Made by a program: the position numbers and the translations under genes. From the NCBI GenBank assembly GCA_021731085.1, contig JAKFYB010000003.1, positions 62,001 through 126,000 of the forward strand: a stretch of DNA of 64,000 nucleotides. Direction: 5' to 3'. This DNA comes from Dehalococcoidia bacterium. Its GTDB lineage: Bacteria > Chloroflexota > Dehalococcoidia > DSTF01 > JACRBR01. Of the stretch, positions 1 to 64,000 are shown piece by piece. The notes under the pieces are model-generated. The model did no database searches. It saw nothing but the letters and a program-made list of their open reading frames with translations, and was not told the origin of the DNA. Each line of letters opens with the position of its first letter. Positions within the stretch are counted from its first letter, which is position 1.

Positions 1-1
1 C

Positions 2-826
2 TTCCGCCGCATCCAGTTCACGCCCGACCTCCTTCCCAGCGATGTGTCGGGCGTCTCCATCTACAACCAGAAAACGGGGGACTTCGAGTTCCGCGCCGGC
101 CCAATCTCGGCCCAGGTCGTCCTCGCCGACGAGATCAACCGCGCGACGCCCAAGACCCAGTCCGCCCTCCTCGAATCGATGGAGGAGCAGCAGATCACCG
201 TCGACGGCATCACGCACAAGCTGCCCGAGCCCTTCATGGTGCTCGCGACGCAAAACCCCATCGAGTACGAGGGCACGTTCCCGCTGCCGGAGGCGCAGCT
301 CGACCGCTTCCTCCTACGCATCCACCTCGGCTACCCGTCGATGACGGACGAAGTGCTCATCATGGAGGGCCAGCAGCGCCAGCACCCGATCGACGCGCTG
401 GACAAGGTTACGAACCCTGCGGAGATCCTGTCGATGCAGCACGCGGTCAAGGACATCTACGTCGACCCGCTGATCAAGCAGTACATCGTCACCATCGTCG
501 ACGCGACGCGAAAGAACACATCCGTCTACCTCGGCGCATCACCGCGCGGCTCGCTCGCCCTCTACCGCACGGCACAGGCGCGCGCCCTCCTCGACGGCCG
601 CGACTTCGTTGTGCCGGACGACGTGAAGGAGTTGGCATACGCGACGCTCGGCCACCGCATCATCATCGCGCCGGCCGCCCGCGTGAAGAATGTCACCGCG
701 AAGGAGATCGTCGAGCAGACGCTCGAACGCATCCCCGTGCCCGGCGCCCGTGCCCGAGACGGCGCGCCACCACAAGCGGCCTACTCTGACGCATCACGCA
801 CGACATCACAGCAGACCACCCGATAG
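2..826 (+). CDS. MoxR-family AAA+ ATPase (5' end cut by the window)
   Basis: The frame is open from base 2 and reads into the window without a start, so the N-terminus with the Walker A motif lies outside. Visible MoxR features are the [12 protein letters not shown] stretch at the very start, the Walker B/sensor region [30 protein letters not shown], and the sensor-1 stretch [24 protein letters not shown]. The C-terminal lid domain follows to about residue 250. MoxR ATPases are chaperone-like and usually act on a protein encoded next door. Here the partner is the DUF58 gene starting 12 bases downstream, followed by a transglutaminase-like gene, a very common three-gene set. The final 25 residues are low complexity. 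Function is certain at family level only. Confidence 0.93.
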
Positions 827-837
827 GGACACGCGAC

Positions 838-2088
838 ATGCGCCGCATAAAGCGCCTCGCCCGCACACTGTTCGTCGAGAACCGCACCCTGACGGGCGTC
901 GTGCTGCTGTTCTTCCTCTGCGCCATCTGCGCGATCTCGACCGGCTTCTGGCTCGCCTGGCGGCTGTCGTACATCGCGGCCGTCGGCATCCCCATCGCCT
1001 ACATCTGGTCGCGCATCAACCTGCGCGGCATCGAAGTCATCGCCGACCGCAGCGGTGACCGCCTGCAGGAAGGCGCGGACTACGAAGAACGCATCACCGT
1101 CAACAACAAGACCTGGTTCACGAAGATCTGGCTCGAAATCGATGACCCGAGCGACATGCCCGGCCACCACGCCCGCCGCGTCGTCACTGTGCCCGCGAAG
1201 GGATCGCGTACCTTCCGCGTGAAGTCGACGATCACGCGCCGCGGCCTCTACGCCGTCGGCCCCGTGCTCGTCCGTACGGGCGACCCCTTCGGACTCTTCC
1301 GCCACGAGCGCGCATACGGCAACGCCGAGAACATCCTCGTCTACCCGCGCGCCACCGAACTGCCGAACTTCCAGGTGCCGCCCGCCAACCTCCCCGGCGA
1401 GGGCCGCTTCCGCCGACGGACACACTACGTCACACCCAACGCGTCCGGCGTCCGGCCGTACGAGTTCGGCGACAGCTACAACCGCATCCATTGGGCGTCA
1501 TCCGCGCGCACCGGCGAGCTGATGGTGAAGATCTTCGAACTCGATCCAGCGTCGGACATCTGGGTGATTCTCGATCTCGAACGCAGCATGCAGGCCGGCG
1601 ACGGCGACGACTCCACCGAGGAGTACGGCGTCCGCATCGCGGCCTCCGTCGCGCGCTACTTTCTCACCGCGAACCGGAGCGTGGGCTTCATGTCGTACGG
1701 CCGCAGCTTCGACGTCATCGAGGCCGAGCGTGGCATCGATCAGTACACACGCGTCCTCGAGTCGCTCGCGATGGCCCGCACGTGGGGCGACGTGCCCTTG
1801 CACGACCTCATCGGCAACGAAGCGCGCCGCTTCGGTCGGCACACGACCGTGGTCGTCATCACGCCGTCCACCGACGAGCGCTGGGTCGCCGCCCTCAACA
1901 TGCTGACGACGCGCGGCGTCAAGGTCGCCGCCATCGTCCTCGAACCAAGCACGTTCGGTGCCAGCGAAAGCTCGCTCGGCGTCTTCGCATCGCTGGCTGC
2001 CAGCGGCGTCCACACATACATGGTCAAGCAAGAAGACGACCTCCAGAACGCACTAGGATCAGCAGAACCGGAGATAGCCAGAACGTAG
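838..2088 (+). CDS. DUF58 domain membrane protein
   Basis: This is a 416-residue protein with two hydrophobic helices near residues 18-35 and 40-60, then a soluble part. The DUF58 signature is clear: SGVRPYEFGDSYNRIHWASS near residue 200, followed by a von Willebrand A-like region starting WVILDLERSM. The ATG is 12 bases after the moxR stop, so the two are co-transcribed. DUF58 proteins accompany MoxR ATPases and transglutaminase-like proteins in a widespread cassette that has been suggested to act in cell-envelope or protein-complex maturation. The exact substrate is unknown. Confidence 0.9.
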   Translation: MRRIKRLARTLFVENRTLTGVVLLFFLCAICAISTGFWLAWRLSYIAAVGIPIAYIWSRINLRGIEVIADRSGDRLQEGADYEERITVNNKTWFTKIWLEIDDPSDMPGHHARRVVTVPAKGSRTFRVKSTITRRGLYAVGPVLVRTGDPFGLFRHERAYGNAENILVYPRATELPNFQVPPANLPGEGRFRRRTHYVTPNASGVRPYEFGDSYNRIHWASSARTGELMVKIFELDPASDIWVILDLERSMQAGDGDDSTEEYGVRIAASVARYFLTANRSVGFMSYGRSFDVIEAERGIDQYTRVLESLAMARTWGDVPLHDLIGNEARRFGRHTTVVVITPSTDERWVAALNMLTTRGVKVAAIVLEPSTFGASESSLGVFASLAASGVHTYMVKQEDDLQNALGSAEPEIART

Positions 2089-2129
2089 GGGTGCAGCCTG
2101 CTGCGCCCGCATCCAGTACCTCTGCCGGA

Positions 2130-2150
2130 GCGCGGGCTGAAAGCCCGCGC
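2130..2150. repeat. dispersed GCGCGGGCTGAAAGCCCGCGC palindrome, copy 1
   Basis: This is an inverted repeat with arms GCGCGGGCT/AGCCCGCGC-type, lying in the 81-base gap between the DUF58 and transglutaminase genes. Related copies occur at 14470, 14513, 19079, 33548 and 54520, always between genes. Another repeat type, GTAGGGGTGCAGCCTGCTGC, sits just upstream at 2085-2109. Confidence 0.7.
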
Positions 2151-2169
2151 TGGATCGAAGACAAGAACA

Positions 2170-4455
2170 ATGCGTGAAGCCAATTGGGACGACATCTTCC
2201 AGAAAAAGCGCGACGAAGCGCCCGAAGATGATCGCCTGTCCTCGATCATCCCCTGGGAAGACTGGCTGACGTTCGCCATCGTCACGATCGCTTTCCTCGC
2301 CTCCATCAGCTCGATCCAGGGCGCGAACTGGGTCGATGGCCTCCCGAACCTCTACCCGCTCGGCTTCGCAGGCCTCATCGCCGGCTACGCGCTGTCCCGA
2401 GTCCGCGTCAACGAACTCCTCATCCACCCCTTCGCTCTCGCGCTCGGCGCTGTTCTCATCTACCTCCAACTGCTCGCGGTCACAGACGGCGGGCCTATCA
2501 CGGACCGCACGACGCAGATCGTCGACCGCATGCGCGCGTGGTGGACGGCGCTCACGATGGACGGCATCAGCACCGACGGCCTGCCCGTGATCATCATGCT
2601 GCTCGTCCTGACGTGGCTCGGCGCGTACATCTCGTCGTGGGCCGTCTTCCGCTGGCGCAACGCGTGGATCGCCCTCGGACCCAGCGGCTTCGCCTTGATG
2701 TGGAACATCAGCTTCATTCCCGGCCAGTTCTCCTACGCCGTCGTCGTCTTCTGCTTCGCCGCCGTCCTGCTCGTCATGCGCCTGCACGTCGCCGAAAAGC
2801 AGAAGCAGTGGACCGACGACAAGATCGCGTATCCGGAATTCATGTCGCTCTCCGTGCTCCACGCGACGTTCTGGGTCGCGCTGGGTCTTCTCATCGTCGC
2901 CTGGTTCCTCCCACTCGCGCATCGCTCCGAGTCCGCGCAGGAGCGCTGGGAGGACTTCACAGCGCCGGTCACGCGGCACCTCACGCCGCTCTCACGCGTG
3001 TTCGTCTCGGTCAATGCGAAGAAGCCCATCAACGTCCACAACTTCGAGGACGCGCTGCCGTTCCAAGGCAAGATCAACCCCAGCGACCGAGAAGCCGTCG
3101 AACTCAACGTCGAGCTCTCGCCGGAGATGGCCGCATTCCTGCGCGAGCAATCGTTCGACGAGTACACGAGCAGTGGCTGGAAGGTAAACGTCAACGGCGT
3201 CCCGCTCCCCGCAGGTGAAGAAACTGCTCCGGGTGAGCCAGAACTCGAAGGCGCGCGTCAGGAAGTCACGATCAACGTCACCGTCGAGGGTGGAAACAAC
3301 GAGCGCCTGTTCAGCGTCGGCCAACCGATAGTCTCCGATCAGGTCGCGGACGCCCGCGTAGGCGAGAACCCCGCCGACGTCAGCAGCCTCGACCCCGAAG
3401 GCCGTCTCCGCAACGGCGACACCTACACCGTCACCGGAAGCGTGGCAATTCCGAGCGTAGAGCAGCTGGCGTTCGCCGGTACCGAGTACCCGCAGTGGGT
3501 AATTGACCGCTACACAGCCCTGCCAGAGGACTTCCCCGATCGAGTGCGCCTGAAGGCAGAGGAAGTGGCAGGTGGTTCGGTCGGCACACCTTACTTGCAG
3601 GCAGGCCGCATTGAGCAGTATCTGCGCACATTCCCCATCGACTACGACGTGCCCGAAACGCCGCCAGGTCAGGACACCGTCGACTTCTTCCTCTTCGACC
3701 TCCAGCGCGGCTACTTCGACTACCACGCGTCGGCGATGGCGATGATGCTGCGCACGCTCGGCGTCCCCTCGCGCGTCGCGACCGGCTACGCCATCGACCC
3801 GCTTGCACAGGACGGCGTTACAGGCGCGTACAGCCTCACGCAGAAGGAAGCGTACGCCTGGCCCGAGGTCTACTTCCCCGGTATCGGCTGGGTGGAGTTC
3901 AGCCCTACGCCGGACCAGCCGGTGATCCCCCGCCGCATCGAAACGCCGATCGAAGAACCGGTGGTACCCGGCGAGGAAAGCCCCAGTGAGCGTGGCCTCG
4001 GCGACGGCCTCGATCTCGGCGACATCGCCGGCGAGGAACGCCTCCAGCCCGCCGCCCCCATTGCAGACACTGGCTCCGACAGCGGCTTCCCACTGATGAT
4101 CGCGCTCATCGCGATCGGCGCCGTCGTCGCCGTAGTGCTGGTGGGGGCCCGCTTCGCCTGGAGCTACGGGCTCGGCGGCCTGTCGCAGCCGGCGCAGGTT
4201 TGGGAGAAGACCGCACGCCTCGCGCGCTTCACCAACGCCGCACCACAGACAAGCGAAACACCGCGCGAGTTTGCCGCCCGCCTCCAGCGCGATGTCCCCG
4301 GCGCCGATGCCGCAGGCTACGTCGCCGCCCGCTACGAAACCGACCGCTTCGGCCACAAGCCACTGACGGAGGACGAAGAAGAGAAGCTCGAATCAGCGTG
4401 GGCCTCCCTCCGCAACGCGCTCGTCCGCAAAGCCCTCCGCCTCAAGCCGAGGTAG
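2170..4455 (+). CDS. transglutaminase-like membrane protein (TgpA/DUF3488 type) with degenerate active site
   Basis: The protein has 761 residues. About six transmembrane segments occupy residues 30-260, then comes an extracytoplasmic part with the transglutaminase-like core at about 470-590, a further membrane helix near 635-660 and a C-terminal DUF4129-like tail. The core is recognised by RGYFDYHASAMAMMLRTLG, VPSRVATGYAIDP and AYAWPEVYFPGIGWVEFSPT. In active relatives the first motif reads GYC and the second HAW. Here the positions are Phe516 and Tyr562, and the usual acidic third position is Ser578, so the fold is kept but catalysis by the normal triad looks impossible. It is the last gene of the moxR-DUF58 operon and is followed by a strong terminator. 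Its role is probably structural or binding; that is inference. Confidence 0.88.
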   Translation: MREANWDDIFQKKRDEAPEDDRLSSIIPWEDWLTFAIVTIAFLASISSIQGANWVDGLPNLYPLGFAGLIAGYALSRVRVNELLIHPFALALGAVLIYLQLLAVTDGGPITDRTTQIVDRMRAWWTALTMDGISTDGLPVIIMLLVLTWLGAYISSWAVFRWRNAWIALGPSGFALMWNISFIPGQFSYAVVVFCFAAVLLVMRLHVAEKQKQWTDDKIAYPEFMSLSVLHATFWVALGLLIVAWFLPLAHRSESAQERWEDFTAPVTRHLTPLSRVFVSVNAKKPINVHNFEDALPFQGKINPSDREAVELNVELSPEMAAFLREQSFDEYTSSGWKVNVNGVPLPAGEETAPGEPELEGARQEVTINVTVEGGNNERLFSVGQPIVSDQVADARVGENPADVSSLDPEGRLRNGDTYTVTGSVAIPSVEQLAFAGTEYPQWVIDRYTALPEDFPDRVRLKAEEVAGGSVGTPYLQAGRIEQYLRTFPIDYDVPETPPGQDTVDFFLFDLQRGYFDYHASAMAMMLRTLGVPSRVATGYAIDPLAQDGVTGAYSLTQKEAYAWPEVYFPGIGWVEFSPTPDQPVIPRRIETPIEEPVVPGEESPSERGLGDGLDLGDIAGEERLQPAAPIADTGSDSGFPLMIALIAIGAVVAVVLVGARFAWSYGLGGLSQPAQVWEKTARLARFTNAAPQTSETPREFAARLQRDVPGADAAGYVAARYETDRFGHKPLTEDEEEKLESAWASLRNALVRKALRLKPR

Positions 4456-4488
4456 GGAAGCAGTCTGCTGCGACCGCCGTAGATAGTC

Positions 4489-4523
4489 AACGAGGACGGC
4501 CTCACGGCCGTCCTCGTTCTTTC
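4489..4523 (+). terminator. strong hairpin terminator after the moxR operon
   Basis: A perfect 13-bp stem (AACGAGGACGGCC with its complement) closes a 4-base loop and is followed by CTTTC. It begins 34 bases after the transglutaminase stop. The stem works in either direction, so it may also end transcription of the minus-strand SEC-C remnant. Confidence 0.8.
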
Positions 4524-4557
4524 ATTCGCGGTAGTAGTAGCTTCTTGGGTTCGCCGT

Positions 4558-4762
4558 CTAAAGCGCCCCGTTTGCATGCAGCAGCGCTTAAAACCGCCTC
4601 CCTGATCCACATGAGCAAGGATCGTTTCGCCCGAGCTTCTCTTCCAGATCCTTGAAACCCCGCACCTTGCGGTGGCCTCGCTTGACGCGCGACTCACTGG
4701 GGAAGCCGCGCCGGCGCTTGCTCATCGACTCAAAAGTTGTGTCCTTCGTCTCGGCGTGTCAT
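4558..4762 (-). pseudogene. small SEC-C zinc-motif protein, interrupted by frameshifts
   Basis: Read on the minus strand, a strong ribosome site (GGAGGTG) precedes an ATG at 4762 that encodes [10 protein letters not shown] and then stops in a TTTTGA run. If that T-run had one base fewer, the frame would continue as [20 protein letters not shown] and on to [15 protein letters not shown]. There a second T4 run creates TAA at 4588-4590. With one T fewer the frame reads KRCC, which completes the SEC-C signature CxC...CC. The internal ATG at 4725 also gives an open 45-codon piece. SEC-C motifs bind zinc and occur in SecA and many small proteins. Two T4 runs both needing one base less point to homopolymer indel errors or recent decay. 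The C-terminus is uncertain; a TAG lies in another frame at 4558. Confidence 0.6.
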
Positions 4763-4817
4763 CTTCACACCTCCTTCCGATCCACACTCTAGCGAAACAG
4801 GAGCCAATTGCTCCTGC

Positions 4818-6023
4818 CTACAGGCCAGCTGCCTTCCGCAGACCCTCGGCCTTGTCCGTCCGCTCCCACGGCGCATCGATGTCGTCGCGTCCGAAGTGCC
4901 CGTATGCCGCCGTTGCGCGGTAGATCGGCCGACGCAGGTTCAGGTCGCGGATGATGGCCGCGGGGCGCAGGTCGAAGTGCTCGCTGATCAACGCCTGGAT
5001 CTTCGCGTCGTCGATCTTGCCGGTGCCAAACGTCTCCACCGAAACCGACGTCGGGTGTGCGACGCCGATCGCGTATGAAAGCTGCAGCTCGCAGCGGTCG
5101 GCGAGTCCGGCCGCCACGACGTTCTTGGCGACGTAGCGTGCCGCGTACGCCGCCGAGCGGTCGACCTTCGTCGGATCCTTACCGCTGAACGCGCCACCGC
5201 CGTGCCGCGCGATGCCACCGTACGTGTCGACGATGATCTTGCGCCCTGTCAGGCCCGCATCGCCCATCGGCCCGCCGATCACGAATCGGCCCGTCGGGTT
5301 GATCAATGCCCGCGGCGGCGCCTTCACCAGGTCGCCCGGCAACACAGGCTTGATCACCTGTTCCAGCACATCGGCTTCAAGCTGCTCCTTCGAGACTTCC
5401 TCGTCGTGCTGCGTCGAAATGACGACGGTGTCGACACGCTTCGGCTTGCCGTTCTCGTACTCAACCGTCACCTGCGACTTGCCGTCCGGCCGCAGGTACG
5501 TCAGCCCGCCCTGCTTGCGCACGTACGCCAACTGGCGGCAAAGCTTGTGCGCCAGTGAGATCGTTAGCGGCATGTACTCCGGCGTTTCGTTGCAGGCGAA
5601 CCCGACCATCATGCCCTGGTCGCCGGCGCCGGTATCCAGTTCGTCCGCCATGTCGCCCTTCTTGGCCTCCATGGACTTGTCGACGCCCATCGCGATGTCG
5701 GCCGACTGCTCCTTCAGCGAGACGATCACGCCGCACGTCTCCCAATCAAAACCGTAGTGCTGGCTGTTGTAGCCGATGTCACGCACGGTATCCCGCACGA
5801 TCGTCGGGATGTCGACGTAGGTCGATGTCGTGATCTCACCGATCACAACGACGAGGCCCGTCGTACACGCCGTCTCGCACGCCACACGCCCGTGCGGGTC
5901 CTCGCGCAGGATCGCGTCCAGCACCGAGTCGCTGATCTGGTCGCACATCTTGTCCGGATGACCTTCAGTCACCGACTCCGACGTCAGGAACAGCGACGGG
6001 CTGCTCATAAAAGTTGTCGTCAC
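4818..6023 (-). CDS. metK: S-adenosylmethionine synthase
   Basis: The protein has 401 residues, full length for MetK, and makes SAM from methionine and ATP. Diagnostic motifs are [14 protein letters not shown] near the N-terminus, [12 protein letters not shown] (the methionine-loop/ATP region) and [20 protein letters not shown] toward the C-terminus. The first ATG is used here; an ATG five codons later (MSSPSLF) is equally plausible. It is the last gene of the minus-strand SAM-cycle operon, 48 bases after ahcY. Control by the SAM-I riboswitch at the operon head would give product feedback. Confidence 0.97.
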
Positions 6024-6037
6024 GTATGTCTCCTCTT

Positions 6038-6065
6038 GCTCGTTGCCGTTTGCCCTTTGCTCTCG
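6038..6065. repeat. heptanucleotide repeat between ahcY and metK
   Basis: Four consecutive 7-base units (GCTCGTT, GCCGTTT, GCCCTTT, GCTCTCG) fill most of the 48-base gap. The period is exact while the units diverge. It is one of about eight such loci in the window. Confidence 0.6.
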
Positions 6066-6071
6066 CTCGAA

Positions 6072-7397
<1,326 letters not shown>

Positions 7398-7423
7398 CTA
7401 TGTGCTCGAACAAGAACGCGCCG

Positions 7424-8338
7424 CTAAGAGGCGTCGCCCGTTGCTTCCTTCACTCGCACGGCCTGCTCGCCGTCTCGCCCGCGCACCCGTGCCATCGTTC
7501 GGCGCAACAGCGTCTCCAGACCAAGCACGTCCTTGCGCACCGCCGCGCCTTCGATGAGCCGCGCCACCTCGGCGAACCCCAGCCTGCCGTATGCCGTCAC
7601 AGCCGCGATGTTCGTCGGGTCTACGCTCAGCACGACGTCGCGGCAGTTGGTGAGCAAGAACTCTGTCACCGCAGATGTGACTGCCTGCGCCAGGCCCGCG
7701 CCGCGATGTCGTGGATGCGTGTACACGTTTCCGACGACAGAGATCGCGCTCGCCGTCGAGATCACATGGGTTCCGGCAACCGCGACAACCTGACCCTCGA
7801 TCTCGGCGCCGAAATACACGGCGTCGTCGATCTGGCGTGGACTGTAGTACGACGGCACGCCTTCGATCCGGTACAGCCGGTTGATCTCGCGCGCGTCGTG
7901 CCCCGTCAGTCTTCGCACCGGACCATCCGCCCGCTTGAAGGTGTCACCCGAGACCTGCATCCGGATCATCGTCTGCCGCTGCTCAAGCTCGAAATGATCG
8001 AGAATCGTTGCCAGATGCTGCGGCTCACACGTCAGAAACGTCGCCCGGTTACCCGGGTGCACGCGCAGCAGCGCATCGAGCGCACGCGTTTCGCCCATCG
8101 TGAATGTCGCGTGTCCCAACCCGCCGCGAGAGTGCAGCACCAGCGCCTCATGCGATCCGCTCACCGCTTGCCACCACTCCGTCTGCCGGAACAGGTGCGG
8201 CTCCAGTTGCCCCAACGCGTACGCCGCGTACGGCCGACGCGTCTCAAGCAGCGACCGAATGTGATCGCGGCTCTCCACGCGGCGAACGGCATACTCCGTC
8301 CACAGATCGCGCGCGGCCTTCCGCTCGACGACGGTCAT
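7424..8338 (-). CDS. GNAT-family acetyltransferase in the SAM operon
   Basis: The protein has 304 residues. The N-terminal half resembles the non-catalytic half of two-domain GNAT proteins. The C-terminal half (about 150-270) has the acetyl-CoA-binding pattern VVGNVYTHPRHRGAGLAQAV, followed by VDPTNIAAVTAYGRLGF. The start ATG overlaps the mtnP stop by four bases, so it is translationally coupled to methylthioadenosine salvage genes. The substrate is unknown. Its fixed position between mtnP and ahcY raises the possibility of a role linked to sulfur or polyamine metabolism, but this is only context. Confidence 0.85.
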   Translation of the reverse strand: MTVVERKAARDLWTEYAVRRVESRDHIRSLLETRRPYAAYALGQLEPHLFRQTEWWQAVSGSHEALVLHSRGGLGHATFTMGETRALDALLRVHPGNRATFLTCEPQHLATILDHFELEQRQTMIRMQVSGDTFKRADGPVRRLTGHDAREINRLYRIEGVPSYYSPRQIDDAVYFGAEIEGQVVAVAGTHVISTASAISVVGNVYTHPRHRGAGLAQAVTSAVTEFLLTNCRDVVLSVDPTNIAAVTAYGRLGFAEVARLIEGAAVRKDVLGLETLLRRTMARVRGRDGEQAVRVKEATGDAS

Positions 8339-9228
8339 GCCGTCACCTCCGGCGCTGCGGCCACCGCCCGAACTCGTGACAGGATCGGCGCAAGATCGCG
8401 CTTCACATCGTCCGGCACAAGGCGCATCGGCGTGATGATCGCCGTCGCCAGCGCATCCTTACACGCGCACGTGCGCGACGGCAGCGATGTGGCAACGTCC
8501 GCGACGATGCGCTTCGCATTCCCGACGTTTCGCTGCAGGTTCCGCACGATCATCTCGACCGTCACGCTGTCGTGATCCGCGTGCCAGGTGTCATAGTCTG
8601 TCACGCACGCAAGCGTCGCATAACACATGCCTGCTTCCCGGGCGAGCTTCGCCTCCGGCAGCGCCGTCATGCCGATGATTGAGGCGCCCCATGAGCGATG
8701 CAGATCCGATTCCGCGCGAGTCGAGAATGCCGGCCCCTCCATCACGACGTATGTGCCGCCTCGATGCGTCTTTACTCCCGCATCGCTCGCCGTTCGCGAA
8801 ACAACATCGCTCAGCCCGTCGCAAAACGGCCGATCGAACGCAATATGCCCGACGATCCCGCGCCCGAAGAATGTCGAAGCGCGTCCTTGCGTCCGGTCGA
8901 TCAGTTGGTCCGGCACGACCATGTCCATCGGCGCGATCTCCTCACGCAGACTGCCGACAGCGCTCACCGACAGCACGTGCTCGACGCCAAGCGACGCCAG
9001 CGCCCAGATGTTTGCCCGCTGCGGGATCTCCGACGGCAAGATTCGGTGTCCGACGCCATGTCGCGGCAGAAACGCCATGGGCGTCGCTCCCAGCTTTCCC
9101 AGCACGATCGCATCCGAGGGCGCACCAAACGGCGTGTCGATCTCAACCCGCTGCACGTCGGCCAATCCGTCGATCTCGTAGAACCCGGATCCGCCGATCA
9201 CCGCCATCGTCGCGCGCGCATCGCTCAT
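8335..9228 (-). CDS. mtnP: S-methyl-5'-thioadenosine phosphorylase
   Basis: The protein has 297 residues and belongs to the PNP/MTAP family. It phosphorolyses methylthioadenosine to adenine and methylthioribose-1-phosphate. Motifs include AVIGGSGFYEIDGL at the N-terminus, FLPRHGVGHRILPSEIPQRA (phosphate/substrate region), GGTYVVMEGPAFSTRAES and IGMTALPEAKLAREAGMCYA. It overlaps mtnA by four bases upstream and the GNAT gene by four downstream. Its product is the substrate of the neighbouring MtnA, so the two steps are co-expressed. Confidence 0.94.
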   Translation of the reverse strand: MSDARATMAVIGGSGFYEIDGLADVQRVEIDTPFGAPSDAIVLGKLGATPMAFLPRHGVGHRILPSEIPQRANIWALASLGVEHVLSVSAVGSLREEIAPMDMVVPDQLIDRTQGRASTFFGRGIVGHIAFDRPFCDGLSDVVSRTASDAGVKTHRGGTYVVMEGPAFSTRAESDLHRSWGASIIGMTALPEAKLAREAGMCYATLACVTDYDTWHADHDSVTVEMIVRNLQRNVGNAKRIVADVATSLPSRTCACKDALATAIITPMRLVPDDVKRDLAPILSRVRAVAAAPEVTA

Positions 9229-10232
9229 CGCAGGGCCGCCTCGCGCGCTGACAACTCAGCAATCGCACCACCAAACGGCCCTCGCAGTACACCGCGCTCC
9301 GTCACGATCGCCGAGATGAGATGCGCCGGCGTAACATCAAAGGCCGGATTGCGAGCAACAGCGCCGCCCGGCGCGCTCCGCGCACCCGCGAACGACAACA
9401 CTTCGTCTTCACCACGATCCTCAATGACAATCGCATCGCCGGTCGCGGTTCGAGCATCGATCGTGCTCACGGGCGCAACAACGTAAAACGGAACATCGTG
9501 TGCGTGCGACGCCAACGCCACCCCGTACGTCCCCACCTTGTTGGCCGTATCGCCGTTCGCCGCGATCCGATCCGCTCCGACAAACACAGCCTGCACGTCG
9601 CCGCCTGCGATCAGCCCCGCCGCCGCACCATCGACGATGATCTCGAACGGAATCCCTTCTTGGTGTAACTCCCACGCCGTCAGCCGTGCGCCTTGCAGCA
9701 GCGGCCGTGTCTCGTCCGCCAGCACATGCACGCGCTTCCCTTGCCGGTGCGCCATCTTGATCACTCCAAGGGCCGACCCGATGCCGCCCGTAGCCAGCGA
9801 ACCCGTGTTGCAGTGCGTCAGCACGGTCGCGCCGTCGGCGATCAGCTCCGCGCCCAACTCACCCGTCCGCAAGTCCGCCGCCCGCTGCTCGTCGTGGATT
9901 AGGATCGCCTCACCCGCGACATCGCTGGCCGCAAGCACCCGCTCCAGGGCCCAGCCGAGGTTCACGGCCGTCGGGCGCGTCGCGCGCAGAGTCTCGGCCG
10001 CATCCGTTGCGGACTCGCCCCGCGCCGCCGCAAGCGCCACCCCGTACGCCGCCGCGATCCCGATCAGCGGCGCGCCACGCACCGCCAGCCGCCGGATCGC
10101 GTCCGCAACGACGCGATAGTCGTCCGTCTCGATGTACCGGACGTCGCCCGGCAGGAGCGTCTGATCGAGAATACGGACACGATTCCTGTGCCACTCGATC
10201 GGCTCAAACGCAGGACCATAATTGCTGGACAA
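9225..10232 (-). CDS. mtnA: methylthioribose-1-phosphate isomerase
   Basis: The protein has 335 residues and is related to the eIF2B alpha subunits. It converts methylthioribose-1-phosphate to the ribulose form. Recognisable stretches are LLPGDVRYIETDDY, VRGAPLIGIAAAYGVALA, LTHCNTGSLATGGIGSALGV and the DRIAANGDTANKVGTYGVA loop. The start taken is TTG at 10232, with GGGGAAG upstream. Unusually, this start sits at the end of a T-tract that looks like the leader terminator, so start and attenuator are fused. It is the first gene of the operon mtnA-mtnP-GNAT-ahcY-metK. Confidence 0.93.
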   Translation of the reverse strand: MSSNYGPAFEPIEWHRNRVRILDQTLLPGDVRYIETDDYRVVADAIRRLAVRGAPLIGIAAAYGVALAAARGESATDAAETLRATRPTAVNLGWALERVLAASDVAGEAILIHDEQRAADLRTGELGAELIADGATVLTHCNTGSLATGGIGSALGVIKMAHRQGKRVHVLADETRPLLQGARLTAWELHQEGIPFEIIVDGAAAGLIAGGDVQAVFVGADRIAANGDTANKVGTYGVALASHAHDVPFYVVAPVSTIDARTATGDAIVIEDRGEDEVLSFAGARSAPGGAVARNPAFDVTPAHLISAIVTERGVLRGPFGGAIAELSAREAALR

Positions 10233-10266
10233 AAAGAAAACTTCCCCGCTGTCGTGGTGGAGAAGC
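10231..10266 (-). terminator. riboswitch expression platform: terminator over the mtnA start
   Basis: Reading the minus strand, CTTCTCC pairs with GGGGAAG (one G-U pair). A T-tract TTTTCTTTTT follows and runs straight into the TTG start. The left arm can alternatively pair with the upstream GAGAAG, a plausible antiterminator switch. The right arm is also the candidate ribosome site, so closing this stem could block translation as well. Confidence 0.6.
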
Positions 10267-10270
10267 TGGC

Positions 10271-10374
10271 TTCTCTCTCATCTCCCTCGCTGCTGCGAGT
10301 CGGATTTGGCACCCGTCTTAAAACGGGTTGCCGGGCTTCAAAGGGCCGATCCCTCCACCACTCTTGATAAGAGC
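10271..10374 (-). ncRNA. SAM-I (S-box) riboswitch
   Basis: The minus strand contains the S-box core in order: CTTATCAAGAGTGGTGGAGG, then a GGATCGGCCC segment, TGAAGCCCGGCAACC, a variable hairpin with CCGTTTTAAGACGGG, GGTGCCAAATCC, and a closing GAGATGAGAG. These are the conserved blocks of the SAM-I riboswitch, including the kink-turn and core bases. It lies just upstream of mtnA and heads an operon that makes and recycles SAM. High SAM is expected to switch the operon off. Confidence 0.95.
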
Positions 10375-10396
10375 TTGCTATTCAGTTGTTGGCCCA

Positions 10397-10426
10397 ATTG
10401 TAAAAGCGATTCCCGACCGCGGTCAA
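10397..10426 (-). promoter_or_regulatory. promoter of the SAM-cycle operon
   Basis: On the minus strand TTGACC (10426-10421) is followed after 18 bases by TACAAT (10402-10397). Predicted transcription would start about 15-20 bases before the riboswitch, as expected for a riboswitch-controlled leader. Confidence 0.7.
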
Positions 10427-10480
10427 GCAGCCTTGACGCCAAGCACGACCCGGCCAAATCGCGGAGAGTCGATGCTGAGA

Positions 10481-11275
10481 TCAACGAGGCAGCATCGCCA
10501 CTCGAGCACTCACGCCTCGCTCGAACTCCACCTCATTGTCGAGCCCACCGAACAGCTCCGCGAGCCGAGGCGTCACCCGCTCCAGCAGCTCCGGCATGAT
10601 CGCGTCCGGAATCTTCCATGAGCTCGAATAGTCCCGCCGCTTCAATCGCTCCACCATGCTCCGCGCCGTGATAATGGACGTCCAGGAAGCGATCTTGTCT
10701 TCACGCACCGCCGCCCCGACCGATGTGAGCGTCTCCCGGAACAACTTTGTGGCGATCAGGTGGACGTTCTCGCGATTCAAGTCCACGTCCGCGAGCTCCT
10801 GCACAGTCGCCGTAATCAGCTTGTCAGCGCGCGACCGGATGTTCTCCGTCCACTCGTCGCCGGCCTCGATCATTACGCCGCCGGGTCGCACAAGCGGGAT
10901 CGTCGCCCGCAGCGTCGCCTCAGGGTCCGGCACCAGGTGCAAGATATGCACGAACACCGCACCATCGAACGAACGCTCCCGCAGCGGCGGCTGTGCCGCT
11001 TCCGCGATCATCACATCGATGTCCGTGCGCTTGCCGCGCAGGATGGCCAGCATCTTGGTCGAAATATCAATGCCCGTCACGCGCACGCCACGCTCAGCCA
11101 GCGGCACAGCAATTCGACCGGTCCCGATGCCAACCTCGAGTACCCACGGCGTCGCCGACACCGACTTCAACAGCGACGCAAACCCGTCACCGATCTGCTT
11201 TTCGACTTCGGGCGGCACCCCACGCGTCTCGTCGTACAGATGCGCAACGCGATCAAAGGATCTCAGGTCAGCCAT
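10481..11275 (-). CDS. class I SAM-dependent methyltransferase
   Basis: The protein is about 264 residues from MADLRSFDRVAHLYDE; an in-frame ATG lies four codons earlier. The Rossmann-type SAM site is WVLEVGIGTGRIAVPLAERG, followed by VTGIDIS and a motif III-like LVRPGGVMIEAG. The substrate is unknown. It lies upstream of the riboswitch promoter and downstream of a thioesterase, all on the minus strand. It belongs to the transcription unit starting at or before ychF rather than to the SAM operon. Confidence 0.87.
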   Translation of the reverse strand: MADLRSFDRVAHLYDETRGVPPEVEKQIGDGFASLLKSVSATPWVLEVGIGTGRIAVPLAERGVRVTGIDISTKMLAILRGKRTDIDVMIAEAAQPPLRERSFDGAVFVHILHLVPDPEATLRATIPLVRPGGVMIEAGDEWTENIRSRADKLITATVQELADVDLNRENVHLIATKLFRETLTSVGAAVREDKIASWTSIITARSMVERLKRRDYSSSWKIPDAIMPELLERVTPRLAELFGGLDNEVEFERGVSARVAMLPR

Positions 11276-11285
11276 GAGACAACTC

Positions 11286-11313
11286 ACTACAAACTACGAA
11301 CTACGGACTTCGA
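11286..11313. repeat. heptanucleotide repeat (ACTACGA type)
   Basis: Four 7-base units, ACTACAA, ACTACGA, ACTACGG and ACTTCGA, lie at the end of the thioesterase gene. Its last codons and stop are made of repeat sequence. Confidence 0.65.
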
Positions 11314-11750
11314 ACCGGAGAAGGAACGTGCGTGCTCGTCACCTCGCACAGCAGCTTAGCGTTGTCATCCGTCACCTTCGACTCGACGACGACCAGCGTC
11401 CTCCCGCGATGAAGAAACCGCGACTCCGAGCGGACGCTCCCGGTGTTCGTATTCCGCAGCAGGTTCACGCTGATCTGGATGGACAGCGGAAAAGGCGGCT
11501 GCTCGACGCCATCCGCGCGCAACGCGTTGAAGTACAGGCTCGTCGCGCCGACGTCCGCAAGCTGCATCAGCGCTCCGGCCGCGAACACGCCCGTCCCCTG
11601 CCGCACGCCCGGCCCCAGCGGCATCGACATCACGACGCAGTCAGGCGCTTCCGACACCATGCGCATCCGCATCGCCGCGATGATGTTTCCGCCGCCTTCT
11701 TCCATGCGGCCCCACCACTCTTCGTGCCACGCGTCGTCGTAATCTGGCAT
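11301..11750 (-). CDS. hotdog-fold thioesterase (PaaI-like)
   Basis: The protein has 149 residues, the usual length of a single hotdog domain. The GTGVFAAGALMQLADVGATS stretch matches the PaaI-type helix with its catalytic acidic residue (Asp of QLADVG). It is followed by strands including SIQISVNLLRNTNTGSVRSE and a late TLVVVESKVTDDNAKLLCEV. Such enzymes hydrolyse acyl-CoA esters; the acyl group here is unknown. Its C-terminus runs into a heptanucleotide repeat, so the last few residues may be recent additions. Confidence 0.82.
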   Translation of the reverse strand: MPDYDDAWHEEWWGRMEEGGGNIIAAMRMRMVSEAPDCVVMSMPLGPGVRQGTGVFAAGALMQLADVGATSLYFNALRADGVEQPPFPLSIQISVNLLRNTNTGSVRSESRFLHRGRTLVVVESKVTDDNAKLLCEVTSTHVPSPVRSP

Positions 11751-11760
11751 CGCTCTTGTC

Positions 11761-12849
11761 CTACAAATTGAACAGGATGTTCAGACAGTCGCCGTCCTGT
11801 ACGACGTACGTCTTCCCCTCTTGCCGCACCTTCGCGACCTTCTTCGCCTCAGCCATCGATCCTGCGGCGAGCAGGTCGTCCCAGTGCACGACCTCTGCGC
11901 GGATGAAGCCCTTCTCAAGATCTGTGTGAATCCGCCCGGCAGCCGTCGGCGCTGTCGCCCCCGCCTGCACGTTCCACGCGCGGCACTCATCCGGCCCCAC
12001 CGTAAAGAACGAAATGAGTCCCGTGAGCTGGTACGACATCCTGATCATCCGGTCGAGGCCGGACTCCGTGATCCCGAGATCCTTCCGGAATTCCACGGCG
12101 TCCTCATCCGACATCTGCGCCAGTTCCTGCTCGATCTTTCCGCTGATCGCCGCCACGGCCGTGTGCGGCCCGACATGCTTCGCGTACTGCGCCTCTATCT
12201 CCACCGTCCGTGCTGCGTCGCCCTCGTCGATGTTCACGACAACGAGCAGTGGCTTGTCCGTCATGAACTGGTAGTTCTCCAACAGCTTCTGCTCGTCCGG
12301 CGACATCTCCTGCTCGCGCAAGGGCTTGTCTGCCTCGAGCCCCGCCTTCAGCCGCTCAAGCAGCGCCTTCTCGCGCTCCGCATCGCCGCGCTCGCTCGTC
12401 TTGATCGACCGCATGCTCGCGTCGATCCGCTCGATGCGCTTCTCGATGAACGCCGCGTCTGCAAACGACAGCTCCAGGTTCATCGCCGTGATATCGCGAT
12501 CCGCGTCCACCGAACCCGACGGATGCGCCACCGTCTCGTCATCAAACGCCCGCGCGACGTGAATCAGCGCGTCACAGCGCGCGAGCTGCGCCAAGAACTG
12601 CCCCGACGGCCCTTGGCCTGTGCTGAACGCGTCTCCCGGAAAGTCGATATAGCGGATGTCGGCCAGGGTGAACTTCTTCGGGTCGAACAGCTTCCCCAGC
12701 TTGTCCAGCCGCTCATCCGGCACCTTCACGACGCCGATGTTCGGCTGGACGCCTGCGCCGTAAGCACCCGTCGCCGCGTTCCCGCGCGTCACGGCGTTGA
12801 AGATCGTCGTCTTGCCCGAGCGCTGATAGCCAATAATCCCAAGATCCAT
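11761..12849 (-). CDS. ychF: ribosome-binding ATPase YchF
   Basis: The protein has 362 residues, full length for the Obg-related YchF/OLA1 family. The N-terminal P-loop is MDLGIIGYQRSGKTTIFN and the G3 motif is DFPGD. The G4 position reads VNIDE instead of NKxD, the known feature that makes YchF prefer ATP. A helical insert occupies about 130-210 and a C-terminal TGS domain ends TYVVQDGDCLNILFNL. It is thought to bind ribosomes and respond to oxidative stress. It begins 160 bases from the divergent diguanylate cyclase gene. Confidence 0.96.
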   Translation of the reverse strand: MDLGIIGYQRSGKTTIFNAVTRGNAATGAYGAGVQPNIGVVKVPDERLDKLGKLFDPKKFTLADIRYIDFPGDAFSTGQGPSGQFLAQLARCDALIHVARAFDDETVAHPSGSVDADRDITAMNLELSFADAAFIEKRIERIDASMRSIKTSERGDAEREKALLERLKAGLEADKPLREQEMSPDEQKLLENYQFMTDKPLLVVVNIDEGDAARTVEIEAQYAKHVGPHTAVAAISGKIEQELAQMSDEDAVEFRKDLGITESGLDRMIRMSYQLTGLISFFTVGPDECRAWNVQAGATAPTAAGRIHTDLEKGFIRAEVVHWDDLLAAGSMAEAKKVAKVRQEGKTYVVQDGDCLNILFNL

Positions 12850-13010
12850 GCCCCAGAGTAGCGACCATCACACCCTCGAAGTAGCACCCCGTCGACGACA
12901 GTGCCGTAGGTGCAGGCACCCGCGCAAGAACACAAACCGATCGCCCTGCGAGGGTTTCTCCCTACTGCCGATACATATGCACGCTGGCGAGGGAGTTCAC
13001 CGGAGGATCG

Positions 13011-14039
13011 GTGGCTGCACAGATCTACTCAAAGCAACAGATGACCGCCGATGCAACCTTGCGACGGAGCGGCCTCGCGTTTCGCTGGCTCCTCGTCGTC
13101 CTGTGGGTAGGGCTCATCCAGGGCGGCTTACTCGACGTCAGCACGACCGCACTGGTCATCAGCACGGCAATACTCCTCGCCTACAACACGTATCACGTCT
13201 TCGCGGAAGTCCACATCACGCGCACCGGCAAGATAGATCTGCGCACGGCGAACATTGTGCGCTACGTGGACATCCTCACGATTACGGTCGCCATGATCGC
13301 CCTGCACGACGAGCGCAATCCCGTTTGGGCGATCTACTTCGTCAGCATCGTCGCCGCCGCCAACTTCATCTCGCCCAAAGAGATGGCTGCGTACGTCGTC
13401 TGGATCATCGCGAACTTCATCGCCTTTGGTGTCATTTCTGAAGCGCTCGGCCACTCAATGTCGTGGCCGTACATTGCCGTCGTCTGCATCACGATGGCGC
13501 TGATGGGACTCAACGCTGCCATCATCGCGGGTGGCGAGGATCGCATGCGCGAGGTCATCCGTCAGGCCGCCATCACTGACTCCCTTACCGGCCTCCCAAA
13601 CCGCCACCACTTCCACGAGCAGTACACCGACAGCCTCACCCAGGCGACAAAGGGCGCGATGCCGCTCGCCGTCATGCTTATCGACGTCGATCACTTCAAG
13701 GAGATCAACGACCAGCATGGCCATCCCGCAGGCGACGACAAACTCCGCGAAGTCGCGACGGGCCTGCGATCGGTCATGCGTGGCGATGACATGGTCGCCC
13801 GATACGGTGGCGATGAGTTCATCGCGATCGCCCACGGAGTCACACGAGCAGAAGCAGTGTTTCTTGCAGAACGCCTGCGCGACGCCGCCCGCGAGTGTGG
13901 CGCCAGCGTCAGCATCGGCGTAGCCGTCTGCCCCGAGGACGGCGCCGCTGAAGCCGACCTCATCGAAGCCGCCGACAACGCGCTCTACCGCGCCAAAGAA
14001 GCCGGCCGCAACTGCGTCCGCACCCTCGCCGCCGCCTAG
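13011..14039 (+). CDS. membrane-bound diguanylate cyclase (GGDEF)
   Basis: The protein has 342 residues with five or six transmembrane segments in residues 20-170, then a GGDEF domain. Visible are DSLTGLPNRHHF, the metal site VMLIDVDHFKEINDQHGH, an inhibitory I-site RGDD five residues before GGDEF (RYGGDEFIAIA), and SIGVAVCPEDG. All catalytic parts are present, so it should make cyclic di-GMP and be product-inhibited. The start is GTG, five bases after a GGAGG site. The sensor is the membrane domain; its signal is unknown. No EAL domain is present. Confidence 0.93.
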   Translation: MAAQIYSKQQMTADATLRRSGLAFRWLLVVLWVGLIQGGLLDVSTTALVISTAILLAYNTYHVFAEVHITRTGKIDLRTANIVRYVDILTITVAMIALHDERNPVWAIYFVSIVAAANFISPKEMAAYVVWIIANFIAFGVISEALGHSMSWPYIAVVCITMALMGLNAAIIAGGEDRMREVIRQAAITDSLTGLPNRHHFHEQYTDSLTQATKGAMPLAVMLIDVDHFKEINDQHGHPAGDDKLREVATGLRSVMRGDDMVARYGGDEFIAIAHGVTRAEAVFLAERLRDAARECGASVSIGVAVCPEDGAAEADLIEAADNALYRAKEAGRNCVRTLAAA

Positions 14040-14057
14040 CCCTCCGACGCCTGGCCG

Positions 14058-14094
14058 CTGTCACCTGTCACCTGTCACCTGTCACCTGTCACCT
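14058..14094. repeat. CTGTCAC heptanucleotide repeat, five copies
   Basis: There are five perfect head-to-tail copies of CTGTCAC plus CT, just after the diguanylate cyclase stop. It is the cleanest example of the period-7 repeats in this window. Confidence 0.85.
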
Positions 14095-14201
14095 AAATGT
14101 AAATCTGCTCGTAACAATCGTGCAACTGGCGCGACACACGCCATCGCCATACTGCGACCACGGGCTAACGAGACAGAGGCTCCGTGGAACAGGGAGGCGA
14201 C

Positions 14202-14330
14202 ATGACGAAGCAACCCACATCGAAACGCCGGGCGGGCGGGGATCCCGCCGTACGACGCAAAGTGCAGGTCCGCCAGACGTTCCTGCGGCTACAACGTCCG
14301 AACACGCGGGCGACAACAGCAGCGGCGTAA
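14202..14330 (+). CDS. possible small basic protein, 42 residues
   Basis: An ATG preceded by GGGAGGCGAC opens a 42-codon frame beginning MTKQPTSKRRAGGDP, rich in Arg, Lys and Thr. There is no recognisable domain. It lies in a 637-base gap between the diguanylate cyclase and thrB, and a hairpin follows about 90 bases later. The ribosome site is the main support. It could equally be part of a non-coding transcript. Confidence 0.3.
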   Translation: MTKQPTSKRRAGGDPAVRRKVQVRQTFLRLQRPNTRATTAAA

Positions 14331-14422
14331 ACGGCGGCTCGGGGCCGAACGGCCTGTTCCGCAAACCGAAGAACACCGCCACGAACACGACGACCGAGGC
14401 AGGAAGCCTCTTGTCCGACGAT

Positions 14423-14449
14423 GAAGGCTCGCTCCTGAAGCGAGCCTTC
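14423..14449 (+). terminator. hairpin, possible terminator
   Basis: The 11-bp stem GAAGGCTCGCT / AGCGAGCCTTC has a 5-base loop and lies in the gap after the diguanylate cyclase. There is no good T-run after it, so it may be a structural RNA element instead. Confidence 0.45.
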
Positions 14450-14469
14450 GCCGTGCAAGAAGCACAACG

Positions 14470-14603
14470 TAGCGCGGGCTTTTCAGCCCGCGCTAGTCGT
14501 CAGTTGCGTCTGTAGCGCGGGCCTTCAGCCCGCGCGGGTTTCGAGACGACATCATGATCGCATCGCAGACGACCAGTACCCGCGGAGCTTCAGCTCCGCC
14601 GCG
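14470..14603. repeat. cluster of three dispersed palindromes
   Basis: Three inverted repeats lie within 134 bases. They are TAGCGCGGGCT...AGCCCGCGCTA at 14470-14495, TAGCGCGGGCC-TTCA-GCCCGCGC at 14513-14535, and a variant GCGGAGC-TTCA-GCTCCGC at 14582-14599. Arms and loop match the family also seen at 2130, 19079, 33548 and 54520. The rest of the 14331-14677 gap holds nothing I can name. Confidence 0.7.
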
Positions 14604-14677
14604 ATGTTCGAACCAGAAGGGAAGTATGTTCCGTGCCGTAGTGCGCCGTGACGAGTCCGTGCCCTACAACGAGGGCC

Positions 14678-15556
14678 TCACGAAGTCGCAACAATCTCCG
14701 CACCCACCGCGCTAGGCCCCGTGATCTCCGACCGCCCCGGATACCCCCGCGCGATCGCCTCCTGCGTCATCGCTCGCGCGATCCGCTCCTCGTTCTCCGA
14801 GCACCACGCCGCGATCGTCGAACCGCCGCCACTGAGATAGGCGCAGTGCGCGCCCGCCGCCTTCGCCGCGCCGAAGATGTCCGGCATCGCCTTGAAGATC
14901 GAAGTCCGCGCAGGCTGGTGGATCGTGTCCTGCGTCGCGATGTCCAGCAGCGACCACTCGCCGCGTCCAAGCGCCACCACCAACAGCGCCGCCCGCCCAA
15001 TATTGCGCACGGCGTCGTCTTTCGAGAGCGTCGTCGGCAGCAGCTTGCGGCTCTCGTTCGTCGGCATCTCGAACTCCGGAATGAACAGCACGACCTTCAG
15101 CCCATCCGCGATCGGCGCCGCGATATGCACGAACTGCTCGCCGTCGCGCACAACCACCCGCAACCCGCCGAACAGCGCCGGCGCCATGTTATCCGCGTGA
15201 CCCTCGAGCCCCGCGCCCAGCGACAGCATCTGCTCCTCGCTCAGTACGCCGTCCATCAGCGCGTTCGCCGCGACGATCCCCGCCGCCCGCGCCGCCGCAC
15301 TCGCACCAAGTCCGCGCCCGATCGGTATCGCCGACGTCCCCGACGCGCTGAGATCCGGCACCGGCACCTTGGCCAACCGGTACGCCGATCGCGCCGCGTC
15401 GAGCACAAGGCGCACCAGCCCGTCGCGCGTCTCAATTTGCGGGGACAGCGACAGCGTCACTTCCTGCGTGATCGCAAGCGCCAGCCCGAGGCTATCGAAC
15501 CCCGAACCGAGATTCGCGCTCGTCGCGGGCACACGCACGGTCACAGATGTTGGCAT
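14678..15556 (-). CDS. thrB: homoserine kinase
   Basis: This is a 292-residue GHMP-family kinase. The N-terminus VRVPATSANLGSGFDSLGLA is the homoserine kinase signature, and IPIGRGLGASAAARAAGIVA is the GHMP ATP-binding loop. The C-terminal motif AYLSGGGSTIAAW matches GHMP motif 3. It phosphorylates homoserine on the way to threonine. No other thr gene is adjacent; the downstream gap carries only repeats and upstream lies a GNAT gene with a short spacer. Confidence 0.93.
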   Translation of the reverse strand: MPTSVTVRVPATSANLGSGFDSLGLALAITQEVTLSLSPQIETRDGLVRLVLDAARSAYRLAKVPVPDLSASGTSAIPIGRGLGASAAARAAGIVAANALMDGVLSEEQMLSLGAGLEGHADNMAPALFGGLRVVVRDGEQFVHIAAPIADGLKVVLFIPEFEMPTNESRKLLPTTLSKDDAVRNIGRAALLVVALGRGEWSLLDIATQDTIHQPARTSIFKAMPDIFGAAKAAGAHCAYLSGGGSTIAAWCSENEERIARAMTQEAIARGYPGRSEITGPSAVGAEIVATS

Positions 15557-15654
15557 AGCGGGAGTGTATCGAGACGCGAGCGAACGGCCACCGCCGTCTG
15601 CATATGTAGGGGCGGCTGACCTGAGGCGAAGGGTTCAATGTGGCGGGAACGGGA

Positions 15655-16257
15655 TCACGCGGATGACGAGCCTGTCTTCAGCATCTCCTCAAGGCGGCCC
15701 TTCACCCCGGGCCACTCGTCGTTTACGATCGCGTAGTATGCCGAGTCGCGGTTGTACCCACCCTGGGTCAGCATGTGCTTCCGCATCACGCCCTCGAACT
15801 GAGCACCGATCCGAAGGATGGCGGTCCGCGACCTCTCATTGCGAGCATCCGTCTTGAGCTCGACCCGGATGCAGCCGAGCGTCTCGAAGCAATGCCTCAG
15901 CAAGAGCAGCTTGGACTCCGTGTTGACGGCCGTCCGCCGCGCCTCCGGCGATAGCCACGTACCGCCAATTTCGACGCGTTTGTCGCGCGGGCTCACAAAG
16001 AAGAGGCTCGTACTGCCGACGACCTCGCCCGTCGCCACATCAATCGTCGCAAACGGCTGTTGCGCGCCCCGCGCCTGCGCCCCGAGCACGCCATCCACCC
16101 AGCCAGCGAAGTCCTCGCGCGTGCGCAGGTGCCACGGCAGCCATGTCCAGATGCTGTCGTCGGCGCCAGCATGCATCAGCCCATCGACGTGATCGACGGA
16201 AAGCGGCTCCAGCCGGACGTGCGATCCCGTGAGCGTCACTGGCTCTATCTCAGACAT
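15655..16257 (-). CDS. RimJ/RimL-type GNAT acetyltransferase
   Basis: The 200-residue GNAT begins with TLTGSHVRLEPLSVDHVDGL, typical of the RimJ/RimL branch. It contains VVGSTSLFFVSPRDKRVEIG and the core IGGTWLSPEARRTAVNTESK before LLLRHCFETLGCIRVELKTD and NERSRTAILRIGAQFEG. These proteins acetylate N-termini or small molecules; the target is unknown. The downstream gap contains a GTAGGGGCGG repeat near 15606. Confidence 0.88.
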   Translation of the reverse strand: MSEIEPVTLTGSHVRLEPLSVDHVDGLMHAGADDSIWTWLPWHLRTREDFAGWVDGVLGAQARGAQQPFATIDVATGEVVGSTSLFFVSPRDKRVEIGGTWLSPEARRTAVNTESKLLLLRHCFETLGCIRVELKTDARNERSRTAILRIGAQFEGVMRKHMLTQGGYNRDSAYYAIVNDEWPGVKGRLEEMLKTGSSSA

Positions 16258-16340
16258 GCACTAGGTGTACCGCATCGCGAGGCGATCCATCAGGGCCAAA
16301 ATGCGCCATGCGTGCGACGCCAATGTCGGCTGGCCAAGAG

Positions 16341-16360
16341 GACGGGCTCCCTCGCCCGTC
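16341..16360. repeat. GACGGGC...GCCCGTC palindrome, copy 1
   Basis: This inverted repeat has 7-base arms and a 6-base loop. It lies between the GNAT gene and the CoA-transferase pair. A second copy with the same arms is at 38297. Confidence 0.5.
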
Positions 16361-16404
16361 GTTCGCCGTACCCGCGTGACCGCCCGCTGTGGAGATGACC
16401 TGCG

Positions 16405-17757
16405 TCAGTCGGCGATGCCCAACTGCTCGCGATAGTCCGGCTCGATCGCCTGCAGGATGCCGTGCTCGATGTAGCGGTCGTACGGCAGCTTCAGCGCCAT
16501 CGATACGAGGTTCGCCGGCACGGCGAGCGTAGGCTCCGTGCCTATCGCGCCCGATTCTTTCATCGCGGCAATCGCTTCGTCTGTGTACCCGATTTCCTTC
16601 AGCACCTCGTCGTTGTGCTCACCCAACGTCGGCGCATGCTTCGTCGCCTTTGCCTCGAACCGTCCGAACTTCGCCGCTACATGCCGCGGGATCGGCCGCT
16701 TGCCAAGCTTCGGCTGCTCGAGGACATCGAACTGCCCGCGCGCCTTGAAGTGCGGATCAAACAGGATCTCCTTGCCGTCCAGCACCGCAGCAGCTTTCAC
16801 GCCCGCCTTCTGCAGCGTGTGCATCACGTCGTAGTGGTCGCGCGCTGATGTCCACTCCGTGATCAGCGCATCAAGCGCGTCATGGTTCTCGTGCCGCGCC
16901 AGTACCGTCGCGAACCGTAGGTCGTCCTTCCACTCCGCGTGCCCCATCGCCTCTGCCATGCGTCCGAACTCCGCATCATTCGTGACCGAGATCACCGCCC
17001 ATCGATCGTCGCCAGCGCACTTGTACGCCCCCTGCGGCGCCGCCCACGCGCTCCGGTTCCCGATGCGCTCCGGCACGCGACCCGTCATCTCGTGCTCGAG
17101 GATCGCCGCGCCGACGATCGGGATCGCCGCCTCCTGCTCCGACAGGTCGATGTACTGTCCCTTGCCCGTCCGCCGCCGGTACTGCAACGCCGTTAGGATC
17201 GCCCCCGCGCCGATGAAGCCTGAGTACGGGTCCGTAAACGACAGCCCCGAGCGCATCGGCGGCCCGCCCTTGTACCCGGTGATCGATGACAGTCCTGAAC
17301 CCGGCTCCAGGCCCATCCCGTATGCGCTGTTGTCGCGCATCGGCCCCGTCTGCCCGTATCCGGACAGCGAACACATGATCACGTTCGGGTTCGTTTCGAT
17401 GATCTTCTCGTAGTTCAACCCGAAATTCGCCATTACACGCGGCGTAAAGCTCTCTGTTACGACATCTGCCTCAGATGCCAGCTTACGCACGGCTTCCAGC
17501 GCTTCCGGCTTGCTCAGATCGACGAGCATCCCGCGCTTGTTCGCGTTCCGGATCACGAAGTACGACGAGCGCAACCAGTGGTGGTCGATGCCGTCGTTGT
17601 CGGTGATGATCAGGTTGCGCGTGACGTCCATCCTTCCCGGCGCCTCAAAGCGAATCACGTCCGCGCCCAAATCCGCCAGGATGCGTGTACACGCCGGCCC
17701 AGCGAACACCTGCGCAAAGTCAACGACCTTCACACCCTCAAGCGGTAGCTGGCTCAT
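16405..17757 (-). CDS. CaiB/BaiF family III CoA-transferase, subunit-like A
   Basis: The protein has 450 residues. The N-terminus LEGVKVVDFAQVFAGPACTR and the segment LADLGADVIRFEAPGRMD are family signatures. The stretch TGKGQYIDLSEQEAAIPIVG covers the position of the catalytic aspartate of formyl-CoA transferase, and here that residue appears to be Glu. It overlaps the next upstream CoA-transferase gene by four bases. Paired CaiB genes of this kind can form heteromers such as BbsEF or the SmtAB pair of Chloroflexus, in which one subunit carries the catalytic Asp. That reading fits here, but the substrate is unknown. Confidence 0.9.
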   Translation of the reverse strand: MSQLPLEGVKVVDFAQVFAGPACTRILADLGADVIRFEAPGRMDVTRNLIITDNDGIDHHWLRSSYFVIRNANKRGMLVDLSKPEALEAVRKLASEADVVTESFTPRVMANFGLNYEKIIETNPNVIMCSLSGYGQTGPMRDNSAYGMGLEPGSGLSSITGYKGGPPMRSGLSFTDPYSGFIGAGAILTALQYRRRTGKGQYIDLSEQEAAIPIVGAAILEHEMTGRVPERIGNRSAWAAPQGAYKCAGDDRWAVISVTNDAEFGRMAEAMGHAEWKDDLRFATVLARHENHDALDALITEWTSARDHYDVMHTLQKAGVKAAAVLDGKEILFDPHFKARGQFDVLEQPKLGKRPIPRHVAAKFGRFEAKATKHAPTLGEHNDEVLKEIGYTDEAIAAMKESGAIGTEPTLAVPANLVSMALKLPYDRYIEHGILQAIEPDYREQLGIAD

Positions 17758-18974
17758 ATCACACCTCGGTCGCTCATGATGTTCAGGTCGTCCTTCGAGT
17801 ACCCCAGCTCACCGGCAAGTACGGCCTCGTTCGCGCTCCCACGGGCGGGTGCGGCTGTCGCTTTCGGCGACGTCACCGACATCTTGTACGGCTGCCCTGG
17901 GATCGTCATCTCGCCCGCCGCGCTCTCCACCTTCTCGAAGAACGCGCGCGCTGTCAGATGTTCGTCCTCCAGCAGATCCGACACGTTCGGCACGAACGCG
18001 AACGGCAGCCGCAGCGCCTGCGCCGTCATCACGATCTCCATTGCCGAGTGCGTCGACAGATACGGCTCCATCAACCCCTCGAACTCCTGCCAGCGAATCA
18101 TCCGCTCGCCCATCTGCGAAAACAGTGGCATGTCGTCCAGCTCTACGTTCTCGAGCAACAGCGCCATCGGCGAAACCGTGTCCGGCTGCAGCGGCGAGCG
18201 AAAGCCCGCCGCCCCCGGGATCACCACGACGTGCCCGTCCTCGCACGCCATGATGTCGTTTGGGTACCCGAAGATGTGCCTCGAGTAATATCGCCGCCGA
18301 ATCGCACCCTGGAACGCGTACATCGCCGAGTTGTACTCATCCGCGCACGCAACGGCGTCGCTCATCGCGACATCGACGTAGTCGCCGCCGCCATTGGTCG
18401 CGCGATTCTCAAGCGCCGCGAGAATGCCTATCCACAATTGCACGCCGGCGATGTACTCGCCCGGCTCCCCGCCCGTCACCAGCGGCTCCCGATCGGGCGC
18501 GCCGGTGTTGTACATGATCGTGCTCATCGCCATCGCCGTCAGGCTGTTGCCGTCGTAGTCCGCGTACGGCCCCGTTGCACCGAACGGCGACACTTGCGCG
18601 AACACCAGATCCGGGAACTCCGCCTTCACGTCGTCATACGCAAGGCCCCACGCCTTTAGCGTCGACGCCTTCTCGCCCACAACGAACACGTCAGCGTTCG
18701 CAAGCAGTTTCTTCAGCACCACCTGCCCCGACGCGACCGATACGTCGAGCGTGACACTCCGCTTGCTCGTGTTGAGATGGATGTAGAGTCCGGACTTCTC
18801 CGGATCGGGGATGTCGGCCGGAAACGGCCCCAAGCGCCGAGAGTAGTCGCCTCCCGGCGGCTCCACCTTCGTCACTGTCGCGCCGGAGTCAGCCAGCAGC
18901 TTCGTCGCATACGGTCCGGCGATTCCCTGCGAAATGTCGACGACGCGAAGGCCGTCAAGCGCGCGTTCAGCCAT
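17754..18974 (-). CDS. CaiB/BaiF family III CoA-transferase, subunit-like B
   Basis: The protein has 406 residues and starts LDGLRVVDISQGIAGPYATK. It contains GATVTKVEPPGGDYSRRLGP, and in YVDVAMSDAVACADEYNS the aspartate (VAMSDAV) aligns with the catalytic Asp of formyl-CoA transferase. So this member looks catalytically complete, unlike its downstream neighbour, with which it overlaps by four bases. Upstream on the same strand lies a VOC-family gene. Together they suggest a CoA-dependent breakdown route for an organic acid or aromatic compound; this is inference. Confidence 0.91.
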   Translation of the reverse strand: MAERALDGLRVVDISQGIAGPYATKLLADSGATVTKVEPPGGDYSRRLGPFPADIPDPEKSGLYIHLNTSKRSVTLDVSVASGQVVLKKLLANADVFVVGEKASTLKAWGLAYDDVKAEFPDLVFAQVSPFGATGPYADYDGNSLTAMAMSTIMYNTGAPDREPLVTGGEPGEYIAGVQLWIGILAALENRATNGGGDYVDVAMSDAVACADEYNSAMYAFQGAIRRRYYSRHIFGYPNDIMACEDGHVVVIPGAAGFRSPLQPDTVSPMALLLENVELDDMPLFSQMGERMIRWQEFEGLMEPYLSTHSAMEIVMTAQALRLPFAFVPNVSDLLEDEHLTARAFFEKVESAAGEMTIPGQPYKMSVTSPKATAAPARGSANEAVLAGELGYSKDDLNIMSDRGVI

Positions 18975-19078
18975 GGTTCGCTCCTTCAGCGTGATGTGAA
19001 GAAGAGCATACGAAAACCCGCCGCTTACCGTTATGCGGCGGTTCTAGCCACGTAGCGCGGTTATGCCTGCTCCCTCTG

Positions 19079-19102
19079 TAGCGCGGGCCTTCAGCCCGCG
19101 CT
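19079..19102. repeat. dispersed TAGCGCGGGC palindrome
   Basis: This copy has arms TAGCGCGGGC and GCCCGCGCT around CTTCA. It lies between the CoA-transferase and VOC genes. Confidence 0.7.
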
Positions 19103-19134
19103 GCCTTGACCAACGAGAAGGAGCGGACTGAGCG

Positions 19135-20067
19135 CTACTTCGCCGGATGCAGCCCCGCCATCAACTCCGCCAGGTCGTCCGGCCGCAAGAACGACGCCGG
19201 CGGCGGCGGACCCCACGAGTACAGCGCCCGCATGCCTTCCCAGACCTGCGGCTTCCACAACTGGTCATCGATGATGCAGTCGAGGTCGCTGTAGTACTCG
19301 CTGAAGTTGCCCGCCGGATCGCGGAAGTACCAGAAGAAGTTCGAGCCGACATGGTGCCGCCCGAACCCCCAGACGTGCCGCGACGGATCCTTGCTCAGAA
19401 GCGCCTGCGCTCCCAACCCGATCTGATCGACATCCTCGACCTGCCATGACGTGTGGTGCAGGAACTGCACAGGCGCCCGCTGCACGAGCAAATTATGGTG
19501 GTCCGTCGAACAGCGCATGAAGTACGCGTGCCCCTTCACCTCATCGCTGATCTTGAAGCCGATGCCTTCGAGAAAGAACTTGTTGCTCGCATCGACGTCA
19601 GTCGAACCAACAACGACATGGCCCAGCTTGCGCGGTCGCGCGCCCCTCGCTTCGTCATCGCTCTGTGGCAGTTGCGGCGCGCGGCCTTCGCGATTCATCC
19701 GACCCGGCCCGTTGTACGGCGTGGCCTCCACCCGCGCCTGCTCGATGTGCGGAGCCACATCGACACGCACGCGTACCGCTGTCCCCGGATCGATCGCGCT
19801 CACGCCAACCCCGGAGCGCTCGACAGCCACGTCCAGGCGCCCGAGCTGCGACACCACGCGATCGAGATCATCCGGCGAATCAGCCCCGACACGAACTTCG
19901 ATCAGACGCCGCACGGGCGCGTACTCGACGCTCAACTGCTCGCCGCCATCCGCCGAAGCAAACACGCCGGGCGCCGTCTCCGTCAGGTTGAAGTCGCGAT
20001 AGAACTCGCGCGTCGCTTCGACGTTGGGGACGCCGATCGTCACGCCATTGAGCCGGTGCAGTGCCAT
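19135..20067 (-). CDS. VOC-family extradiol dioxygenase-like protein
   Basis: The 310-residue protein has two vicinal-oxygen-chelate modules. The first is residues 1-110 (MALHRLNGVTIGVPNVEATR). The second is about 145-270 and holds all three metal-ligand candidates: RKLGHVVVGSTDVDAS (His), VQFLHHTSWQVEDVDQIG (His) and DPAGNFSEYYSDLDCI (Glu). This is the arrangement of type I extradiol dioxygenases that cleave catechol rings. It is upstream of, and co-oriented with, two CoA-transferases, consistent with catabolism. A glyoxalase-like role cannot be excluded. Confidence 0.87.
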   Translation of the reverse strand: MALHRLNGVTIGVPNVEATREFYRDFNLTETAPGVFASADGGEQLSVEYAPVRRLIEVRVGADSPDDLDRVVSQLGRLDVAVERSGVGVSAIDPGTAVRVRVDVAPHIEQARVEATPYNGPGRMNREGRAPQLPQSDDEARGARPRKLGHVVVGSTDVDASNKFFLEGIGFKISDEVKGHAYFMRCSTDHHNLLVQRAPVQFLHHTSWQVEDVDQIGLGAQALLSKDPSRHVWGFGRHHVGSNFFWYFRDPAGNFSEYYSDLDCIIDDQLWKPQVWEGMRALYSWGPPPPASFLRPDDLAELMAGLHPAK

Positions 20068-20241
20068 CTTCGATACCTCGCGTTTCAGGCGCAGCGCTTC
20101 TGGCGCGGCCCGAACACCAGTATCACACCAACCCGCCGCTTCCTGCCACGCTCCCTCGTCCTACGCCCGGACTCAGGCCGCGGGCGTGCGAGAACCTCCT
20201 CCACGCCCACCTTACAGTTGTCCTTTTTCGCTCTGAATCTA

Positions 20242-20270
20242 TTGACACCGGGCGGATCCCAGCGTACGGT
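20242..20270 (+). promoter_or_regulatory. promoter of the SGNH hydrolase gene
   Basis: A perfect TTGACA (20242-20247) and TACGGT (20265-20270) are separated by 17 bases. A ribosome site AAAGGAG follows just before the GTG start at 20312, leaving a leader of about 35 bases. Confidence 0.75.
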
Positions 20271-20311
20271 CGTTCCCAACGTAGAGGGATCGCATCAGCA
20301 AAGGAGCAGCG

Positions 20312-21490
20312 GTGATAACCCAAACGCTATCAGCCCTCGGAAGTCGCGTGCCCATCAAGCTCGCCCTTGGCATCGCTCTGGCCGCAGCCTTTCTCGCCGT
20401 TGGCTTCCTGCCGACGCACCGCTCGGAAGCCGGCCCGACCTCAGGCCCAACCGCCATCGTCTCGATGGGCGACAGCTTCATCTCCGGCGAGGCGGGGCGC
20501 TGGAACGGCAACGCCACGAACCTCCTCGGCACCCGCAACGGCACGGACCGCGCCGCGAGCTGCACCTGGATCTTCTGCTCGTACGACGCCACGCGCGTGT
20601 ACGGCGCCACACACACCGGCTGCGACCGCTCCGACGTCGCCCCAATCATTACGTCCGGGATCGCGGTCCAGGAGCGCATCAACATCGCGTGCTCCGGTGC
20701 CCGAACAAACAACATCTGGCGCGCCGCACAGGGCGGTCAGGCCTTCAAAGGCGAAGCCCCACAGGCTGACCAGCTCCTCACCATCGCGCAGCAGAAAAAC
20801 GTGAAGATGGTGGTTCTCACGATCCTCGCAAACGATGTCGGATTCGCCGACCGCGTCATCAACTGCACCGTCGCCTGGATCCTCGGCCTGCCGGAGTGCA
20901 GCGCATCGGAACAGGCCGCCATCAATGCCGCCCTCCCCAACGGCCAGACTGGCCTCCGCAAGGCCGTCGACGAGATCCGCGCCGTCATGGCACAGGCCGG
21001 CTACGCGCCCTCGCAGTGGAAGCTCGTCATCGCCGGCTACTCGTCGCCAGTACCCGCGCGCGCCGACGTCCGCTACTCCGGCTCCGACAAGTGGAATAAG
21101 GGTGGCTGCCCGTTCCACGACAACGACTTCAACTGGGCGAAGAACGTCGCCACGCCGAGCATCGTCAACGCCATGGCAGCCGTCGCCGCCGAAAAGGGCG
21201 TTCAGTTCCTCGACGTCCGCGACGCGCTAAACGGCCACGAGGTCTGCCACCGCAGTTCCGCGCTCGTCGGATCCGGCGGACCGAATCCCGCCACGGCAGA
21301 ATGGGTGCGCTGGGTCAACACTGGCTGCTGCCAGGGCGACGCGCAGGAGTCCGTCCACCCGAACGCCTACGGGCAACGCGCGCTAGGCAAGTGCCTCCAA
21401 CTGATGTACGCCAAGACCAGCGGCAACTGGACCTGCCGCAACACACCTGGGCAGAACTACAACGCCATGAACCTAACCTCGATCCCGTAG
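20312..21490 (+). CDS. secreted SGNH/GDSL hydrolase
   Basis: The protein has 392 residues. An N-terminal hydrophobic segment (about 15-35, LALGIALAAAFLAVGF) is a signal peptide or anchor. Block I is IVSMGDSFISGEAGRW with the nucleophile Ser of GDSFISGE, close to actinobacterial secreted lipase/esterases. Later LTILANDVGF gives the Asn of block III, and SVHPNAYGQRALG gives the catalytic Asp/His region (here xxHPN). Several paired cysteines suggest disulfides outside the cell. The start is GTG with AAAGGAG upstream. It is a single gene with its own promoter and terminator. Confidence 0.9.
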   Translation: MITQTLSALGSRVPIKLALGIALAAAFLAVGFLPTHRSEAGPTSGPTAIVSMGDSFISGEAGRWNGNATNLLGTRNGTDRAASCTWIFCSYDATRVYGATHTGCDRSDVAPIITSGIAVQERINIACSGARTNNIWRAAQGGQAFKGEAPQADQLLTIAQQKNVKMVVLTILANDVGFADRVINCTVAWILGLPECSASEQAAINAALPNGQTGLRKAVDEIRAVMAQAGYAPSQWKLVIAGYSSPVPARADVRYSGSDKWNKGGCPFHDNDFNWAKNVATPSIVNAMAAVAAEKGVQFLDVRDALNGHEVCHRSSALVGSGGPNPATAEWVRWVNTGCCQGDAQESVHPNAYGQRALGKCLQLMYAKTSGNWTCRNTPGQNYNAMNLTSIP

Positions 21491-21514
21491 CCCGCGTTCA
21501 GAGGTGTAAGCAGA

Positions 21515-21545
21515 AGGCCCGATGCGAACTGCATCGGGCCTTTCT
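21515..21545 (+). terminator. terminator of the SGNH hydrolase gene
   Basis: An 11-bp stem AGGCCCGATGC / GCATCGGGCCT with a GAACT loop is followed by TTCTC, 25 bases after the stop. It lies back to back with the end of the minus-strand glycosyltransferase gene. Confidence 0.8.
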
Positions 21546-22878
21546 CATGCCGTCGCTAATGATCGAAGTTCGTCGCTAGGAGGCGTCTTAACTCCCGTCG
21601 CCTCACCTCGCCCGGTCTGAAGGGCCGTCCAGCACAGCAAAGACCAAAGCCAAAGCACCGGGATCGGCTTGGCCGCGTGGTATACCAGCGCCGCCCAGTC
21701 CGGCCACCCAGTCTCCGGTGCGAACTCCGCCGGGCCGGACGCCAACCATCCCTCAAAGAGCGCATATGGCGTCGGCAATGCAACCAGGACGAACACCACC
21801 AGGGCCACGGCACGTTGTGACGGCTCCAGTGCAACGAGCAACACCAATCCCGGCAGGAGCATCACGTAGTGATGCTCCCAGACACTGGTCGCAGCCAGGA
21901 AGTACACGCAAAGCCACATCGCGACGAGGCTGCTCACCGCCGCTCGGCGCGAAGCAATCGTCGCCGCAACAGTGACCGCGACAACGAACGCCACCCACAT
22001 GAACGTCAGCCACTGCGGCGGGCCAGATGAGTCAGTGAAGAGCGTCAGCCATGTCGTTCGCATCATGCGCGCCAGCCCCACGTCACCAGTTAGGAACGGG
22101 AAGATGCGGGACTGCATGTCATCGAAGTACACATCAGCGTTGATCCGCCAGAATTCGCTAAACGTGCCCGGATTCCACAGAAAGTAGGGCAGGTTGACAG
22201 CAGCCCACACGCGATGGCGAGCACGAGCACCCGCCACCCACCCACCTTCAGGAAGACGGGCACCAGTACGGCCGGAATCAGCTTCGTCATCGTCGCGACG
22301 ATGGCCGGCGCCATCGCCACAACAGGCGGGCGGTACAACAGAAGGACGCTCGCCCAAAAACTAAGGCTGGCCACGAAGAACGACCATTGCCCGACGTACA
22401 GTTCGACGTAGTACGGCGTGAAGACAAACCACATCGCGGCAGCGACCCACCTCCACGCTCGCCCAGGTGTCACGGCAAACGTGATGCCGGCGTTGACAAG
22501 CAGCAGCACCTCCATCAGCCCGACCCACACCCAGTACGCCTCGCGCGCCGGAATCAGGTTGAGCGATGCAGCGACCGCGTATGCCGCGAACGGCGGGTAT
22601 TTGAAAGGTGCGAACGTCGCGTACGGCACGACGCCCAGAGCAGGATCTGGATCGTGAATCGAGCGGCCGTCAATGAATGCATCGCCAGCCTGGTACACGC
22701 TGTAGAAGTCGATCGCTCGCCGCAGCCGGTCTGTGTCGTGGAAGAGTGGATTTGCGAGTTCGGTCCAGAGCGACGTCACCAGAGCGACGTGAATGATCAC
22801 GCTTACGGCAAACACACCCTGTGGCCAGTACGTCCTGAGGAGTCTCCCCATGTCACGATCCCGCCGACGAAGCATCAA
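21545..22878 (-). pseudogene. GT87/DUF2029 membrane glycosyltransferase, frameshifted
   Basis: Two overlapping minus-strand frames give the two halves of one multi-pass protein. The first half (22878 down to about 22205) starts near MGRLLRTYWPQGVFAV and has FYSVYQAGDAFIDGRSIHDP and APFKYPPFAAYAVAASLN, the usual GT87 loop motifs. The second half (about 22210 to 21545) continues with AAVNLPYFLWNPGTFSEFWR and more helices. The shift lies near 22200-22215, around GCGTGTGGGCTG. Such enzymes transfer mannose or arabinose from polyprenyl donors outside the membrane. One base separates it from an intact gene, so this may be an assembly error rather than a true pseudogene. Confidence 0.75.
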
Positions 22879-22986
22879 TCTGTTGAAGCTTGCGTGCCGC
22901 GAACGATATCGGAATGGCGCGTTTACGTCGCGGTCAGGGAGTGTGAAAGTTGCGTCGACAGATCCGTGCCTGCTGGCACCTCGGCT

Positions 22987-24495
22987 CTACGCTTCCAGCA
23001 GCCGTCGCGTCTCCTTCGACGCTCCGTTCCCCGAAGCGCCATTCGCGTGCACGCCGTTGGCATTGGCCCCGTTGCCGTTTGAGCCGGCCTGAAGGCGCTC
23101 CGCCTCCATCTCGTCCGCAAGCTTCGCGAACGCGACCATCAGGTTTGTCTGGGAGTCCAGGCTCATGCTCAGGCCGTTCAGCAGGCCGAACACACGGCCG
23201 ACCATCAACAACTCGGGCGGCATCGCTGTGAGCGGATTTTTCTTCAGAAGCGTCGTCGCTTCTTCATAGGACTCCTCGAATTGGTCCATCTTCGCGTAGC
23301 CTTCGCCGGTGTCGGCCATGCGCCGCGCGACCTTGCCGATGTATGCGTCCCCAAGCTGTTCGTAGCCCTGGGCATCGTCCTTCTTCGTTCGGAACCCAAG
23401 ATCGCGGAACGCCTCGCCCATCGCGACCATGTCGCCGCTGAGCAGCGTCTTCGTGAAGCGAATCAGCGTCTCGCGGAACTCCGGCCCAAGATCCTTCGCC
23501 TGTCCGAAGTCCAACAGCACCAGCTTCGGTCCCGGCAGCACCATCAGGTTCCCCGGATGCGGATCGGCGTGGAAGAACCCGTTGCGCACGATCATCTCCG
23601 CGAAGCAGTGCACGAGGATCTTGGCGACGTCCGACTTCTCGATCCCCATCCGCTCCAGCGCTTCCGAATCCGTGATCTTCACGCCATCGATGAACTCCAT
23701 CGTCAGCACACGCCGGCTGCTGTACTCCCAGTAGATGTCCGGCACGACGACGTCATCGACGTGCGCGAAATCCTTCGCAACGCGTTCGGCGTTGTGTCCT
23801 TCGTTGATGAAGTCCAGCTCTTTCGGGATCGTCTGGCGCATCTCCGCCGCGACGAAGCGATAGTCCATCGACCGGTCGAGGCGGTTGAGCACGCCGATAA
23901 AGAACGTCAGGTTGTCGAGGTCGATATCGACGATGTTCTCGATCCCCGGGTACTGCACTTTCACGGCGCAGACCCGTCCGTCATGCAGCACCGCGCGATG
24001 TACCTGCGCCAGCGACGCCGACGCAACTGGCGTGCGCTCGAACTCTGCGAACACTTCCTCGATCGGGCGCTTGAGCTCGCGCTCGATGTGGGCCTTTACG
24101 ACCTCGAACGGCTCCGGCGGCACTTCGTCGTGCAGATGCGACAGCACATCAACATACGCCTCAGGCAGCACGTCCGGCCGCGTCCCAAGCAGCTGGCCAG
24201 TTTTGATTAGCAGGCCCTGGTTCTTCAGCGCCGTCTTGTAGAACATCTCCGCGCTCCAGCGGTGATGTTTCTCGCGGATGGGCGCCGCCCACGCCGCGCC
24301 CGCATCGCCCTTGCGCTTCTCCATGAAAGAGATGCGCTTGTAGCCAACGAACACGCGGGCCAACATCTGGCCGACGTTCACGAAGCGGCGGGGACGGCTC
24401 GTCGGGGCATCGCTGCGCTTCCGCGAACCGTAGGTGGGAGATCCAGCGGCCATGAGCGTTACTGCACTTTCCGAAACTGAATGAGGTTCAGCCAC
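22987..24495 (-). CDS. ABC1/UbiB-family atypical kinase
   Basis: This 502-residue protein shows every ABC1 hallmark: the KxGQ motif LLIKTGQLLGTRPDVLPEAY, the alanine-rich loop VASASLAQVHRA, the lysine of CAVKVQYPGIE, the catalytic loop FFHADPHPGNLMV and the metal site VLLDFGQAKD. The family supports quinone or isoprenoid-lipid biology in many organisms. The last 30 residues are a low-complexity Asn-Gly-Ala tail. The start is uncertain between GTG 24495 and an in-frame ATG about 14 codons on. Confidence 0.92.
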   Translation of the reverse strand: MAEPHSVSESAVTLMAAGSPTYGSRKRSDAPTSRPRRFVNVGQMLARVFVGYKRISFMEKRKGDAGAAWAAPIREKHHRWSAEMFYKTALKNQGLLIKTGQLLGTRPDVLPEAYVDVLSHLHDEVPPEPFEVVKAHIERELKRPIEEVFAEFERTPVASASLAQVHRAVLHDGRVCAVKVQYPGIENIVDIDLDNLTFFIGVLNRLDRSMDYRFVAAEMRQTIPKELDFINEGHNAERVAKDFAHVDDVVVPDIYWEYSSRRVLTMEFIDGVKITDSEALERMGIEKSDVAKILVHCFAEMIVRNGFFHADPHPGNLMVLPGPKLVLLDFGQAKDLGPEFRETLIRFTKTLLSGDMVAMGEAFRDLGFRTKKDDAQGYEQLGDAYIGKVARRMADTGEGYAKMDQFEESYEEATTLLKKNPLTAMPPELLMVGRVFGLLNGLSMSLDSQTNLMVAFAKLADEMEAERLQAGSNGNGANANGVHANGASGNGASKETRRLLEA

Positions 24496-24575
24496 ATGGT
24501 AGCGGCTGAATCAAGCAGGATCGACCGGCGGGATGTGCAGATTCCGTAATGTTTGGGCGAGTCAAGCCTCACGCC

Positions 24576-25619
24576 TCACCCTTCCGTGTTCGCACCAAGC
24601 CGCCCGAGCAAGCCCGCCTTGATCGACGGCCGCGTCCCGAACCCCAGCAGGAACGTCGCCTCGCGCACAAGCCGTTGGCCATGCTGATCAGCCAACAGCG
24701 ACCTGCTTCCCGCCGTTACTACGAGCGACACCGCCGATCGCATCGCCAACTCCGTCGCCGCAGCCCGCGCATCACCCATCGACAACTCGTCGGCAGCATC
24801 CAGCCGGTCGCGACATGCGACCAACTCCGCATCTAGCGGACTCTCGCCGATCATCCGTACACATCGGGCCGCGAGTCCGAGCGACAGTGACCCGTTGAAT
24901 CGCCCGCCGCCGTCGTGCGGTGGCGGCGCAACGAACGGATTGAGCGATGTCACGCGTTCGTCCGGCACGAAGTACGCAGCGAACGTCGCCTCAACAGTGC
25001 CGCTCGCGTTCGCGCCTACCAGCTTCAACCGCCGCACCGCGAGTTCTGCGCTTTCCTTCGCTTCGACAAAAGCGCTCATCGTTCTGCCGTCCTCGGCGAG
25101 CGCCGTAACAAACAGCAGGTCGATCCGACCCCAACCCGTCACCCACGGCATGACGCCGTCGACGAGCCAGCCGCCGGCCGCGGGTGACGCTCGAAGCTGC
25201 GCCGGGTCGCGCATGCCACCAAGCGCGAGGCCCGCACGCACACGGCCAGCGCACATGTCCTCGAAGCACGCCTCGCGTAATGCCGTGTTCGTCGTCTCTG
25301 CGAGAGCCCTCACCGCGCCGTTGTGCTGGATCCAGACGAACGCCGTCGACAGGCACCCGCCCGCCAGCGCTTCGATGACGTAGCCAATTGCAGGGAGATC
25401 GACAGGCGCGCCTTCATAGTCCGGCCTTCCTGCCATGCCGTACAGGCCGGACGCCGCAAGCGCATCGAGGTTCGTGACCGGCACGAGATCCGCCGCATCC
25501 GTCGCGAGTGCGCGGGGAAACAGGACGTCATCCGCAATGCGGCGCGCTGCCGCCACCGCCGGATGCACGGTGCCGGGCTCCGCGCGGCGAGGCAGGGGAT
25601 CGACTGACGCATCTGTCAT
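24576..25619 (-). CDS. acyl-CoA dehydrogenase-like flavoprotein
   Basis: The protein is about 347 residues from MTDASVDPLPRR; GAGAGG upstream supports that start. The fold is visible as an N-terminal helical part with LAASGLYGMAGRPDYEGAPV, a central stretch GWLVDGVMPWVTGWGRIDLL where flavin binding occurs, and a helical C-terminal domain with ELAMRSAVSLVVTAGSRSLL. It is shorter and more divergent than standard beta-oxidation enzymes and resembles the DszC/flavin-dependent monooxygenase side of the family. I could not place the catalytic Glu. The substrate is unknown. Confidence 0.82.
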   Translation of the reverse strand: MTDASVDPLPRRAEPGTVHPAVAAARRIADDVLFPRALATDAADLVPVTNLDALAASGLYGMAGRPDYEGAPVDLPAIGYVIEALAGGCLSTAFVWIQHNGAVRALAETTNTALREACFEDMCAGRVRAGLALGGMRDPAQLRASPAAGGWLVDGVMPWVTGWGRIDLLFVTALAEDGRTMSAFVEAKESAELAVRRLKLVGANASGTVEATFAAYFVPDERVTSLNPFVAPPPHDGGGRFNGSLSLGLAARCVRMIGESPLDAELVACRDRLDAADELSMGDARAAATELAMRSAVSLVVTAGSRSLLADQHGQRLVREATFLLGFGTRPSIKAGLLGRLGANTEG

Positions 25620-25724
25620 CGCTGCACCTCTCACAGGCAATCGTATGGGATCGCTCCAGAGCCGTCTTGGACGGAAGTTACCGCCGGGATTGGGCGTCGA
25701 AGGTCCCGCGCGGCACGAGCACGC

Positions 25725-28454
25725 TCAAGCGACGCGGGAAATCGTCGAAGCGCCGTCGGCCGTGCGGCGCACATCCAGCCGGTCGGGGAAGTTCGCCGGA
25801 TCCGTGAAGGCCTCCAGGTGCGACACCACGATCACTTTGTCCATATGCTGCGCCAGCAGCTTCAGCTCGTCGACCATCATCTTCTGACTGTCGATGTCCA
25901 GGCTGCCGAACCCTTCATCGATCACGATCGACCGCATGCCGCCAGAACCCGCGTACTGCCCGATACCTGACGCGATCGCCACGGCGCAGCGAAACTTCTG
26001 CGACCCCGACAGTGCCTTTGCGCTCCGCGCCTCGCGCATGCACGAGTGATCGATCGCCTTCAGTTCCAGCGCACCCTTCACTTCCTCGAGCGTCAATTCA
26101 AGGGCGCCGCCCGTCAGCCGCTTGAGGAACGCATTCGCGTGATTCTTCACGTCCGTGATGGCCCCGCGCACGAGTTCGCCCTGCAACCCGTTCTTGCCCA
26201 GCAGTTTCGTCAACTTCGTCAGCCGCTTGTATCGAAGATCCGCGCGGGCCTTGTCTTCCTGCAACCCCGCGATCTGCTCGACGCGTGCTTCCGCCATCGT
26301 GAGCTGCTGCTGCGCCGACCGGTGCGCCTCTCGCGAGCCCGCCGATGCCTCGTCCGCCGCCTGCAAAACATCAACGGCCGCATACTCGTCGACCTGGTGC
26401 GCTGCCGGGATCGCATCGACCTCCGACTGCTTCGCCGTTCGCTGCGCCGCCGCATCATCATGCGCCTTCACCGCCCGTTCGAGCGCGGCCTTCAGCTTCG
26501 GCGCCTCCGCGAGTTCCTTCTGATTCTTTCGCAGCGCCGCCAGAACATCCGCTGGATCTTCAAGCGATCGCTCACCAAGTTCACCGAGCCCGGCAGCCGT
26601 CGTCTCTGCGAGCCGCCGGCATCCCGCAGCTGTCGCCGTTTGCTCTCCGACGCTCGCTTGCAGTTCAGCGACGCGCTGCTTCGCCGTTGCCACCGCATCG
26701 CGCGCTTCAGCCGCATCCCTCTGCGCACGCTCATGGCCAACGCGAGCTTCACGCAGTGATGCCTGCACAGCCGCGAACACCTGCAGCGCCTTCGCGTGCC
26801 CGGCCTCCGCCCACTCGACGTCCTTCTGCCGCCCGTCGAGTCGCCCCTCTTGTTCGGCGAGCGCCGTCGCCGCACGCTCCCGTGCGACCGTCGCCGTCGC
26901 CCGCTCGCCGTCGAAGCGGCTGATCTGTTGTGCATGCTTTGCCACAGCGGCTCCCGCCTCATCGAGCGCCTTCTTCGCCGACGCGCGCGCCTTCATCGCT
27001 GCCTGATCGGCCGCCGTCGCCGTCTTCGCCGCTCCCTGCGCCTCCTCCAGCGCTACCGACAGCTCGTCGAGCTGCTTCTTCGCAGCTGCCTTGTCGATCT
27101 TCTGCCCGCAGCGCGAACACGTCGCCTCTTTCGCCGATGCCTTCCGCTGCACAACCTCATCCTTCAGCGCATCCGCTCGCGCTCTCGCCGCCGCCCCGTC
27201 TTTCCGTGCCAGCTCAAGCGCCGTGTCCGCGGCGTCGTACGCCTTTGTAGCGGCAGCCGCTTCAGCCTCGACGTTCTTCGCGGCTCCAGACATCTCCTTC
27301 AACCGCGCATCGATCGCAGCAACCTGCTCCTCGAACGAGGCCACCCGCGCCCGCCCTTCGAGCACCGCCGCGGCGAGCTGCGCGAAGTCCGACGCCGCAC
27401 GCTCAGCCTCCTGCGCCGTTCCATGCGCCTCCTCGGCCGAAGCCAGTGCCTTCGCCGAAGAATCCATCTCGGCTGCGGCATCCTCGTGCGCGCGCACCAG
27501 CGCCTCGACATCGATCGCCGAAACCTGCCGCGACGCGTCCTCCGCAACCGCTTCGGCACGCGACGCATCCGCAAGTGCGTGCTGAATCCGCTCGACGCCT
27601 GCCAGTGCGCCTGCCAGCATCTCGAATAGCGCAGCATCGCCCTCGATCTTGTCCTTGCGCGAGAGAAGCTCCTGTGTGTCAGCGATGGTCGCATCGAGCT
27701 CGGTGATCTCGGCCGCGAGCCGTCCATACCGCCGCGCGTCCTCCACCATCGACCGCGCGCGCTGCAGCATGTCGGCGGCGTCGCTCTCGGCCGTCGCCAG
27801 CAGCGTGACTTCGGCCCGCAACCGCTCGACCGCTTCCGCGTCGATGCCGCCGAATTCGTTGATCTTCGCCGTAACGTTGTCGAGCAGGATCTTCTCGACC
27901 TTCGCGCCTTCACGGGCGGCCTTCTCGAGCGCCTCATATTCCTTCAGTCCGATAAGGCTGCTGATGATCTGGAAGCGATCCTTCGGATCCGAGTCGATGA
28001 ACTGCGTTGCCTCGCCCTGCTGCAGGATGAACGACGACGTGAACGCCTTCTCCGAGAGGCGCACCACCTGTTCGATGACGCGCTGCATCGCGTCCTTCTT
28101 CTCGCTCCCGGGAACCTGCACGTAGTCCTGCTTCTCGTCGTCCCAGAAGAAGATCGACTGGTCAGCGCCTGTCGCCTTGTCCGTGCGGCCGCGCCGGACG
28201 AGATACCGCGTGCCCTGCTGCTCGAACTCGAAGTCGACCGACAAGCGATGCCGCCCCTCCGAGATCAGATCCTTCACGTCGACCTTGCCCAGCCGCGTCT
28301 GCCCGTACAGCGCGTATGTGATGGCATCGAAAATCGACGACTTGCCGGCGCCGTTTTCGCCGCAGATCGCGATCAGCGTGCCGTTTGTGAAGTCGGCGAC
28401 CGTCTCGTCGCGGTAGCGCATCCAGCCCGTCATGCGGACGCTCAGCGGAATCAT
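25725..28454 (-). CDS. sbcC: SbcC/Rad50 exonuclease ATPase subunit
   Basis: The 909-residue SMC-like protein has the Walker A ICGENGAGKSSIFDAITYAL at about residue 30-50 and long Ala/Glu-rich coiled coils on both sides of a zinc hook CSRCGQ at about residue 444. The ABC signature is KALSGSQKFRCAVAIASGIG and the Walker B is IVIDEGFGSLD near the C-terminus. With SbcD it opens hairpins and trims DNA ends. Its ATG overlaps the sbcD stop by four bases. At 909 residues it is a short-armed SbcC. Confidence 0.95.
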   Translation of the reverse strand: MIPLSVRMTGWMRYRDETVADFTNGTLIAICGENGAGKSSIFDAITYALYGQTRLGKVDVKDLISEGRHRLSVDFEFEQQGTRYLVRRGRTDKATGADQSIFFWDDEKQDYVQVPGSEKKDAMQRVIEQVVRLSEKAFTSSFILQQGEATQFIDSDPKDRFQIISSLIGLKEYEALEKAAREGAKVEKILLDNVTAKINEFGGIDAEAVERLRAEVTLLATAESDAADMLQRARSMVEDARRYGRLAAEITELDATIADTQELLSRKDKIEGDAALFEMLAGALAGVERIQHALADASRAEAVAEDASRQVSAIDVEALVRAHEDAAAEMDSSAKALASAEEAHGTAQEAERAASDFAQLAAAVLEGRARVASFEEQVAAIDARLKEMSGAAKNVEAEAAAATKAYDAADTALELARKDGAAARARADALKDEVVQRKASAKEATCSRCGQKIDKAAAKKQLDELSVALEEAQGAAKTATAADQAAMKARASAKKALDEAGAAVAKHAQQISRFDGERATATVARERAATALAEQEGRLDGRQKDVEWAEAGHAKALQVFAAVQASLREARVGHERAQRDAAEARDAVATAKQRVAELQASVGEQTATAAGCRRLAETTAAGLGELGERSLEDPADVLAALRKNQKELAEAPKLKAALERAVKAHDDAAAQRTAKQSEVDAIPAAHQVDEYAAVDVLQAADEASAGSREAHRSAQQQLTMAEARVEQIAGLQEDKARADLRYKRLTKLTKLLGKNGLQGELVRGAITDVKNHANAFLKRLTGGALELTLEEVKGALELKAIDHSCMREARSAKALSGSQKFRCAVAIASGIGQYAGSGGMRSIVIDEGFGSLDIDSQKMMVDELKLLAQHMDKVIVVSHLEAFTDPANFPDRLDVRRTADGASTISRVA

Positions 28455-29632
28455 GCTTCCGCCTCGGCCAGCGTCTGTGCTCGCAGTTCGACCACCAGCT
28501 CCATCAGCGCATCGCGCTCCTCGTCGGGCATCTGCTGTTCTTCGAGGTAGCGCCGAACCGTCTCTTCGACGTTCGCAGGATTCAGCCCGTCGACAACCGG
28601 CGCTTCTTCCTGCTCGTCAGCCCACTCCATCTCGACATTGCCGTACAGCCGCGGGAAGAGTTGCCGCGCTTTGTCGATCAGCGGCGCCGGATACGTATCG
28701 CGCGAGACATTGAGAATCAGCTTCACGAGCGTGTCGTCGATGCGCGCGATGTCCTTGGCCTGCGCCGCCATGTCGTCCTCGTCCGCGGCCGTGATGACGG
28801 CAAACGGCGTCGGGTCCAGCGGAAGCGACGTGATTTCGCGCACGCCCTGCGGCCCGACATCGGCAAGCAGCACGCGCGGCTCGTACTCGCGCTCACCCGC
28901 GTCCATCCGGTCAAGCACGCCAACGTAGTAGAAATGGCCAGCGCCGATCTGCTCCGCCTTGTGGATGTGGCCGATGACGGTCAGTTCGAACTCCGGGAAG
29001 CTGCCGCGCGGGATAACGATGTCGTCGCGCGGCGAGATGCGATGCGCCTTCACCGTCGTGCCGGTGACAGTGACGTGCGTGAGCAGCACCGTCGGCAGCC
29101 GCTGCTCCGCCGACTGCTTCCGCAGCTCCTCCATCTTCTCACCGAAGAGTTTCGACAGCAGTTCGTTGCGCTGTCCGACACCGCCCGCGTCCTGGCTCGC
29201 CAGTTCGTAGCGCGCCGGCGTCGGGAACGGCAGCAGGGCGAAGTTCAGGCGCTCGCCGTTCGCTTCTACGGTCACGAGATCGGGCCGGGTGCGGAACATG
29301 ACATTGCCGGCCGCGGCGCCCGCGCCCAGCCAGATGTTCGCCGTGTCGATGAAGTAGTCGCGGTCGTGGTTGCCGGCCACTGCGATGAGCTTCATTCCGC
29401 GCGCAAGCTGGCCGCGCAGGCCGTCGACCATCGCGTCCGAAGCCGCGCGCGCCGCGCCCCGCTCCTGCGCCTCGAATACATCCCCAGCAATCGCGAGCAC
29501 ATCGACCTGGTGCTCGTCGCAGTAGGCGGCGATGCGGTCGATGTTGCGCCGCTGGTCGCCCAGGCGCGGCTGCGGATTCGCGCCCGAAAGCGTGTATCCG
29601 AGGTGCCAGTCAGCCGAAAAGAGGATCTTCAT
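28451..29632 (-). CDS. sbcD: SbcD/Mre11 nuclease subunit
   Basis: The 393-residue calcineurin-like phosphoesterase contains all metal motifs: ILFSADWHLGYTLSG, DVLAIAGDVFEAQE, LIAVAGNHDRDYF, LLTHVTVTG and LTVIGHIHKAEQ. A C-terminal cap region follows. It overlaps sbcC by four bases (ATGA), which is the usual paired arrangement. The upstream 167-base gap to the next gene is A/T-rich with no clear promoter. Confidence 0.95.
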   Translation of the reverse strand: MKILFSADWHLGYTLSGANPQPRLGDQRRNIDRIAAYCDEHQVDVLAIAGDVFEAQERGAARAASDAMVDGLRGQLARGMKLIAVAGNHDRDYFIDTANIWLGAGAAAGNVMFRTRPDLVTVEANGERLNFALLPFPTPARYELASQDAGGVGQRNELLSKLFGEKMEELRKQSAEQRLPTVLLTHVTVTGTTVKAHRISPRDDIVIPRGSFPEFELTVIGHIHKAEQIGAGHFYYVGVLDRMDAGEREYEPRVLLADVGPQGVREITSLPLDPTPFAVITAADEDDMAAQAKDIARIDDTLVKLILNVSRDTYPAPLIDKARQLFPRLYGNVEMEWADEQEEAPVVDGLNPANVEETVRRYLEEQQMPDEERDALMELVVELRAQTLAEAEA

Positions 29633-29799
29633 CGTATTCGAGTGCCTTCAGAGTCGGGAAAAAAGTGTGCGAGAAAAAAAGTGGCGAATAATAAGTCGTT
29701 AAGTGATCAATTGTTCGATGCCCGGGTTCCGCTGCTATTCGCCTGCCGGTGTCCCATCCGATTCTGCCAGACCACCGCGACAACCACTGACGCGATCCA

Positions 29800-29994
29800 T
29801 CAGTCGTCAGTGGAACTCTCAGTTTGGGACAAATCGATTCCAGCCTCATCTAACCGGCGAAGGATGTAGCCGACGATGTACTCCCTTGGTGTTTGTTCCA
29901 GTACATCCTGATTGAGGGATAGCTCCTCAAAGGCGCGAATCATCGCATTCCAAACCGGTGTGTCATCAAATTTCCTATACGGATGTTCACTCAC
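29800..29994 (-). CDS. small conserved-looking protein, 64 residues, between sbcD and herA
   Basis: The frame starts MSEHPYRKFDDTPVWNAMIR and continues through PREYIVGYILRRLDEAG. The sequence is helical and of balanced composition, unlike the Arg-rich spurious frames of this GC-rich DNA. I recall similar short proteins with SEHPYRKFxxTPxW starts in other bacteria, but I cannot confirm the family here. It lies 55 bases after the end of herA and 167 before sbcD on the same strand. The function is unknown. Confidence 0.65.
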   Translation of the reverse strand: MSEHPYRKFDDTPVWNAMIRAFEELSLNQDVLEQTPREYIVGYILRRLDEAGIDLSQTESSTDD

Positions 29995-30011
29995 TGGACA
30001 ACCTCATGGGC

Positions 30012-30053
30012 CCTAACGACCAACGACTAGCAACCTAACCGCCCAACCATCAC
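30012..30053. repeat. degenerate heptanucleotide repeat at the herA 3' end
   Basis: Period-7 units CCTAACG, ACCAACG, ACTAGCA, ACCTAAC, CGCCCAA and CCATCAC fill the gap between herA and the small gene and touch the herA stop. Confidence 0.45.
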
Positions 30054-31975
30054 ATCTCCAACCCCTGCGCGCGCTTGCGCGCTGCCTCCGACGGCACCGC
30101 CTTCGCCGCATCGACGCCCGGCGCTTTCGCGGCATCCGTGATGCACGACGGCGGCGTCTCCGTCGACTCCTCCGGGCGCATAGCCCAGGGCGGGCGCGGC
30201 ACCTTTACGTGCAGCGCCTCGCGGAAGTTCGGCGCGACGATCACCTTCTCGTCTGGCCCCAGCCGCAGGGCGAGCTTACGGTCGCCCTCGCTGAAGCCGC
30301 GCCAGATCGAGTCCGCAAGCTCCTGCCCGCCCGATCGTCCCAGCACGCGCGTCTGGCTGTTCTCGATCACGACCTCCGACACGCGCGAACCCTGCTGCTG
30401 CGCCCCGAACAGGATGATGCCCCGCGACCGCATCTGGCTGGCCACGTACTCGAACAGCTTCGTGATCGCGTCCGACGCGCCGCGCGGTGCGTAGCGGTTC
30501 AGTTCGTCGATGACTACGAGGAAGGTCTCGTTGCGCGCGGCGTGCGGACCCGAGCGCCACTGCACGAGCTGGTTCAGCACCGTCGCGATCACGAAGCGCT
30601 GGAGGTGTGCGTCGTGGATCGACTGGATGTCGATGACGGCGACATCCTCCTGCATCGTCGCCAGCGCGAGCGGCGAGCCGTCGTTGTCCTCGCGCCGCAG
30701 CAGCCCGCTGTTCGGTCCGACCACGCGCGCCAGCCGCCGCCACAACGCCTGGATCGTGCTGTTGCTCATGCTGCGCAGGCTGTCGTCGTCCAGTTCCTTG
30801 TCCTGCGGCTGCGCCTTCGACTCGATGTAGTCCAGCAGGTGCTGGAACGTCACGACGCCAAGCTCATTCTTGCTGTTGAACCCGCGCTCCTGCGCATCCG
30901 TGAGCTGCCTCCGCGCCTGCAGATGCGCCGGCGTCGCCTCGCCCAGCCGCTCTTCCAGCGCGAGCGCTTTCGTGCGCGTGACGCTGAGGCGGTGATGCAG
31001 GAAGTTGATCAGCGTCACGAGGTTGTCGTTCGCGCGCGTCTCGTCGCTGAACAGCAGGTCGAACAACCCGAAATCGATGATGTCCTTGAGCGACCACGAG
31101 TACGGCCGCACGTCGCCGGGCCGCTCGGTCGAAATTGGCAGCGGGTTGCCGCTTCGCTGCGACATCTCCGGCGCGTAGTAGGCGATGCTGCGGAAGATGT
31201 CCGGCGACTGCACGCCCATCTCTTGCCACACCGCCAGGTCGTCCTCCGTAAACTTCGTTGACCAGCGGTCGAGCCAGAACAGGTCGAAGCCCTTCACGTT
31301 GAAGATGATCGCCTTGATGCGCGGCGCCTTCCCCGTGCCCGTCATGCCCGCCGCGCGCGCCTTCACTGCGTTGATCGTCTGGTACGTCGCCATCGTCAGG
31401 AACGACGACTTGGTGCCCGATCCCGCCGCGCCGTTCACGTTGAGATGCCCCGACTGCGCGCCCAACAGGAAGTCCTCATCGAGAAACGCCCGACCCGCCG
31501 TCGAGTCGCCACCGTTGCGGATGAGGCCGACGGCGATGCCTCGCTCCGCCGCGTAGGCATCCATCTCGTACGCGCGCTCGGCATCCCGCTGCCCGCACGA
31601 GAACACGGTGCTGCCCTCGACAGGCGGCGCGAGCTTCGGCGGGAAGGCGTTGACGACGCGCGCCTTCGCGTATGTGACACCGTCGCGGTCGAGCACGAGG
31701 TCGTCCGTGATCGGATCACCATCATGCGCGGCGAGTTCCATGTGCATCGACGAGATCGTCGAGCGCCGGTACACCTGCTCGACGACGCCGAACAGTTCGA
31801 CCTCCGTGCCGCCCATGACAGTCGGCACGCGCACAATCTGCGTCTGCTCGACCAACTGCCCCGGCGCCACCCAGAAGTAGAACTCGTCGACGTTCGCCTC
31901 CTGCCCCGGCGGACAGCCGATGCGCCCCACCCCCGTCGGCTCCGGATGCGTCTCGATGTGGTGGTTGTTGGTCAT
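30050..31975 (-). CDS. herA: HerA-like DNA-translocating ATPase
   Basis: The protein has 641 residues. An N-terminal HAS-barrel-like part (to about 150) includes FYFWVAPGQLVEQTQIVRVP. The P-loop region is HLNVNGAAGSGTKSSFLTMA and the Walker B is TFLVVIDELNRYAPRGASD, followed by GIILFGAQQQGSRVSEVVIE and an arginine-finger candidate in RVLGRSGGQELADSIWRGF. The P-loop is one residue longer than the classical GxxGxGKS, which may be normal for this branch. HerA hexamers push DNA into the NurA nuclease; a nurA-like gene lies just upstream on the same strand. Confidence 0.88.
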   Translation of the reverse strand: MTNNHHIETHPEPTGVGRIGCPPGQEANVDEFYFWVAPGQLVEQTQIVRVPTVMGGTEVELFGVVEQVYRRSTISSMHMELAAHDGDPITDDLVLDRDGVTYAKARVVNAFPPKLAPPVEGSTVFSCGQRDAERAYEMDAYAAERGIAVGLIRNGGDSTAGRAFLDEDFLLGAQSGHLNVNGAAGSGTKSSFLTMATYQTINAVKARAAGMTGTGKAPRIKAIIFNVKGFDLFWLDRWSTKFTEDDLAVWQEMGVQSPDIFRSIAYYAPEMSQRSGNPLPISTERPGDVRPYSWSLKDIIDFGLFDLLFSDETRANDNLVTLINFLHHRLSVTRTKALALEERLGEATPAHLQARRQLTDAQERGFNSKNELGVVTFQHLLDYIESKAQPQDKELDDDSLRSMSNSTIQALWRRLARVVGPNSGLLRREDNDGSPLALATMQEDVAVIDIQSIHDAHLQRFVIATVLNQLVQWRSGPHAARNETFLVVIDELNRYAPRGASDAITKLFEYVASQMRSRGIILFGAQQQGSRVSEVVIENSQTRVLGRSGGQELADSIWRGFSEGDRKLALRLGPDEKVIVAPNFREALHVKVPRPPWAMRPEESTETPPSCITDAAKAPGVDAAKAVPSEAARKRAQGLEM

Positions 31976-31994
31976 GCGCTCCCCTAGCCTGTTG

Positions 31995-32369
31995 TCACGT
32001 TATGCGCTTCCCGGTGCTCTCGATGCGATCTCCAAACCCCGACGGCGACGTGAGCACCAGCATCCGCAGCTTCTCGCTCGTAATCGTGTACCCGTGCGGC
32101 ATGTTGCGTGGGAGAAAGATGAAGCTGCGTTCGCGGGCGTGCAGCGTGTCGTCGCCGCACGTCAGTGTCAGCGTGCCCTCGAGCACGTAGAAGATCTCGT
32201 CTTCGTCGTCGTGCGTGTGGATCGGCGGCTCCTGGCCCGGCTGCGAAACGAAGTCCATGAACGCCAGCGCGCCGCCTGTCTCCGCGCCTGCAGCCTTCAC
32301 CGTGAACATGAAGCCGTCGTTCCAGTCGTAACTGCGACCCTCGCCGTCGTCGAGCACGTACCCCTTCAT
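31995..32369 (-). CDS. cupin-domain protein
   Basis: The protein is about 124 residues from MKGYVLDDGEG, with an in-frame ATG four codons earlier. The single cupin fold shows motif 1 PPIHTHDDEDEIFYVLEGTL (His, His, Glu ligands) and motif 2 SFIFLPRNMPHGYTI (His). It may bind a metal and a small molecule. It sits between herA and nurA, with 19 bases to herA. No link with DNA repair is known. Confidence 0.88.
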   Translation of the reverse strand: MKGYVLDDGEGRSYDWNDGFMFTVKAAGAETGGALAFMDFVSQPGQEPPIHTHDDEDEIFYVLEGTLTLTCGDDTLHARERSFIFLPRNMPHGYTITSEKLRMLVLTSPSGFGDRIESTGKRIT

Positions 32370-32388
32370 CGCACACCCCAAACAGAAC

Positions 32389-32409
32389 TAATCACCAATC
32401 ACCAATCTC
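32389..32409. repeat. AATCACC heptanucleotide repeat
   Basis: Three units AATCACC, AATCACC and AATCTCT lie between the nurA stop and the cupin start. Confidence 0.6.
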
Positions 32410-33458
32410 TACGCACCAACCCGCAGCATTCGGTGCAACTTCGGGATCAGCGACTCCAGGTCCGGCAGGATCGCGTGCAGATGATCCTCGCACCGCACGA
32501 TCGGCTCGACGCTGATCCCACTTCTGGCGTACGCAAGATCGCGATGCCGCAGCTTGTACAGGTATCCCGCCAGCCCAGACAGGTACGCCGGCACGTCGCC
32601 CGCGTGCTCGCGCTGGACGTACTCCAGCGGCACCGTCGCCCGCACGATGCCATACGTCGGCGAGATCCCGCTCTCCGACGACAGGCGCACGTAGATGTTG
32701 ACGAGCGTGACATGTTGCGGCGTCTCAAGGATGAATGCGGGCGTGCGCTCGCCGGGCTTCAGGTTGTACGAGACTTCCTGCAGCGCCGCAGGCAGGTACG
32801 TCGCCATCTGCCGCTTCACCAGCCCGACCACCGGCACATCGTGGCGCTGCGCCGCGAGCCGCCGTTCCAAAAGGCCGTCCATCAGCGTCGGCTTCGTCAT
32901 CTCCGCCAGCATGACATCGCGCTCCGCCTCTTCCATCGCCAGCATCGCGATGCTCCGCGTCGTGCGCCGCAGCGTGTCGAAGTCCCCCTGTGCCTCGACC
33001 TCGCTCGTCAGCAGCTTTACACCGAGGTCGTTGAGCGCGTGAAACGCCTCGCGAATGTCGCCTTCATCGATGCCGTTGCTGTGTACGGCCAGCACCTTAG
33101 CCGTCCGCGCTCCCGCGCAGCGCTTCAGGCCCCGGCCGTCGATCTCCAGGCCTGCCGCCGACACCGCCGCCGCGATGATCGGCCGCCGCCGCGACCCGAC
33201 GATCAGGCTGCCGACGGTCTTCGACTTGATGCTGCCGTCGATGAAGCGCACCGGGCAGTCGTCCGTCGGCGGTCCGGCCTCGATCGCTCCCCACGACGAC
33301 TGCGGCCGCTCGAATTCGAGGTCGATGCGCCCGTCGCGCGATTCCTCCTCCTCGTCGGCCTCGTGTCCCGGAAATGGCGGCACGGATGCATCGTTGAGGG
33401 GCGCGGGCGCGTATGCAGAGAAGAGAGGGCGGGCCCTCGTGGATGGCGTCGCAGGCAT
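32409..33458 (-). CDS. nurA: NurA-family nuclease
   Basis: The protein has 349 residues from the ATG at 33458, preceded by GGAAACGAT. The open frame continues far upstream, but that part is compositionally junk and overlaps the divergent glycosyltransferase gene, so I cut it. NurA features are CPVRFIDGSIKSKTVGSLIV with the metal Asp near residue 75, LMDGLLERRLAAQ with the second acidic site, and the conserved Lys of PVVGLVKRQMATYLP. The C-terminal PTYGIVRATVPLEYVQ block also fits. NurA resects DNA ends with HerA. Its position with herA and sbcCD strengthens the call. Confidence 0.82.
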   Translation of the reverse strand: MPATPSTRARPLFSAYAPAPLNDASVPPFPGHEADEEEESRDGRIDLEFERPQSSWGAIEAGPPTDDCPVRFIDGSIKSKTVGSLIVGSRRRPIIAAAVSAAGLEIDGRGLKRCAGARTAKVLAVHSNGIDEGDIREAFHALNDLGVKLLTSEVEAQGDFDTLRRTTRSIAMLAMEEAERDVMLAEMTKPTLMDGLLERRLAAQRHDVPVVGLVKRQMATYLPAALQEVSYNLKPGERTPAFILETPQHVTLVNIYVRLSSESGISPTYGIVRATVPLEYVQREHAGDVPAYLSGLAGYLYKLRHRDLAYARSGISVEPIVRCEDHLHAILPDLESLIPKLHRMLRVGA

Positions 33459-33547
33459 ATCGTTTCCGATGCGTACGTATGTTCGGTGGGAACAGGATAC
33501 GCCTGCCCGAACGTCATGTAAACAGCGGGCATCGCGAACGTAGTCTG

Positions 33548-33570
33548 TAGCGCGGGCCTCCAGCCCGCGT
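33548..33570. repeat. dispersed TAGCGCGGGC palindrome
   Basis: TAGCGCGGGC, CTCCA and GCCCGCG lie in the divergent nurA/glycosyltransferase gap. Confidence 0.65.
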
Positions 33571-33613
33571 GGTCGCGGGTAGCCACCGATGCGATAGCCC
33601 CACACACGTTCGG

Positions 33614-33619
33614 TAGAAT
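33614..33619 (+). promoter_or_regulatory. -10 box for a leaderless glycosyltransferase transcript
   Basis: TAGAAT is followed by seven bases and then the ATG at 33627, so transcription would begin at or next to the start codon. No ribosome site is present. Confidence 0.55.
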
Positions 33620-33626
33620 CGAGACA

Positions 33627-35300
33627 ATGGCAGAAGCGACCCCCGCCACCGGCCCATCGCAACATGAACAAACAGCCGGGGTCGCCGTACCCGCGTGGCT
33701 GACGCCGCTCGCCATCGACGTCATCTTCATCACAGCGATCGGCATCCTCGCCCTCGTCCTCCGCACCTACGACCTCGAAGGTATGCCCTACGGCCTCCAC
33801 GGCGACGAGGCCTGGACTGGCCTCGACGCACAGACCATCAACAACGGCGACTACGGAAGCCTCTGGCCGTACACGCGCGCCGCCCTCGGCCAGCCGATCG
33901 GGCCGATGTTCTGGGCCGCGCCGTTCGAGGCCGCTCTCGGGCCGTCGGTGCTCGCCGTCCGCCTGCCGATGGCCATCCTCGGCGCGCTCACCATCGTGAT
34001 CGGATTCTTCGCGATGCGCGTGATGTTCAATCGGCCCGCCGCCTACTTCTGGGCCGTGCTCGCGGCGTGCTCGTCGTGGCTGATCTTCTACAACCGCACC
34101 GGCTTCACCGTACCCTTCATGCCCTTCACGGAAGCGCTCTCGCTGCTCGCCGTCGCTGTCGCGCTCAAGAAGCGCTGGTGGCCCTGGTACGTGCTCGCTG
34201 GCGCAATCGTCGGAGCGGGGATCTATGGCTACTACTCGTACCCGTTGTTCGCCGTCGGGCTTGGCATTTACGTGCTCGTCCATTTCGCGATCGAGCGTCC
34301 GGAGCCCGCGCTCGTCCACACACGCAACATCGCTGTCATGGGGCTGACGGCGCTGCTGCTCATCCAGCCGATGCAGCCGTACTTTCTCGACGACGAGGTC
34401 GGTTATACGCACGACCGCACCGTCTTCGCAGTCAGCAACACGGAGCGCTACAAGGCAGCGACATCGACCAGCGAAAAAATCGACATTTACGCCGACAATG
34501 CGGTCGAACTCGCCCGAACGTTGCTATGGGAAGGGCAGATCGATTACTCGGACGGCACCGCCGGCCCGTCCGACATTGGCGGTGAAGGTAATCCGGCGCT
34601 CGACTACATCGCGATCACACTGGCCGTCATCGGCCTGGCGCTGTCGCTCGTGTTTGCGTTCAGTCGCCGCCAAGCGGCGTACCTCCTGCCGTGGATCATG
34701 ATTCCCCTCATCCTGATCGGCCCGATCTGGAGCGAGGGCGGCTACCATCGCCGCGCGCTGGGCATTCTTGTGTTCGTGCTCATGGCTGCGTCCGTCGCGA
34801 TGGCGTACATGATCGAGGTTGCGCGAAAACGCAACGGCATCCGCGGCGAGCGCATTGCCTACGCCGTATGCGCGCTGATTCTCGTCGTGTACGGCACGTA
34901 CAACGTGAACAGGTATTGGTCGCAGAAAGACGGTCCGGCGATCCTGTTCACGTATCTACCTGAGCTCGCGGTTGCGTCCGAGTGGATCAAGGAGCAGCCC
35001 GAAGACATGCCGGTGTACTTCTTCTCAGACCGCTGGTCGATCAACTACGAGACGTCGCGCTACCTCCTCGACGGCCGGGGAAATCTCTCCGATCGAGCGG
35101 ATGGCTTCGCCAAGCCGGGAGAAGCGGGCTTTCCCATTATCGATCCGGCTACTGGCGGCGTGCTCGTCTTCATCGCGCCATACACAAACACCGAAGGCGT
35201 AGACGCGGCGCAACGCTATCCGGGCGCGATTCGCTACGAAGGCCCGAGGCTGAGTAACGGTAACGTGTCATTCACCGCGTACGTGGTGGAACCGAGCTAA
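33627..35300 (+). CDS. GT39-like multi-pass membrane glycosyltransferase
   Basis: The 557-residue protein has about 11-12 transmembrane helices. The first outer loop carries MPYGLHGDEAWTGLDAQTIN, whose acidic pair matches the catalytic loop of the GT-C (GT39/PMT, ArnT) superfamily. LGQPIGPMFWAAPFEAALG follows. The C-terminal 130 residues form an extracytoplasmic domain without catalytic motifs. Such enzymes transfer sugars from polyprenyl phosphate to proteins or lipids outside the membrane. The start follows a -10 box directly. It is 32 bases upstream of a phospholipase D-family gene. Confidence 0.88.
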   Translation: MAEATPATGPSQHEQTAGVAVPAWLTPLAIDVIFITAIGILALVLRTYDLEGMPYGLHGDEAWTGLDAQTINNGDYGSLWPYTRAALGQPIGPMFWAAPFEAALGPSVLAVRLPMAILGALTIVIGFFAMRVMFNRPAAYFWAVLAACSSWLIFYNRTGFTVPFMPFTEALSLLAVAVALKKRWWPWYVLAGAIVGAGIYGYYSYPLFAVGLGIYVLVHFAIERPEPALVHTRNIAVMGLTALLLIQPMQPYFLDDEVGYTHDRTVFAVSNTERYKAATSTSEKIDIYADNAVELARTLLWEGQIDYSDGTAGPSDIGGEGNPALDYIAITLAVIGLALSLVFAFSRRQAAYLLPWIMIPLILIGPIWSEGGYHRRALGILVFVLMAASVAMAYMIEVARKRNGIRGERIAYAVCALILVVYGTYNVNRYWSQKDGPAILFTYLPELAVASEWIKEQPEDMPVYFFSDRWSINYETSRYLLDGRGNLSDRADGFAKPGEAGFPIIDPATGGVLVFIAPYTNTEGVDAAQRYPGAIRYEGPRLSNGNVSFTAYVVEPS

Positions 35301-35332
35301 TACAGCGAGCTAATACCTAGGAGCGACCTGCC

Positions 35333-36730
35333 GTGAAACGCGATGCAGAGCACATTCCGTTCACCGACACAGGTTCGTACCCAATCCGCGCCGGGAATGC
35401 TGTGCGGCCGCTCGTCGACGGCGTGCCGGCGTTCCAACGCATCTGCAAAGCCGTCGATGCGGCGCGGCACAGCGTTTGGGTGACGGTCGCGTTCTATCAT
35501 CCAGATTTCCGGATGCCGGACGGGCGGACGCTGTGGGACGTACTGGACGAGGCGACCGGTCGCGGCGTGGACGTGCGCGTCATTTTCTGGCGCTACGTGG
35601 GAGCCGACCTGCTCGGAGGACCGCGCACCCACTTTCCCGGGACGGAGGCCGAGCGGTCGATGCTGCGCGCGCGCAATTCGCGCTTTCTCGCGCGATGGGA
35701 CCAGGCAGATGGCACGTACTGCCAACACCAGAAAAGCTGGTTGATCGACGCGGGCCGCGAGAGCGAAATCGCCTTCGTCGGCGGGATCAACCTGAACCCG
35801 GCCTCGGTTATGCCACCGGGGCACACGCCGACCGACGGCGGTAACACGCACGACGTCTACGTCGAGGTGCAGGGACCGGCTGCCAGCGACGTGCACCACA
35901 ACTTCGTGCAGCGCTGGAACGAAGCGAGCGATCGCGAACAGCTCGATGGCTCCTGGCCGGAAGGGTCACCTGGCGATGCCCTGCGGTTCCCATTGGCAGC
36001 GTCGGCGCCGGCGGCTTCGACGCCCCGTGGCCACGCGATCGTACAGATGCAACGCACCGTCCGCCGCGAGCTGTACACGGATGGAACACCGGCGCCCGGA
36101 GCCCGCGCGTTCGACATCTCGCAGGGGGAGTTGAGCATCGCTGACCAGTACCTGAAGGCGATTGATGGAGCCCAGCGCAGCATCTACCTGGAGGACCAGG
36201 CGATCGGCTCGCCCGCGATCGTCGCGGCATTGCACGCAGCGCTGGAGCGCGGCGTCCGCGTCGGCTTCGTCGTGCCGATCAACGTGCACCGCGGAATGGC
36301 GATGGCGCGTCAGAGCCCGCGCACGGCGGCGTTCTTCGACTCGTTGGCGGCGCTTGGGCGATTCGACAACTTCACCCTGGCGGGACTGGCGACGCGAAGG
36401 CCCTCCGGCGAGTACCAGAACGTCTACGTGCACGCCAAGGTCGCGCTCGTCGACGACGGCTGGTGCACGATCGGCTCGTGCAATACGGCGAACCGCTCGT
36501 TCTACGGCGACACCGAGCTCAACGCATCGATCTGGCACGCGCCTACCGTGCGGGCGCTGCGGGCCGAACTGCTCGAAGAGCACCTTGGCATCGACACGCG
36601 CCGGATGGACGACGTGGCAGCGCTCGATGTGTTCGCGCAGGTGGCACGTGAGAACGCCGCGCGGCGAACGTCCGGCGCGGCGCAGCAGGGACTGGCGTTG
36701 GCGCTGGATCCGGCGACGTACGCGGGATAG
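35333..36730 (+). CDS. phospholipase D / cardiolipin synthase family protein
   Basis: The protein has 465 residues with two complete HxKxxxxD motifs: HQKSWLIDAGRESEIAFVGG near residue 137 and HAKVALVDDGWCTIGSCN near residue 368. Conserved Asn follows each (GGINLNP, GSCNTANRS). No transmembrane anchor is evident, so it is nearer to soluble PLD-like enzymes than to membrane Cls. GTG start with AGGAG upstream. It could transfer phosphatidyl groups or hydrolyse phosphodiesters. It is co-oriented with the GT39 gene. Confidence 0.88.
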   Translation: MKRDAEHIPFTDTGSYPIRAGNAVRPLVDGVPAFQRICKAVDAARHSVWVTVAFYHPDFRMPDGRTLWDVLDEATGRGVDVRVIFWRYVGADLLGGPRTHFPGTEAERSMLRARNSRFLARWDQADGTYCQHQKSWLIDAGRESEIAFVGGINLNPASVMPPGHTPTDGGNTHDVYVEVQGPAASDVHHNFVQRWNEASDREQLDGSWPEGSPGDALRFPLAASAPAASTPRGHAIVQMQRTVRRELYTDGTPAPGARAFDISQGELSIADQYLKAIDGAQRSIYLEDQAIGSPAIVAALHAALERGVRVGFVVPINVHRGMAMARQSPRTAAFFDSLAALGRFDNFTLAGLATRRPSGEYQNVYVHAKVALVDDGWCTIGSCNTANRSFYGDTELNASIWHAPTVRALRAELLEEHLGIDTRRMDDVAALDVFAQVARENAARRTSGAAQQGLALALDPATYAG

Positions 36731-36830
36731 AACCCAGGCCTGAGTTCCAGCCTCAGGTGACAAAAGGTTGCGATCCACCCTGCGTCTACTAGACGCAACA
36801 CTCGGAAGCCTGAATGAACGTTGCCGCGCG

Positions 36831-38255
36831 TCAAACCGCGACGGGCTCGGCAGCCTTCAGCGCTGCGATCAGCTCATCGCGCGCCGGACCCAGGACCACC
36901 TCCGGCGGGCGCGTGTCGCGCAGCGCCCAGTGCTCCATCGCCTTGCGCATGATCTCGGGATCCGTGAACAGCGTGTCCGGCGGCGAGAGCAGATTCACCA
37001 TCCGGAAGAACGCGCGCGCAACGTAGGCGTCCGTGCGTGTCAGCGGCAGCAGCCCTTCTGCAAGAATCGACGCGGCGCCGGTGAGCGTCTGGCCCGGGCC
37101 CGACTTGCGTGCTTCACGCGCCGCGTCGTCCTGCACGACGCTCGCGTTGTACCAGGGCACGATCACGGTCTCCGCTTCGTCGTGCATCTGCAGCGCGACC
37201 GCCTGCAAATCATCGCCATGCTCGCGGATCGCCGCCGCCAGCATCTTCGCCTGCACGCTCCCTAGCGAGCAGCCGCGGCCGTACAGCGGGTTCGTGCAGA
37301 TCAGCGCGTCGCCGATCGCCTGGTATCCCAGCACCAGCGGCTGGCCATCGACCACGAGGTCGCGCTTGCGGTTGATCGTGCTCGCCATGACGTGCATAGG
37401 CGCGATGGGCTCCGAAGCGCCTTGCGCCAGCCACGGCTTTCCGGCGGGCAACATGCCTGCGGCAACGTCGAATCGCGGCCCGACGATCAGCTCGCGCAGC
37501 TCTTTGTCGTCGGTGCCGATCGCGATCGTCACCGAGAACGTACGACCGTCGCCGCGAAAGATGCCGTAGCCGAGATAGCCCGTGGTGCCGCCGGTGAACA
37601 CGGCGTTATCCGGCAGTTCCGCATCAGGCAGCAGACGGTAGAACCGCGACAGGTACGCCATGTCGGTATCGTGACGCTCCTCCGGGAACTTCACGCCGAT
37701 GTCGCCGAGCAGCGTGCGTATCCCCGAGTGCCGCCCGCCCGCATCGACAACGAAGTCGGCCGCGATGTCGCCGCTCTCCGTCTTAACGCCGACAACGCGC
37801 GGTGGTGAAGTTCCCTCCGCCGTGAGCAGCCCCGTGACCTTCACGCCGTCACGCAGTTCGACGCGATCCGTACGCAACGCCGCGCGTCGCAGCACCCACT
37901 CGAACGTCGTACGACGACTCGCGATCATGCCGAGATCTTCGTCGCCCGGCTGCGGTATGAGGTCGAGCGTGTCCGGCGCGAAGTCGAGCCAGTTCACGTC
38001 CTGCGCGCCCTCCGCGACGAGATCAGCCATCACATCGGGCAGGTCGTCACGCAGCAGGTTCCGCAGCAGGCCGAGAAACGCGTGCGGATGGCGCACTTGC
38101 GTCGCACCGCGCCGGTCCCACTCGAACGCCGCCTCCGCATCTTCCGGCAGCGGCGTAGCGTCGCGCTCCAGCAGGACGACATCGTGCCCGTCGCGCGCCA
38201 GGAACAGCGACGCCATCAACCCCGAAACACCCGCGCCCGTTATGACGATCCGCAT
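36831..38255 (-). CDS. FAD-dependent oxidoreductase (monooxygenase-like)
   Basis: The protein is about 474 residues from MRIVITGAGVSGLMASLFLA, the dinucleotide-binding motif; an upstream in-frame extension of nine codons is less likely. Other flavin signatures are VVLLERDATPLPEDAEAAFE, the FVVDAGGRHSGIR motif (DG-like) and a GYQAIGDALICTNPLYGRGC block corresponding to the GD motif. It resembles the geranylgeranyl reductase/PHBH group. The substrate is unknown. It is flanked by gaps containing a GACGGGC palindrome. Confidence 0.88.
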   Translation of the reverse strand: MRIVITGAGVSGLMASLFLARDGHDVVLLERDATPLPEDAEAAFEWDRRGATQVRHPHAFLGLLRNLLRDDLPDVMADLVAEGAQDVNWLDFAPDTLDLIPQPGDEDLGMIASRRTTFEWVLRRAALRTDRVELRDGVKVTGLLTAEGTSPPRVVGVKTESGDIAADFVVDAGGRHSGIRTLLGDIGVKFPEERHDTDMAYLSRFYRLLPDAELPDNAVFTGGTTGYLGYGIFRGDGRTFSVTIAIGTDDKELRELIVGPRFDVAAGMLPAGKPWLAQGASEPIAPMHVMASTINRKRDLVVDGQPLVLGYQAIGDALICTNPLYGRGCSLGSVQAKMLAAAIREHGDDLQAVALQMHDEAETVIVPWYNASVVQDDAAREARKSGPGQTLTGAASILAEGLLPLTRTDAYVARAFFRMVNLLSPPDTLFTDPEIMRKAMEHWALRDTRPPEVVLGPARDELIAALKAAEPVAV

Positions 38256-38296
38256 CCGAACCCAACCCTTCTCGAAAAACATTGGTCAATCAGGAG

Positions 38297-38315
38297 GACG
38301 GGCGCCTCGCCCGTC
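38297..38315. repeat. GACGGGC...GCCCGTC palindrome, copy 2
   Basis: Seven-base arms surround a 5-base loop GCCTC. It is in the 283-base gap 38256-38538. The remainder of that gap has a plus-strand frame with a plausible MPETKSLRIIISTDSHID segment that I could not support as a gene. Confidence 0.5.
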
Positions 38316-38538
38316 GAGTCTCCGCACGGCGCCGTGCGCCCGATTCCTGCGATTGCAGTATGCCAGAAACAAAGAGTCTGAGGATAATCATATCCACAGA
38401 CTCCCACATTGACGAAACCGCAGGAAGTCGGCCCACCCGGTGCCATCGCATTTCATCTACCGAGGCAGGTGGCATCGCCGAACTGGCTACGGCGGCCGCC
38501 ACGCGCTGGCCGGCGATTGGACTAGATGCCGGCCAACG

Positions 38539-39315
38539 TCATTGCTCCTTGAGCGAATCGCGCAAGTCGATCAGCGGCTGCTGATTCGTGCGGATAATGC
38601 CGTCGGCTGGCCGATCGAGATCTATGACGAGCGTGATGACCGAGCTCAGCACAACCGCGAGAACAATTGCGCTTAGCATGCTGCGGCGGCCTGTAAGCCC
38701 GGCGTTGTAGCCGACCATGGCTACGCTGAGGACGCCGCCGGCAACCAGGAGCCAGATAACCGTCGGAGGGACGCGCGCGTAGAGTCCCGCAGTAATACGC
38801 GACTCGTGGAGGTCGATCGTCTCGTTGAGCGACTCGATGAAGATCGCGACGTCCGGGCGGTCACCGGACTCACGCGCCAGGTCCTCTGTGATCGTCCACA
38901 TCTCGTCCTGGAGCTCGACCGAACGGGCGATTTGCGCATTCAGCTCGTCCGCGTCGCCGACGATCCGAAGCGGCACGTACTCATGCAGAAGGCTCTCGAG
39001 CTGAGTGGAGTACGGCTCGGGGAGGTAGCCTGCGCGAAGGAGCGTCGTCCCAATCGAGTTCGCCTCCTCGAGTACCAGCCCACGCCGAGTGTCGTACCGA
39101 TCCGCTGCCATCCCCATCGCGATGGCCAGGAGGAACGCCATCAGGGCGAGTATCGAGCCCACGATCATGCTTGTTGGCCCGGAGATTTCGTCTTCGGTAC
39201 GGCGCTCTCGCCAGCGCCCAATCTGATAGCCGATCTCGTAGGACGCCAGCGTGCCAAGGAGAATAAGCAAGGCGATCGCGAACAGAGGGATATCGTCGAG
39301 TGGCTGCTGGGTCAT
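38539..39315 (-). CDS. DUF4239 (bestrophin-like) membrane protein
   Basis: The protein is 258 residues from MTQQPLDDIPLFAIALLILL at 39315, with GAGGACAG upstream. The longer open frame is Arg/Cys-rich antisense of the next gene. It has four predicted membrane helices: about 10-25, 48-70, 180-200 and 208-230. The LALMAFLLAIAMGMAADRYD, EANSIGTTLLRAGYLPEPY pattern is typical of DUF4239. The family is related in layout to bestrophin channels, but activity is unproven. It begins 22 bases after the last of five cyclase genes, so it is probably in their operon and could be an output of cyclic nucleotide signalling; that is inference. Confidence 0.85.
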   Translation of the reverse strand: MTQQPLDDIPLFAIALLILLGTLASYEIGYQIGRWRERRTEDEISGPTSMIVGSILALMAFLLAIAMGMAADRYDTRRGLVLEEANSIGTTLLRAGYLPEPYSTQLESLLHEYVPLRIVGDADELNAQIARSVELQDEMWTITEDLARESGDRPDVAIFIESLNETIDLHESRITAGLYARVPPTVIWLLVAGGVLSVAMVGYNAGLTGRRSMLSAIVLAVVLSSVITLVIDLDRPADGIIRTNQQPLIDLRDSLKEQ

Positions 39316-39337
39316 TATCTGTCCTCGTGTAGAAGGC

Positions 39338-40693
39338 TCATTCCCGCCACCGCACTTCGTACAGCCGCACGGCGTCATCGAACCCCTTCGGCACGAACTC
39401 ACCCCGATCCGAGAACAAGAACTGCTTGCCCGACAACAACCCTCGCACCGTGTCCGGCACCAGGATCTCGCCAGCGCCAGCCTTCGCCGCGATGCGCGAT
39501 GCAAGAATCACCGTCGCACCGAACAGATCGCCGTCTTCCTCGATCGGCTCGCCCGCGTTCAAGCCGACGCGCACGTGCAGCGGCTCCGGCATCGACTCCG
39601 TGTGCGACGCGAACGCGCGCTGCAACGCGATCGCGCACTCCATCGCCGACGTAACGCTGCCAAACGAAGCCATGAACCCGTCGCCCATCGTCTTCACTTC
39701 CGCCCCGCCGTGCGCCTTCAGCGTCTCGCGAGTGATCCGTTCGTGCTCGCGCAGCACGTCGCGGCCCTTCGCGTCGCCGAGGCGCTGCATCATCTCGGTG
39801 TGGCCGACGATGTCGGTGAACAGCACCGTGCGAAACCGTCCGCTCGTTGCAGCAGTGTCGGTGACTTGCGCGTCATGGTTGGTCGAGACGTGCTCGTCGA
39901 GGAATTGATCGATCGCATCGAGCACTGCGTCAGGTTCTTCGAGTGCGGCGAAGTTTATCCTTCCAGGCATTGGGATGAGACGAGATCCCGGAATGCTGGA
40001 CGCAAGTTCCTCCGCGTGCCTGAAGGGGATATCTACGTCGTTCAACCGATGGAGCACGAGTGTCGGAACAAGTAATGTCGAAAGTATGGGCTTCGCGTCC
40101 CCATCGGCAGACCACTGCTCCATCGCCAACGCCATGTTCTCCCCAGACGTCGATGATTCGAGGAGCTTTGTATGCTCCTGAGCCGCATCGCCGAGAGTGC
40201 CTGCGCGAGTGGAGGCGATCGCCTGTGCAGCCCAATGCCAGTCGCTGCGCGCGAGCGCACACAGCGTTGCGAGTCGCTCTGCCCGAAGCGGTGGGCGGAG
40301 GGACGCGCCATACGCGATGAAGGCTGCCACGCGTTCTTGATGGTCGTGTATGTACAGTGCTGCAGCCGAAACACTCCCGCCCTGGGCGTACACCGTGACC
40401 CGCTCCAGCCCCGTCGCGTCGATCGCGGCGTTCAAGTCTCTGGCGAGTGCTGAATACGACATGTCAGCGACCCGCCGTTCTGAACGTCCGCTTCCGCGCC
40501 AGTCGAGCCGGATCACAGTCCGATCCTTGCTCAACCGTTCTACAAAGTCCGCCCACGCCGGATAGAGGTGGTCGAGCGAAAACGATTCGAGAAGCGGAGG
40601 GAGAACGACGATGGGCGGCCCACCGCCGTCCACAGCATAGGCAATACGTACGCCGTCTTCAGTTGTGCAATACCTGATTGACGGCCCGCTCAT
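39338..40693 (-). CDS. alpha/beta-hydrolase-fold / class III cyclase fusion 5 (last of array)
   Basis: The protein has about 451 residues. Residues 1-270 are an alpha/beta-hydrolase fold (VIRLDWRGSGRSERR). The nucleophile elbow, normally GxSxG, reads TVYAQGGSVSA with Gly at the serine position. The catalytic His region reads PMPGRINFAALEEPD with no His. Residues 290-451 are a class III cyclase: metal Asp in FTDIVGHT and in MGDGFMASF, substrate Lys in EVKTMGDG. The transition-state Asn is replaced by Ile (TVILASRI). The layout resembles M. tuberculosis Rv1900c (LipJ). The cyclase half is almost identical in protein to that of the next gene upstream, while the hydrolase halves differ. Start at ATG 40693, overlapping the previous stop by four bases. 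Confidence 0.9.
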   Translation of the reverse strand: MSGPSIRYCTTEDGVRIAYAVDGGGPPIVVLPPLLESFSLDHLYPAWADFVERLSKDRTVIRLDWRGSGRSERRVADMSYSALARDLNAAIDATGLERVTVYAQGGSVSAAALYIHDHQERVAAFIAYGASLRPPLRAERLATLCALARSDWHWAAQAIASTRAGTLGDAAQEHTKLLESSTSGENMALAMEQWSADGDAKPILSTLLVPTLVLHRLNDVDIPFRHAEELASSIPGSRLIPMPGRINFAALEEPDAVLDAIDQFLDEHVSTNHDAQVTDTAATSGRFRTVLFTDIVGHTEMMQRLGDAKGRDVLREHERITRETLKAHGGAEVKTMGDGFMASFGSVTSAMECAIALQRAFASHTESMPEPLHVRVGLNAGEPIEEDGDLFGATVILASRIAAKAGAGEILVPDTVRGLLSGKQFLFSDRGEFVPKGFDDAVRLYEVRWRE

Positions 40694-42000
40694 TCCCGCC
40701 ACCGCACTTCGTACAGCCGCACGGCGTCATCAAACCCCTTCGGCACGAACTCACCGCGGTCCGAGAACAGGAACTGCTTCCCCGACAACAACCCGCGCAC
40801 CGTGTCCGGCACCAGGATCTCCCCAGCACTAGCCTTGGCCGCGATCCGCGACGCGAGGATCACCGTCGCGCCAAACAGATCGCCATCCTCCTCGATCGGC
40901 TCGCCAGCGTTGAGGCCGACGCGCACGTGCAGCGGCTCCGGCATCGACTCCGTGTGCGAGGCGAACGCGCGCTGCAGCGCGATCGCGCACTCCATCGCCG
41001 ACGTCACGCTGCCGAACGACGCCATAAACCCATCGCCCATCGTCTTCACTTCCGCACCGCCGTGCGCCTTCAGCGTCTCGCGCGTGATCCGCTCGTGCTC
41101 ACGAAGCACATCGCGGCCCTTCACATCCCCCAGCCGCGACATCATCTCCGTATGCCCGACGATGTCGGTGAACAACACGGTACGGAATGCGGAAGGTTTC
41201 GCGGCCGCATCGCCCGGCGCCTCGGCCGCCACCGCAGACGAGTCGCCACGGTCGAGGAACCGATTCACTGATTCCCACAACACATCAGTCGACGCAGCCT
41301 CAAGGAAGTCGCAGTTCTGCAGGCGCGTTGCGGCTTCCTGCACAGCCCGCCGCGGTACTGCCCCGTTTCCCGACTGATACGTAACAAGTGTGCGGCACCT
41401 CACGAGCTCGACCTGACGCGAAACATCCATCAAGCGGTACTGCTCCAGGTAGCGCGCCGCCATTTCGGACGAGACCGCGCGCCTCAGCGCCTCCGACCAT
41501 GCGCCGGTGTCCCGGCCGGGGATCATCGAGCCCAGCATCCGGCGCAGCATCGTCCAGTTGTTCCGCGCCATCTCCATCAAGGCCTGATTCGCCTCTATCG
41601 TCGTCGCGGAGGACCCCTGTATGTACGGATCGATGAGCGCCATGCGCTCGACGCGCTCCGGGTACGCGGCGGCGAATGCGATTGCGATCGGCGTGCCGTC
41701 CCAGTTTGCGCGGATATCGATTGGCTGGCCGCCGAGAGCTTCTACGATCGCCGTCACGTCCTCCACCTGGCGGTCGAGTGAAATGTCGTCGACATCACGC
41801 GAAGATGCGCCCATGCCGCGCCGATCGAAATGCACGCTGGCCCGATCCGGCGGCAAATGTCTGTCAAACCCGGAGATCGCCCCGATCGTCTGGGGCCAGC
41901 CCCAGATAAGCAGGATCGCCGGGAGCGGGCCGGCGTCGACCGCATAGGCGATGCGCGTGCCGTCGGCGCTCGTCGCGAAGCGGATCTGCGGCTCAGCCAT
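40690..42000 (-). CDS. alpha/beta-hydrolase-fold / class III cyclase fusion 4
   Basis: The protein has 436 residues from MAEPQIRFATSADGTRIAYA. The hydrolase-like part has VHFDRRGMGASSRDVDDIS, but the nucleophile elbow is IDIRANWDGTPIAI, with Trp where Ser should be. The cyclase part has FTDIVGHTEMM, KTMGDGFMASF and TVILASRIAAKASAGEI, again with Ile in place of the transition-state Asn. The frame is open without a stop into the gene upstream, giving an apparent 879-residue tandem protein (40690-43329). I read that as the effect of a one-base insertion in the upstream gene, because the normal stop/start overlap TGATG is preserved at 42000. Confidence 0.85.
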   Translation of the reverse strand: MAEPQIRFATSADGTRIAYAVDAGPLPAILLIWGWPQTIGAISGFDRHLPPDRASVHFDRRGMGASSRDVDDISLDRQVEDVTAIVEALGGQPIDIRANWDGTPIAIAFAAAYPERVERMALIDPYIQGSSATTIEANQALMEMARNNWTMLRRMLGSMIPGRDTGAWSEALRRAVSSEMAARYLEQYRLMDVSRQVELVRCRTLVTYQSGNGAVPRRAVQEAATRLQNCDFLEAASTDVLWESVNRFLDRGDSSAVAAEAPGDAAAKPSAFRTVLFTDIVGHTEMMSRLGDVKGRDVLREHERITRETLKAHGGAEVKTMGDGFMASFGSVTSAMECAIALQRAFASHTESMPEPLHVRVGLNAGEPIEEDGDLFGATVILASRIAAKASAGEILVPDTVRGLLSGKQFLFSDRGEFVPKGFDDAVRLYEVRWRE

Positions 42001-43329
42001 CAGTCCGCCCCTCGAACTGCATAGACGCGCACCGGCTCGCCGACGCCCTTCATTGTCGTGCTCGCCGCGATCCTCGAACTCCACGCCCGCCGACGAGCGC
42101 CCCATCCCGCGAACGACATCCGACACCAGGATCTCGCCTGGCGCCGACAGCCCGCAGATCCGCGACGCAATGTTCACTGCCCCGCCGAACACATCCCGCC
42201 GTCCGTCCACTTCTTCGCGGATCACATCGCCCGCGTGCAGCCCGATGTGCAACCCCAGCTCCGAAGCCGCCGACAGCGCCAGGCAGCGCCGGGCCCCATC
42301 GATCGCCTGCGCCGCCGACCCAAACGTCGCCAGCACCCCATCGCCGAGCAGCTTGCCCTCGATCGCCTCACCGCCCGCCTCGCGGATCGCCGTGCGCAGG
42401 CCGGCGTCGAGGGCGCGCGAGGCTTCTCGGAAGCGCGTGTCGCCCAGACGTTCGGTAAGGGCAGTGGAATCGACGATATCGGTGAACAAGATCACGGCGG
42501 AGCCAGCCGCAACCGTTCCCAGATCTCCATCGCGCGAAACACCGAGGAAGTCGTGGAGTGTGCCGATGAACTGCTCGTAGTTCCAGTACGGCACGCCGAC
42601 GTCACCGTCCAGGGTCACAAGACGCGCGCCCGGAATCAACGAGGCCGCCGTCCGTACTTCCGCAATGCTGACAGCCTGCGACTGCTTGCGATGCAGGATC
42701 AACACCGGCAACGCGAGGCCGGACAATGTGCTCGAAAGGTCGAACTTCCCGCGCATGAATGCCACGAACTGGTCCGCGCTTGCCCACTCACGAATCGCTT
42801 TCGAGAACCAGCGCTGCACTTCGATAGGTCCGCTCGGGAAGAACACCGTCCCCACAGAACGACAGTACAGGTGGAACGCAGCCTGAACCGATTCGGCGAC
42901 CGATGCATCAGCGACTGACGAGATCATCCTGGGACTAAACAGGGCGAGTTTCGACACTCGGCCCGGATGACCACCTGTGTACATGATCGAAACGATGCTC
43001 GGACCCATTCCCGCCGCGAAAAGCTCAAACCGTTCAAGTCGCAGGTGATCGGCGACAGTTGTCAGGTCCGCGACCATATCGTCGGGCGCGTGCCGCTCGA
43101 CGTCTCTTTGCGAAGCCCCAAATCCCCCGAAATCAAACGTGATGAGCCGACGGTGTCGAGCAAGCTCCTCGGTGAACGCCCGGCCCCACGGTGAAGCCCA
43201 GATCGCCTCCTGCCCGGGCAGGTCGGACACATACACAATCGCGGGCGCGCCCTCGTTCCCGTAGGTTGCGTACGCGATCCGTACACCGTCTGCGTTCGTG
43301 CAGTACGAGATCTGCTGCTCGATGCTCAT
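42000..43329 (-). CDS. alpha/beta-hydrolase-fold / class III cyclase fusion 3 (C-terminus frameshifted)
   Basis: The gene starts MSIEQQISYCTNADGVRIAY. The hydrolase-like domain has RLITFDFGGFGASQRDVERH. The nucleophile elbow FELFAAGMGPSIVSI has Gly for Ser, and LDGDVGVPYWNYEQF has Gly where the catalytic His is normal. The cyclase has FTDIVDSTALTERLGD, GKLLGDGVLATFGS and an intact AVNIASRICG (Asn and Arg present). The C-terminus should read EFEDRGEHDMKGVGEPVRVY as in its paralogs. An extra base near 42053-42057 turns it into DNEGRRRAG and carries translation into the next gene. Corrected, the stop is TGA at 42000-42002, overlapping the next ATG. Confidence 0.8.
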
Positions 43330-44674
43330 CCGCTTCCCCGCACCGCAAACACCCGCACCGGCTCGCCGACGCCCTTCATCTCATGCTCACCACGATCCTC
43401 AAACACCACCCCAGCCGACGACCGCGCCATCCCGCGCACCACGTCCGACACCAAAATCTCGCCAGGCGCCGACAGCCCGCAGATCCGCGACGCAATGTTC
43501 ACCGCCCCACCAAACACATCCCGCCGCCCGTCGACCTCCTCGCGAATCACGTCGCCCGCGTGCAGCCCGATGTGCAACCCCAACTCCGACGCCGCGCTCA
43601 ACGCCAGGCATCGCCGCGCCCCATCGATCGCCTGCGCAGCCGACCAAACGTCGCCAGCACGCCGTCCCCCAACAGCTTCCCCTCAACCGCCACACCACCC
43701 GCATCCCGAATCGCCCCCCGCAACTCACCATCCAACGCCCGCGACAGCTCCCGGAACCGCGCATCCCCCAGCCGCTCCGTCAGCGCCGTCGAATCCACGA
43801 TGTCCGTAAACAGGATCACCGCTGAACCGCCCATAGCTGTCGCCGCGTCAGACCCCTCCGTATCCGGCGCCGCATCCGGAACCCCGCGCCCACGCGTGAA
43901 GAACGACGTGATGGCATCATTCGTCTCCGGCACCCCATCGGCCCATGTCAACGCTCTAAGCGGACGCACGGCCGCGTTCTCCATGCGTGATGCGAGCGAG
44001 CGTGCCTTGGCTACCCAGTCGCGTCCATCGAAGGAATAGGGCAGAAACAGGCAGGGTGTAGTGACGCCTTCAACGTGCACGTCCTCCGTCGCCGACGCAC
44101 CCCATTCATTCACGCGCCGCAAGCCATCAAGGTCAACGGCCTGCCGCAGTTCCTCTGCAAACGCCGCCGCGCCGTCTGTGTCCTTCGTCCCAACTATTCT
44201 GCGCGCGATCGTGTCGCTGATGAAGTGCCAGTCCGCGTCGGGAATATCTAACACCGAAGAGGCAAACGCCGAGCTTGTCCCTCCAACCATCACCGCCATC
44301 GAGATAACGCGGTCCGGATGAAGCGCTGCATACGCCAGCGCGATCGGGTACGCGTGGTGATAAAGGGCGACGAGCAGGAAACGCCTCAGTTCGAGCTTGT
44401 CCACCACGGCTTCCAGATCCCGGACGAAACCTTCAGTCGTGAAGGGAGCATCCCACCGGTCAGATACTCCGATGCCGCGATGGTCATAGCGCACTAAGAG
44501 CGCGTTCCGCGCCATCGCTTCCTGATCGGAACGTATACGTGGGTTGCTCAGGTCATATTGCAGGTTGGACATCGGCAACTGCACAAAGACAAGCGGGACG
44601 CCGCTACCCATCGTGAAGTACGCGATGTTCACGTCATCCGTCGTCCGCGCATACCGGATCTGGGTGTCAGCCAT
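43326..44674 (-). CDS. alpha/beta-hydrolase-fold / class III cyclase fusion 2 (frameshifted)
   Basis: The N-terminal part (44674 to about 43645) begins MADTQIRYARTTDDVNIAYF. Its hydrolase-like fold has LVRYDHRGIGVSDRWD and the elbow FLLVALYHHAYPIALAY, with Tyr in place of Ser. The cyclase starts FTDIVDSTALTERLGD and runs to GKLLGDGVLATFG. A missing C near 43644 (CC where the paralogs have CCC) then breaks the frame. The rest of the cyclase, from SAASELGLHIGLHAGDV through AVNIASRICGLSAPGE to the end, is intact in another frame down to 43326. It overlaps its upstream neighbour by eight bases and its downstream neighbour by four. Confidence 0.78.
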
Positions 44675-45968
44675 CTGTCGCCCTCACAACCGCGTACACC
44701 CGTACCGGCTCACCGACGCCCTTCATCTCATGCTCGCCACGGTCCTCGAACTCCACGCCTGCCGAAGAGCGCCCCATCCCCCGCACCACATCCGACACCA
44801 GGATCTCGCCCGGGGCAGACAACCCGCAGATCCGCGACGCGATGTTCACGGCGCCGCCGAACACGTTGTTGTCCTCGCGGATAACATCACCCGCATGCAG
44901 GCCGATATGCAGCCCCAACTCCGACGCCGCACTCAACGCAAGGCACCGCTGCGCCCCATCGATCGCCTGCGCAGCAGAACCAAACGTCGCCAGCACGCCA
45001 TCGCCGAGCAGCTTCCCCTCGATCGCCTCGCCACCCGCCTCACGTATCGCCGCGCGCAGGCCAGCGTCGAGCGCCCGCGACGCATCGCGGAAGGCTGCGT
45101 CACCCATACGCTCCGTCAACCCGGTCGAGTCCGCGATATCCGTAAACAAGATGATCGCTGTCCCACTCACATCACCCGTCGCCGCTCGCGGCGAAGCGTC
45201 CGCGGGAGCATCAACACCCATAAACTCAAGAATCGCCTCGAAGGCGCCACCCCCGAGATCGGCGAGCGATAGAACACGACAATCAGGCACGACGCTCGCC
45301 AGAGCAAGTGACGCATCTCGCAATGGCCCCTGGTTCGCGACGCCAAGTAGGGTAGGCACAGGGATCCGCTGATAGATCGCACTGAGATCCGCGTCTGCGA
45401 ACTCTGCCCGGTACGCGGCATGTACCTCAGCGGTCAGCGACTCGTGCATAGCGTTGCTGTACCAGCGCTGACCCGAGACAGGTCCGTCTGGGAACACGAT
45501 GCCGGCCGCACGGCGGCGATCGAGAGACCAGTTTTCAGCGATGGCCGCTCCTGTTCGGCGCACGATGGGGAACACGGGGAACAGACACACCAGATTTCGG
45601 ACGCGATCAGGATGGCGACTGGCATAGAGCGCGGCGCTGGCGGTGCCGGTAGCGCTCGCCATCAGGGTGAACTGGGGTCCAGCCAACTTTGCAACGACGG
45701 CCTCAATCGTCCGAACTTGCGCCTCAAGTGAGAAGTCGCTGACGTCGCGTTGCGACGCACCGATCCCTGCCGCGTCGAAAATCGTCACTTGCATACGAGC
45801 GGACAGCATGCGAACCGTGTCATTGGCCGGAGCCGATCCGGTCCAGTGATGCTCCATCGCGATGGTGTGGTCGTGACAGTAGATGAGTGGTATCCCGTCG
45901 CCCATGGTGGTGTAGGCGATGCTGACGCCGTCCGACGTGCGAGCGTACTGGATCTGCGGCTGTGCCAT
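44667..45968 (-). CDS. alpha/beta-hydrolase-fold / class III cyclase fusion 1 (first of array)
   Basis: The protein has 433 residues from MAQPQIQYARTSDGVSIAYT; a GATAAT box lies six bases before this ATG. The hydrolase-like domain includes VTIFDAAGIGASQRDVSD and the elbow FTLMASATGTASAALYA, with Ala in place of the nucleophilic Ser; no catalytic His is seen in SLADLGGGAFEAILEF. The cyclase is complete: FTDIADSTGLTERMGD, GKLLGDGVLATFGSAA, VFGGAVNIASRICGLS. It heads the minus-strand array of five and is divergent from a methyltransferase gene. Ligand sensing by the dead hydrolase fold is inferred. Confidence 0.9.
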   Translation of the reverse strand: MAQPQIQYARTSDGVSIAYTTMGDGIPLIYCHDHTIAMEHHWTGSAPANDTVRMLSARMQVTIFDAAGIGASQRDVSDFSLEAQVRTIEAVVAKLAGPQFTLMASATGTASAALYASRHPDRVRNLVCLFPVFPIVRRTGAAIAENWSLDRRRAAGIVFPDGPVSGQRWYSNAMHESLTAEVHAAYRAEFADADLSAIYQRIPVPTLLGVANQGPLRDASLALASVVPDCRVLSLADLGGGAFEAILEFMGVDAPADASPRAATGDVSGTAIILFTDIADSTGLTERMGDAAFRDASRALDAGLRAAIREAGGEAIEGKLLGDGVLATFGSAAQAIDGAQRCLALSAASELGLHIGLHAGDVIREDNNVFGGAVNIASRICGLSAPGEILVSDVVRGMGRSSAGVEFEDRGEHEMKGVGEPVRVYAVVRATDG

Positions 45969-45974
45969 GGCCGG

Positions 45975-45980
45975 ATTATC
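45975..45980 (-). promoter_or_regulatory. -10 box of the cyclase array, leaderless
   Basis: GATAAT on the minus strand is followed by six bases and the ATG at 45968. No ribosome site is present. The transcript of the array probably starts at the ATG. Confidence 0.5.
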
Positions 45981-46029
45981 CGCGATCGAGCAATCGCGGG
46001 CTATCGCCATCCGGCCCCCGTCAATCCCC

Positions 46030-46057
46030 TCCATCCTTCATCGTCCACCCGCCATCC
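46030..46057. repeat. heptanucleotide repeat in the divergent promoter region
   Basis: Four units TCCATCC, TTCATCG, TCCACCC and GCCATCC lie between the two divergent start sites. Confidence 0.55.
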
Positions 46058-46068
46058 TCGGCTACGAT

Positions 46069-46872
46069 ATGCAGATGACAGACGATTACGAGTACCGAGG
46101 CCTCATGGCGCAGGCGTGGGACCTCCTGCGCGGCGACTACTCGACCTGGCCTGACCGCCCCTTTTATCGCGCCATCATCGAACGACAGGGTGGCCCCGCG
46201 CTCGACGTCGGCTGTGGCACCGGCCGCCTCACGCTCGACTACCTCCAGGCCGGCATCGATATCGACGGCGTCGACAACTCGCCCGAAATGCTCGACATCT
46301 GCCGCGCTAAGGCCGCCGCCCTCAACATCGACGTCACCAACCGCCTCTTCCAGCAAGAGATGGACGCGCTCGACCTGCCACGCACGTACGCGACGATCAT
46401 CGTGCCGTCGTCGTCGTTCCAGCTCCTGACCGACGAGGCAGCCGCGGCCAACGCGCTACGGCGCTTCCACGCACACCTCGCGCCCCGAGGCGTGCTCGTC
46501 ATGTCGATCATGTCCCAGCTCTGGCCCGGCGACCGTACACCACCGCACATGAAGTGGACCGACTGGATGAAGGCCGGCCAGAAGCCGCGCCCCGAAGATG
46601 GCGTACTCATTCGACGCCAGACCCGCGTCCGCTACGACCTCGACAACCAGCTCGAGCACGAAGAGAACCGCTACGAACTGGTCGTCGAAGGCGAAGTCAT
46701 CCAGACCGAAGAGCACAGCCGCATCCCCGCCGTCCGCTGGTACACCCAGCAGCAAACCATCGCCGCAGTCGAGAGCGCCGGCTTCGCGGACGTGCGCCTG
46801 ACAAGCGGCTTCACCGAAGATCCGGCAAGCGAAGCAGACACCACCTTCTGCGTCATCGGTACTCGCCCATGA
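46069..46872 (+). CDS. class I SAM-dependent methyltransferase
   Basis: The protein is about 267 residues, with candidate starts at 46069 and 46075. The second fits a leaderless transcript, because TACGAT at 46063-46068 lies six bases before it. The SAM site is ALDVGCGTGRLTLDYLQAGI followed by VDNSPEMLDICRAKA. A post-I acidic residue and the PSSSFQLLTDEAAAANAL segment match small-molecule methyltransferases. The substrate is unknown. It is divergent from the cyclase array and followed by the large cyclase regulator. Confidence 0.87.
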   Translation: MQMTDDYEYRGLMAQAWDLLRGDYSTWPDRPFYRAIIERQGGPALDVGCGTGRLTLDYLQAGIDIDGVDNSPEMLDICRAKAAALNIDVTNRLFQQEMDALDLPRTYATIIVPSSSFQLLTDEAAAANALRRFHAHLAPRGVLVMSIMSQLWPGDRTPPHMKWTDWMKAGQKPRPEDGVLIRRQTRVRYDLDNQLEHEENRYELVVEGEVIQTEEHSRIPAVRWYTQQQTIAAVESAGFADVRLTSGFTEDPASEADTTFCVIGTRP

Positions 46873-46920
46873 TCCGGAGCGCAACCCAAAGCAAGATGCG
46901 ACAGCGCCAACAGACACTGC

Positions 46921-46944
46921 GTAGGGGCGCTGCTTGCCGCGCCC
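46921..46944. repeat. dispersed GTAGGGGCG repeat
   Basis: GTAGGGGCGCTGCTTGCCGC followed by GCCC is related to copies at 2085-2109, 15606 and 51438. Confidence 0.5.
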
Positions 46945-47001
46945 TCACCGCCCACCACCATCACACCCATGCAACAGCGCCACCAGCCTCCCGCACAAAC
47001 T

Positions 47002-47026
47002 CCCCTCTCCCGTTCTGGGAGAGGGG
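47002..47026. repeat. perfect CCCCTCTCCC palindrome
   Basis: A 10-bp stem CCCCTCTCCC / GGGAGAGGGG with loop GTTCT is followed by CCGGGGGTGAGGTG. This sequence type is a common dispersed intergenic element in many bacterial genomes. Confidence 0.6.
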
Positions 47027-47052
47027 CCGGGGGTGAGGTGCTCGTCACCCGA

Positions 47053-47058
47053 TACAAT
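47053..47058 (+). promoter_or_regulatory. -10 box before the large cyclase regulator
   Basis: TACAAT lies ten bases before the ATG at 47069. No ribosome site is present, so a leaderless or nearly leaderless message is likely. Confidence 0.5.
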
Positions 47059-47068
47059 CGCCACAACT

Positions 47069-50000
47069 ATGACCACCGAGCGCGCCGCAACCACCACCAT
47101 CCTCTTCTCCGACCTCGTCGGCTCCACCGAGCTGATGCAGCGCGCCGGTGACGACGACGCCCAGCGCATCTTCAAGGCCCACTACCAGCTCCTCCGCGAC
47201 GCCGTCAGCGCGAACGGCGGCGCCGAGGTAAAGTCGCTCGGCGACGGGCTGATGGTCGCGTTCGCGTCCACCGCCGACGCCGTCCGCTGCGCCATCGCCA
47301 TGCAGCAGGCCGCGCGCCGTCCTGTCTCGGGCGAGCGCATCACCATCCGCATCGGCATCAACGCCGGCGACGCGCTCCGCGACGAGGGTGACTACTTCGG
47401 CACGGCCGTCGTCACCGCCCGCCGTCTCTGCGATCGTGCCGGCCCCGGCCAGATCCTCTGCAGCGCCGTCGTCGAGGCATTGCTCGCCGGACGCCAGGCG
47501 TTCTCGTTCCGCGATCTCGGTGAACTCGAACTCAAGGGCATCACGACGCCCATCGCCACGCGCGAAGTCGTGTACGAGACGGAGCAAGCAGGCCTCGTGC
47601 TCAGCCGCACACCGTTCGTCGGGCGCGACGCGGAACTGTCGCGCGTCAAAGGCAAGCTCGCCGACGCGCGCACCGGCCGCGGCGGCCTCGTCATGCTTAT
47701 CGGCGAGCCGGGCATCGGTAAGTCGCGCATGATCGAGGAGTTCACTGAGCACGCGCGTGGCGAAGGCTCGGCCGTCCTCTTCGGCGCCTGCTTCGAGGGC
47801 GAGTGGGTGCCGCCATTCGCTCCGTTCGCCGAAGCGATCGAGGAATACGCGAAGAGCGCGGCCGTCGAGACGCTGCAGGCCGACCTCGGCCACAGCGCCG
47901 GCGCGATCTCGCGCCTCGCGCCATCACTGCGCGACCGCTTGCCCGATTTTGCCGAACCAGCGCAACTCCAGCCCGACGAAGAGCGCTTTCGCCTGCTCGA
48001 CGCCGTGTCGCAGTTCCTCATCGCAACGTCGGAGCGCGCGCCCGTCGTCCTTGTGCTCGACGACCTGCACTGGGCCGACAAGGGCACCATCGCCATGATG
48101 CGTCACGTCGCCCGCTTCGTGACGAAGCATCGCATCCTCATCCTTGGCGCGTACCGCGACGTCGAGCTCGATCGGCAGCACCCGCTCTCCGACGCGTTGG
48201 CGCAGCTGCGGCGCGAGGTCGAATACGAGCGCATCGCCCTCAAGGGTCTCGACGAGAGCGACATCGGCGCGATGCTCACGAGCATCACCGAGCAGGAGGT
48301 GCCCGAGGCGTTCGTGCGCGCGATAAGCGACGAGACCGACGGCAATCCGTTCTTCGTCCGCGAAGTGCTCATTCACCTCACCGAAGAAGGCAAGATCTTC
48401 CAGCAGGATGGCCGCTGGACCTCGAACGTCTCGATCGCCGAGATGGGCATCCCTGAAGGCGTCCGCCAGGTGATCGGCCGACGCCTTTCGCGCCTCTCCG
48501 ACGCCGCCAACAAGCTCATGACGGCCGCCTCCGGCTTCAACGGCCCATTCCACATCGATCTCGCCGGCGCCGCTGCCGCGCTCGACGAGAACGCAGCGCT
48601 CGATGCGCTCGACGAGGCGTTGCAGTCGCAGCTCCTCCGCTCGACCGGCGAGCACGACACGTACAACTTCACGCACGCGCTCATCCGCCACACGCTGTAT
48701 GGCGAGCTAAGCCCATCGCGACAGGTGCGTCTCCATCGCCAGATTGCCGAGGCGATGGAGCGCGTCTACGGCGACCGCGCGAAGGATCACGCCGCCGAGC
48801 TCGCGTTCCAGTTCCATCAGAGTTCCGCTGTCTCCGGCGCAGAACGCGGCGTCCCCCACGCGCTCGCCGCCGCGGATCAGGCGGAGGCATCGGCAGCGTG
48901 GGACGAGCAGGTCAACTTCCTGCGCATGGCGTTGGAATTGCTGCCCAACGGCGACGAGCGCCGCCCACGGTTACTCGCTCGTCTCGGGATCGCCCTGATG
49001 TGGGCGCTGCAGCCGGACGAGGGCGCGGTCGTCGCCGCAGACGCTGGTGCATCGATCGCCGCAAGCGAAACCAACGATGCCGCAGCCGACTATCTGCGCG
49101 ATGCGAAGAACGCCGCCTTCGAAGCAGGGAACATGCTTGCATCGCTAACCCTCGCCAGCGAGGGCATGCGGTACATCGGTGACAGACGCGACCGCGTCTG
49201 GGCCGACCTCCTCCAGAGCGATCATCAGGCGAGAACATGGAACGACCCGTCCGCGCTTGGCATACTCCTACCAGCGGACGAGCCGGAATTCGACCTGTGG
49301 ATCCAGGTCATGAACAGCATTCCGGTCGACGAGCGGCCATTCGCGTACGCGCGCTTTGAGTCGCGAAGTCAGTTTCTCAGCGACCTGGAGCACTTGCGGA
49401 GCCTCGACCGTGCCGGGCAGTCGCTGTGGTACTTGAGCGATCCTCGGCGCGCGAAGCGCGATTTCATGGACGCTCTTGCGGCTGCTGAGCGCGAGGGCCG
49501 CGTCGCAGAGCAGGTCCTGATCCACGGTCAGCTTGCCCGGGCCTTCGCGGCGCTCGGCGAATTCACCGAAGCGGAGGCCTCATGCGACAGCTGCGAGGCC
49601 CTCATCAGTCGGCTTCCAGGGCCGTCTGTGCACACGCAACAACTTGATATCGCGCTGATCGAGCTGCGGGCCGCGCGTGGAGAACCACTAGTGGACATAG
49701 ATCGCATTTCAGCTCCACGCGGTGCTGAAGACGGGTATGCGCGCGCCCTCGGGTTCTCGATTGGCGCTGTCGCTTTTGCTCAGGCTGGCAATCAGGACGC
49801 GGCCCTCGCTGTGCTCAGGCGAGCGCTGCCTGCGATCGAGCGTGCGCCGATCGGCGAGGTCAACCTCGTGTGCTACACCTGCAACAGCGCCTGGGCGCTG
49901 TGGATCATGCAGCGCACGGACCACGTCGAGGCGATCGAAAAGAGCCTGCGCGAGAAGATCATCGCGCCCGACCACCGCTTCATCCTGCAGGACGGCCGCC

Positions 50001-50275
50001 TCGCCCTCGCTCGCATCTTCGCCCTCACCGGCCGCTACGACGAAGCGAGCGAATGGTTCGCGAGAGCCCGCACCATCCTCGAAGAAGACGGCCAGCGCCC
50101 CCTCCGCGCCATCGTCGACTACGACGAAGCCCTCATGTACGCCCGCCGCAACGCCGAAGGCGACAAGACACGCGCTCTCCCCCTCCTCGAAATAGCGATG
50201 CAGCAGTTCACCGAGATCGGCATGACCGGCTGGACCCGCCAGGCCGAGGATCTCCGCTCCACACTCACAACCTGA
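47069..50275 (+). CDS. class III cyclase / AAA ATPase / TPR-like regulator
   Basis: The protein has 1068 residues from MTTERAATTTILFSDLVGST. The longer frame upstream reads through the repeat at 47002 and is not convincing. Cyclase domain 1-170: FSDLVGSTELM, EVKSLGDGLMVAF, FGTAVVTARRLC (the Asn position is Val). The AAA/NB-ARC-like ATPase (about 190-450) has MLIGEPGIGKSRMIEEF and VLVLDDLHWADKG. A long C-terminal helical region (about 600-1060) looks like TPR or MalT-type repeats. No DNA-binding domain is visible. It is a multi-domain signalling protein in the cyclase-rich neighbourhood; the partner is unknown. Confidence 0.9.
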   Translation: MTTERAATTTILFSDLVGSTELMQRAGDDDAQRIFKAHYQLLRDAVSANGGAEVKSLGDGLMVAFASTADAVRCAIAMQQAARRPVSGERITIRIGINAGDALRDEGDYFGTAVVTARRLCDRAGPGQILCSAVVEALLAGRQAFSFRDLGELELKGITTPIATREVVYETEQAGLVLSRTPFVGRDAELSRVKGKLADARTGRGGLVMLIGEPGIGKSRMIEEFTEHARGEGSAVLFGACFEGEWVPPFAPFAEAIEEYAKSAAVETLQADLGHSAGAISRLAPSLRDRLPDFAEPAQLQPDEERFRLLDAVSQFLIATSERAPVVLVLDDLHWADKGTIAMMRHVARFVTKHRILILGAYRDVELDRQHPLSDALAQLRREVEYERIALKGLDESDIGAMLTSITEQEVPEAFVRAISDETDGNPFFVREVLIHLTEEGKIFQQDGRWTSNVSIAEMGIPEGVRQVIGRRLSRLSDAANKLMTAASGFNGPFHIDLAGAAAALDENAALDALDEALQSQLLRSTGEHDTYNFTHALIRHTLYGELSPSRQVRLHRQIAEAMERVYGDRAKDHAAELAFQFHQSSAVSGAERGVPHALAAADQAEASAAWDEQVNFLRMALELLPNGDERRPRLLARLGIALMWALQPDEGAVVAADAGASIAASETNDAAADYLRDAKNAAFEAGNMLASLTLASEGMRYIGDRRDRVWADLLQSDHQARTWNDPSALGILLPADEPEFDLWIQVMNSIPVDERPFAYARFESRSQFLSDLEHLRSLDRAGQSLWYLSDPRRAKRDFMDALAAAEREGRVAEQVLIHGQLARAFAALGEFTEAEASCDSCEALISRLPGPSVHTQQLDIALIELRAARGEPLVDIDRISAPRGAEDGYARALGFSIGAVAFAQAGNQDAALAVLRRALPAIERAPIGEVNLVCYTCNSAWALWIMQRTDHVEAIEKSLREKIIAPDHRFILQDGRLALARIFALTGRYDEASEWFARARTILEEDGQRPLRAIVDYDEALMYARRNAEGDKTRALPLLEIAMQQFTEIGMTGWTRQAEDLRSTLTT

Positions 50276-50328
50276 TCTCCAAGCGCTCGATGGCACTCTG
50301 ACAAAGAATTACCAGCGCAAGCGATGCA

Positions 50329-50344
50329 TGTTTCACGTGAAACA
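50329..50344. promoter_or_regulatory. parS site 1 (ParB centromere motif)
   Basis: This is a perfect 16-bp palindrome TGTTTCACGTGAAACA, identical to the chromosomal parS consensus. It is intergenic, 54 bases after the cyclase regulator. Confidence 0.88.
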
Positions 50345-50501
50345 TCACCATTCGCCGCGCGCACACGGCGGCCTTCGTCCCGATCACGTCATTCTGAGTC
50401 CTTCCTGGAATGACGAAGAATCTGGCCACTGACTCGGCGGGCGTTCCATGCGCCAGCGCCACCAATGGCCGCGAGAGCCATGAACGGCCACGCGAACCCA
50501 A

Positions 50502-50517
50502 TGTTTCACGTGAAACA
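50502..50517. promoter_or_regulatory. parS site 2
   Basis: A second perfect TGTTTCACGTGAAACA lies 173 bases from site 1, in the same intergenic region before endonuclease III. The 50276-50570 gap holds these two sites and no gene I can support. Confidence 0.88.
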
Positions 50518-50570
50518 TCGCCATTGGCGATCGACCCATCTGTGCCCTCTGCGTCCTTCTGTGGACTGCT

Positions 50571-51353
50571 CTATCCGTCGAACGTCCCCACCGACGGGCA
50601 CACGTCCGCGAGCACGCAGGCGCCACACGCCGGCCGCTGCGCCGTGCACGTCCGCCGCCCGTGCTTGATCAGCCCGATGTGGAAGGCGTAGTACTCGTCC
50701 GGCGGCACCATCGCCTCCAACAGTGCGTGCGCCTTCTCCGCCGTCATCGCCGCCGTCCGCGCCACGTTGCCCTTTGCTGTCTGTCCTTTGCCCTTTACTG
50801 TCTGCTGTTTGCTCTTTGCTGTCGGCGCAGCCGCCGGCACCCGCTCCGCGATCAGCCCCAGACGCATCGCCACCCGGAAGACGTGCGTGTCGACCGGCAT
50901 CGCCGGCATACCCAGGGCGAACATGAGCACGCACGCGACCGTCTTCGGCCCGACGCCGTGCAGGTCGGCGAGCCACGCCCGCGCCTCGTCGGGCGGCATC
51001 TCCGCCAGGAACGACAGGTCGTATCCGCCTGTCCGCTCCCGCACCTCGCGCAGGACGCCCTGGATGCGGGGCGCCTTCGTCGGCGCGAGGCCGCCGGGCT
51101 GGATCGCGGCGACCAGATCCGCCAGAGGCGCGTCGGCGACGGCGTCCCACGTTGGGAAGCGCTCCAGCAGGCGCACGAAGGCCCGGCCGGAGTTCCCGTC
51201 GCTTGTGTTCTGCGACAGGATGGTGAGGATCAGCTCCGACAGCGGGTCGTGGTGCGGCCGCCACTCCGGGATGCCGTACGCCTCATCGAGGCGGCGGATG
51301 ATCTCGGGTATGCGGCTAACGCTTCGGGCGGCGTTCTTGCGGGCGTGGGCCAT
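50571..51353 (-). CDS. nth: endonuclease III (DNA glycosylase/AP lyase) with repeat-derived insert
   Basis: The 260-residue protein removes oxidised pyrimidines. The helix-hairpin-helix is ADLHGVGPKTVACVLMF with the catalytic Lys, and MPVDTHVFRVAMRLGL gives the catalytic Asp. The [4Fe-4S] ligands are spaced C-x6-C-x2-C-x5-C in CTAQRPACGACVLADVC. Residues about 175-200 are a Lys/Thr/Gln-rich insert (TAKSKQQTVKGKGQTAKGN) encoded by eight heptanucleotide repeats at 50767-50822. The frame is kept and the iron-sulfur domain follows normally. The insert lies in a surface region before the cluster domain, so the enzyme may still work. Confidence 0.94.
   Translation of the reverse strand: MAHARKNAARSVSRIPEIIRRLDEAYGIPEWRPHHDPLSELILTILSQNTSDGNSGRAFVRLLERFPTWDAVADAPLADLVAAIQPGGLAPTKAPRIQGVLREVRERTGGYDLSFLAEMPPDEARAWLADLHGVGPKTVACVLMFALGMPAMPVDTHVFRVAMRLGLIAERVPAAAPTAKSKQQTVKGKGQTAKGNVARTAAMTAEKAHALLEAMVPPDEYYAFHIGLIKHGRRTCTAQRPACGACVLADVCPSVGTFDG
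50767..50822. repeat. eight heptanucleotide repeats inside nth
   Basis: Units TTGCCCT, TTGCTGT, CTGTCCT, TTGCCCT, TTACTGT, CTGCTGT, TTGCTCT and TTGCTGT run head to tail. It is the only one of these loci that lies inside a coding sequence. Confidence 0.8.
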
Positions 51354-51404
51354 GCTTCGGAGGTTACAGGCGACTCGCTACAGGTGACAGATCGCCTGTG
51401 GCGA

Positions 51405-51420
51405 TGTTTCACGTGAAACA
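51405..51420. promoter_or_regulatory. parS site 3
   Basis: A third perfect TGTTTCACGTGAAACA lies just upstream of the nth start. Three sites lie within 1.1 kb. Confidence 0.88.
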
Positions 51421-51437
51421 TCACCCACCACCGCGCC

Positions 51438-51468
51438 GTAGGGGCGAGTCGCTGATCGAAGACTCGCC
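51438..51468. repeat. GTAGGGGCGAGT dispersed repeat
   Basis: GTAGGGGCGAGTC followed by GACTCGCC forms an imperfect hairpin. It is related to the copies at 2085 and 46921. Confidence 0.45.
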
Positions 51469-51520
51469 ACAGGAGAACTCGCCCTTCTGCGATTGACCCC
51501 CGCTGCGCTCGCGCAAGCAC

Positions 51521-51547
51521 AAAGGGCGGACTCAATGTCCGCCCTTT
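51521..51547 (-). terminator. terminator after the 3D-domain gene
   Basis: The 10-bp stem AAAGGGCGGA / TCCGCCCTTT has a 7-base loop and lies about 50 bases past the stop of the minus-strand 3D-domain gene. Confidence 0.7.
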
Positions 51548-51562
51548 GGATGCGATTCTTCT

Positions 51563-51602
51563 CTGACTAGCTGACCAGCCGACAAGCTGACCAGCCCGCT
51601 AG
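51563..51602. repeat. octanucleotide repeat at the 3D-domain gene end
   Basis: Five 8-base units CTGACTAG, CTGACCAG, CCGACAAG, CTGACCAG and CCCGCTAG occur. The last supplies the TAG stop of the 3D-domain gene. Confidence 0.6.
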
Positions 51603-52510
51603 TTGACAATCGTGATGTTCGCGCTGGTCGATCCAAGCTGACTGGCCCAGGCGAACCCGTCCGCCGTGTCGTAGAAGAACACATCGACCCACGGCGACGA
51701 CAGATGCCCACGGTCGAGGCACTCGTACGTGCGGCCCGTCGGGTCGCCTTCAATCTTGAACCTTGTCCCGAACGCCATATCGGTGCTGCAGGCAGCGGAA
51801 CCCTCGAACACCTTGATGCCGCTGGCCATCCCGCCGCAGAATCCCCCGCCGGCGCCCACACACCCGTAGATCGTGATGCGGGCAAAGAGCACCGTTCCGA
51901 CGCCGTAGCCAGATGCCCGGCCGAGCGACTGAGCCGCTCCGCGCGCGGGCGCGCTCGCGGCCTGAAGCGTCTGGCCCCGGGCAGCCGCGGCAGACTTAGC
52001 CGCCGCCTCGCGCTTGCCCCAGGCGTCCAGGGCGATGAGCGTGTCGATCTTCCGCTGTTCCGCCGCTCCGGCGATGAGCGCGGCACCACGGTCGGAGGCG
52101 GACGGGACGGCGGCCGCGTAGGCATCCTCCCAGCCGGATCCGGCGGCGGCGCCAGCTAGTGTGGGTCGGGCACTCGTGCCAGCAACGGCTGACTCAGCCG
52201 TTCGCGGCGACCCCAAATTGCCGACGAGGGCGATGGTCGCGGGGATAGCGGCAGCGACCACAAGGGCCGCGATGCCAATGAGCGTCGCGTGGCCGACGCG
52301 GCGGGTGACCGCGTCGCGCGAAGCTGCGAGCACGCCGTGGGTGGACGGCGTGGCGACCGAAGCTAACGAGCCAGCTTCGGCCATGGCGGGCTGCAGGTTA
52401 CTCCTGCTGCCCAACCGGCCCTGTTCGTTCAGGAAGGCCAGCCCGACCGACGCTGCGGTCCCGGCAACCAGCATGGCTGCCCTGGCTCCTGAAGCGATTC
52501 CCTTACTCAG
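51599..52510 (-). CDS. secreted or membrane-anchored 3D-domain protein
   Basis: The C-terminal third (about 210-300) is a 3D (three-Asp) double-psi beta-barrel domain like those of MltA/RlpA/YocH proteins. It shows FCGGMASGIKVFEGSAACST, FGTRFKIEGDPTGRTYECLD, RG and VDVFFYDTADGFAWASQLG. An N-terminal hydrophobic stretch and another near residue 70-95 suggest membrane attachment, with an Ala-rich linker between. The first ATG is at 52474, but it has no ribosome site. A CTG at 52510 lies just after GAGGAGG and extends a more convincing signal segment (LSKGIASGARAAMLVAG), so I prefer that start. It probably acts on or binds cell-wall material. Confidence 0.78.
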   Translation of the reverse strand: MSKGIASGARAAMLVAGTAASVGLAFLNEQGRLGSRSNLQPAMAEAGSLASVATPSTHGVLAASRDAVTRRVGHATLIGIAALVVAAAIPATIALVGNLGSPRTAESAVAGTSARPTLAGAAAGSGWEDAYAAAVPSASDRGAALIAGAAEQRKIDTLIALDAWGKREAAAKSAAAARGQTLQAASAPARGAAQSLGRASGYGVGTVLFARITIYGCVGAGGGFCGGMASGIKVFEGSAACSTDMAFGTRFKIEGDPTGRTYECLDRGHLSSPWVDVFFYDTADGFAWASQLGSTSANITIVN

Positions 52511-52635
52511 AGTGTCCTCCTCTACAACGCGGGTACTCCAAACGCCGATTTCACGGTGTCGCGGCCAGATTTAACAATTGGCGGCTTCCGGGTGTTCCGA
52601 CGCGTGCCCTCCAACACGGGGCACAAAACGAGCGC

Positions 52636-52663
52636 AGTATAGGCAGGCGCGGAGGTCGGTCAA
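52636..52663 (-). promoter_or_regulatory. promoter of the 3D-domain gene
   Basis: On the minus strand TTGACC (52663-52658), a 16-base spacer and TATACT (52641-52636) precede a leader of roughly 115 bases. The leader contains an imperfect GTGTT...AACAC hairpin. I do not recognise a known riboswitch in it. Confidence 0.7.
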
Positions 52664-53093
52664 GGCCGAAACGGCCGGATCGACCCTCGAATTGCGCGGT
52701 ATGTCCACCTAAGCCGACCCGTCGAGGGGCATGATCCGAAGCTAATTCTGGGTGAGCGAGGGCTTAACATTGCAATCTGAGAAAAAAATCACGGATCAGT
52801 CCGATCGGCGGGTCGGTGAGCAGGTACCCGGCGGTGTCGCGGTACCGCTGCTTCTCTGAGAGCTTGTCTAGGGCCTTGAACGATGGCGGACGATGGGTTA
52901 AGGCAATTGAGAACGTGCGTACTGATATCTACGGCGCCGATCGGGCGGGATCGACGCGATAGATCGCGGCCGTAGGGACAGAGATCCGCTATGTGCAAAG
53001 TGATCGCAGCGTCGAGCGGCTCACAGCGCGCATCATTGGCGACGCGCAGGCGCGGGCGGCTGTGATGCCGGCTCGGCGCGGTCATCGGCGATC
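52664..53093. other. intergenic stretch without supported genes
   Basis: This 430-base stretch between the 3D-domain promoter and the thiolase terminator contains only short Arg-rich frames. One A-run (GAGAAAAAAATC near 52780) stands out. I see no RNA gene or mobile element. Confidence 0.5.
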
Positions 53094-53125
53094 AAAGAAG
53101 GGGGACGTTGACGTCCGCCTTCCTT
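53094..53125 (-). terminator. terminator after the thiolase gene
   Basis: On the minus strand an AAGGCGGACGT / ACGTCCCCCTT imperfect stem is followed by CTTTG, about 45 bases after the thiolase stop. Confidence 0.55.
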
Positions 53126-53170
53126 AAGGGTTCTGATTTTCGTGCGGAGTAAGGTCGAGGCCCCGACTAA

Positions 53171-54346
53171 CTAGCTGGGCCGCTCGAAGATCGTGGCGAT
53201 GCCCTGGCCGCCGCCGATGCAGAGGCTGACGAGACCGTACTTCGATCCGCGGCGCTCCATTTCGTTCATGAGTTTGACGGTGAGGATGGCGCCGGTTGCG
53301 CCGACGGGGTGGCCGAGGGCGATCGCTCCGCCGTTGACGTTGGTCTTCTCGTCGTCGAGGTGGAGGGCGGTGCTACAGGCGGCGGCGACGGATGCGAATG
53401 CCTCGTTCAGTTCGACAAGGTCGATCTGGTCGACGTTGAGGTTGGCCTTCTTGAGGGCCTTGGTGACGGCCGGGATGGGGCCGCTCCCCATGATGCGTGG
53501 CTCGACTCCGGATTCTGCGCGGGAGACCAGCTTTAGCTTCGGGGTGAGGCCGAGTTCGCGGGCTTTGGAGGCCGTCATGAGGACGACGGCGGCGGCACCA
53601 TCGTTGATGCCGGAGGCGTTGGCGGCGGTGACCATGCCATCGGGCTTGAAGGCCGGCTTCAGCTTTCCGAGCGCCTCCATCGAGGTCTGACGGGGGTGCT
53701 CGTCCTTGTCGATGACGACAGTCTCCTTGCCCTGCTTCACTTCGATGGGAACGATCTCGTCGGCGAATTTGCCCGCGGCGATGGCCGCGGCAGCACGTTC
53801 CTGCGAACGCATGGCGTACTCGTCCTGGGTCTCGCGGGAGACTTCGTACTGCTCGGCGAGGTTCTCGGCAGTGATGCCCATGTGGGTCTTCTCGAAGGGG
53901 TCGCGGAGCAGGTGGAGGATGCCATCTTCAAGGACGCCATCGCCCATGCGGTAGCCAGTGCGGGCCTGGCGGGCGTAGTAGGGCATCATCGTCATGTTTT
54001 CGGCGCCGCCGGCGACGACGATGTCGGCGTCGCCACACTCGATGTAGCGGGCGGCGGTGTTGATGGCTTCGAGGCCGGACCCGCAGATGCGGTTGACGGT
54101 CAGGGCGGGTGTCTCGATGGGCATGCCGGCCTTCACGGAGGCGTGGCGTGAGAGGTAGCCGTCCTCCATCACCTGGCCGACGCAGCCCATGATGACGTGG
54201 TCGACCTGCTCCGGCTTGAGGCCAGCACGTTCGACGGCGGCCTTGATGACGGCCGCGCCGAGGTCGGACGCGGGGGTGTTCGAGAAGCCACCCTGGAACC
54301 TACCGATGGCTGTGCGCGCGCCGCTGACGATGACGACGTCTTCCAT
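53171..54346 (-). CDS. acetyl-CoA acetyltransferase (thiolase)
   Basis: This 391-residue thiolase II-type protein has the nucleophilic Cys in TVNRICGSGLEAINTAARYI, followed by the VVAGGAENMTMMPYY loop. The LVELNEAFASVAAACS block gives the NEAF motif, GGAIALGHPVGATGAILT gives the catalytic His, and LCIGGGQGIATIFE gives the second Cys. It condenses or cleaves acyl-CoA. It stands alone with its own terminator; no hydroxybutyryl-CoA gene is nearby, so the direction of the pathway is unclear. Confidence 0.95.
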   Translation of the reverse strand: MEDVVIVSGARTAIGRFQGGFSNTPASDLGAAVIKAAVERAGLKPEQVDHVIMGCVGQVMEDGYLSRHASVKAGMPIETPALTVNRICGSGLEAINTAARYIECGDADIVVAGGAENMTMMPYYARQARTGYRMGDGVLEDGILHLLRDPFEKTHMGITAENLAEQYEVSRETQDEYAMRSQERAAAAIAAGKFADEIVPIEVKQGKETVVIDKDEHPRQTSMEALGKLKPAFKPDGMVTAANASGINDGAAAVVLMTASKARELGLTPKLKLVSRAESGVEPRIMGSGPIPAVTKALKKANLNVDQIDLVELNEAFASVAAACSTALHLDDEKTNVNGGAIALGHPVGATGAILTVKLMNEMERRGSKYGLVSLCIGGGQGIATIFERPS

Positions 54347-54519
54347 ATCTGTGACTCCTGTCGCGAGCGACGGTTGGTGGTCCGCCGGTGGCGGATCGGG
54401 TTCTGGGGTGTAGATCGAGTATAGGAAGGTGGGGGTGCCAGATCAATCCGGCGGTCAAGGGGCGGCGAGTCGAGGCGGCGTCGGCCTTCAGTCCGCGCCC
54501 CCGGCTATCATCCACCACG

Positions 54520-54542
54520 GCGCGGGCTGAAAAGCCGCGCTA
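54520..54542. repeat. dispersed GCGCGGGCTGAAAAGCCGCGC palindrome
   Basis: This is a slightly imperfect copy between thiolase and hpf. A weaker relative (GTCGGCCTTCAGTCCGCG) lies about 40 bases before it. Confidence 0.6.
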
Positions 54543-54578
54543 CGACGCTGACGACCACGCTACAAGTCGTATTGATCC

Positions 54579-55156
54579 CTAGCCGCGGCTTGGGGTTAGG
54601 AGGCCGTAGTCGCCGTCGTCTCTCTTATATAGAAGGGCGTACTCGGCGGTGCCAGCATCGAGGACAGGAAGAAGTCGTGGCCGAGGAGGTCCATCTGGAC
54701 GAGGGCTTCTTCGGTGGACATGGGCTTGGCCTCGAAGCGTTTGGTCTTGACGATTTTGCCAAGCACATATTCGTCGTCGTCGCCCTGGTCGTCGCGAAGG
54801 GGTCCTGCGGCGTCTAGGGCGTCTATCGCGGCGCCCTTCGCGCCAGCAGCGTGATGGCGGTCCTTGATGCGTGTCTTGTGGCGCCGGGCCTGGCGAGCGA
54901 GAACATCGGCGGCTGCTTCGAGGGCGGTGCGCGGATCGGAGGCGCGCTCTTCGGCACGGAGGATGGTGGGGCCGCTGTGAACGGTGACCTGCACGGAGAA
55001 GCGGTCGGACGCGGCGCGGGTCTCGGCGTGGGTGACGTCGACGACGACGTCATCGATGCGGGGGAGCCAGCGTTCGAGGCGGGCGACCTTCTCAGCGGCG
55101 AGCGGCTCGAAGTCGTCGAAGAGGGTGGCGTGGCGGGTGCGGATGATGAGGTTCAT
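54579..55156 (-). CDS. hpf: ribosome hibernation promoting factor, long form (C-terminus frameshifted)
   Basis: The N-terminal S30AE domain (1-100) begins MNLIIRTRHATLFDDFEPLA and includes VDVTHAETRAASDRFSVQVT. After a linker, the long-form tail domain reads IVKTKRFEAKPMSTEEALVQ MDLLGHDFFL. The frame as written then diverges to SSMLAPPSTPFYIRETTATT and stops at 54596. In the adjacent frame the sequence reads DAGTAEYALLYKRDDGDYGL LTPSRG and stops at 54579. That is exactly the conserved end of long HPF. One base (a T in CTGTTCC) appears to be missing near 54665. Long HPF dimerises 70S ribosomes into 100S particles. Confidence 0.88.
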
Positions 55157-55204
55157 GCTGGAGTGTACGACCCTCGATCGGGCGATCGAAAGTGCGAGTC
55201 CCCC

Positions 55205-55939
55205 TTACTTTGGGCGTCCCTTTCCGAGTCGCCGCGTCACTGAGGCACTGCTTAGTTCCTTGAGCGCGTCTTTGCCTACCCAGCGGGCGGACACGTCGGA
55301 GGATTCGGCCAGGCGGCGCGCCGTCGCAGTGGCTGCACGGTTGAGGGCGGCGTTTCGCTTGCCGGTAGCGCGGAGAGCCATACTGACGGCCTTCTTCACG
55401 AAGTTGCGATCGTCCGTTGCGGCCTTCTCGATCAGGCGGAGTCCCTCGAGGAAATTCGCGTCGTGAGCGGTCTTGTCGTGCGTCGTGAGGCCCCAGAGGA
55501 GGGCGAAGGCTGCGCGCTTCTCGAACTCTGGCTTTCGCGTCGACCACTTCGCGACCTTCGTCCAGGCATGGGACGTGCGGTCGAACAGGTGAAAGCAAAC
55601 CGTGTCGCAGATGGCCCAATTGTCGAAGTCCTTGCACCAGCGATCCATCTGGGCGGAGGTGACGAGCGCCGGATCTTCGACGAACGCGGCGAGCATGCGG
55701 GCTTCGTAGATACCGGTGCCCCAGAGAGCGGCAGCAAGTTCGTGGTTGTGGCCTAGTTGCCTGCCGAGGACGCGGATGTTGGCAACGGTAACGCCGAGTG
55801 CGTTGTCCGACGGGATGGCGTAGCGGGCCATGCCGTCACGCGTGGCCTTCGAGCTGTGCTTCTTGAGCCAAGCTATCGCTAGATCCGCTTCGTGGGAACC
55901 AACGCCTGACGGCGACGGTTTGGTCTTCGCCTTTGGCAT
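55205..55939 (-). CDS. AlkD-like DNA alkylation repair protein
   Basis: The 244-residue protein is built of HEAT-like helical repeats. The family pattern is visible in GVTVANIRVLGRQLGHNHEL AAALWGTGIYEARMLAAFVE, then FDNWAICDTVCFHLFDRT, and KRAAFALLWGLTTHDK followed by DRNFVKKAVSMALRATGKRN. AlkD-type proteins remove bulky or positively charged alkyl bases without base flipping. It starts at the ATG nearest the family start, with a Lys/Pro-rich N-terminal tail. Confidence 0.87.
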   Translation of the reverse strand: MPKAKTKPSPSGVGSHEADLAIAWLKKHSSKATRDGMARYAIPSDNALGVTVANIRVLGRQLGHNHELAAALWGTGIYEARMLAAFVEDPALVTSAQMDRWCKDFDNWAICDTVCFHLFDRTSHAWTKVAKWSTRKPEFEKRAAFALLWGLTTHDKTAHDANFLEGLRLIEKAATDDRNFVKKAVSMALRATGKRNAALNRAATATARRLAESSDVSARWVGKDALKELSSASVTRRLGKGRPK

Positions 55940-56012
55940 GCGCCCAGTATGGCCGTCGGACGACGCGTCGCAAGTTGCTGCGCGCGCGCGATCACTGCGC
56001 GATACTAGAGCG

Positions 56013-56627
56013 ATGAGCGACGAACGGGGTCACCGGTGGTTCGCGGCGTTGTACGACCGCATGACGGGAAGCGCCGAGCGTGGGCCGTTGGGACGCGCGC
56101 GGCGCGAGCTGTTGGCGCCGGTCTCCGGGGACGTGCTCGAGGTTGGGGCGGGGACGGGTGCGAACTTCCCGCAGTATCCGGCGGGTGTACGCGTGGTCGC
56201 GTTGGAGCCGGACCCACACATGCTGAAACGCGCCCGTGCCCGCCTTGCAGAGGTCGGCCGTACGGACGTCGAGGTGCATGCCGCGCCAGCGGAGACGCTT
56301 CCAGTTGCGGACGCGTCGTTCGATGTCGTTGTTTCGACGCTCGTACTGTGCACGGTGGCTGATGTGCCGGCGTCGCTCGCCGAGATGCGCCGCGTGCTGC
56401 GACCCGGCGGACGGATTGTGTTCATCGAACATCTGCGTGGCGATGGGGCGCTCGGGACGATACAAGACATCGTGCGGCCGGTGTGGTCGTACTTTGGCGC
56501 AGGCTGTCAGCTCAATCGCCGGACGGAGGACGCGCTGGCTGCCGCAGGGTTCGTCGTAGAGGTGCACGAACGCACGAAGGCAGCCCCGTGGCTACCGCTG
56601 ATCATTGGGAGCGCAACGTCGAGATGA
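56013..56627 (+). CDS. class I SAM-dependent methyltransferase (UbiE-like)
   Basis: The 204-residue protein starts MSDERGHRWFAALYDRMTGS. The SAM site is DVLEVGAGTGANFPQYPAGV, then VVALEPDPHMLKRARARLAE, FDVVVSTLVLCTVADVPASL and MRRVLRPGGRIVFIEHLRGD. The pattern matches the UbiE/methyltransferase 11 group and human METTL7-like proteins. Its TGA overlaps the ATG of a GNAT gene (ATGA), so the two are coupled. The substrate is unknown. Confidence 0.88.
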   Translation: MSDERGHRWFAALYDRMTGSAERGPLGRARRELLAPVSGDVLEVGAGTGANFPQYPAGVRVVALEPDPHMLKRARARLAEVGRTDVEVHAAPAETLPVADASFDVVVSTLVLCTVADVPASLAEMRRVLRPGGRIVFIEHLRGDGALGTIQDIVRPVWSYFGAGCQLNRRTEDALAAAGFVVEVHERTKAAPWLPLIIGSATSR

Positions 56628-57052
56628 GCACGAACATCGTGATTGTCGAGAACGATGCACAACGCGAGGACGCGTTCGCCGTGCGCATCGCCGTCTTCGT
56701 CGAGGAGCAACAGATTCCGCGCGAGGAAGAACTGGACGATGCGGATGCGACGGCTGTTCATGGCGTGGGCTACGTGGACGGTGCACCGGTCGCGGCGGGA
56801 CGGCTGGTGCTTGGCGAGGGGTACGGGAAGATCGGGCGGATGGCGGTGCTCAGTTCGCATCGCGGAACGGGGATGGGGGCACGGGTGCTGGAGGCGCTGG
56901 AGCGCGAGGGCGTCGCGCGCGGCCTGCGGGAGTTCCGGCTGAGCGCGCAGCTTTCGGCGCGCGGGTTCTACGATCGCGCGGGCTACGTCGCAGACGGCGA
57001 CGTGTACGACGAAGTTGGAATCCCACACATCGCGATGATCAAGCGCCGTTAG
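56624..57052 (+). CDS. ElaA-like GNAT acetyltransferase
   Basis: The 142-residue protein starts MSTNIVIVENDAQREDAFAV. It contains VFVEEQQIPREEELDDADAT, typical of ElaA-type small GNATs, the acetyl-CoA loop GRMAVLSSHRGTGMGARVLE, and QLSARGFYDRAGYVADGDVY near the end. It overlaps the upstream methyltransferase by four bases. The substrate is unknown. Confidence 0.9.
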   Translation: MSTNIVIVENDAQREDAFAVRIAVFVEEQQIPREEELDDADATAVHGVGYVDGAPVAAGRLVLGEGYGKIGRMAVLSSHRGTGMGARVLEALEREGVARGLREFRLSAQLSARGFYDRAGYVADGDVYDEVGIPHIAMIKRR

Positions 57053-57065
57053 GAACTCTGGGAAA

Positions 57066-58136
57066 TCATTGCGGGTACCCACCGGCGCCGCCGCGTACGC
57101 ACCAGTAGCGATTGGTCTCCGCCGTGCTGATGTAGGCGTACACGATGCCGACGGATCCTGCGTTCGTTCCCTGAAGGTAGACGGCCTCGCGCGCAGAACC
57201 ACCGCCATACTGCGAGGTCGTCCAGAAGACCGTTGCGCCTCCGCTGAGATCAAACGGATGGCCCAGGGGCAGCTTCACCGAACCCGCAACACTGGGATCG
57301 ACGAGGCTTGCCAGCTCAAACGGCTCCGGTAGCCTCCACCCGAGGCGGCCGCCGTACGCCCGTTCGTCGCATCTGGAGAGAGCATTCGACCAGGTATCAG
57401 GGGTCGCGTTCGGCGTGCGCTGCCACACAAGCCCTGTTTCGCGGTCGAGGACGGCGACGCCGTTCATGACGCAGGTGAATCGCGCTGACTCGCAGCCACC
57501 ATCGGACGGGAGCGTACGTGACCATGCAGGCTGCTCTGCAGGCGCGCCATCGTCGTCGTGATCTTGCCCTCCCCGCACGCACCACGTGTTCGAGAACTCC
57601 GTTCCCTCGCGTGCCTTGACAAGCTCCTCGAGAAATCCCCCGAAGAATGCAAGCGTGACGACGGCCTGATCATCGTCATCCCACAATGTCGAACTCCAGT
57701 ACACACCCCCACCGACATCAACGAAGGGGCTCCCGTCAGGAATGTTGTCATCGCCTGAATCATCCGCCAGCGACCATAACTCAGTAAGCGTCGGCAAACG
57801 CCATCCATACCGGCCCCCGAGGGCTGTGAAGTGGCAATAGCCGACCGCCGCATCGTATGTTTTGAAGTTGGCGTCCGGCGTGCGCTGCCACACCAACCCT
57901 GTCTCGCGATCCAGGACAGCTTGATTCGCCATTACGCAACTAAATCGTTGCGAGCTGCAGCCACCGGTCGAGGACAGCGTCTTCCCCCAGGACGGCACCA
58001 GCTCATCGAGCGTGCGCATCGTCGAGCCCACTGGCCCGGGCGGGTCGAGCGGGCCAGCCGTGGTCGCGCGGGCGAGGGCGAGGATGGCGACGAGGGCGAG
58101 GGCGCCGGACAGCGCCCAGCCGAGTCTTTGGAGCAT
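57066..58136 (-). CDS. secreted protein with two DUF1566 domains
   Basis: The protein is about 356 residues from MLQRLGWALSGALALVAILA, a clear signal peptide; another in-frame start lies eight codons upstream. Two DUF1566 (Lcl C-terminal, C-type-lectin-like) modules repeat the same blocks: DRETGLVWQRTPDANFKTYD ... GWRLPTLTELWSLADD ... NTWCVRGG, and DRETGLVWQRTPNATPDTWS ... GWRLPEPFELASLVD ... RYWCVRGG. Paired cysteines suggest disulfides. It is a surface or secreted protein next to another secreted calcium-binding protein on the same strand. The function is unknown. Confidence 0.85.
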   Translation of the reverse strand: MLQRLGWALSGALALVAILALARATTAGPLDPPGPVGSTMRTLDELVPSWGKTLSSTGGCSSQRFSCVMANQAVLDRETGLVWQRTPDANFKTYDAAVGYCHFTALGGRYGWRLPTLTELWSLADDSGDDNIPDGSPFVDVGGGVYWSSTLWDDDDQAVVTLAFFGGFLEELVKAREGTEFSNTWCVRGGQDHDDDGAPAEQPAWSRTLPSDGGCESARFTCVMNGVAVLDRETGLVWQRTPNATPDTWSNALSRCDERAYGGRLGWRLPEPFELASLVDPSVAGSVKLPLGHPFDLSGGATVFWTTSQYGGGSAREAVYLQGTNAGSVGIVYAYISTAETNRYWCVRGGAGGYPQ

Positions 58137-58230
58137 GGCGGTCTCCGATTCCACGAACAAGCGGGGCTATCACGATCGTATGACAGGCGGGGTACGGCGG
58201 CAAGCCGGCGTCAATGCACGGCGGAGCAGA

Positions 58231-59631
58231 CTACGGGCATTTGCCGACGCGGGCGGCGACCATCCCTAGATCGGCGGGGTTGTAGGCGCCGTCCTTGTTC
58301 ACGTCGAGGTTGACGACCTTCTGGCTCGCGGGAACTGCACGCGAGATCTCCGTCGCAAGCATGCCGAGGTCGGCGACGTTCACGATCGTGTCGTTGTTGA
58401 AGGATGCCGCCTCGCAACCGTCCTTTACGCCATCGCCATCGGTGTCGGCGACGGCGGGGTTGGTGTTGTAGAAGCAGTACTCGATGCGGTCTTTGAGGCC
58501 ATCATTGTCGCCATCGGTCGTGAGACCGCAGGCGCTCACCAGCGGCTTCGAATCTGATCGCGTGGCATCTGTATAGAGTCCACACTCGGCGCCGTCGTGG
58601 AAGCGGTCGCCGTCGGTGTCGAAGGCGAGCGGGTTCGTCGGCCACATACCGTACGGGCAATGCAGCATCTCGACCTGATCCGTCACGCCATCGTTGTCAT
58701 CGTCGTCGTCGCAGGCGTCGCCCAAAGTGTCGGAGTGGGCGCGCGTGAGGTCGTTCTGGGCGAAGCTCGGGGCGTTGATGATGAAGTTGCGGTCGGTGTT
58801 CTCCTGACCGGGGTTCGCGTTGAGCGGGCAGTTGTCGTTCGTATTCAGGACACCATCATCATCCATATCAGGTATGGGCGTGTTCGTGGGCGTTGGGAAC
58901 ACGTGCGGCGTATGCGTGGGGGTCACATTCTGATGAAAGTTAAAGGAGACATGCGAATCGATACACGGGCTCTCGACATTGATGATTGGACGGCATGAAC
59001 CAAGCTCGGCGAGTGCCTCGTCATATATCGACGCCTCAACAAGTTCAAGGTCTGTGCTGGCTGAAATTGTCGTCACCATGTCGTAGAACACGGTGGCGAG
59101 CGTGAAATGTTGTTCGCCCGGTTGGAGCACTGCGATCGACGGCGGGTTGAAGCAACCCAAGAATGCGTCGGCGACATTAGGATCAGGGTTGATATCTGGG
59201 TCGGGTTCGGGTGGGCCACAATTCCAGCCTGGACCAAGATCAGCTTCGTTCACGTCGGGATTGCCATCGAGGTATGGGGGCGTCCCCGCTATGTCGTCTG
59301 GTGTGAGAACATCTTGCTCCGTGCGTACAGTGAAGCCAAAGGCGCCGATCGTAACAGCGGCCCCCGTGGAGTTGCCGACCGTGACGCTTGCGCTCTGGAA
59401 GGGATCATCTCCGTTAAAAAGGAGGTAACCGCATTCATCGTCGGTCTGGGTCGTAGGTGAGCAGTCGATAGCGAAGTGGATCGTACCGGTGGTGTCTGTT
59501 GGGCCGTGGTAGAGCTCGGCGAAGGCGCTGTGGTTGATGCGGCCGTAGGGGAGGCCGATGACGGCGAGCATGAGGCCAGCCGTGACGCCCAGCGCGGCGA
59601 GCAATGCAACTGGCCGAAGGATTCGACTCAT
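58231..59631 (-). CDS. secreted protein with thrombospondin type 3-like repeats and dockerin-like end
   Basis: The protein is about 466 residues from MSRILRPVALLAALGVTAGL (signal peptide). Residues to about 230 form an uncharacterised extracellular domain. From about 265 a run of Asp-rich calcium-binding repeats follows: DMDDDGVLNTNDNCPLNANP, DACDDDDDNDGVTDQVE, DTDGDRFHDGAECG, DGDNDGLKDRIEYC and DTDGDGVKDGCEAA. The end, VVNLDVNKDGAYNPADLGMV, is a dockerin-like EF-hand pair (first half FNNDTIVNVADLGMLATEI). No cohesin is seen in the window. Calcium-stabilised surface attachment is likely. It is co-oriented with the DUF1566 gene. Confidence 0.85.
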   Translation of the reverse strand: MSRILRPVALLAALGVTAGLMLAVIGLPYGRINHSAFAELYHGPTDTTGTIHFAIDCSPTTQTDDECGYLLFNGDDPFQSASVTVGNSTGAAVTIGAFGFTVRTEQDVLTPDDIAGTPPYLDGNPDVNEADLGPGWNCGPPEPDPDINPDPNVADAFLGCFNPPSIAVLQPGEQHFTLATVFYDMVTTISASTDLELVEASIYDEALAELGSCRPIINVESPCIDSHVSFNFHQNVTPTHTPHVFPTPTNTPIPDMDDDGVLNTNDNCPLNANPGQENTDRNFIINAPSFAQNDLTRAHSDTLGDACDDDDDNDGVTDQVEMLHCPYGMWPTNPLAFDTDGDRFHDGAECGLYTDATRSDSKPLVSACGLTTDGDNDGLKDRIEYCFYNTNPAVADTDGDGVKDGCEAASFNNDTIVNVADLGMLATEISRAVPASQKVVNLDVNKDGAYNPADLGMVAARVGKCP

Positions 59632-59754
59632 GGCCGGGCCTCGTGGCTGGACCATAGCAGGCCCATGTGGCTTCGATCGTACTACAGCGTGTCAAGCGCC
59701 CCCAGGAGCAATTCGGGTTCGACCGGACAGCTTCGCACGTAGCAACGACGGTCA

Positions 59755-59760
59755 TATACT
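59755..59760 (+). promoter_or_regulatory. -10 box for the leader peptide / CoA-transferase transcript
   Basis: TATACT lies eight bases before an ATG at 59769, with a weak TTCGCA 17 bases upstream. Transcription would begin at or near that ATG. Confidence 0.55.
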
Positions 59761-59768
59761 GGGCAACC

Positions 59769-59825
59769 ATGAACGAAGTGCGTTTTGCTTCTGCATTCTG
59801 CCTGAGGGGCGTAATCGATGACTGA
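59769..59825 (+). CDS. possible leader peptide overlapping the CoA-transferase start
   Basis: An 18-codon frame (MNEVRFASAFCLRGVIDD) starts where the -10 box predicts transcription to begin and ends with a TGA overlapping the first codons of the CoA-transferase. The latter's ribosome site (GAGGGGCG) lies inside it. The arrangement suggests translational coupling, but it could be chance. Confidence 0.35.
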   Translation: MNEVRFASAFCLRGVIDD

Positions 59826-61125
59826 GAATGGACACGGCGGGCCGCTGGCAGGCGTCAAGATCCTGGAGTTCACGGAGATCATCGCGGCGCCGTTCGGCGG
59901 GATGATGCTGGGGGACATGGGGGCCGACATCATCAAGGTGGAGCCGCCGACGGGCGACCCGTGGCGCGGGTTTCAGCCTCTTGGGCTGCGCGAGGGACGC
60001 GGGTACATCTCGCACAATCGGAACAAGCGCGGGATCACGCTCGACCTGACCAAGCCGGAGGCGCAGCAGATCGCACGCGAGATAGCGGCGACGGTGGATG
60101 TTGTGATCATCAACTATCGTCCTGACGTCGCGGCAAAGCTTGGCGTCGACTACGGGACGTTGTCGAGGGAGAACCCGCGGCTGATCTACTGCGACAACAC
60201 GGCGTTCGGACGGAAGGGGCCGTACGCGCACCGGCCTGGGTATGACCTCGTGGCGCAGGCACTCACGGGATTGATGACGGTGGAGGGACGGCGCGAAGAG
60301 AGCGGCGTGCCGCTGTTGAACGCGCTGCCATCTGCTGACCTGTCGACAGGCATCGCGATCGCGTGGGGGATCTGCGCGGCGTTGTACTCGCGCGAGAAGA
60401 CGGGGCGGGGGCAGGCGATCAGCACGTCGCTGATGGCAAGTGCGATGTTGATCCAGAACACGCGGCTGATGAACATCGCGGCGGTGGATACGGAGCTGCG
60501 GGCGAACGCAATGGCGAAGATCAACGAACTGCGGCACAGCGGGTCGACGTACAAGGAACAGCTCGATGTGATCAACGGCGTGCGGGCGGCGGTGGGGAAC
60601 ATTTACTATCGCTGTTACCAGACATTGGACGGATTTCTTGCGGTAGCGGCACTCGTCGGGCCGTTGCAGCGGAAGCTGCTCGATGCGACAGGGCTGCAGG
60701 ACTGGCGCGTCGGCAGAAAGCCGGCGGACATCGACTACACGGACCCGGCGGTGCAGCAGCACTGCAAGGATCTGATCGCGGAGTCGGAGGCGCTGTTCCG
60801 GACCAAGACGTGCGCTGAGTGGCTGACGATACTTGATGCAGGCGGCGTTCCGGCGGGGCAGATCCAGTTCACGGAAGAAGTGCCCGACGACCCACAGGCG
60901 ATCGAGAACGGATACCTAGTCGATCTGGACCATCCGCTGATGGGTCCGGTGCAGATGGCCGGTCCGATGATCCAGATGAGCGAGACGCCGCTGTCCGTGC
61001 AGGGGCCGTCGCCAACGCTGGGTCAGCACACGGACGACGTGCTGCGGGAGTTGGGCTACGACGACGGGCGTATCGATGCGCTGCGGGAGGCGGGCGTGTT
61101 GGGGAAGGTGCAGTTGGGGGAGTAG
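59818..61125 (+). CDS. CaiB/BaiF family III CoA-transferase with altered active site
   Basis: The protein has 435 residues. It begins GGPLAGVKILEFTEIIAAPF and has MGADIIKVEPPTGDPWRGFQ and RNKRGITLDLTKPEAQQI. In KTGRGQAISTSLMASAMLIQ the position of the catalytic Asp is Ala or Ser, unlike formyl-CoA transferase. So it may act as a non-catalytic partner or use another residue. The rest of the fold is normal for the family. GAGGGGCG precedes the ATG. It is single and not next to the pair at 16.4-19.0 kb. Confidence 0.92.
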   Translation: MTENGHGGPLAGVKILEFTEIIAAPFGGMMLGDMGADIIKVEPPTGDPWRGFQPLGLREGRGYISHNRNKRGITLDLTKPEAQQIAREIAATVDVVIINYRPDVAAKLGVDYGTLSRENPRLIYCDNTAFGRKGPYAHRPGYDLVAQALTGLMTVEGRREESGVPLLNALPSADLSTGIAIAWGICAALYSREKTGRGQAISTSLMASAMLIQNTRLMNIAAVDTELRANAMAKINELRHSGSTYKEQLDVINGVRAAVGNIYYRCYQTLDGFLAVAALVGPLQRKLLDATGLQDWRVGRKPADIDYTDPAVQQHCKDLIAESEALFRTKTCAEWLTILDAGGVPAGQIQFTEEVPDDPQAIENGYLVDLDHPLMGPVQMAGPMIQMSETPLSVQGPSPTLGQHTDDVLRELGYDDGRIDALREAGVLGKVQLGE

Positions 61126-61136
61126 GCGTACCTGGC

Positions 61137-61571
61137 TCAGCCGTCGTTGTCGAGCACGTCGACATCGGCGATGAACACTGCGACACCCGGCAGAGCGCGG
61201 GCCAACGCATTCACCAATCTACCGTCCGCAGTAACCAGGCGAGCATTGACTTGGAGCGCTAGCGCGACGTAGACGGCGTCGTAGGCGCTGATGTGGTGCC
61301 GCTCGGCTAGCCTGAAGACCGCGCTCCATGTTTCTTCCACATCAACAACGCGAAGCCATCCTTCAACGCGATCCAGGGCTGTGGCTGCTCGAAATGCCGT
61401 CAGTTCCTTGCGGCGTACGCGCTTGAGGAGCACGTTGGCGATCTCCAGTGAGACTAGCGGCGGCGAAACGAGCTCGTGAAGGCCGGCCAAAAGCCGTCGA
61501 GCGTCGTCCGAATGCTCCTCAGGAATAATCCACTTCAGTCCAACGCTGGCATCTACGACGGCCACTGTCAC
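61137..61571 (-). CDS. PIN-domain ribonuclease toxin (VapC type)
   Basis: The 144-residue PIN domain carries the acidic residues of the active site: TVAVVDASVGLKWIIPEE (Asp), SLEIANVLLKRV (Glu), HHISAYDAVYVALALQ (Asp) and LVTADGRLVNAL (Asp). All four are present, so an active RNase is expected. Its ATG overlaps the antitoxin stop by four bases, the usual toxin-antitoxin coupling. Confidence 0.92.
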   Translation of the reverse strand: MTVAVVDASVGLKWIIPEEHSDDARRLLAGLHELVSPPLVSLEIANVLLKRVRRKELTAFRAATALDRVEGWLRVVDVEETWSAVFRLAERHHISAYDAVYVALALQVNARLVTADGRLVNALARALPGVAVFIADVDVLDNDG

Positions 61572-61822
61572 GAGGCGTGGCGCTCACCGCGGCCCTCGCG
61601 GATGAGATCGACGCTGTCACCCTTCACCTTGCCGTGCAGGCTCTTTCGCATGCGGTCACCGAACTTGATGAACTGCTCGCGGTCTTCTCGCGTGGGGCGT
61701 TGCGCTGCGCTGCGCAAGGCAATTCTCGCTTCGGCCTCGAGCGAACGCTGGTGGTCGCTCGCGTGCTGTCGTAGGCGTTCGATGTCTTCGTCTTCGAGTC
61801 CACGGATTAGTATCTGTGCCAT
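61568..61822 (-). CDS. FitA/VapB-type ribbon-helix-helix antitoxin
   Basis: The 84-residue protein starts MAQILIRGLEDEDIERLRQH. The first 40 residues match an Arc-like ribbon-helix-helix DNA-binding domain of FitA type (RSLEAEARIALRSAA). The C-terminal half would wrap the toxin. Directly upstream are short inverted repeats TGATATCA and ATGATATCAC (61838-61858), a candidate operator for autoregulation. It overlaps the VapC-type gene. Confidence 0.9.
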   Translation of the reverse strand: MAQILIRGLEDEDIERLRQHASDHQRSLEAEARIALRSAAQRPTREDREQFIKFGDRMRKSLHGKVKGDSVDLIREGRGERHAS

Positions 61823-61906
61823 GGGTGGCCTCCGGAGTTGATATCACGATGATATCACCTGCCGCGTGGCGGTCGCAACGGCTCGCGGCGCATCTCCCAC
61901 CCGCCC

Positions 61907-62647
61907 TTAGCAGAAGCCTTCGGGGTCGAAGCGGCAGGAGTGGGTGGTGATGAAGTCGATGGCGGCGGCTTCGGTGTAGTCGGCGTAGGGGAGGTTGAGG
62001 ACGCGCGTCCATGCCGCGAAGGCGATCTCGCCGACGGGAAGATCTGTGTCGCGGGCCATGACGACGCGGTCGCCTTCGTCGATGCGCTGGTTTACGACGT
62101 CCTCGATCTGCTGGACGACGTCATCGCAGGCGGTGTCACCGCCAGCGCAGTGGTAGCCGACGAAGACGCCGGCGTGTTCGAGGATGTGGGGGATGGCGTC
62201 TCGCGGGATCTCGACGTCTGGCGGGTAGACGTCGGGGTCGGGCGGGATGTTGATAAGGATGCCGGGCGGGATTTCGACGCTCCGCTGCACGCCGAGGTGC
62301 TCGCCGGAGGATGGTGGATTCGAGTTGTAGCAGTCGGTCGGGATGACGGATGGCTGCTCCGGCGCCGGTGTAGCGACGGTGGCGGCATCTGCTTCGGCCG
62401 AGCGCGGGACACCTTCACAGAATGGCGTCGGGTTGTGGCCGATTGCGCCGCCCTGGAAGTGCGAGCGGCCCTTATCGGGGTATTCGACGCCCGGAAGGTT
62501 CTCGGGTGTTTCGTCATCGGGTGCATCTGAACCGCCACCGCATGCGGCTAATATCACGGCCAGGACACCAGCAACCAGCAGGAATGAGCGCAACAGGAAT
62601 CTCCAGTCATAGAGTTTCGGCCTATGGTCGGTTTCTTCACCCGCCAT
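61907..62647 (-). CDS. DUF3105 lipoprotein
   Basis: The 246-residue protein has a signal peptide with lipobox VLAVILAACGGG. The DUF3105 core has the typical TDCYNSNPPSSGEHLG, the His-containing LEHAGVFVGYHCAGG, and a C-terminal AAWTRVLNLPYADYTEAAAI. Members are extracytoplasmic and of unknown role. It is co-oriented with and 55 bases downstream of glyS, so it may be co-transcribed. Confidence 0.88.
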   Translation of the reverse strand: MAGEETDHRPKLYDWRFLLRSFLLVAGVLAVILAACGGGSDAPDDETPENLPGVEYPDKGRSHFQGGAIGHNPTPFCEGVPRSAEADAATVATPAPEQPSVIPTDCYNSNPPSSGEHLGVQRSVEIPPGILINIPPDPDVYPPDVEIPRDAIPHILEHAGVFVGYHCAGGDTACDDVVQQIEDVVNQRIDEGDRVVMARDTDLPVGEIAFAAWTRVLNLPYADYTEAAAIDFITTHSCRFDPEGFC

Positions 62648-62701
62648 CAGACAGGCTCAGCAAAGATACGGGTGTCGCGCCCGCACAGATGCCCCCTACC
62701 C

Positions 62702-64000
62702 TCACACCACATCCGGGAGGCGTTCGCGGAGGGCTTCCACTAAACCTTCGATTGGGACGCGGATCTGGGTCATGGTGTCGCGTTCGCGGATGGTGACGGC
62801 GTTGTCTTCTTCGATCGTCTGGAAGTCGACGGTGACGCAGAGGGGTGTGCCGATCTCGTCCTGGCGACGGTAGCGGCGGCCGATGCTCTGGGCGTCGTCG
62901 TACTGCGTGAGCCAGTGCTTGCGGACGAGAGCGTGCACTTCCTTCGCTTTCGGCGTGAGCTTTTCGTTGCGGGAGAGCGGGAGGATGGCGACCTTGATCG
63001 GCGCGAGAGCGGGGTGCAGGTGAAGGACGACGCGCTTCTCGCCCTTGTCGTCGACCTCTTCGTCGTAGGCGTCGGTCATGAAGGCGAGCATGCAGCGGCC
63101 GACCCCGACCGCGGGCTCGATGACGTGCGGGACGATGTGCTCCTTGCGCTCCTCGTCGTAGTACGAGAGCTGCTTTCCACTGCCCTTCGCGTGGGCCGTG
63201 AGGTCGAAATTGCCGCGATGGGCGACGCCTTCGAGCTCGCCCCAGCCCATCGGGAAGAGATACTCGAAGTCGGACGTCGCCTGCGAGTAGTGGGACAGCT
63301 CTTCGGTTGCATGGGCGCGAAGGCGGAGGTTCTCCATCTTGAGGCCGAAGCGCGCGTACCACGAGCGTCGGTTCTCGATCCACTCTGCGTGCTTTTCGAG
63401 CGACTGCTCGGGATAGCAGAAGTACTCCATCTCCATCTGCTCGAGCTCGCGGACGCGAAAGATGAAATTGCGCGGCGTGATCTCGTTGCGGAAGGACTTG
63501 CCGATCTGGGCGATGCCGAACGGTACCTTCCGGCGCATCGAATTGAGGACATTCTCGAAGTTCACAAACATGCCCGCTGCTGTTTCCGGACGCAGGTAGA
63601 CGGCCGCGGCGTCGTCCTGCACGGGACCGAGGAACGTGCGCAGCATGAGGTTGAACATACGGGGCTCGGTGAACTGCCCGCGCTGTCCACAGGTGGGGCA
63701 GACGTCGGACGTCAGCTCGTCCTCGCGGAAGCGGCCCTGACAGTTGCGGCAGTCGACCATGGGGTCAGTGAAGGTCTCGACGTGGCCGCTGGACTTCCAG
63801 ACGTCGGGGTGCATGAGGATCGACGCGTCGAGGCCGACGATGTCGTCGCGCTCTTGCACCATCGACCGCCACCAGACGCGCTTGATGTTGTTCGCCATCT
63901 CGACGCCGAGCGGTCCGTAGTCCCAGGCGCCCTGGAGGCCGCCGTAGATCTCGCTGGACTGGAAGATGAAACCGCGTCGCTTGCAGAGGGAAACGAGGGT
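62702..64000 (-). CDS. glyS: glycyl-tRNA synthetase, dimeric type (5' end cut by the window)
   Basis: The frame is open to base 64000, so the first few dozen codons are outside. The visible part starts TLVSLCKRRGFIFQSSEIYG GLQGAWDYGPLGVE, which is the class II start of alpha2 GlyRS. Motif 2 is IGKSFRNEITPRNFIFRVRE and motif 3 is IEPAVGVGRCMLAFM. A CxxC...CxxC region (DCRNCQGRF, VCPTCGQ) is present. The C-terminal anticodon-binding domain begins near VAILPLSRNEKL. It charges tRNA-Gly. Confidence 0.96.
   Translation of the reverse strand, partial: TLVSLCKRRGFIFQSSEIYGGLQGAWDYGPLGVEMANNIKRVWWRSMVQERDDIVGLDASILMHPDVWKSSGHVETFTDPMVDCRNCQGRFREDELTSDVCPTCGQRGQFTEPRMFNLMLRTFLGPVQDDAAAVYLRPETAAGMFVNFENVLNSMRRKVPFGIAQIGKSFRNEITPRNFIFRVRELEQMEMEYFCYPEQSLEKHAEWIENRRSWYARFGLKMENLRLRAHATEELSHYSQATSDFEYLFPMGWGELEGVAHRGNFDLTAHAKGSGKQLSYYDEERKEHIVPHVIEPAVGVGRCMLAFMTDAYDEEVDDKGEKRVVLHLHPALAPIKVAILPLSRNEKLTPKAKEVHALVRKHWLTQYDDAQSIGRRYRRQDEIGTPLCVTVDFQTIEEDNAVTIRERDTMTQIRVPIEGLVEALRERLPDVV

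What the first reader, a model, noticed from the sequence alone, without database searches (positions are those of the whole stretch)
50329..51420. Three perfect parS sites in 1.1 kb mark a likely centromere region
TGTTTCACGTGAAACA occurs three times (50329, 50502, 51405), twice in one gap and once upstream of nth. This matches the chromosomal parS consensus bound by ParB, and such clusters normally lie close to the replication origin. No parA, parB or dnaA is in the window, so the cluster is detached from its usual neighbours by at least several kilobases.
Basis: partly seen in the sequence, partly recalled or inferred. Interest (0 to 1): 0.65.

Follow-up and report, generated by a model that had tools for sequence, protein, structure and literature searches.

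The report
Scattered parS sites at origin-like skew flips
The three DNA sites are genuine docking sites for the chromosome-segregation protein ParB, but they are only one of about 17 such groups scattered through this bacterium's genome, and most groups sit where the DNA's strand composition flips as it normally does at a replication start point, which suggests this chromosome may be copied from many places rather than one.

Summary
Confirmed: three perfect parS sites at 50329, 50502 and 51405 (0.04 expected at up to 3 mismatches). The genome is a Dehalococcoidia (Chloroflexota) MAG of 52 contigs. It holds 29 perfect and 12 near-perfect parS in about 17 clusters on at least 14 contigs, one canonical parB, one dnaA and SMC. 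So this is not the single ori-proximal centromere; that one is the rnpA-yidD-yidC-jag cluster on contig C18. Unexpectedly, the window's GC skew flips from minus to plus at the parS cluster. Across 13 measurable clusters the strand-corrected third-position skew jumps upward by 0.225 on average (null 0.046 ± 0.033, 0 of 20,000 permutations); 12 of 13 are positive. Genes on both strands change, so gene orientation is not the cause. The same holds in another genus of the family (G004, 8 of 8). Relatives with parS only beside parB have nearly flat skew, and the sister species lacks parS at this locus. Best reading: dispersed, functional ParB sites lying where replication forks diverge, i.e. candidate multiple initiation zones. 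No DnaA boxes, AT-rich element or other shared motif marks the flips, some flips lack parS, and no coverage data exist, so origin activity is inferred, not shown.

The parts
50329..50344 (.). parS site 1 (perfect 16-bp palindrome TGTTTCACGTGAAACA, within the 18-bp ATGTTTCACGTGAAACAT)
50502..50517 (.). parS site 2, 173 bp from site 1
51405..51420 (.). parS site 3, 51 bp upstream of the nth start codon; forms a 32-bp inverted pair with site 2 (94% complementary)
50274..50328 (+). Polar left flank of site 1 (GATCTCCAAGC ... TGGCACTC ... GCAAGCGATGCA), shared with many other parS sites of the genome; begins at the stop codon of the upstream gene
50345..50357 (+). Polar right flank TCACCATTCGCCG, the side that faces the skew flip
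51201..52069 (.). Point where GC skew changes from minus to plus: best change point of strand-corrected third-position skew 51201 (C5:113201), cumulative GC-skew minimum 52069 (C5:114069)
47069..50275 (+). Neighbour: guanylate/adenylate cyclase + AAA_16 + TPR protein (not replication related)
50571..51353 (-). Neighbour: nth, endonuclease III (HhH-GPD + FeS), lying between parS 2 and 3
51599..52474 (-). Neighbour: conserved protein upstream of nth, no Pfam match; the pair with nth is kept in the sister species G001, which has no parS here

Best explanation
The three sites are functional parS sites bound by the single canonical ParB of this Dehalococcoidia bacterium. They form one of about 17 parS loci dispersed over the genome, roughly one per 210 kb. 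At most of these loci the strand asymmetry of synonymous positions jumps from minus to plus and, in the best case, falls back linearly over about 100 kb, as it does at replication origins. Proposed mechanism: replication forks preferentially diverge from or near these loci (secondary origins or initiation zones), and each new pair of sister regions is captured by ParB (and SMC loaded there), so each initiation zone carries its own centromere. SHOWN: perfect dispersed parS, a single canonical ParB, the skew jumps, their independence of gene orientation, and the same association in a second genus. INFERRED: ParB binding, fork divergence, SMC loading, and that ParB-parS helps to place initiation rather than merely following it.
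For: 29 perfect and 12 near-perfect sites against 0 for the reversed control motif. The 18-bp core is intact in clusters whose flanks have diverged. Raw skew flips at the window's cluster and the cumulative minimum of the whole 200-kb contig lies at 52069. C5 shows a factory-roof profile: r = -0.77 over the left 113 kb and -0.94 over the right 86 kb, with a jump from -0.31 to +0.30. Third-position skew changes sign on plus AND minus genes: G/C is .412/.387 in genes pointing away from parS and .330/.476 in genes pointing toward it; codon positions 1 and 2 are unchanged, and gene numbers are balanced, 233 against 240. Seven of the 12 strongest upward jumps in 1.14 Mb have a perfect parS within 4 kb, against none of 3 downward jumps. 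Permutation: mean jump 0.225 against 0.046 +/- 0.033, 0/20,000. G004, another genus with different parS flanks: 8/8 jumps positive, mean 0.206 against 0.008 elsewhere on the same stretches. Control: single-locus relatives G005 and G002 have flat skew and no jumps, and the only jump in G006 lies 2 kb from a one-mismatch parS. Multi-origin bacterial replication has a precedent in cyanobacteria (PMC7198777).
Against: No DnaA-box cluster and no AT-rich dip at the flips, and no oligomer other than parS and its flanks shared by them. No replication genes recur at the loci. At least four upward jumps have no parS within 4 kb: C8:56651, C7:94001, C2:105401, C23:14401. Some parS clusters show little or no jump: C19, C1:9k, and C2:85k, which lies 20 kb from a flip. 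In G011 the parB-proximal parS shows no flip, and in G004 only a weak one (0.10). The second half of C1 has skew rising gradually without a flip. There is no leading-strand gene bias. No coverage or marker-frequency data were available, and the genome is a fragmented MAG.
Confidence: 0.45

Rival explanations
1. ParB-SMC domain model: the dispersed parS are extra SMC-loading sites that organise 200-kb domains. The strand asymmetry comes from something tied to ParB/SMC (or to fork behaviour at the loading sites), not from initiation; the chromosome has one DnaA-dependent origin.
For: parS is the only shared landmark at the flips; SMC is present; no DnaA boxes at the flips. Dispersed parS are known elsewhere, e.g. 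ten putative sites in P. aeruginosa, four of them close to oriC (abstract of PMC4368675).
Against: No mechanism is known to me by which SMC loading would bias synonymous G versus C over tens of kilobases on both gene strands; the pattern (G and slightly T up on the strand leading away) is the usual replication-type asymmetry.
Confidence: 0.2
2. Multipartite genome: the clusters are the origin-centromere regions of many replicons of about 200 kb, all served by one ParB.
For: About one cluster per 210 kb; C5 looks like one symmetric 200-kb unit.
Against: Single contigs carry several clusters (C1 at 9 and 104 kb; C2 at 85 and 146 kb; C9 at 0-2 and 36-39 kb). Only one canonical parB and one strong DnaA were found, and no initiator genes recur at the clusters.
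Confidence: 0.1
3. A small parS-bearing repeat spreads through the genome (polar flank, 160-190-bp tandem copies) and simply tends to land or survive at replication-direction switches or between operons; ParB binding at most copies is incidental.
For: Shared polar flanks beyond the 16-mer and about 180-bp unit spacing; flank orientation follows local skew sign in 27 of 32 sites; no parS at this locus in the sister species.
Against: The core stays perfect while flanks diverge. G004 shows the same skew association with unrelated flanks. Some sites lie inside coding sequence (C24:36170, C9:936).
Confidence: 0.15
4. Assembly artefact or chance: misjoins at the repeated element, or the positions of a few gene blocks, create the flips.
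For: Several contigs end at parS elements (C9, C18, C45).
Against: Permutation 0/20,000; replication in an independent assembly. By reasoning, a misjoin through a polar repeat whose orientation follows skew sign would keep the skew sign, not flip it. Raw skew, which needs no gene calls, shows the same flips.
Confidence: 0.05

Closest known systems
Chromosomal ParABS / parS centromeres (B. subtilis, Caulobacter, P. aeruginosa, Streptomyces)
   Same: Identical 16-bp palindrome; ParB with ParB_N, HTH_ParB and C-terminal dimerisation domains; SMC present; an ori-type parS cluster near yidC-jag-parAB in relatives.
   Different: [quoted passage not shown] Here about 17 clusters are dispersed, most of them at local origin-like skew flips.
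Multi-origin, DnaA-independent replication of polyploid cyanobacteria (Synechocystis, Nostoc; PMC7198777)
   Same: More than one start point on a bacterial chromosome.
   Different: There the skew profile is irregular and no parS marking is reported in the passages read; here skew is strong and sawtooth-like, with parS at the flips. Replication itself was not measured here.
Putative double bacterial origins (PMC4403523), including Dehalobacter sp. CF with a second predicted origin beside parB
   Same: Extra local minima of cumulative skew; one case beside a partition gene.
   Different: Two predicted origins with DnaA boxes, against many loci without DnaA boxes but with parS.
Archaeal multi-origin chromosomes and the 'factory-roof' skew of eukaryotic origins (own knowledge)
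   Same: Abrupt minus-to-plus skew jumps with gradual decline between them.
   Different: Bacterial genome with DnaA and ParB; no Orc/Cdc6 is implied.

Membership tests
Chromosomal parS (ParABS) site | 16-bp palindrome TGTTTCACGTGAAACA | tested here: met
   Three perfect copies
Chromosomal parS (ParABS) site | Cognate chromosomal ParB encoded in the genome | tested here: met
   C29, ParB_N 1e-26, HTH_ParB 2.6e-35, ParB_C 2e-12
Chromosomal parS (ParABS) site | Cognate ParA (Soj) | tested here: inconclusive
   parA precedes parB in relatives, but parB on C29 has no parA beside it; AAA_31 hits on C6 and C11 were not characterised
Chromosomal parS (ParABS) site | Location close to the origin / par operon | tested here: not met
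   29 perfect sites on 14 contigs; the parAB-type locus is on C18/C29. This argues against 'the ori-proximal centromere', not against parS identity
Chromosomal parS (ParABS) site | ParB binding in vivo | not testable with these tools
   Needs ChIP-seq
Bacterial replication origin (oriC) | Minus-to-plus GC-skew switch | tested here: met
   Window switch at 51.2-52.1 kb; 13 clusters, 0/20,000 permutations
Bacterial replication origin (oriC) | Cluster of DnaA boxes and AT-rich unwinding element | tested here: not met
   None near the flips; AT profile flat. Consensus boxes are almost absent from the 1.34 Mb examined, so the test is weak
Bacterial replication origin (oriC) | Copy-number peak in growing cells | not testable with these tools
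   No read data
Multipartite replicon | One origin/centromere per replicon with its own initiator | tested here: not met
   Two or more clusters on contigs C1, C2 and C9; no recurring initiator genes

The most novel reading that the evidence does not exclude
A bacterial chromosome with more than ten defined replication initiation zones, each marked by its own ParB centromere. ParB-parS, rather than DnaA boxes, may be the positional mark for initiation, and the arrangement may have arisen independently in at least two genera of one Dehalococcoidia family.
Probability: 0.33. Interest if true: 0.93.

Novelty: new variant of a known kind. Interest (0 to 1): 0.7.

Why it matters
Bacterial chromosomes are taught as having one origin with the centromere beside it. 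Here a clean, testable exception appears: dispersed parS loci coincide with origin-type strand asymmetry in two genera, and relatives with parS only beside parB show neither. If forks start there, it would couple segregation and initiation at many places and give a bacterium with eukaryote- or archaeon-like replicon structure. If they do not, ParB/SMC loading itself would have to imprint mutational strand asymmetry, which would be equally new. Either way, depth profiling of one enrichment culture decides it.

Tried and rejected
(1) Gene orientation as the cause of the skew flips: rejected, because coding-strand skew is about 0 overall and both gene strands change. (2) Polar 8-mer ACGAACAC as a KOPS/Chi-like signal: rejected, it is a coding repeat of Thr/Asn codons. 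(3) DnaA boxes and AT-rich elements at the flips: not found. (4) A shared motif or shared gene at the flips other than parS: not found; the ParA-like gene at the C24 locus is an ApbC/Mrp-type protein by its sequence (my reading). (5) Conservation of position: neighbours of the G004 loci mostly map elsewhere in G000, and the sister species has no parS at nth.

Full report
OBSERVATION. Sites 1 and 2 lie between the convergent 3' ends of a cyclase/AAA/TPR gene and nth; site 3 is 51 bp upstream of nth. No parA, parB or dnaA lies on this contig.

GENOME-WIDE PICTURE. The genome is a 3.58-Mb, 52-contig MAG, 97% complete. Its closest named relatives are Dehalococcoidia/Chloroflexi MAGs; its sister in the same genus is NC_groundwater_1625. 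It has 29 perfect and 12 near-perfect parS, and none of the reversed control motif. They form about 17 clusters. One canonical ParB (C29), one strong DnaA (C42) and one SMC (C12) were found. In relatives the single parS cluster sits in or near rnpA-yidD-yidC-jag-parA-parB. In this genome the counterpart is contig C18 (rnpA, yidD, yidC, jag and four parS). The window's cluster is therefore an additional, dispersed locus. Within the class, 63 of 393 sampled genomes have any perfect parS and only this genome (29), G004 (10) and G059 (6) have four or more. Elsewhere in the phylum some genomes also have many, dispersed in G589 and partly in G481 but concentrated on one contig in G553.

SKEW FLIP AT THE LOCUS. 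GC skew is negative over the first 51 kb of the window and positive after 52 kb, with the cumulative minimum of the whole 200-kb contig at 52069, about 650 bp from site 3. The strand-corrected third-position skew of C5 is a factory roof: about +0.1 at the left end falling to -0.31, a jump to +0.30 at the parS cluster, then a decline to about -0.1 (r = -0.77 and -0.94).

IT IS GENERAL AND NOT DUE TO GENE ORIENTATION. I took 1.34 Mb of the genome as stretches and called genes with a simple hexamer model (1264 genes, 88% coding). Coding-strand skew is near zero overall. Across parS clusters the third-position skew rises on both plus-strand and minus-strand genes. Genes pointing away from parS have G .412 / C .387 at position 3, genes pointing toward it G .330 / C .476, and positions 1 and 2 do not differ. 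Of the 12 strongest upward jumps in nine contigs, seven have a perfect parS within 4 kb; none of the three downward jumps does. A permutation within contigs gives a mean jump of 0.225 at 13 clusters against 0.046 +/- 0.033, with 0 of 20,000 reaching it; 12 of 13 are positive.

REPLICATION AND CONTROLS. In G004, another genus of the family with 10 perfect parS on 9 contigs and unrelated flanks, all eight measurable sites have upward jumps (mean 0.206; 0.008 elsewhere on the same stretches). G005 (309 kb on two long contigs) and G002 (100 kb), whose parS lie at or near the parB locus, have nearly flat skew (sd of 5-kb values 0.03-0.06 against 0.18 here) and no jumps. G006 has a single jump in 80 kb, 2 kb from a one-mismatch parS. 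The sister species conserves the gene pair around nth but has no parS there even at three mismatches, so the locus was gained here or lost there.

ANATOMY. The sites share a polar flank, GATCTCCAAGC-n-TGGCACTC-n-CTCGCACCCGATGCA-[parS]-TCACCATTCGCCG, and often come as tandem copies 160-190 bp apart. Flank orientation follows the sign of local skew in 27 of 32 sites with a clear orientation (copies within a cluster are not independent). The TCACCATT side tends to face the flip, as at C5 and C24.

WHAT IT MOST LIKELY IS. Functional dispersed centromere sites lying where replication forks preferentially diverge. Steps shown: site perfection, single canonical ParB, skew jumps, independence from gene orientation, recurrence in a second genus, absence in single-locus relatives. 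Steps inferred: binding, SMC loading, initiation. Multiple start points in a bacterium have a precedent in cyanobacteria with irregular skew (PMC7198777), and double origins have been predicted, one beside parB (PMC4403523). [quoted passage not shown]

WEAK POINTS. No DnaA boxes, AT-rich dip or other shared motif at the flips. Four upward jumps lack parS, and some clusters lack a clear jump (C19, C1:9k, C2:85k). The parB-proximal locus shows no flip in G011 and a weak one in G004. In G059 the sites lie near contig ends in strongly skewed DNA and are compatible with, but do not prove, the pattern. There are no reads to measure copy number. An SMC-domain model without initiation, a multipartite genome and a spreading parS-bearing repeat remain open, with the probabilities given.

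VERDICT. What is there is more interesting: one of many parS loci at an origin-like strand-asymmetry switch.

Noticed in passing
window 50274-50357 and 40 other parS sites of the genome: Sites share a polar flank beyond the 16-mer, with 160-190-bp tandem spacing inside clusters; orientation follows the sign of local skew (27 of 32).
   Followed up: partly
G004 (loci L172-L189) and some G059 / G006 sites: Many G004 sites have a different polar extension, parS followed by T(T/A)(A/T)GTTCT; TCTGTTCT and TCCGTTCT follow single sites in G059 and G006.
   Followed up: no
G000 C29:2821-3765 (L024): parB has no parA beside it here, whereas parA-parB is adjacent in G001, G002, G004, G005 and G011.
   Followed up: partly
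window 50767-50829: nth contains three 21-bp tandem repeats encoding a lysine-rich insertion (KSKQQTVKGKGQTAKG) that is absent from nth of the sister species.
   Followed up: partly
G000 C8:56651, C7:94001, C2:105401, C23:14401: Strong upward skew jumps without any parS-like site (4 or fewer mismatches) within 4 kb; possibly lost parS or parS-independent zones.
   Followed up: partly
G000 C24:33719-36857: A textbook locus: one parS on the left and two on the right in inverted flank orientation around the flip at 34901, one of them inside a coding sequence where it encodes DVSRETS.
   Followed up: partly
G517, G589 (family f119), G481, G553 in the phylum: Other Chloroflexota with 17-27 perfect parS: dispersed over contigs in G589, partly in G481, concentrated on one contig in G553.
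   Followed up: partly
near parS at C24, C18, C30, C2 in G000: Recurrent intergenic hairpin-like GGCCGACCTGCGTGTCGGCC sequences, possibly a dispersed terminator-like repeat.
   Followed up: no
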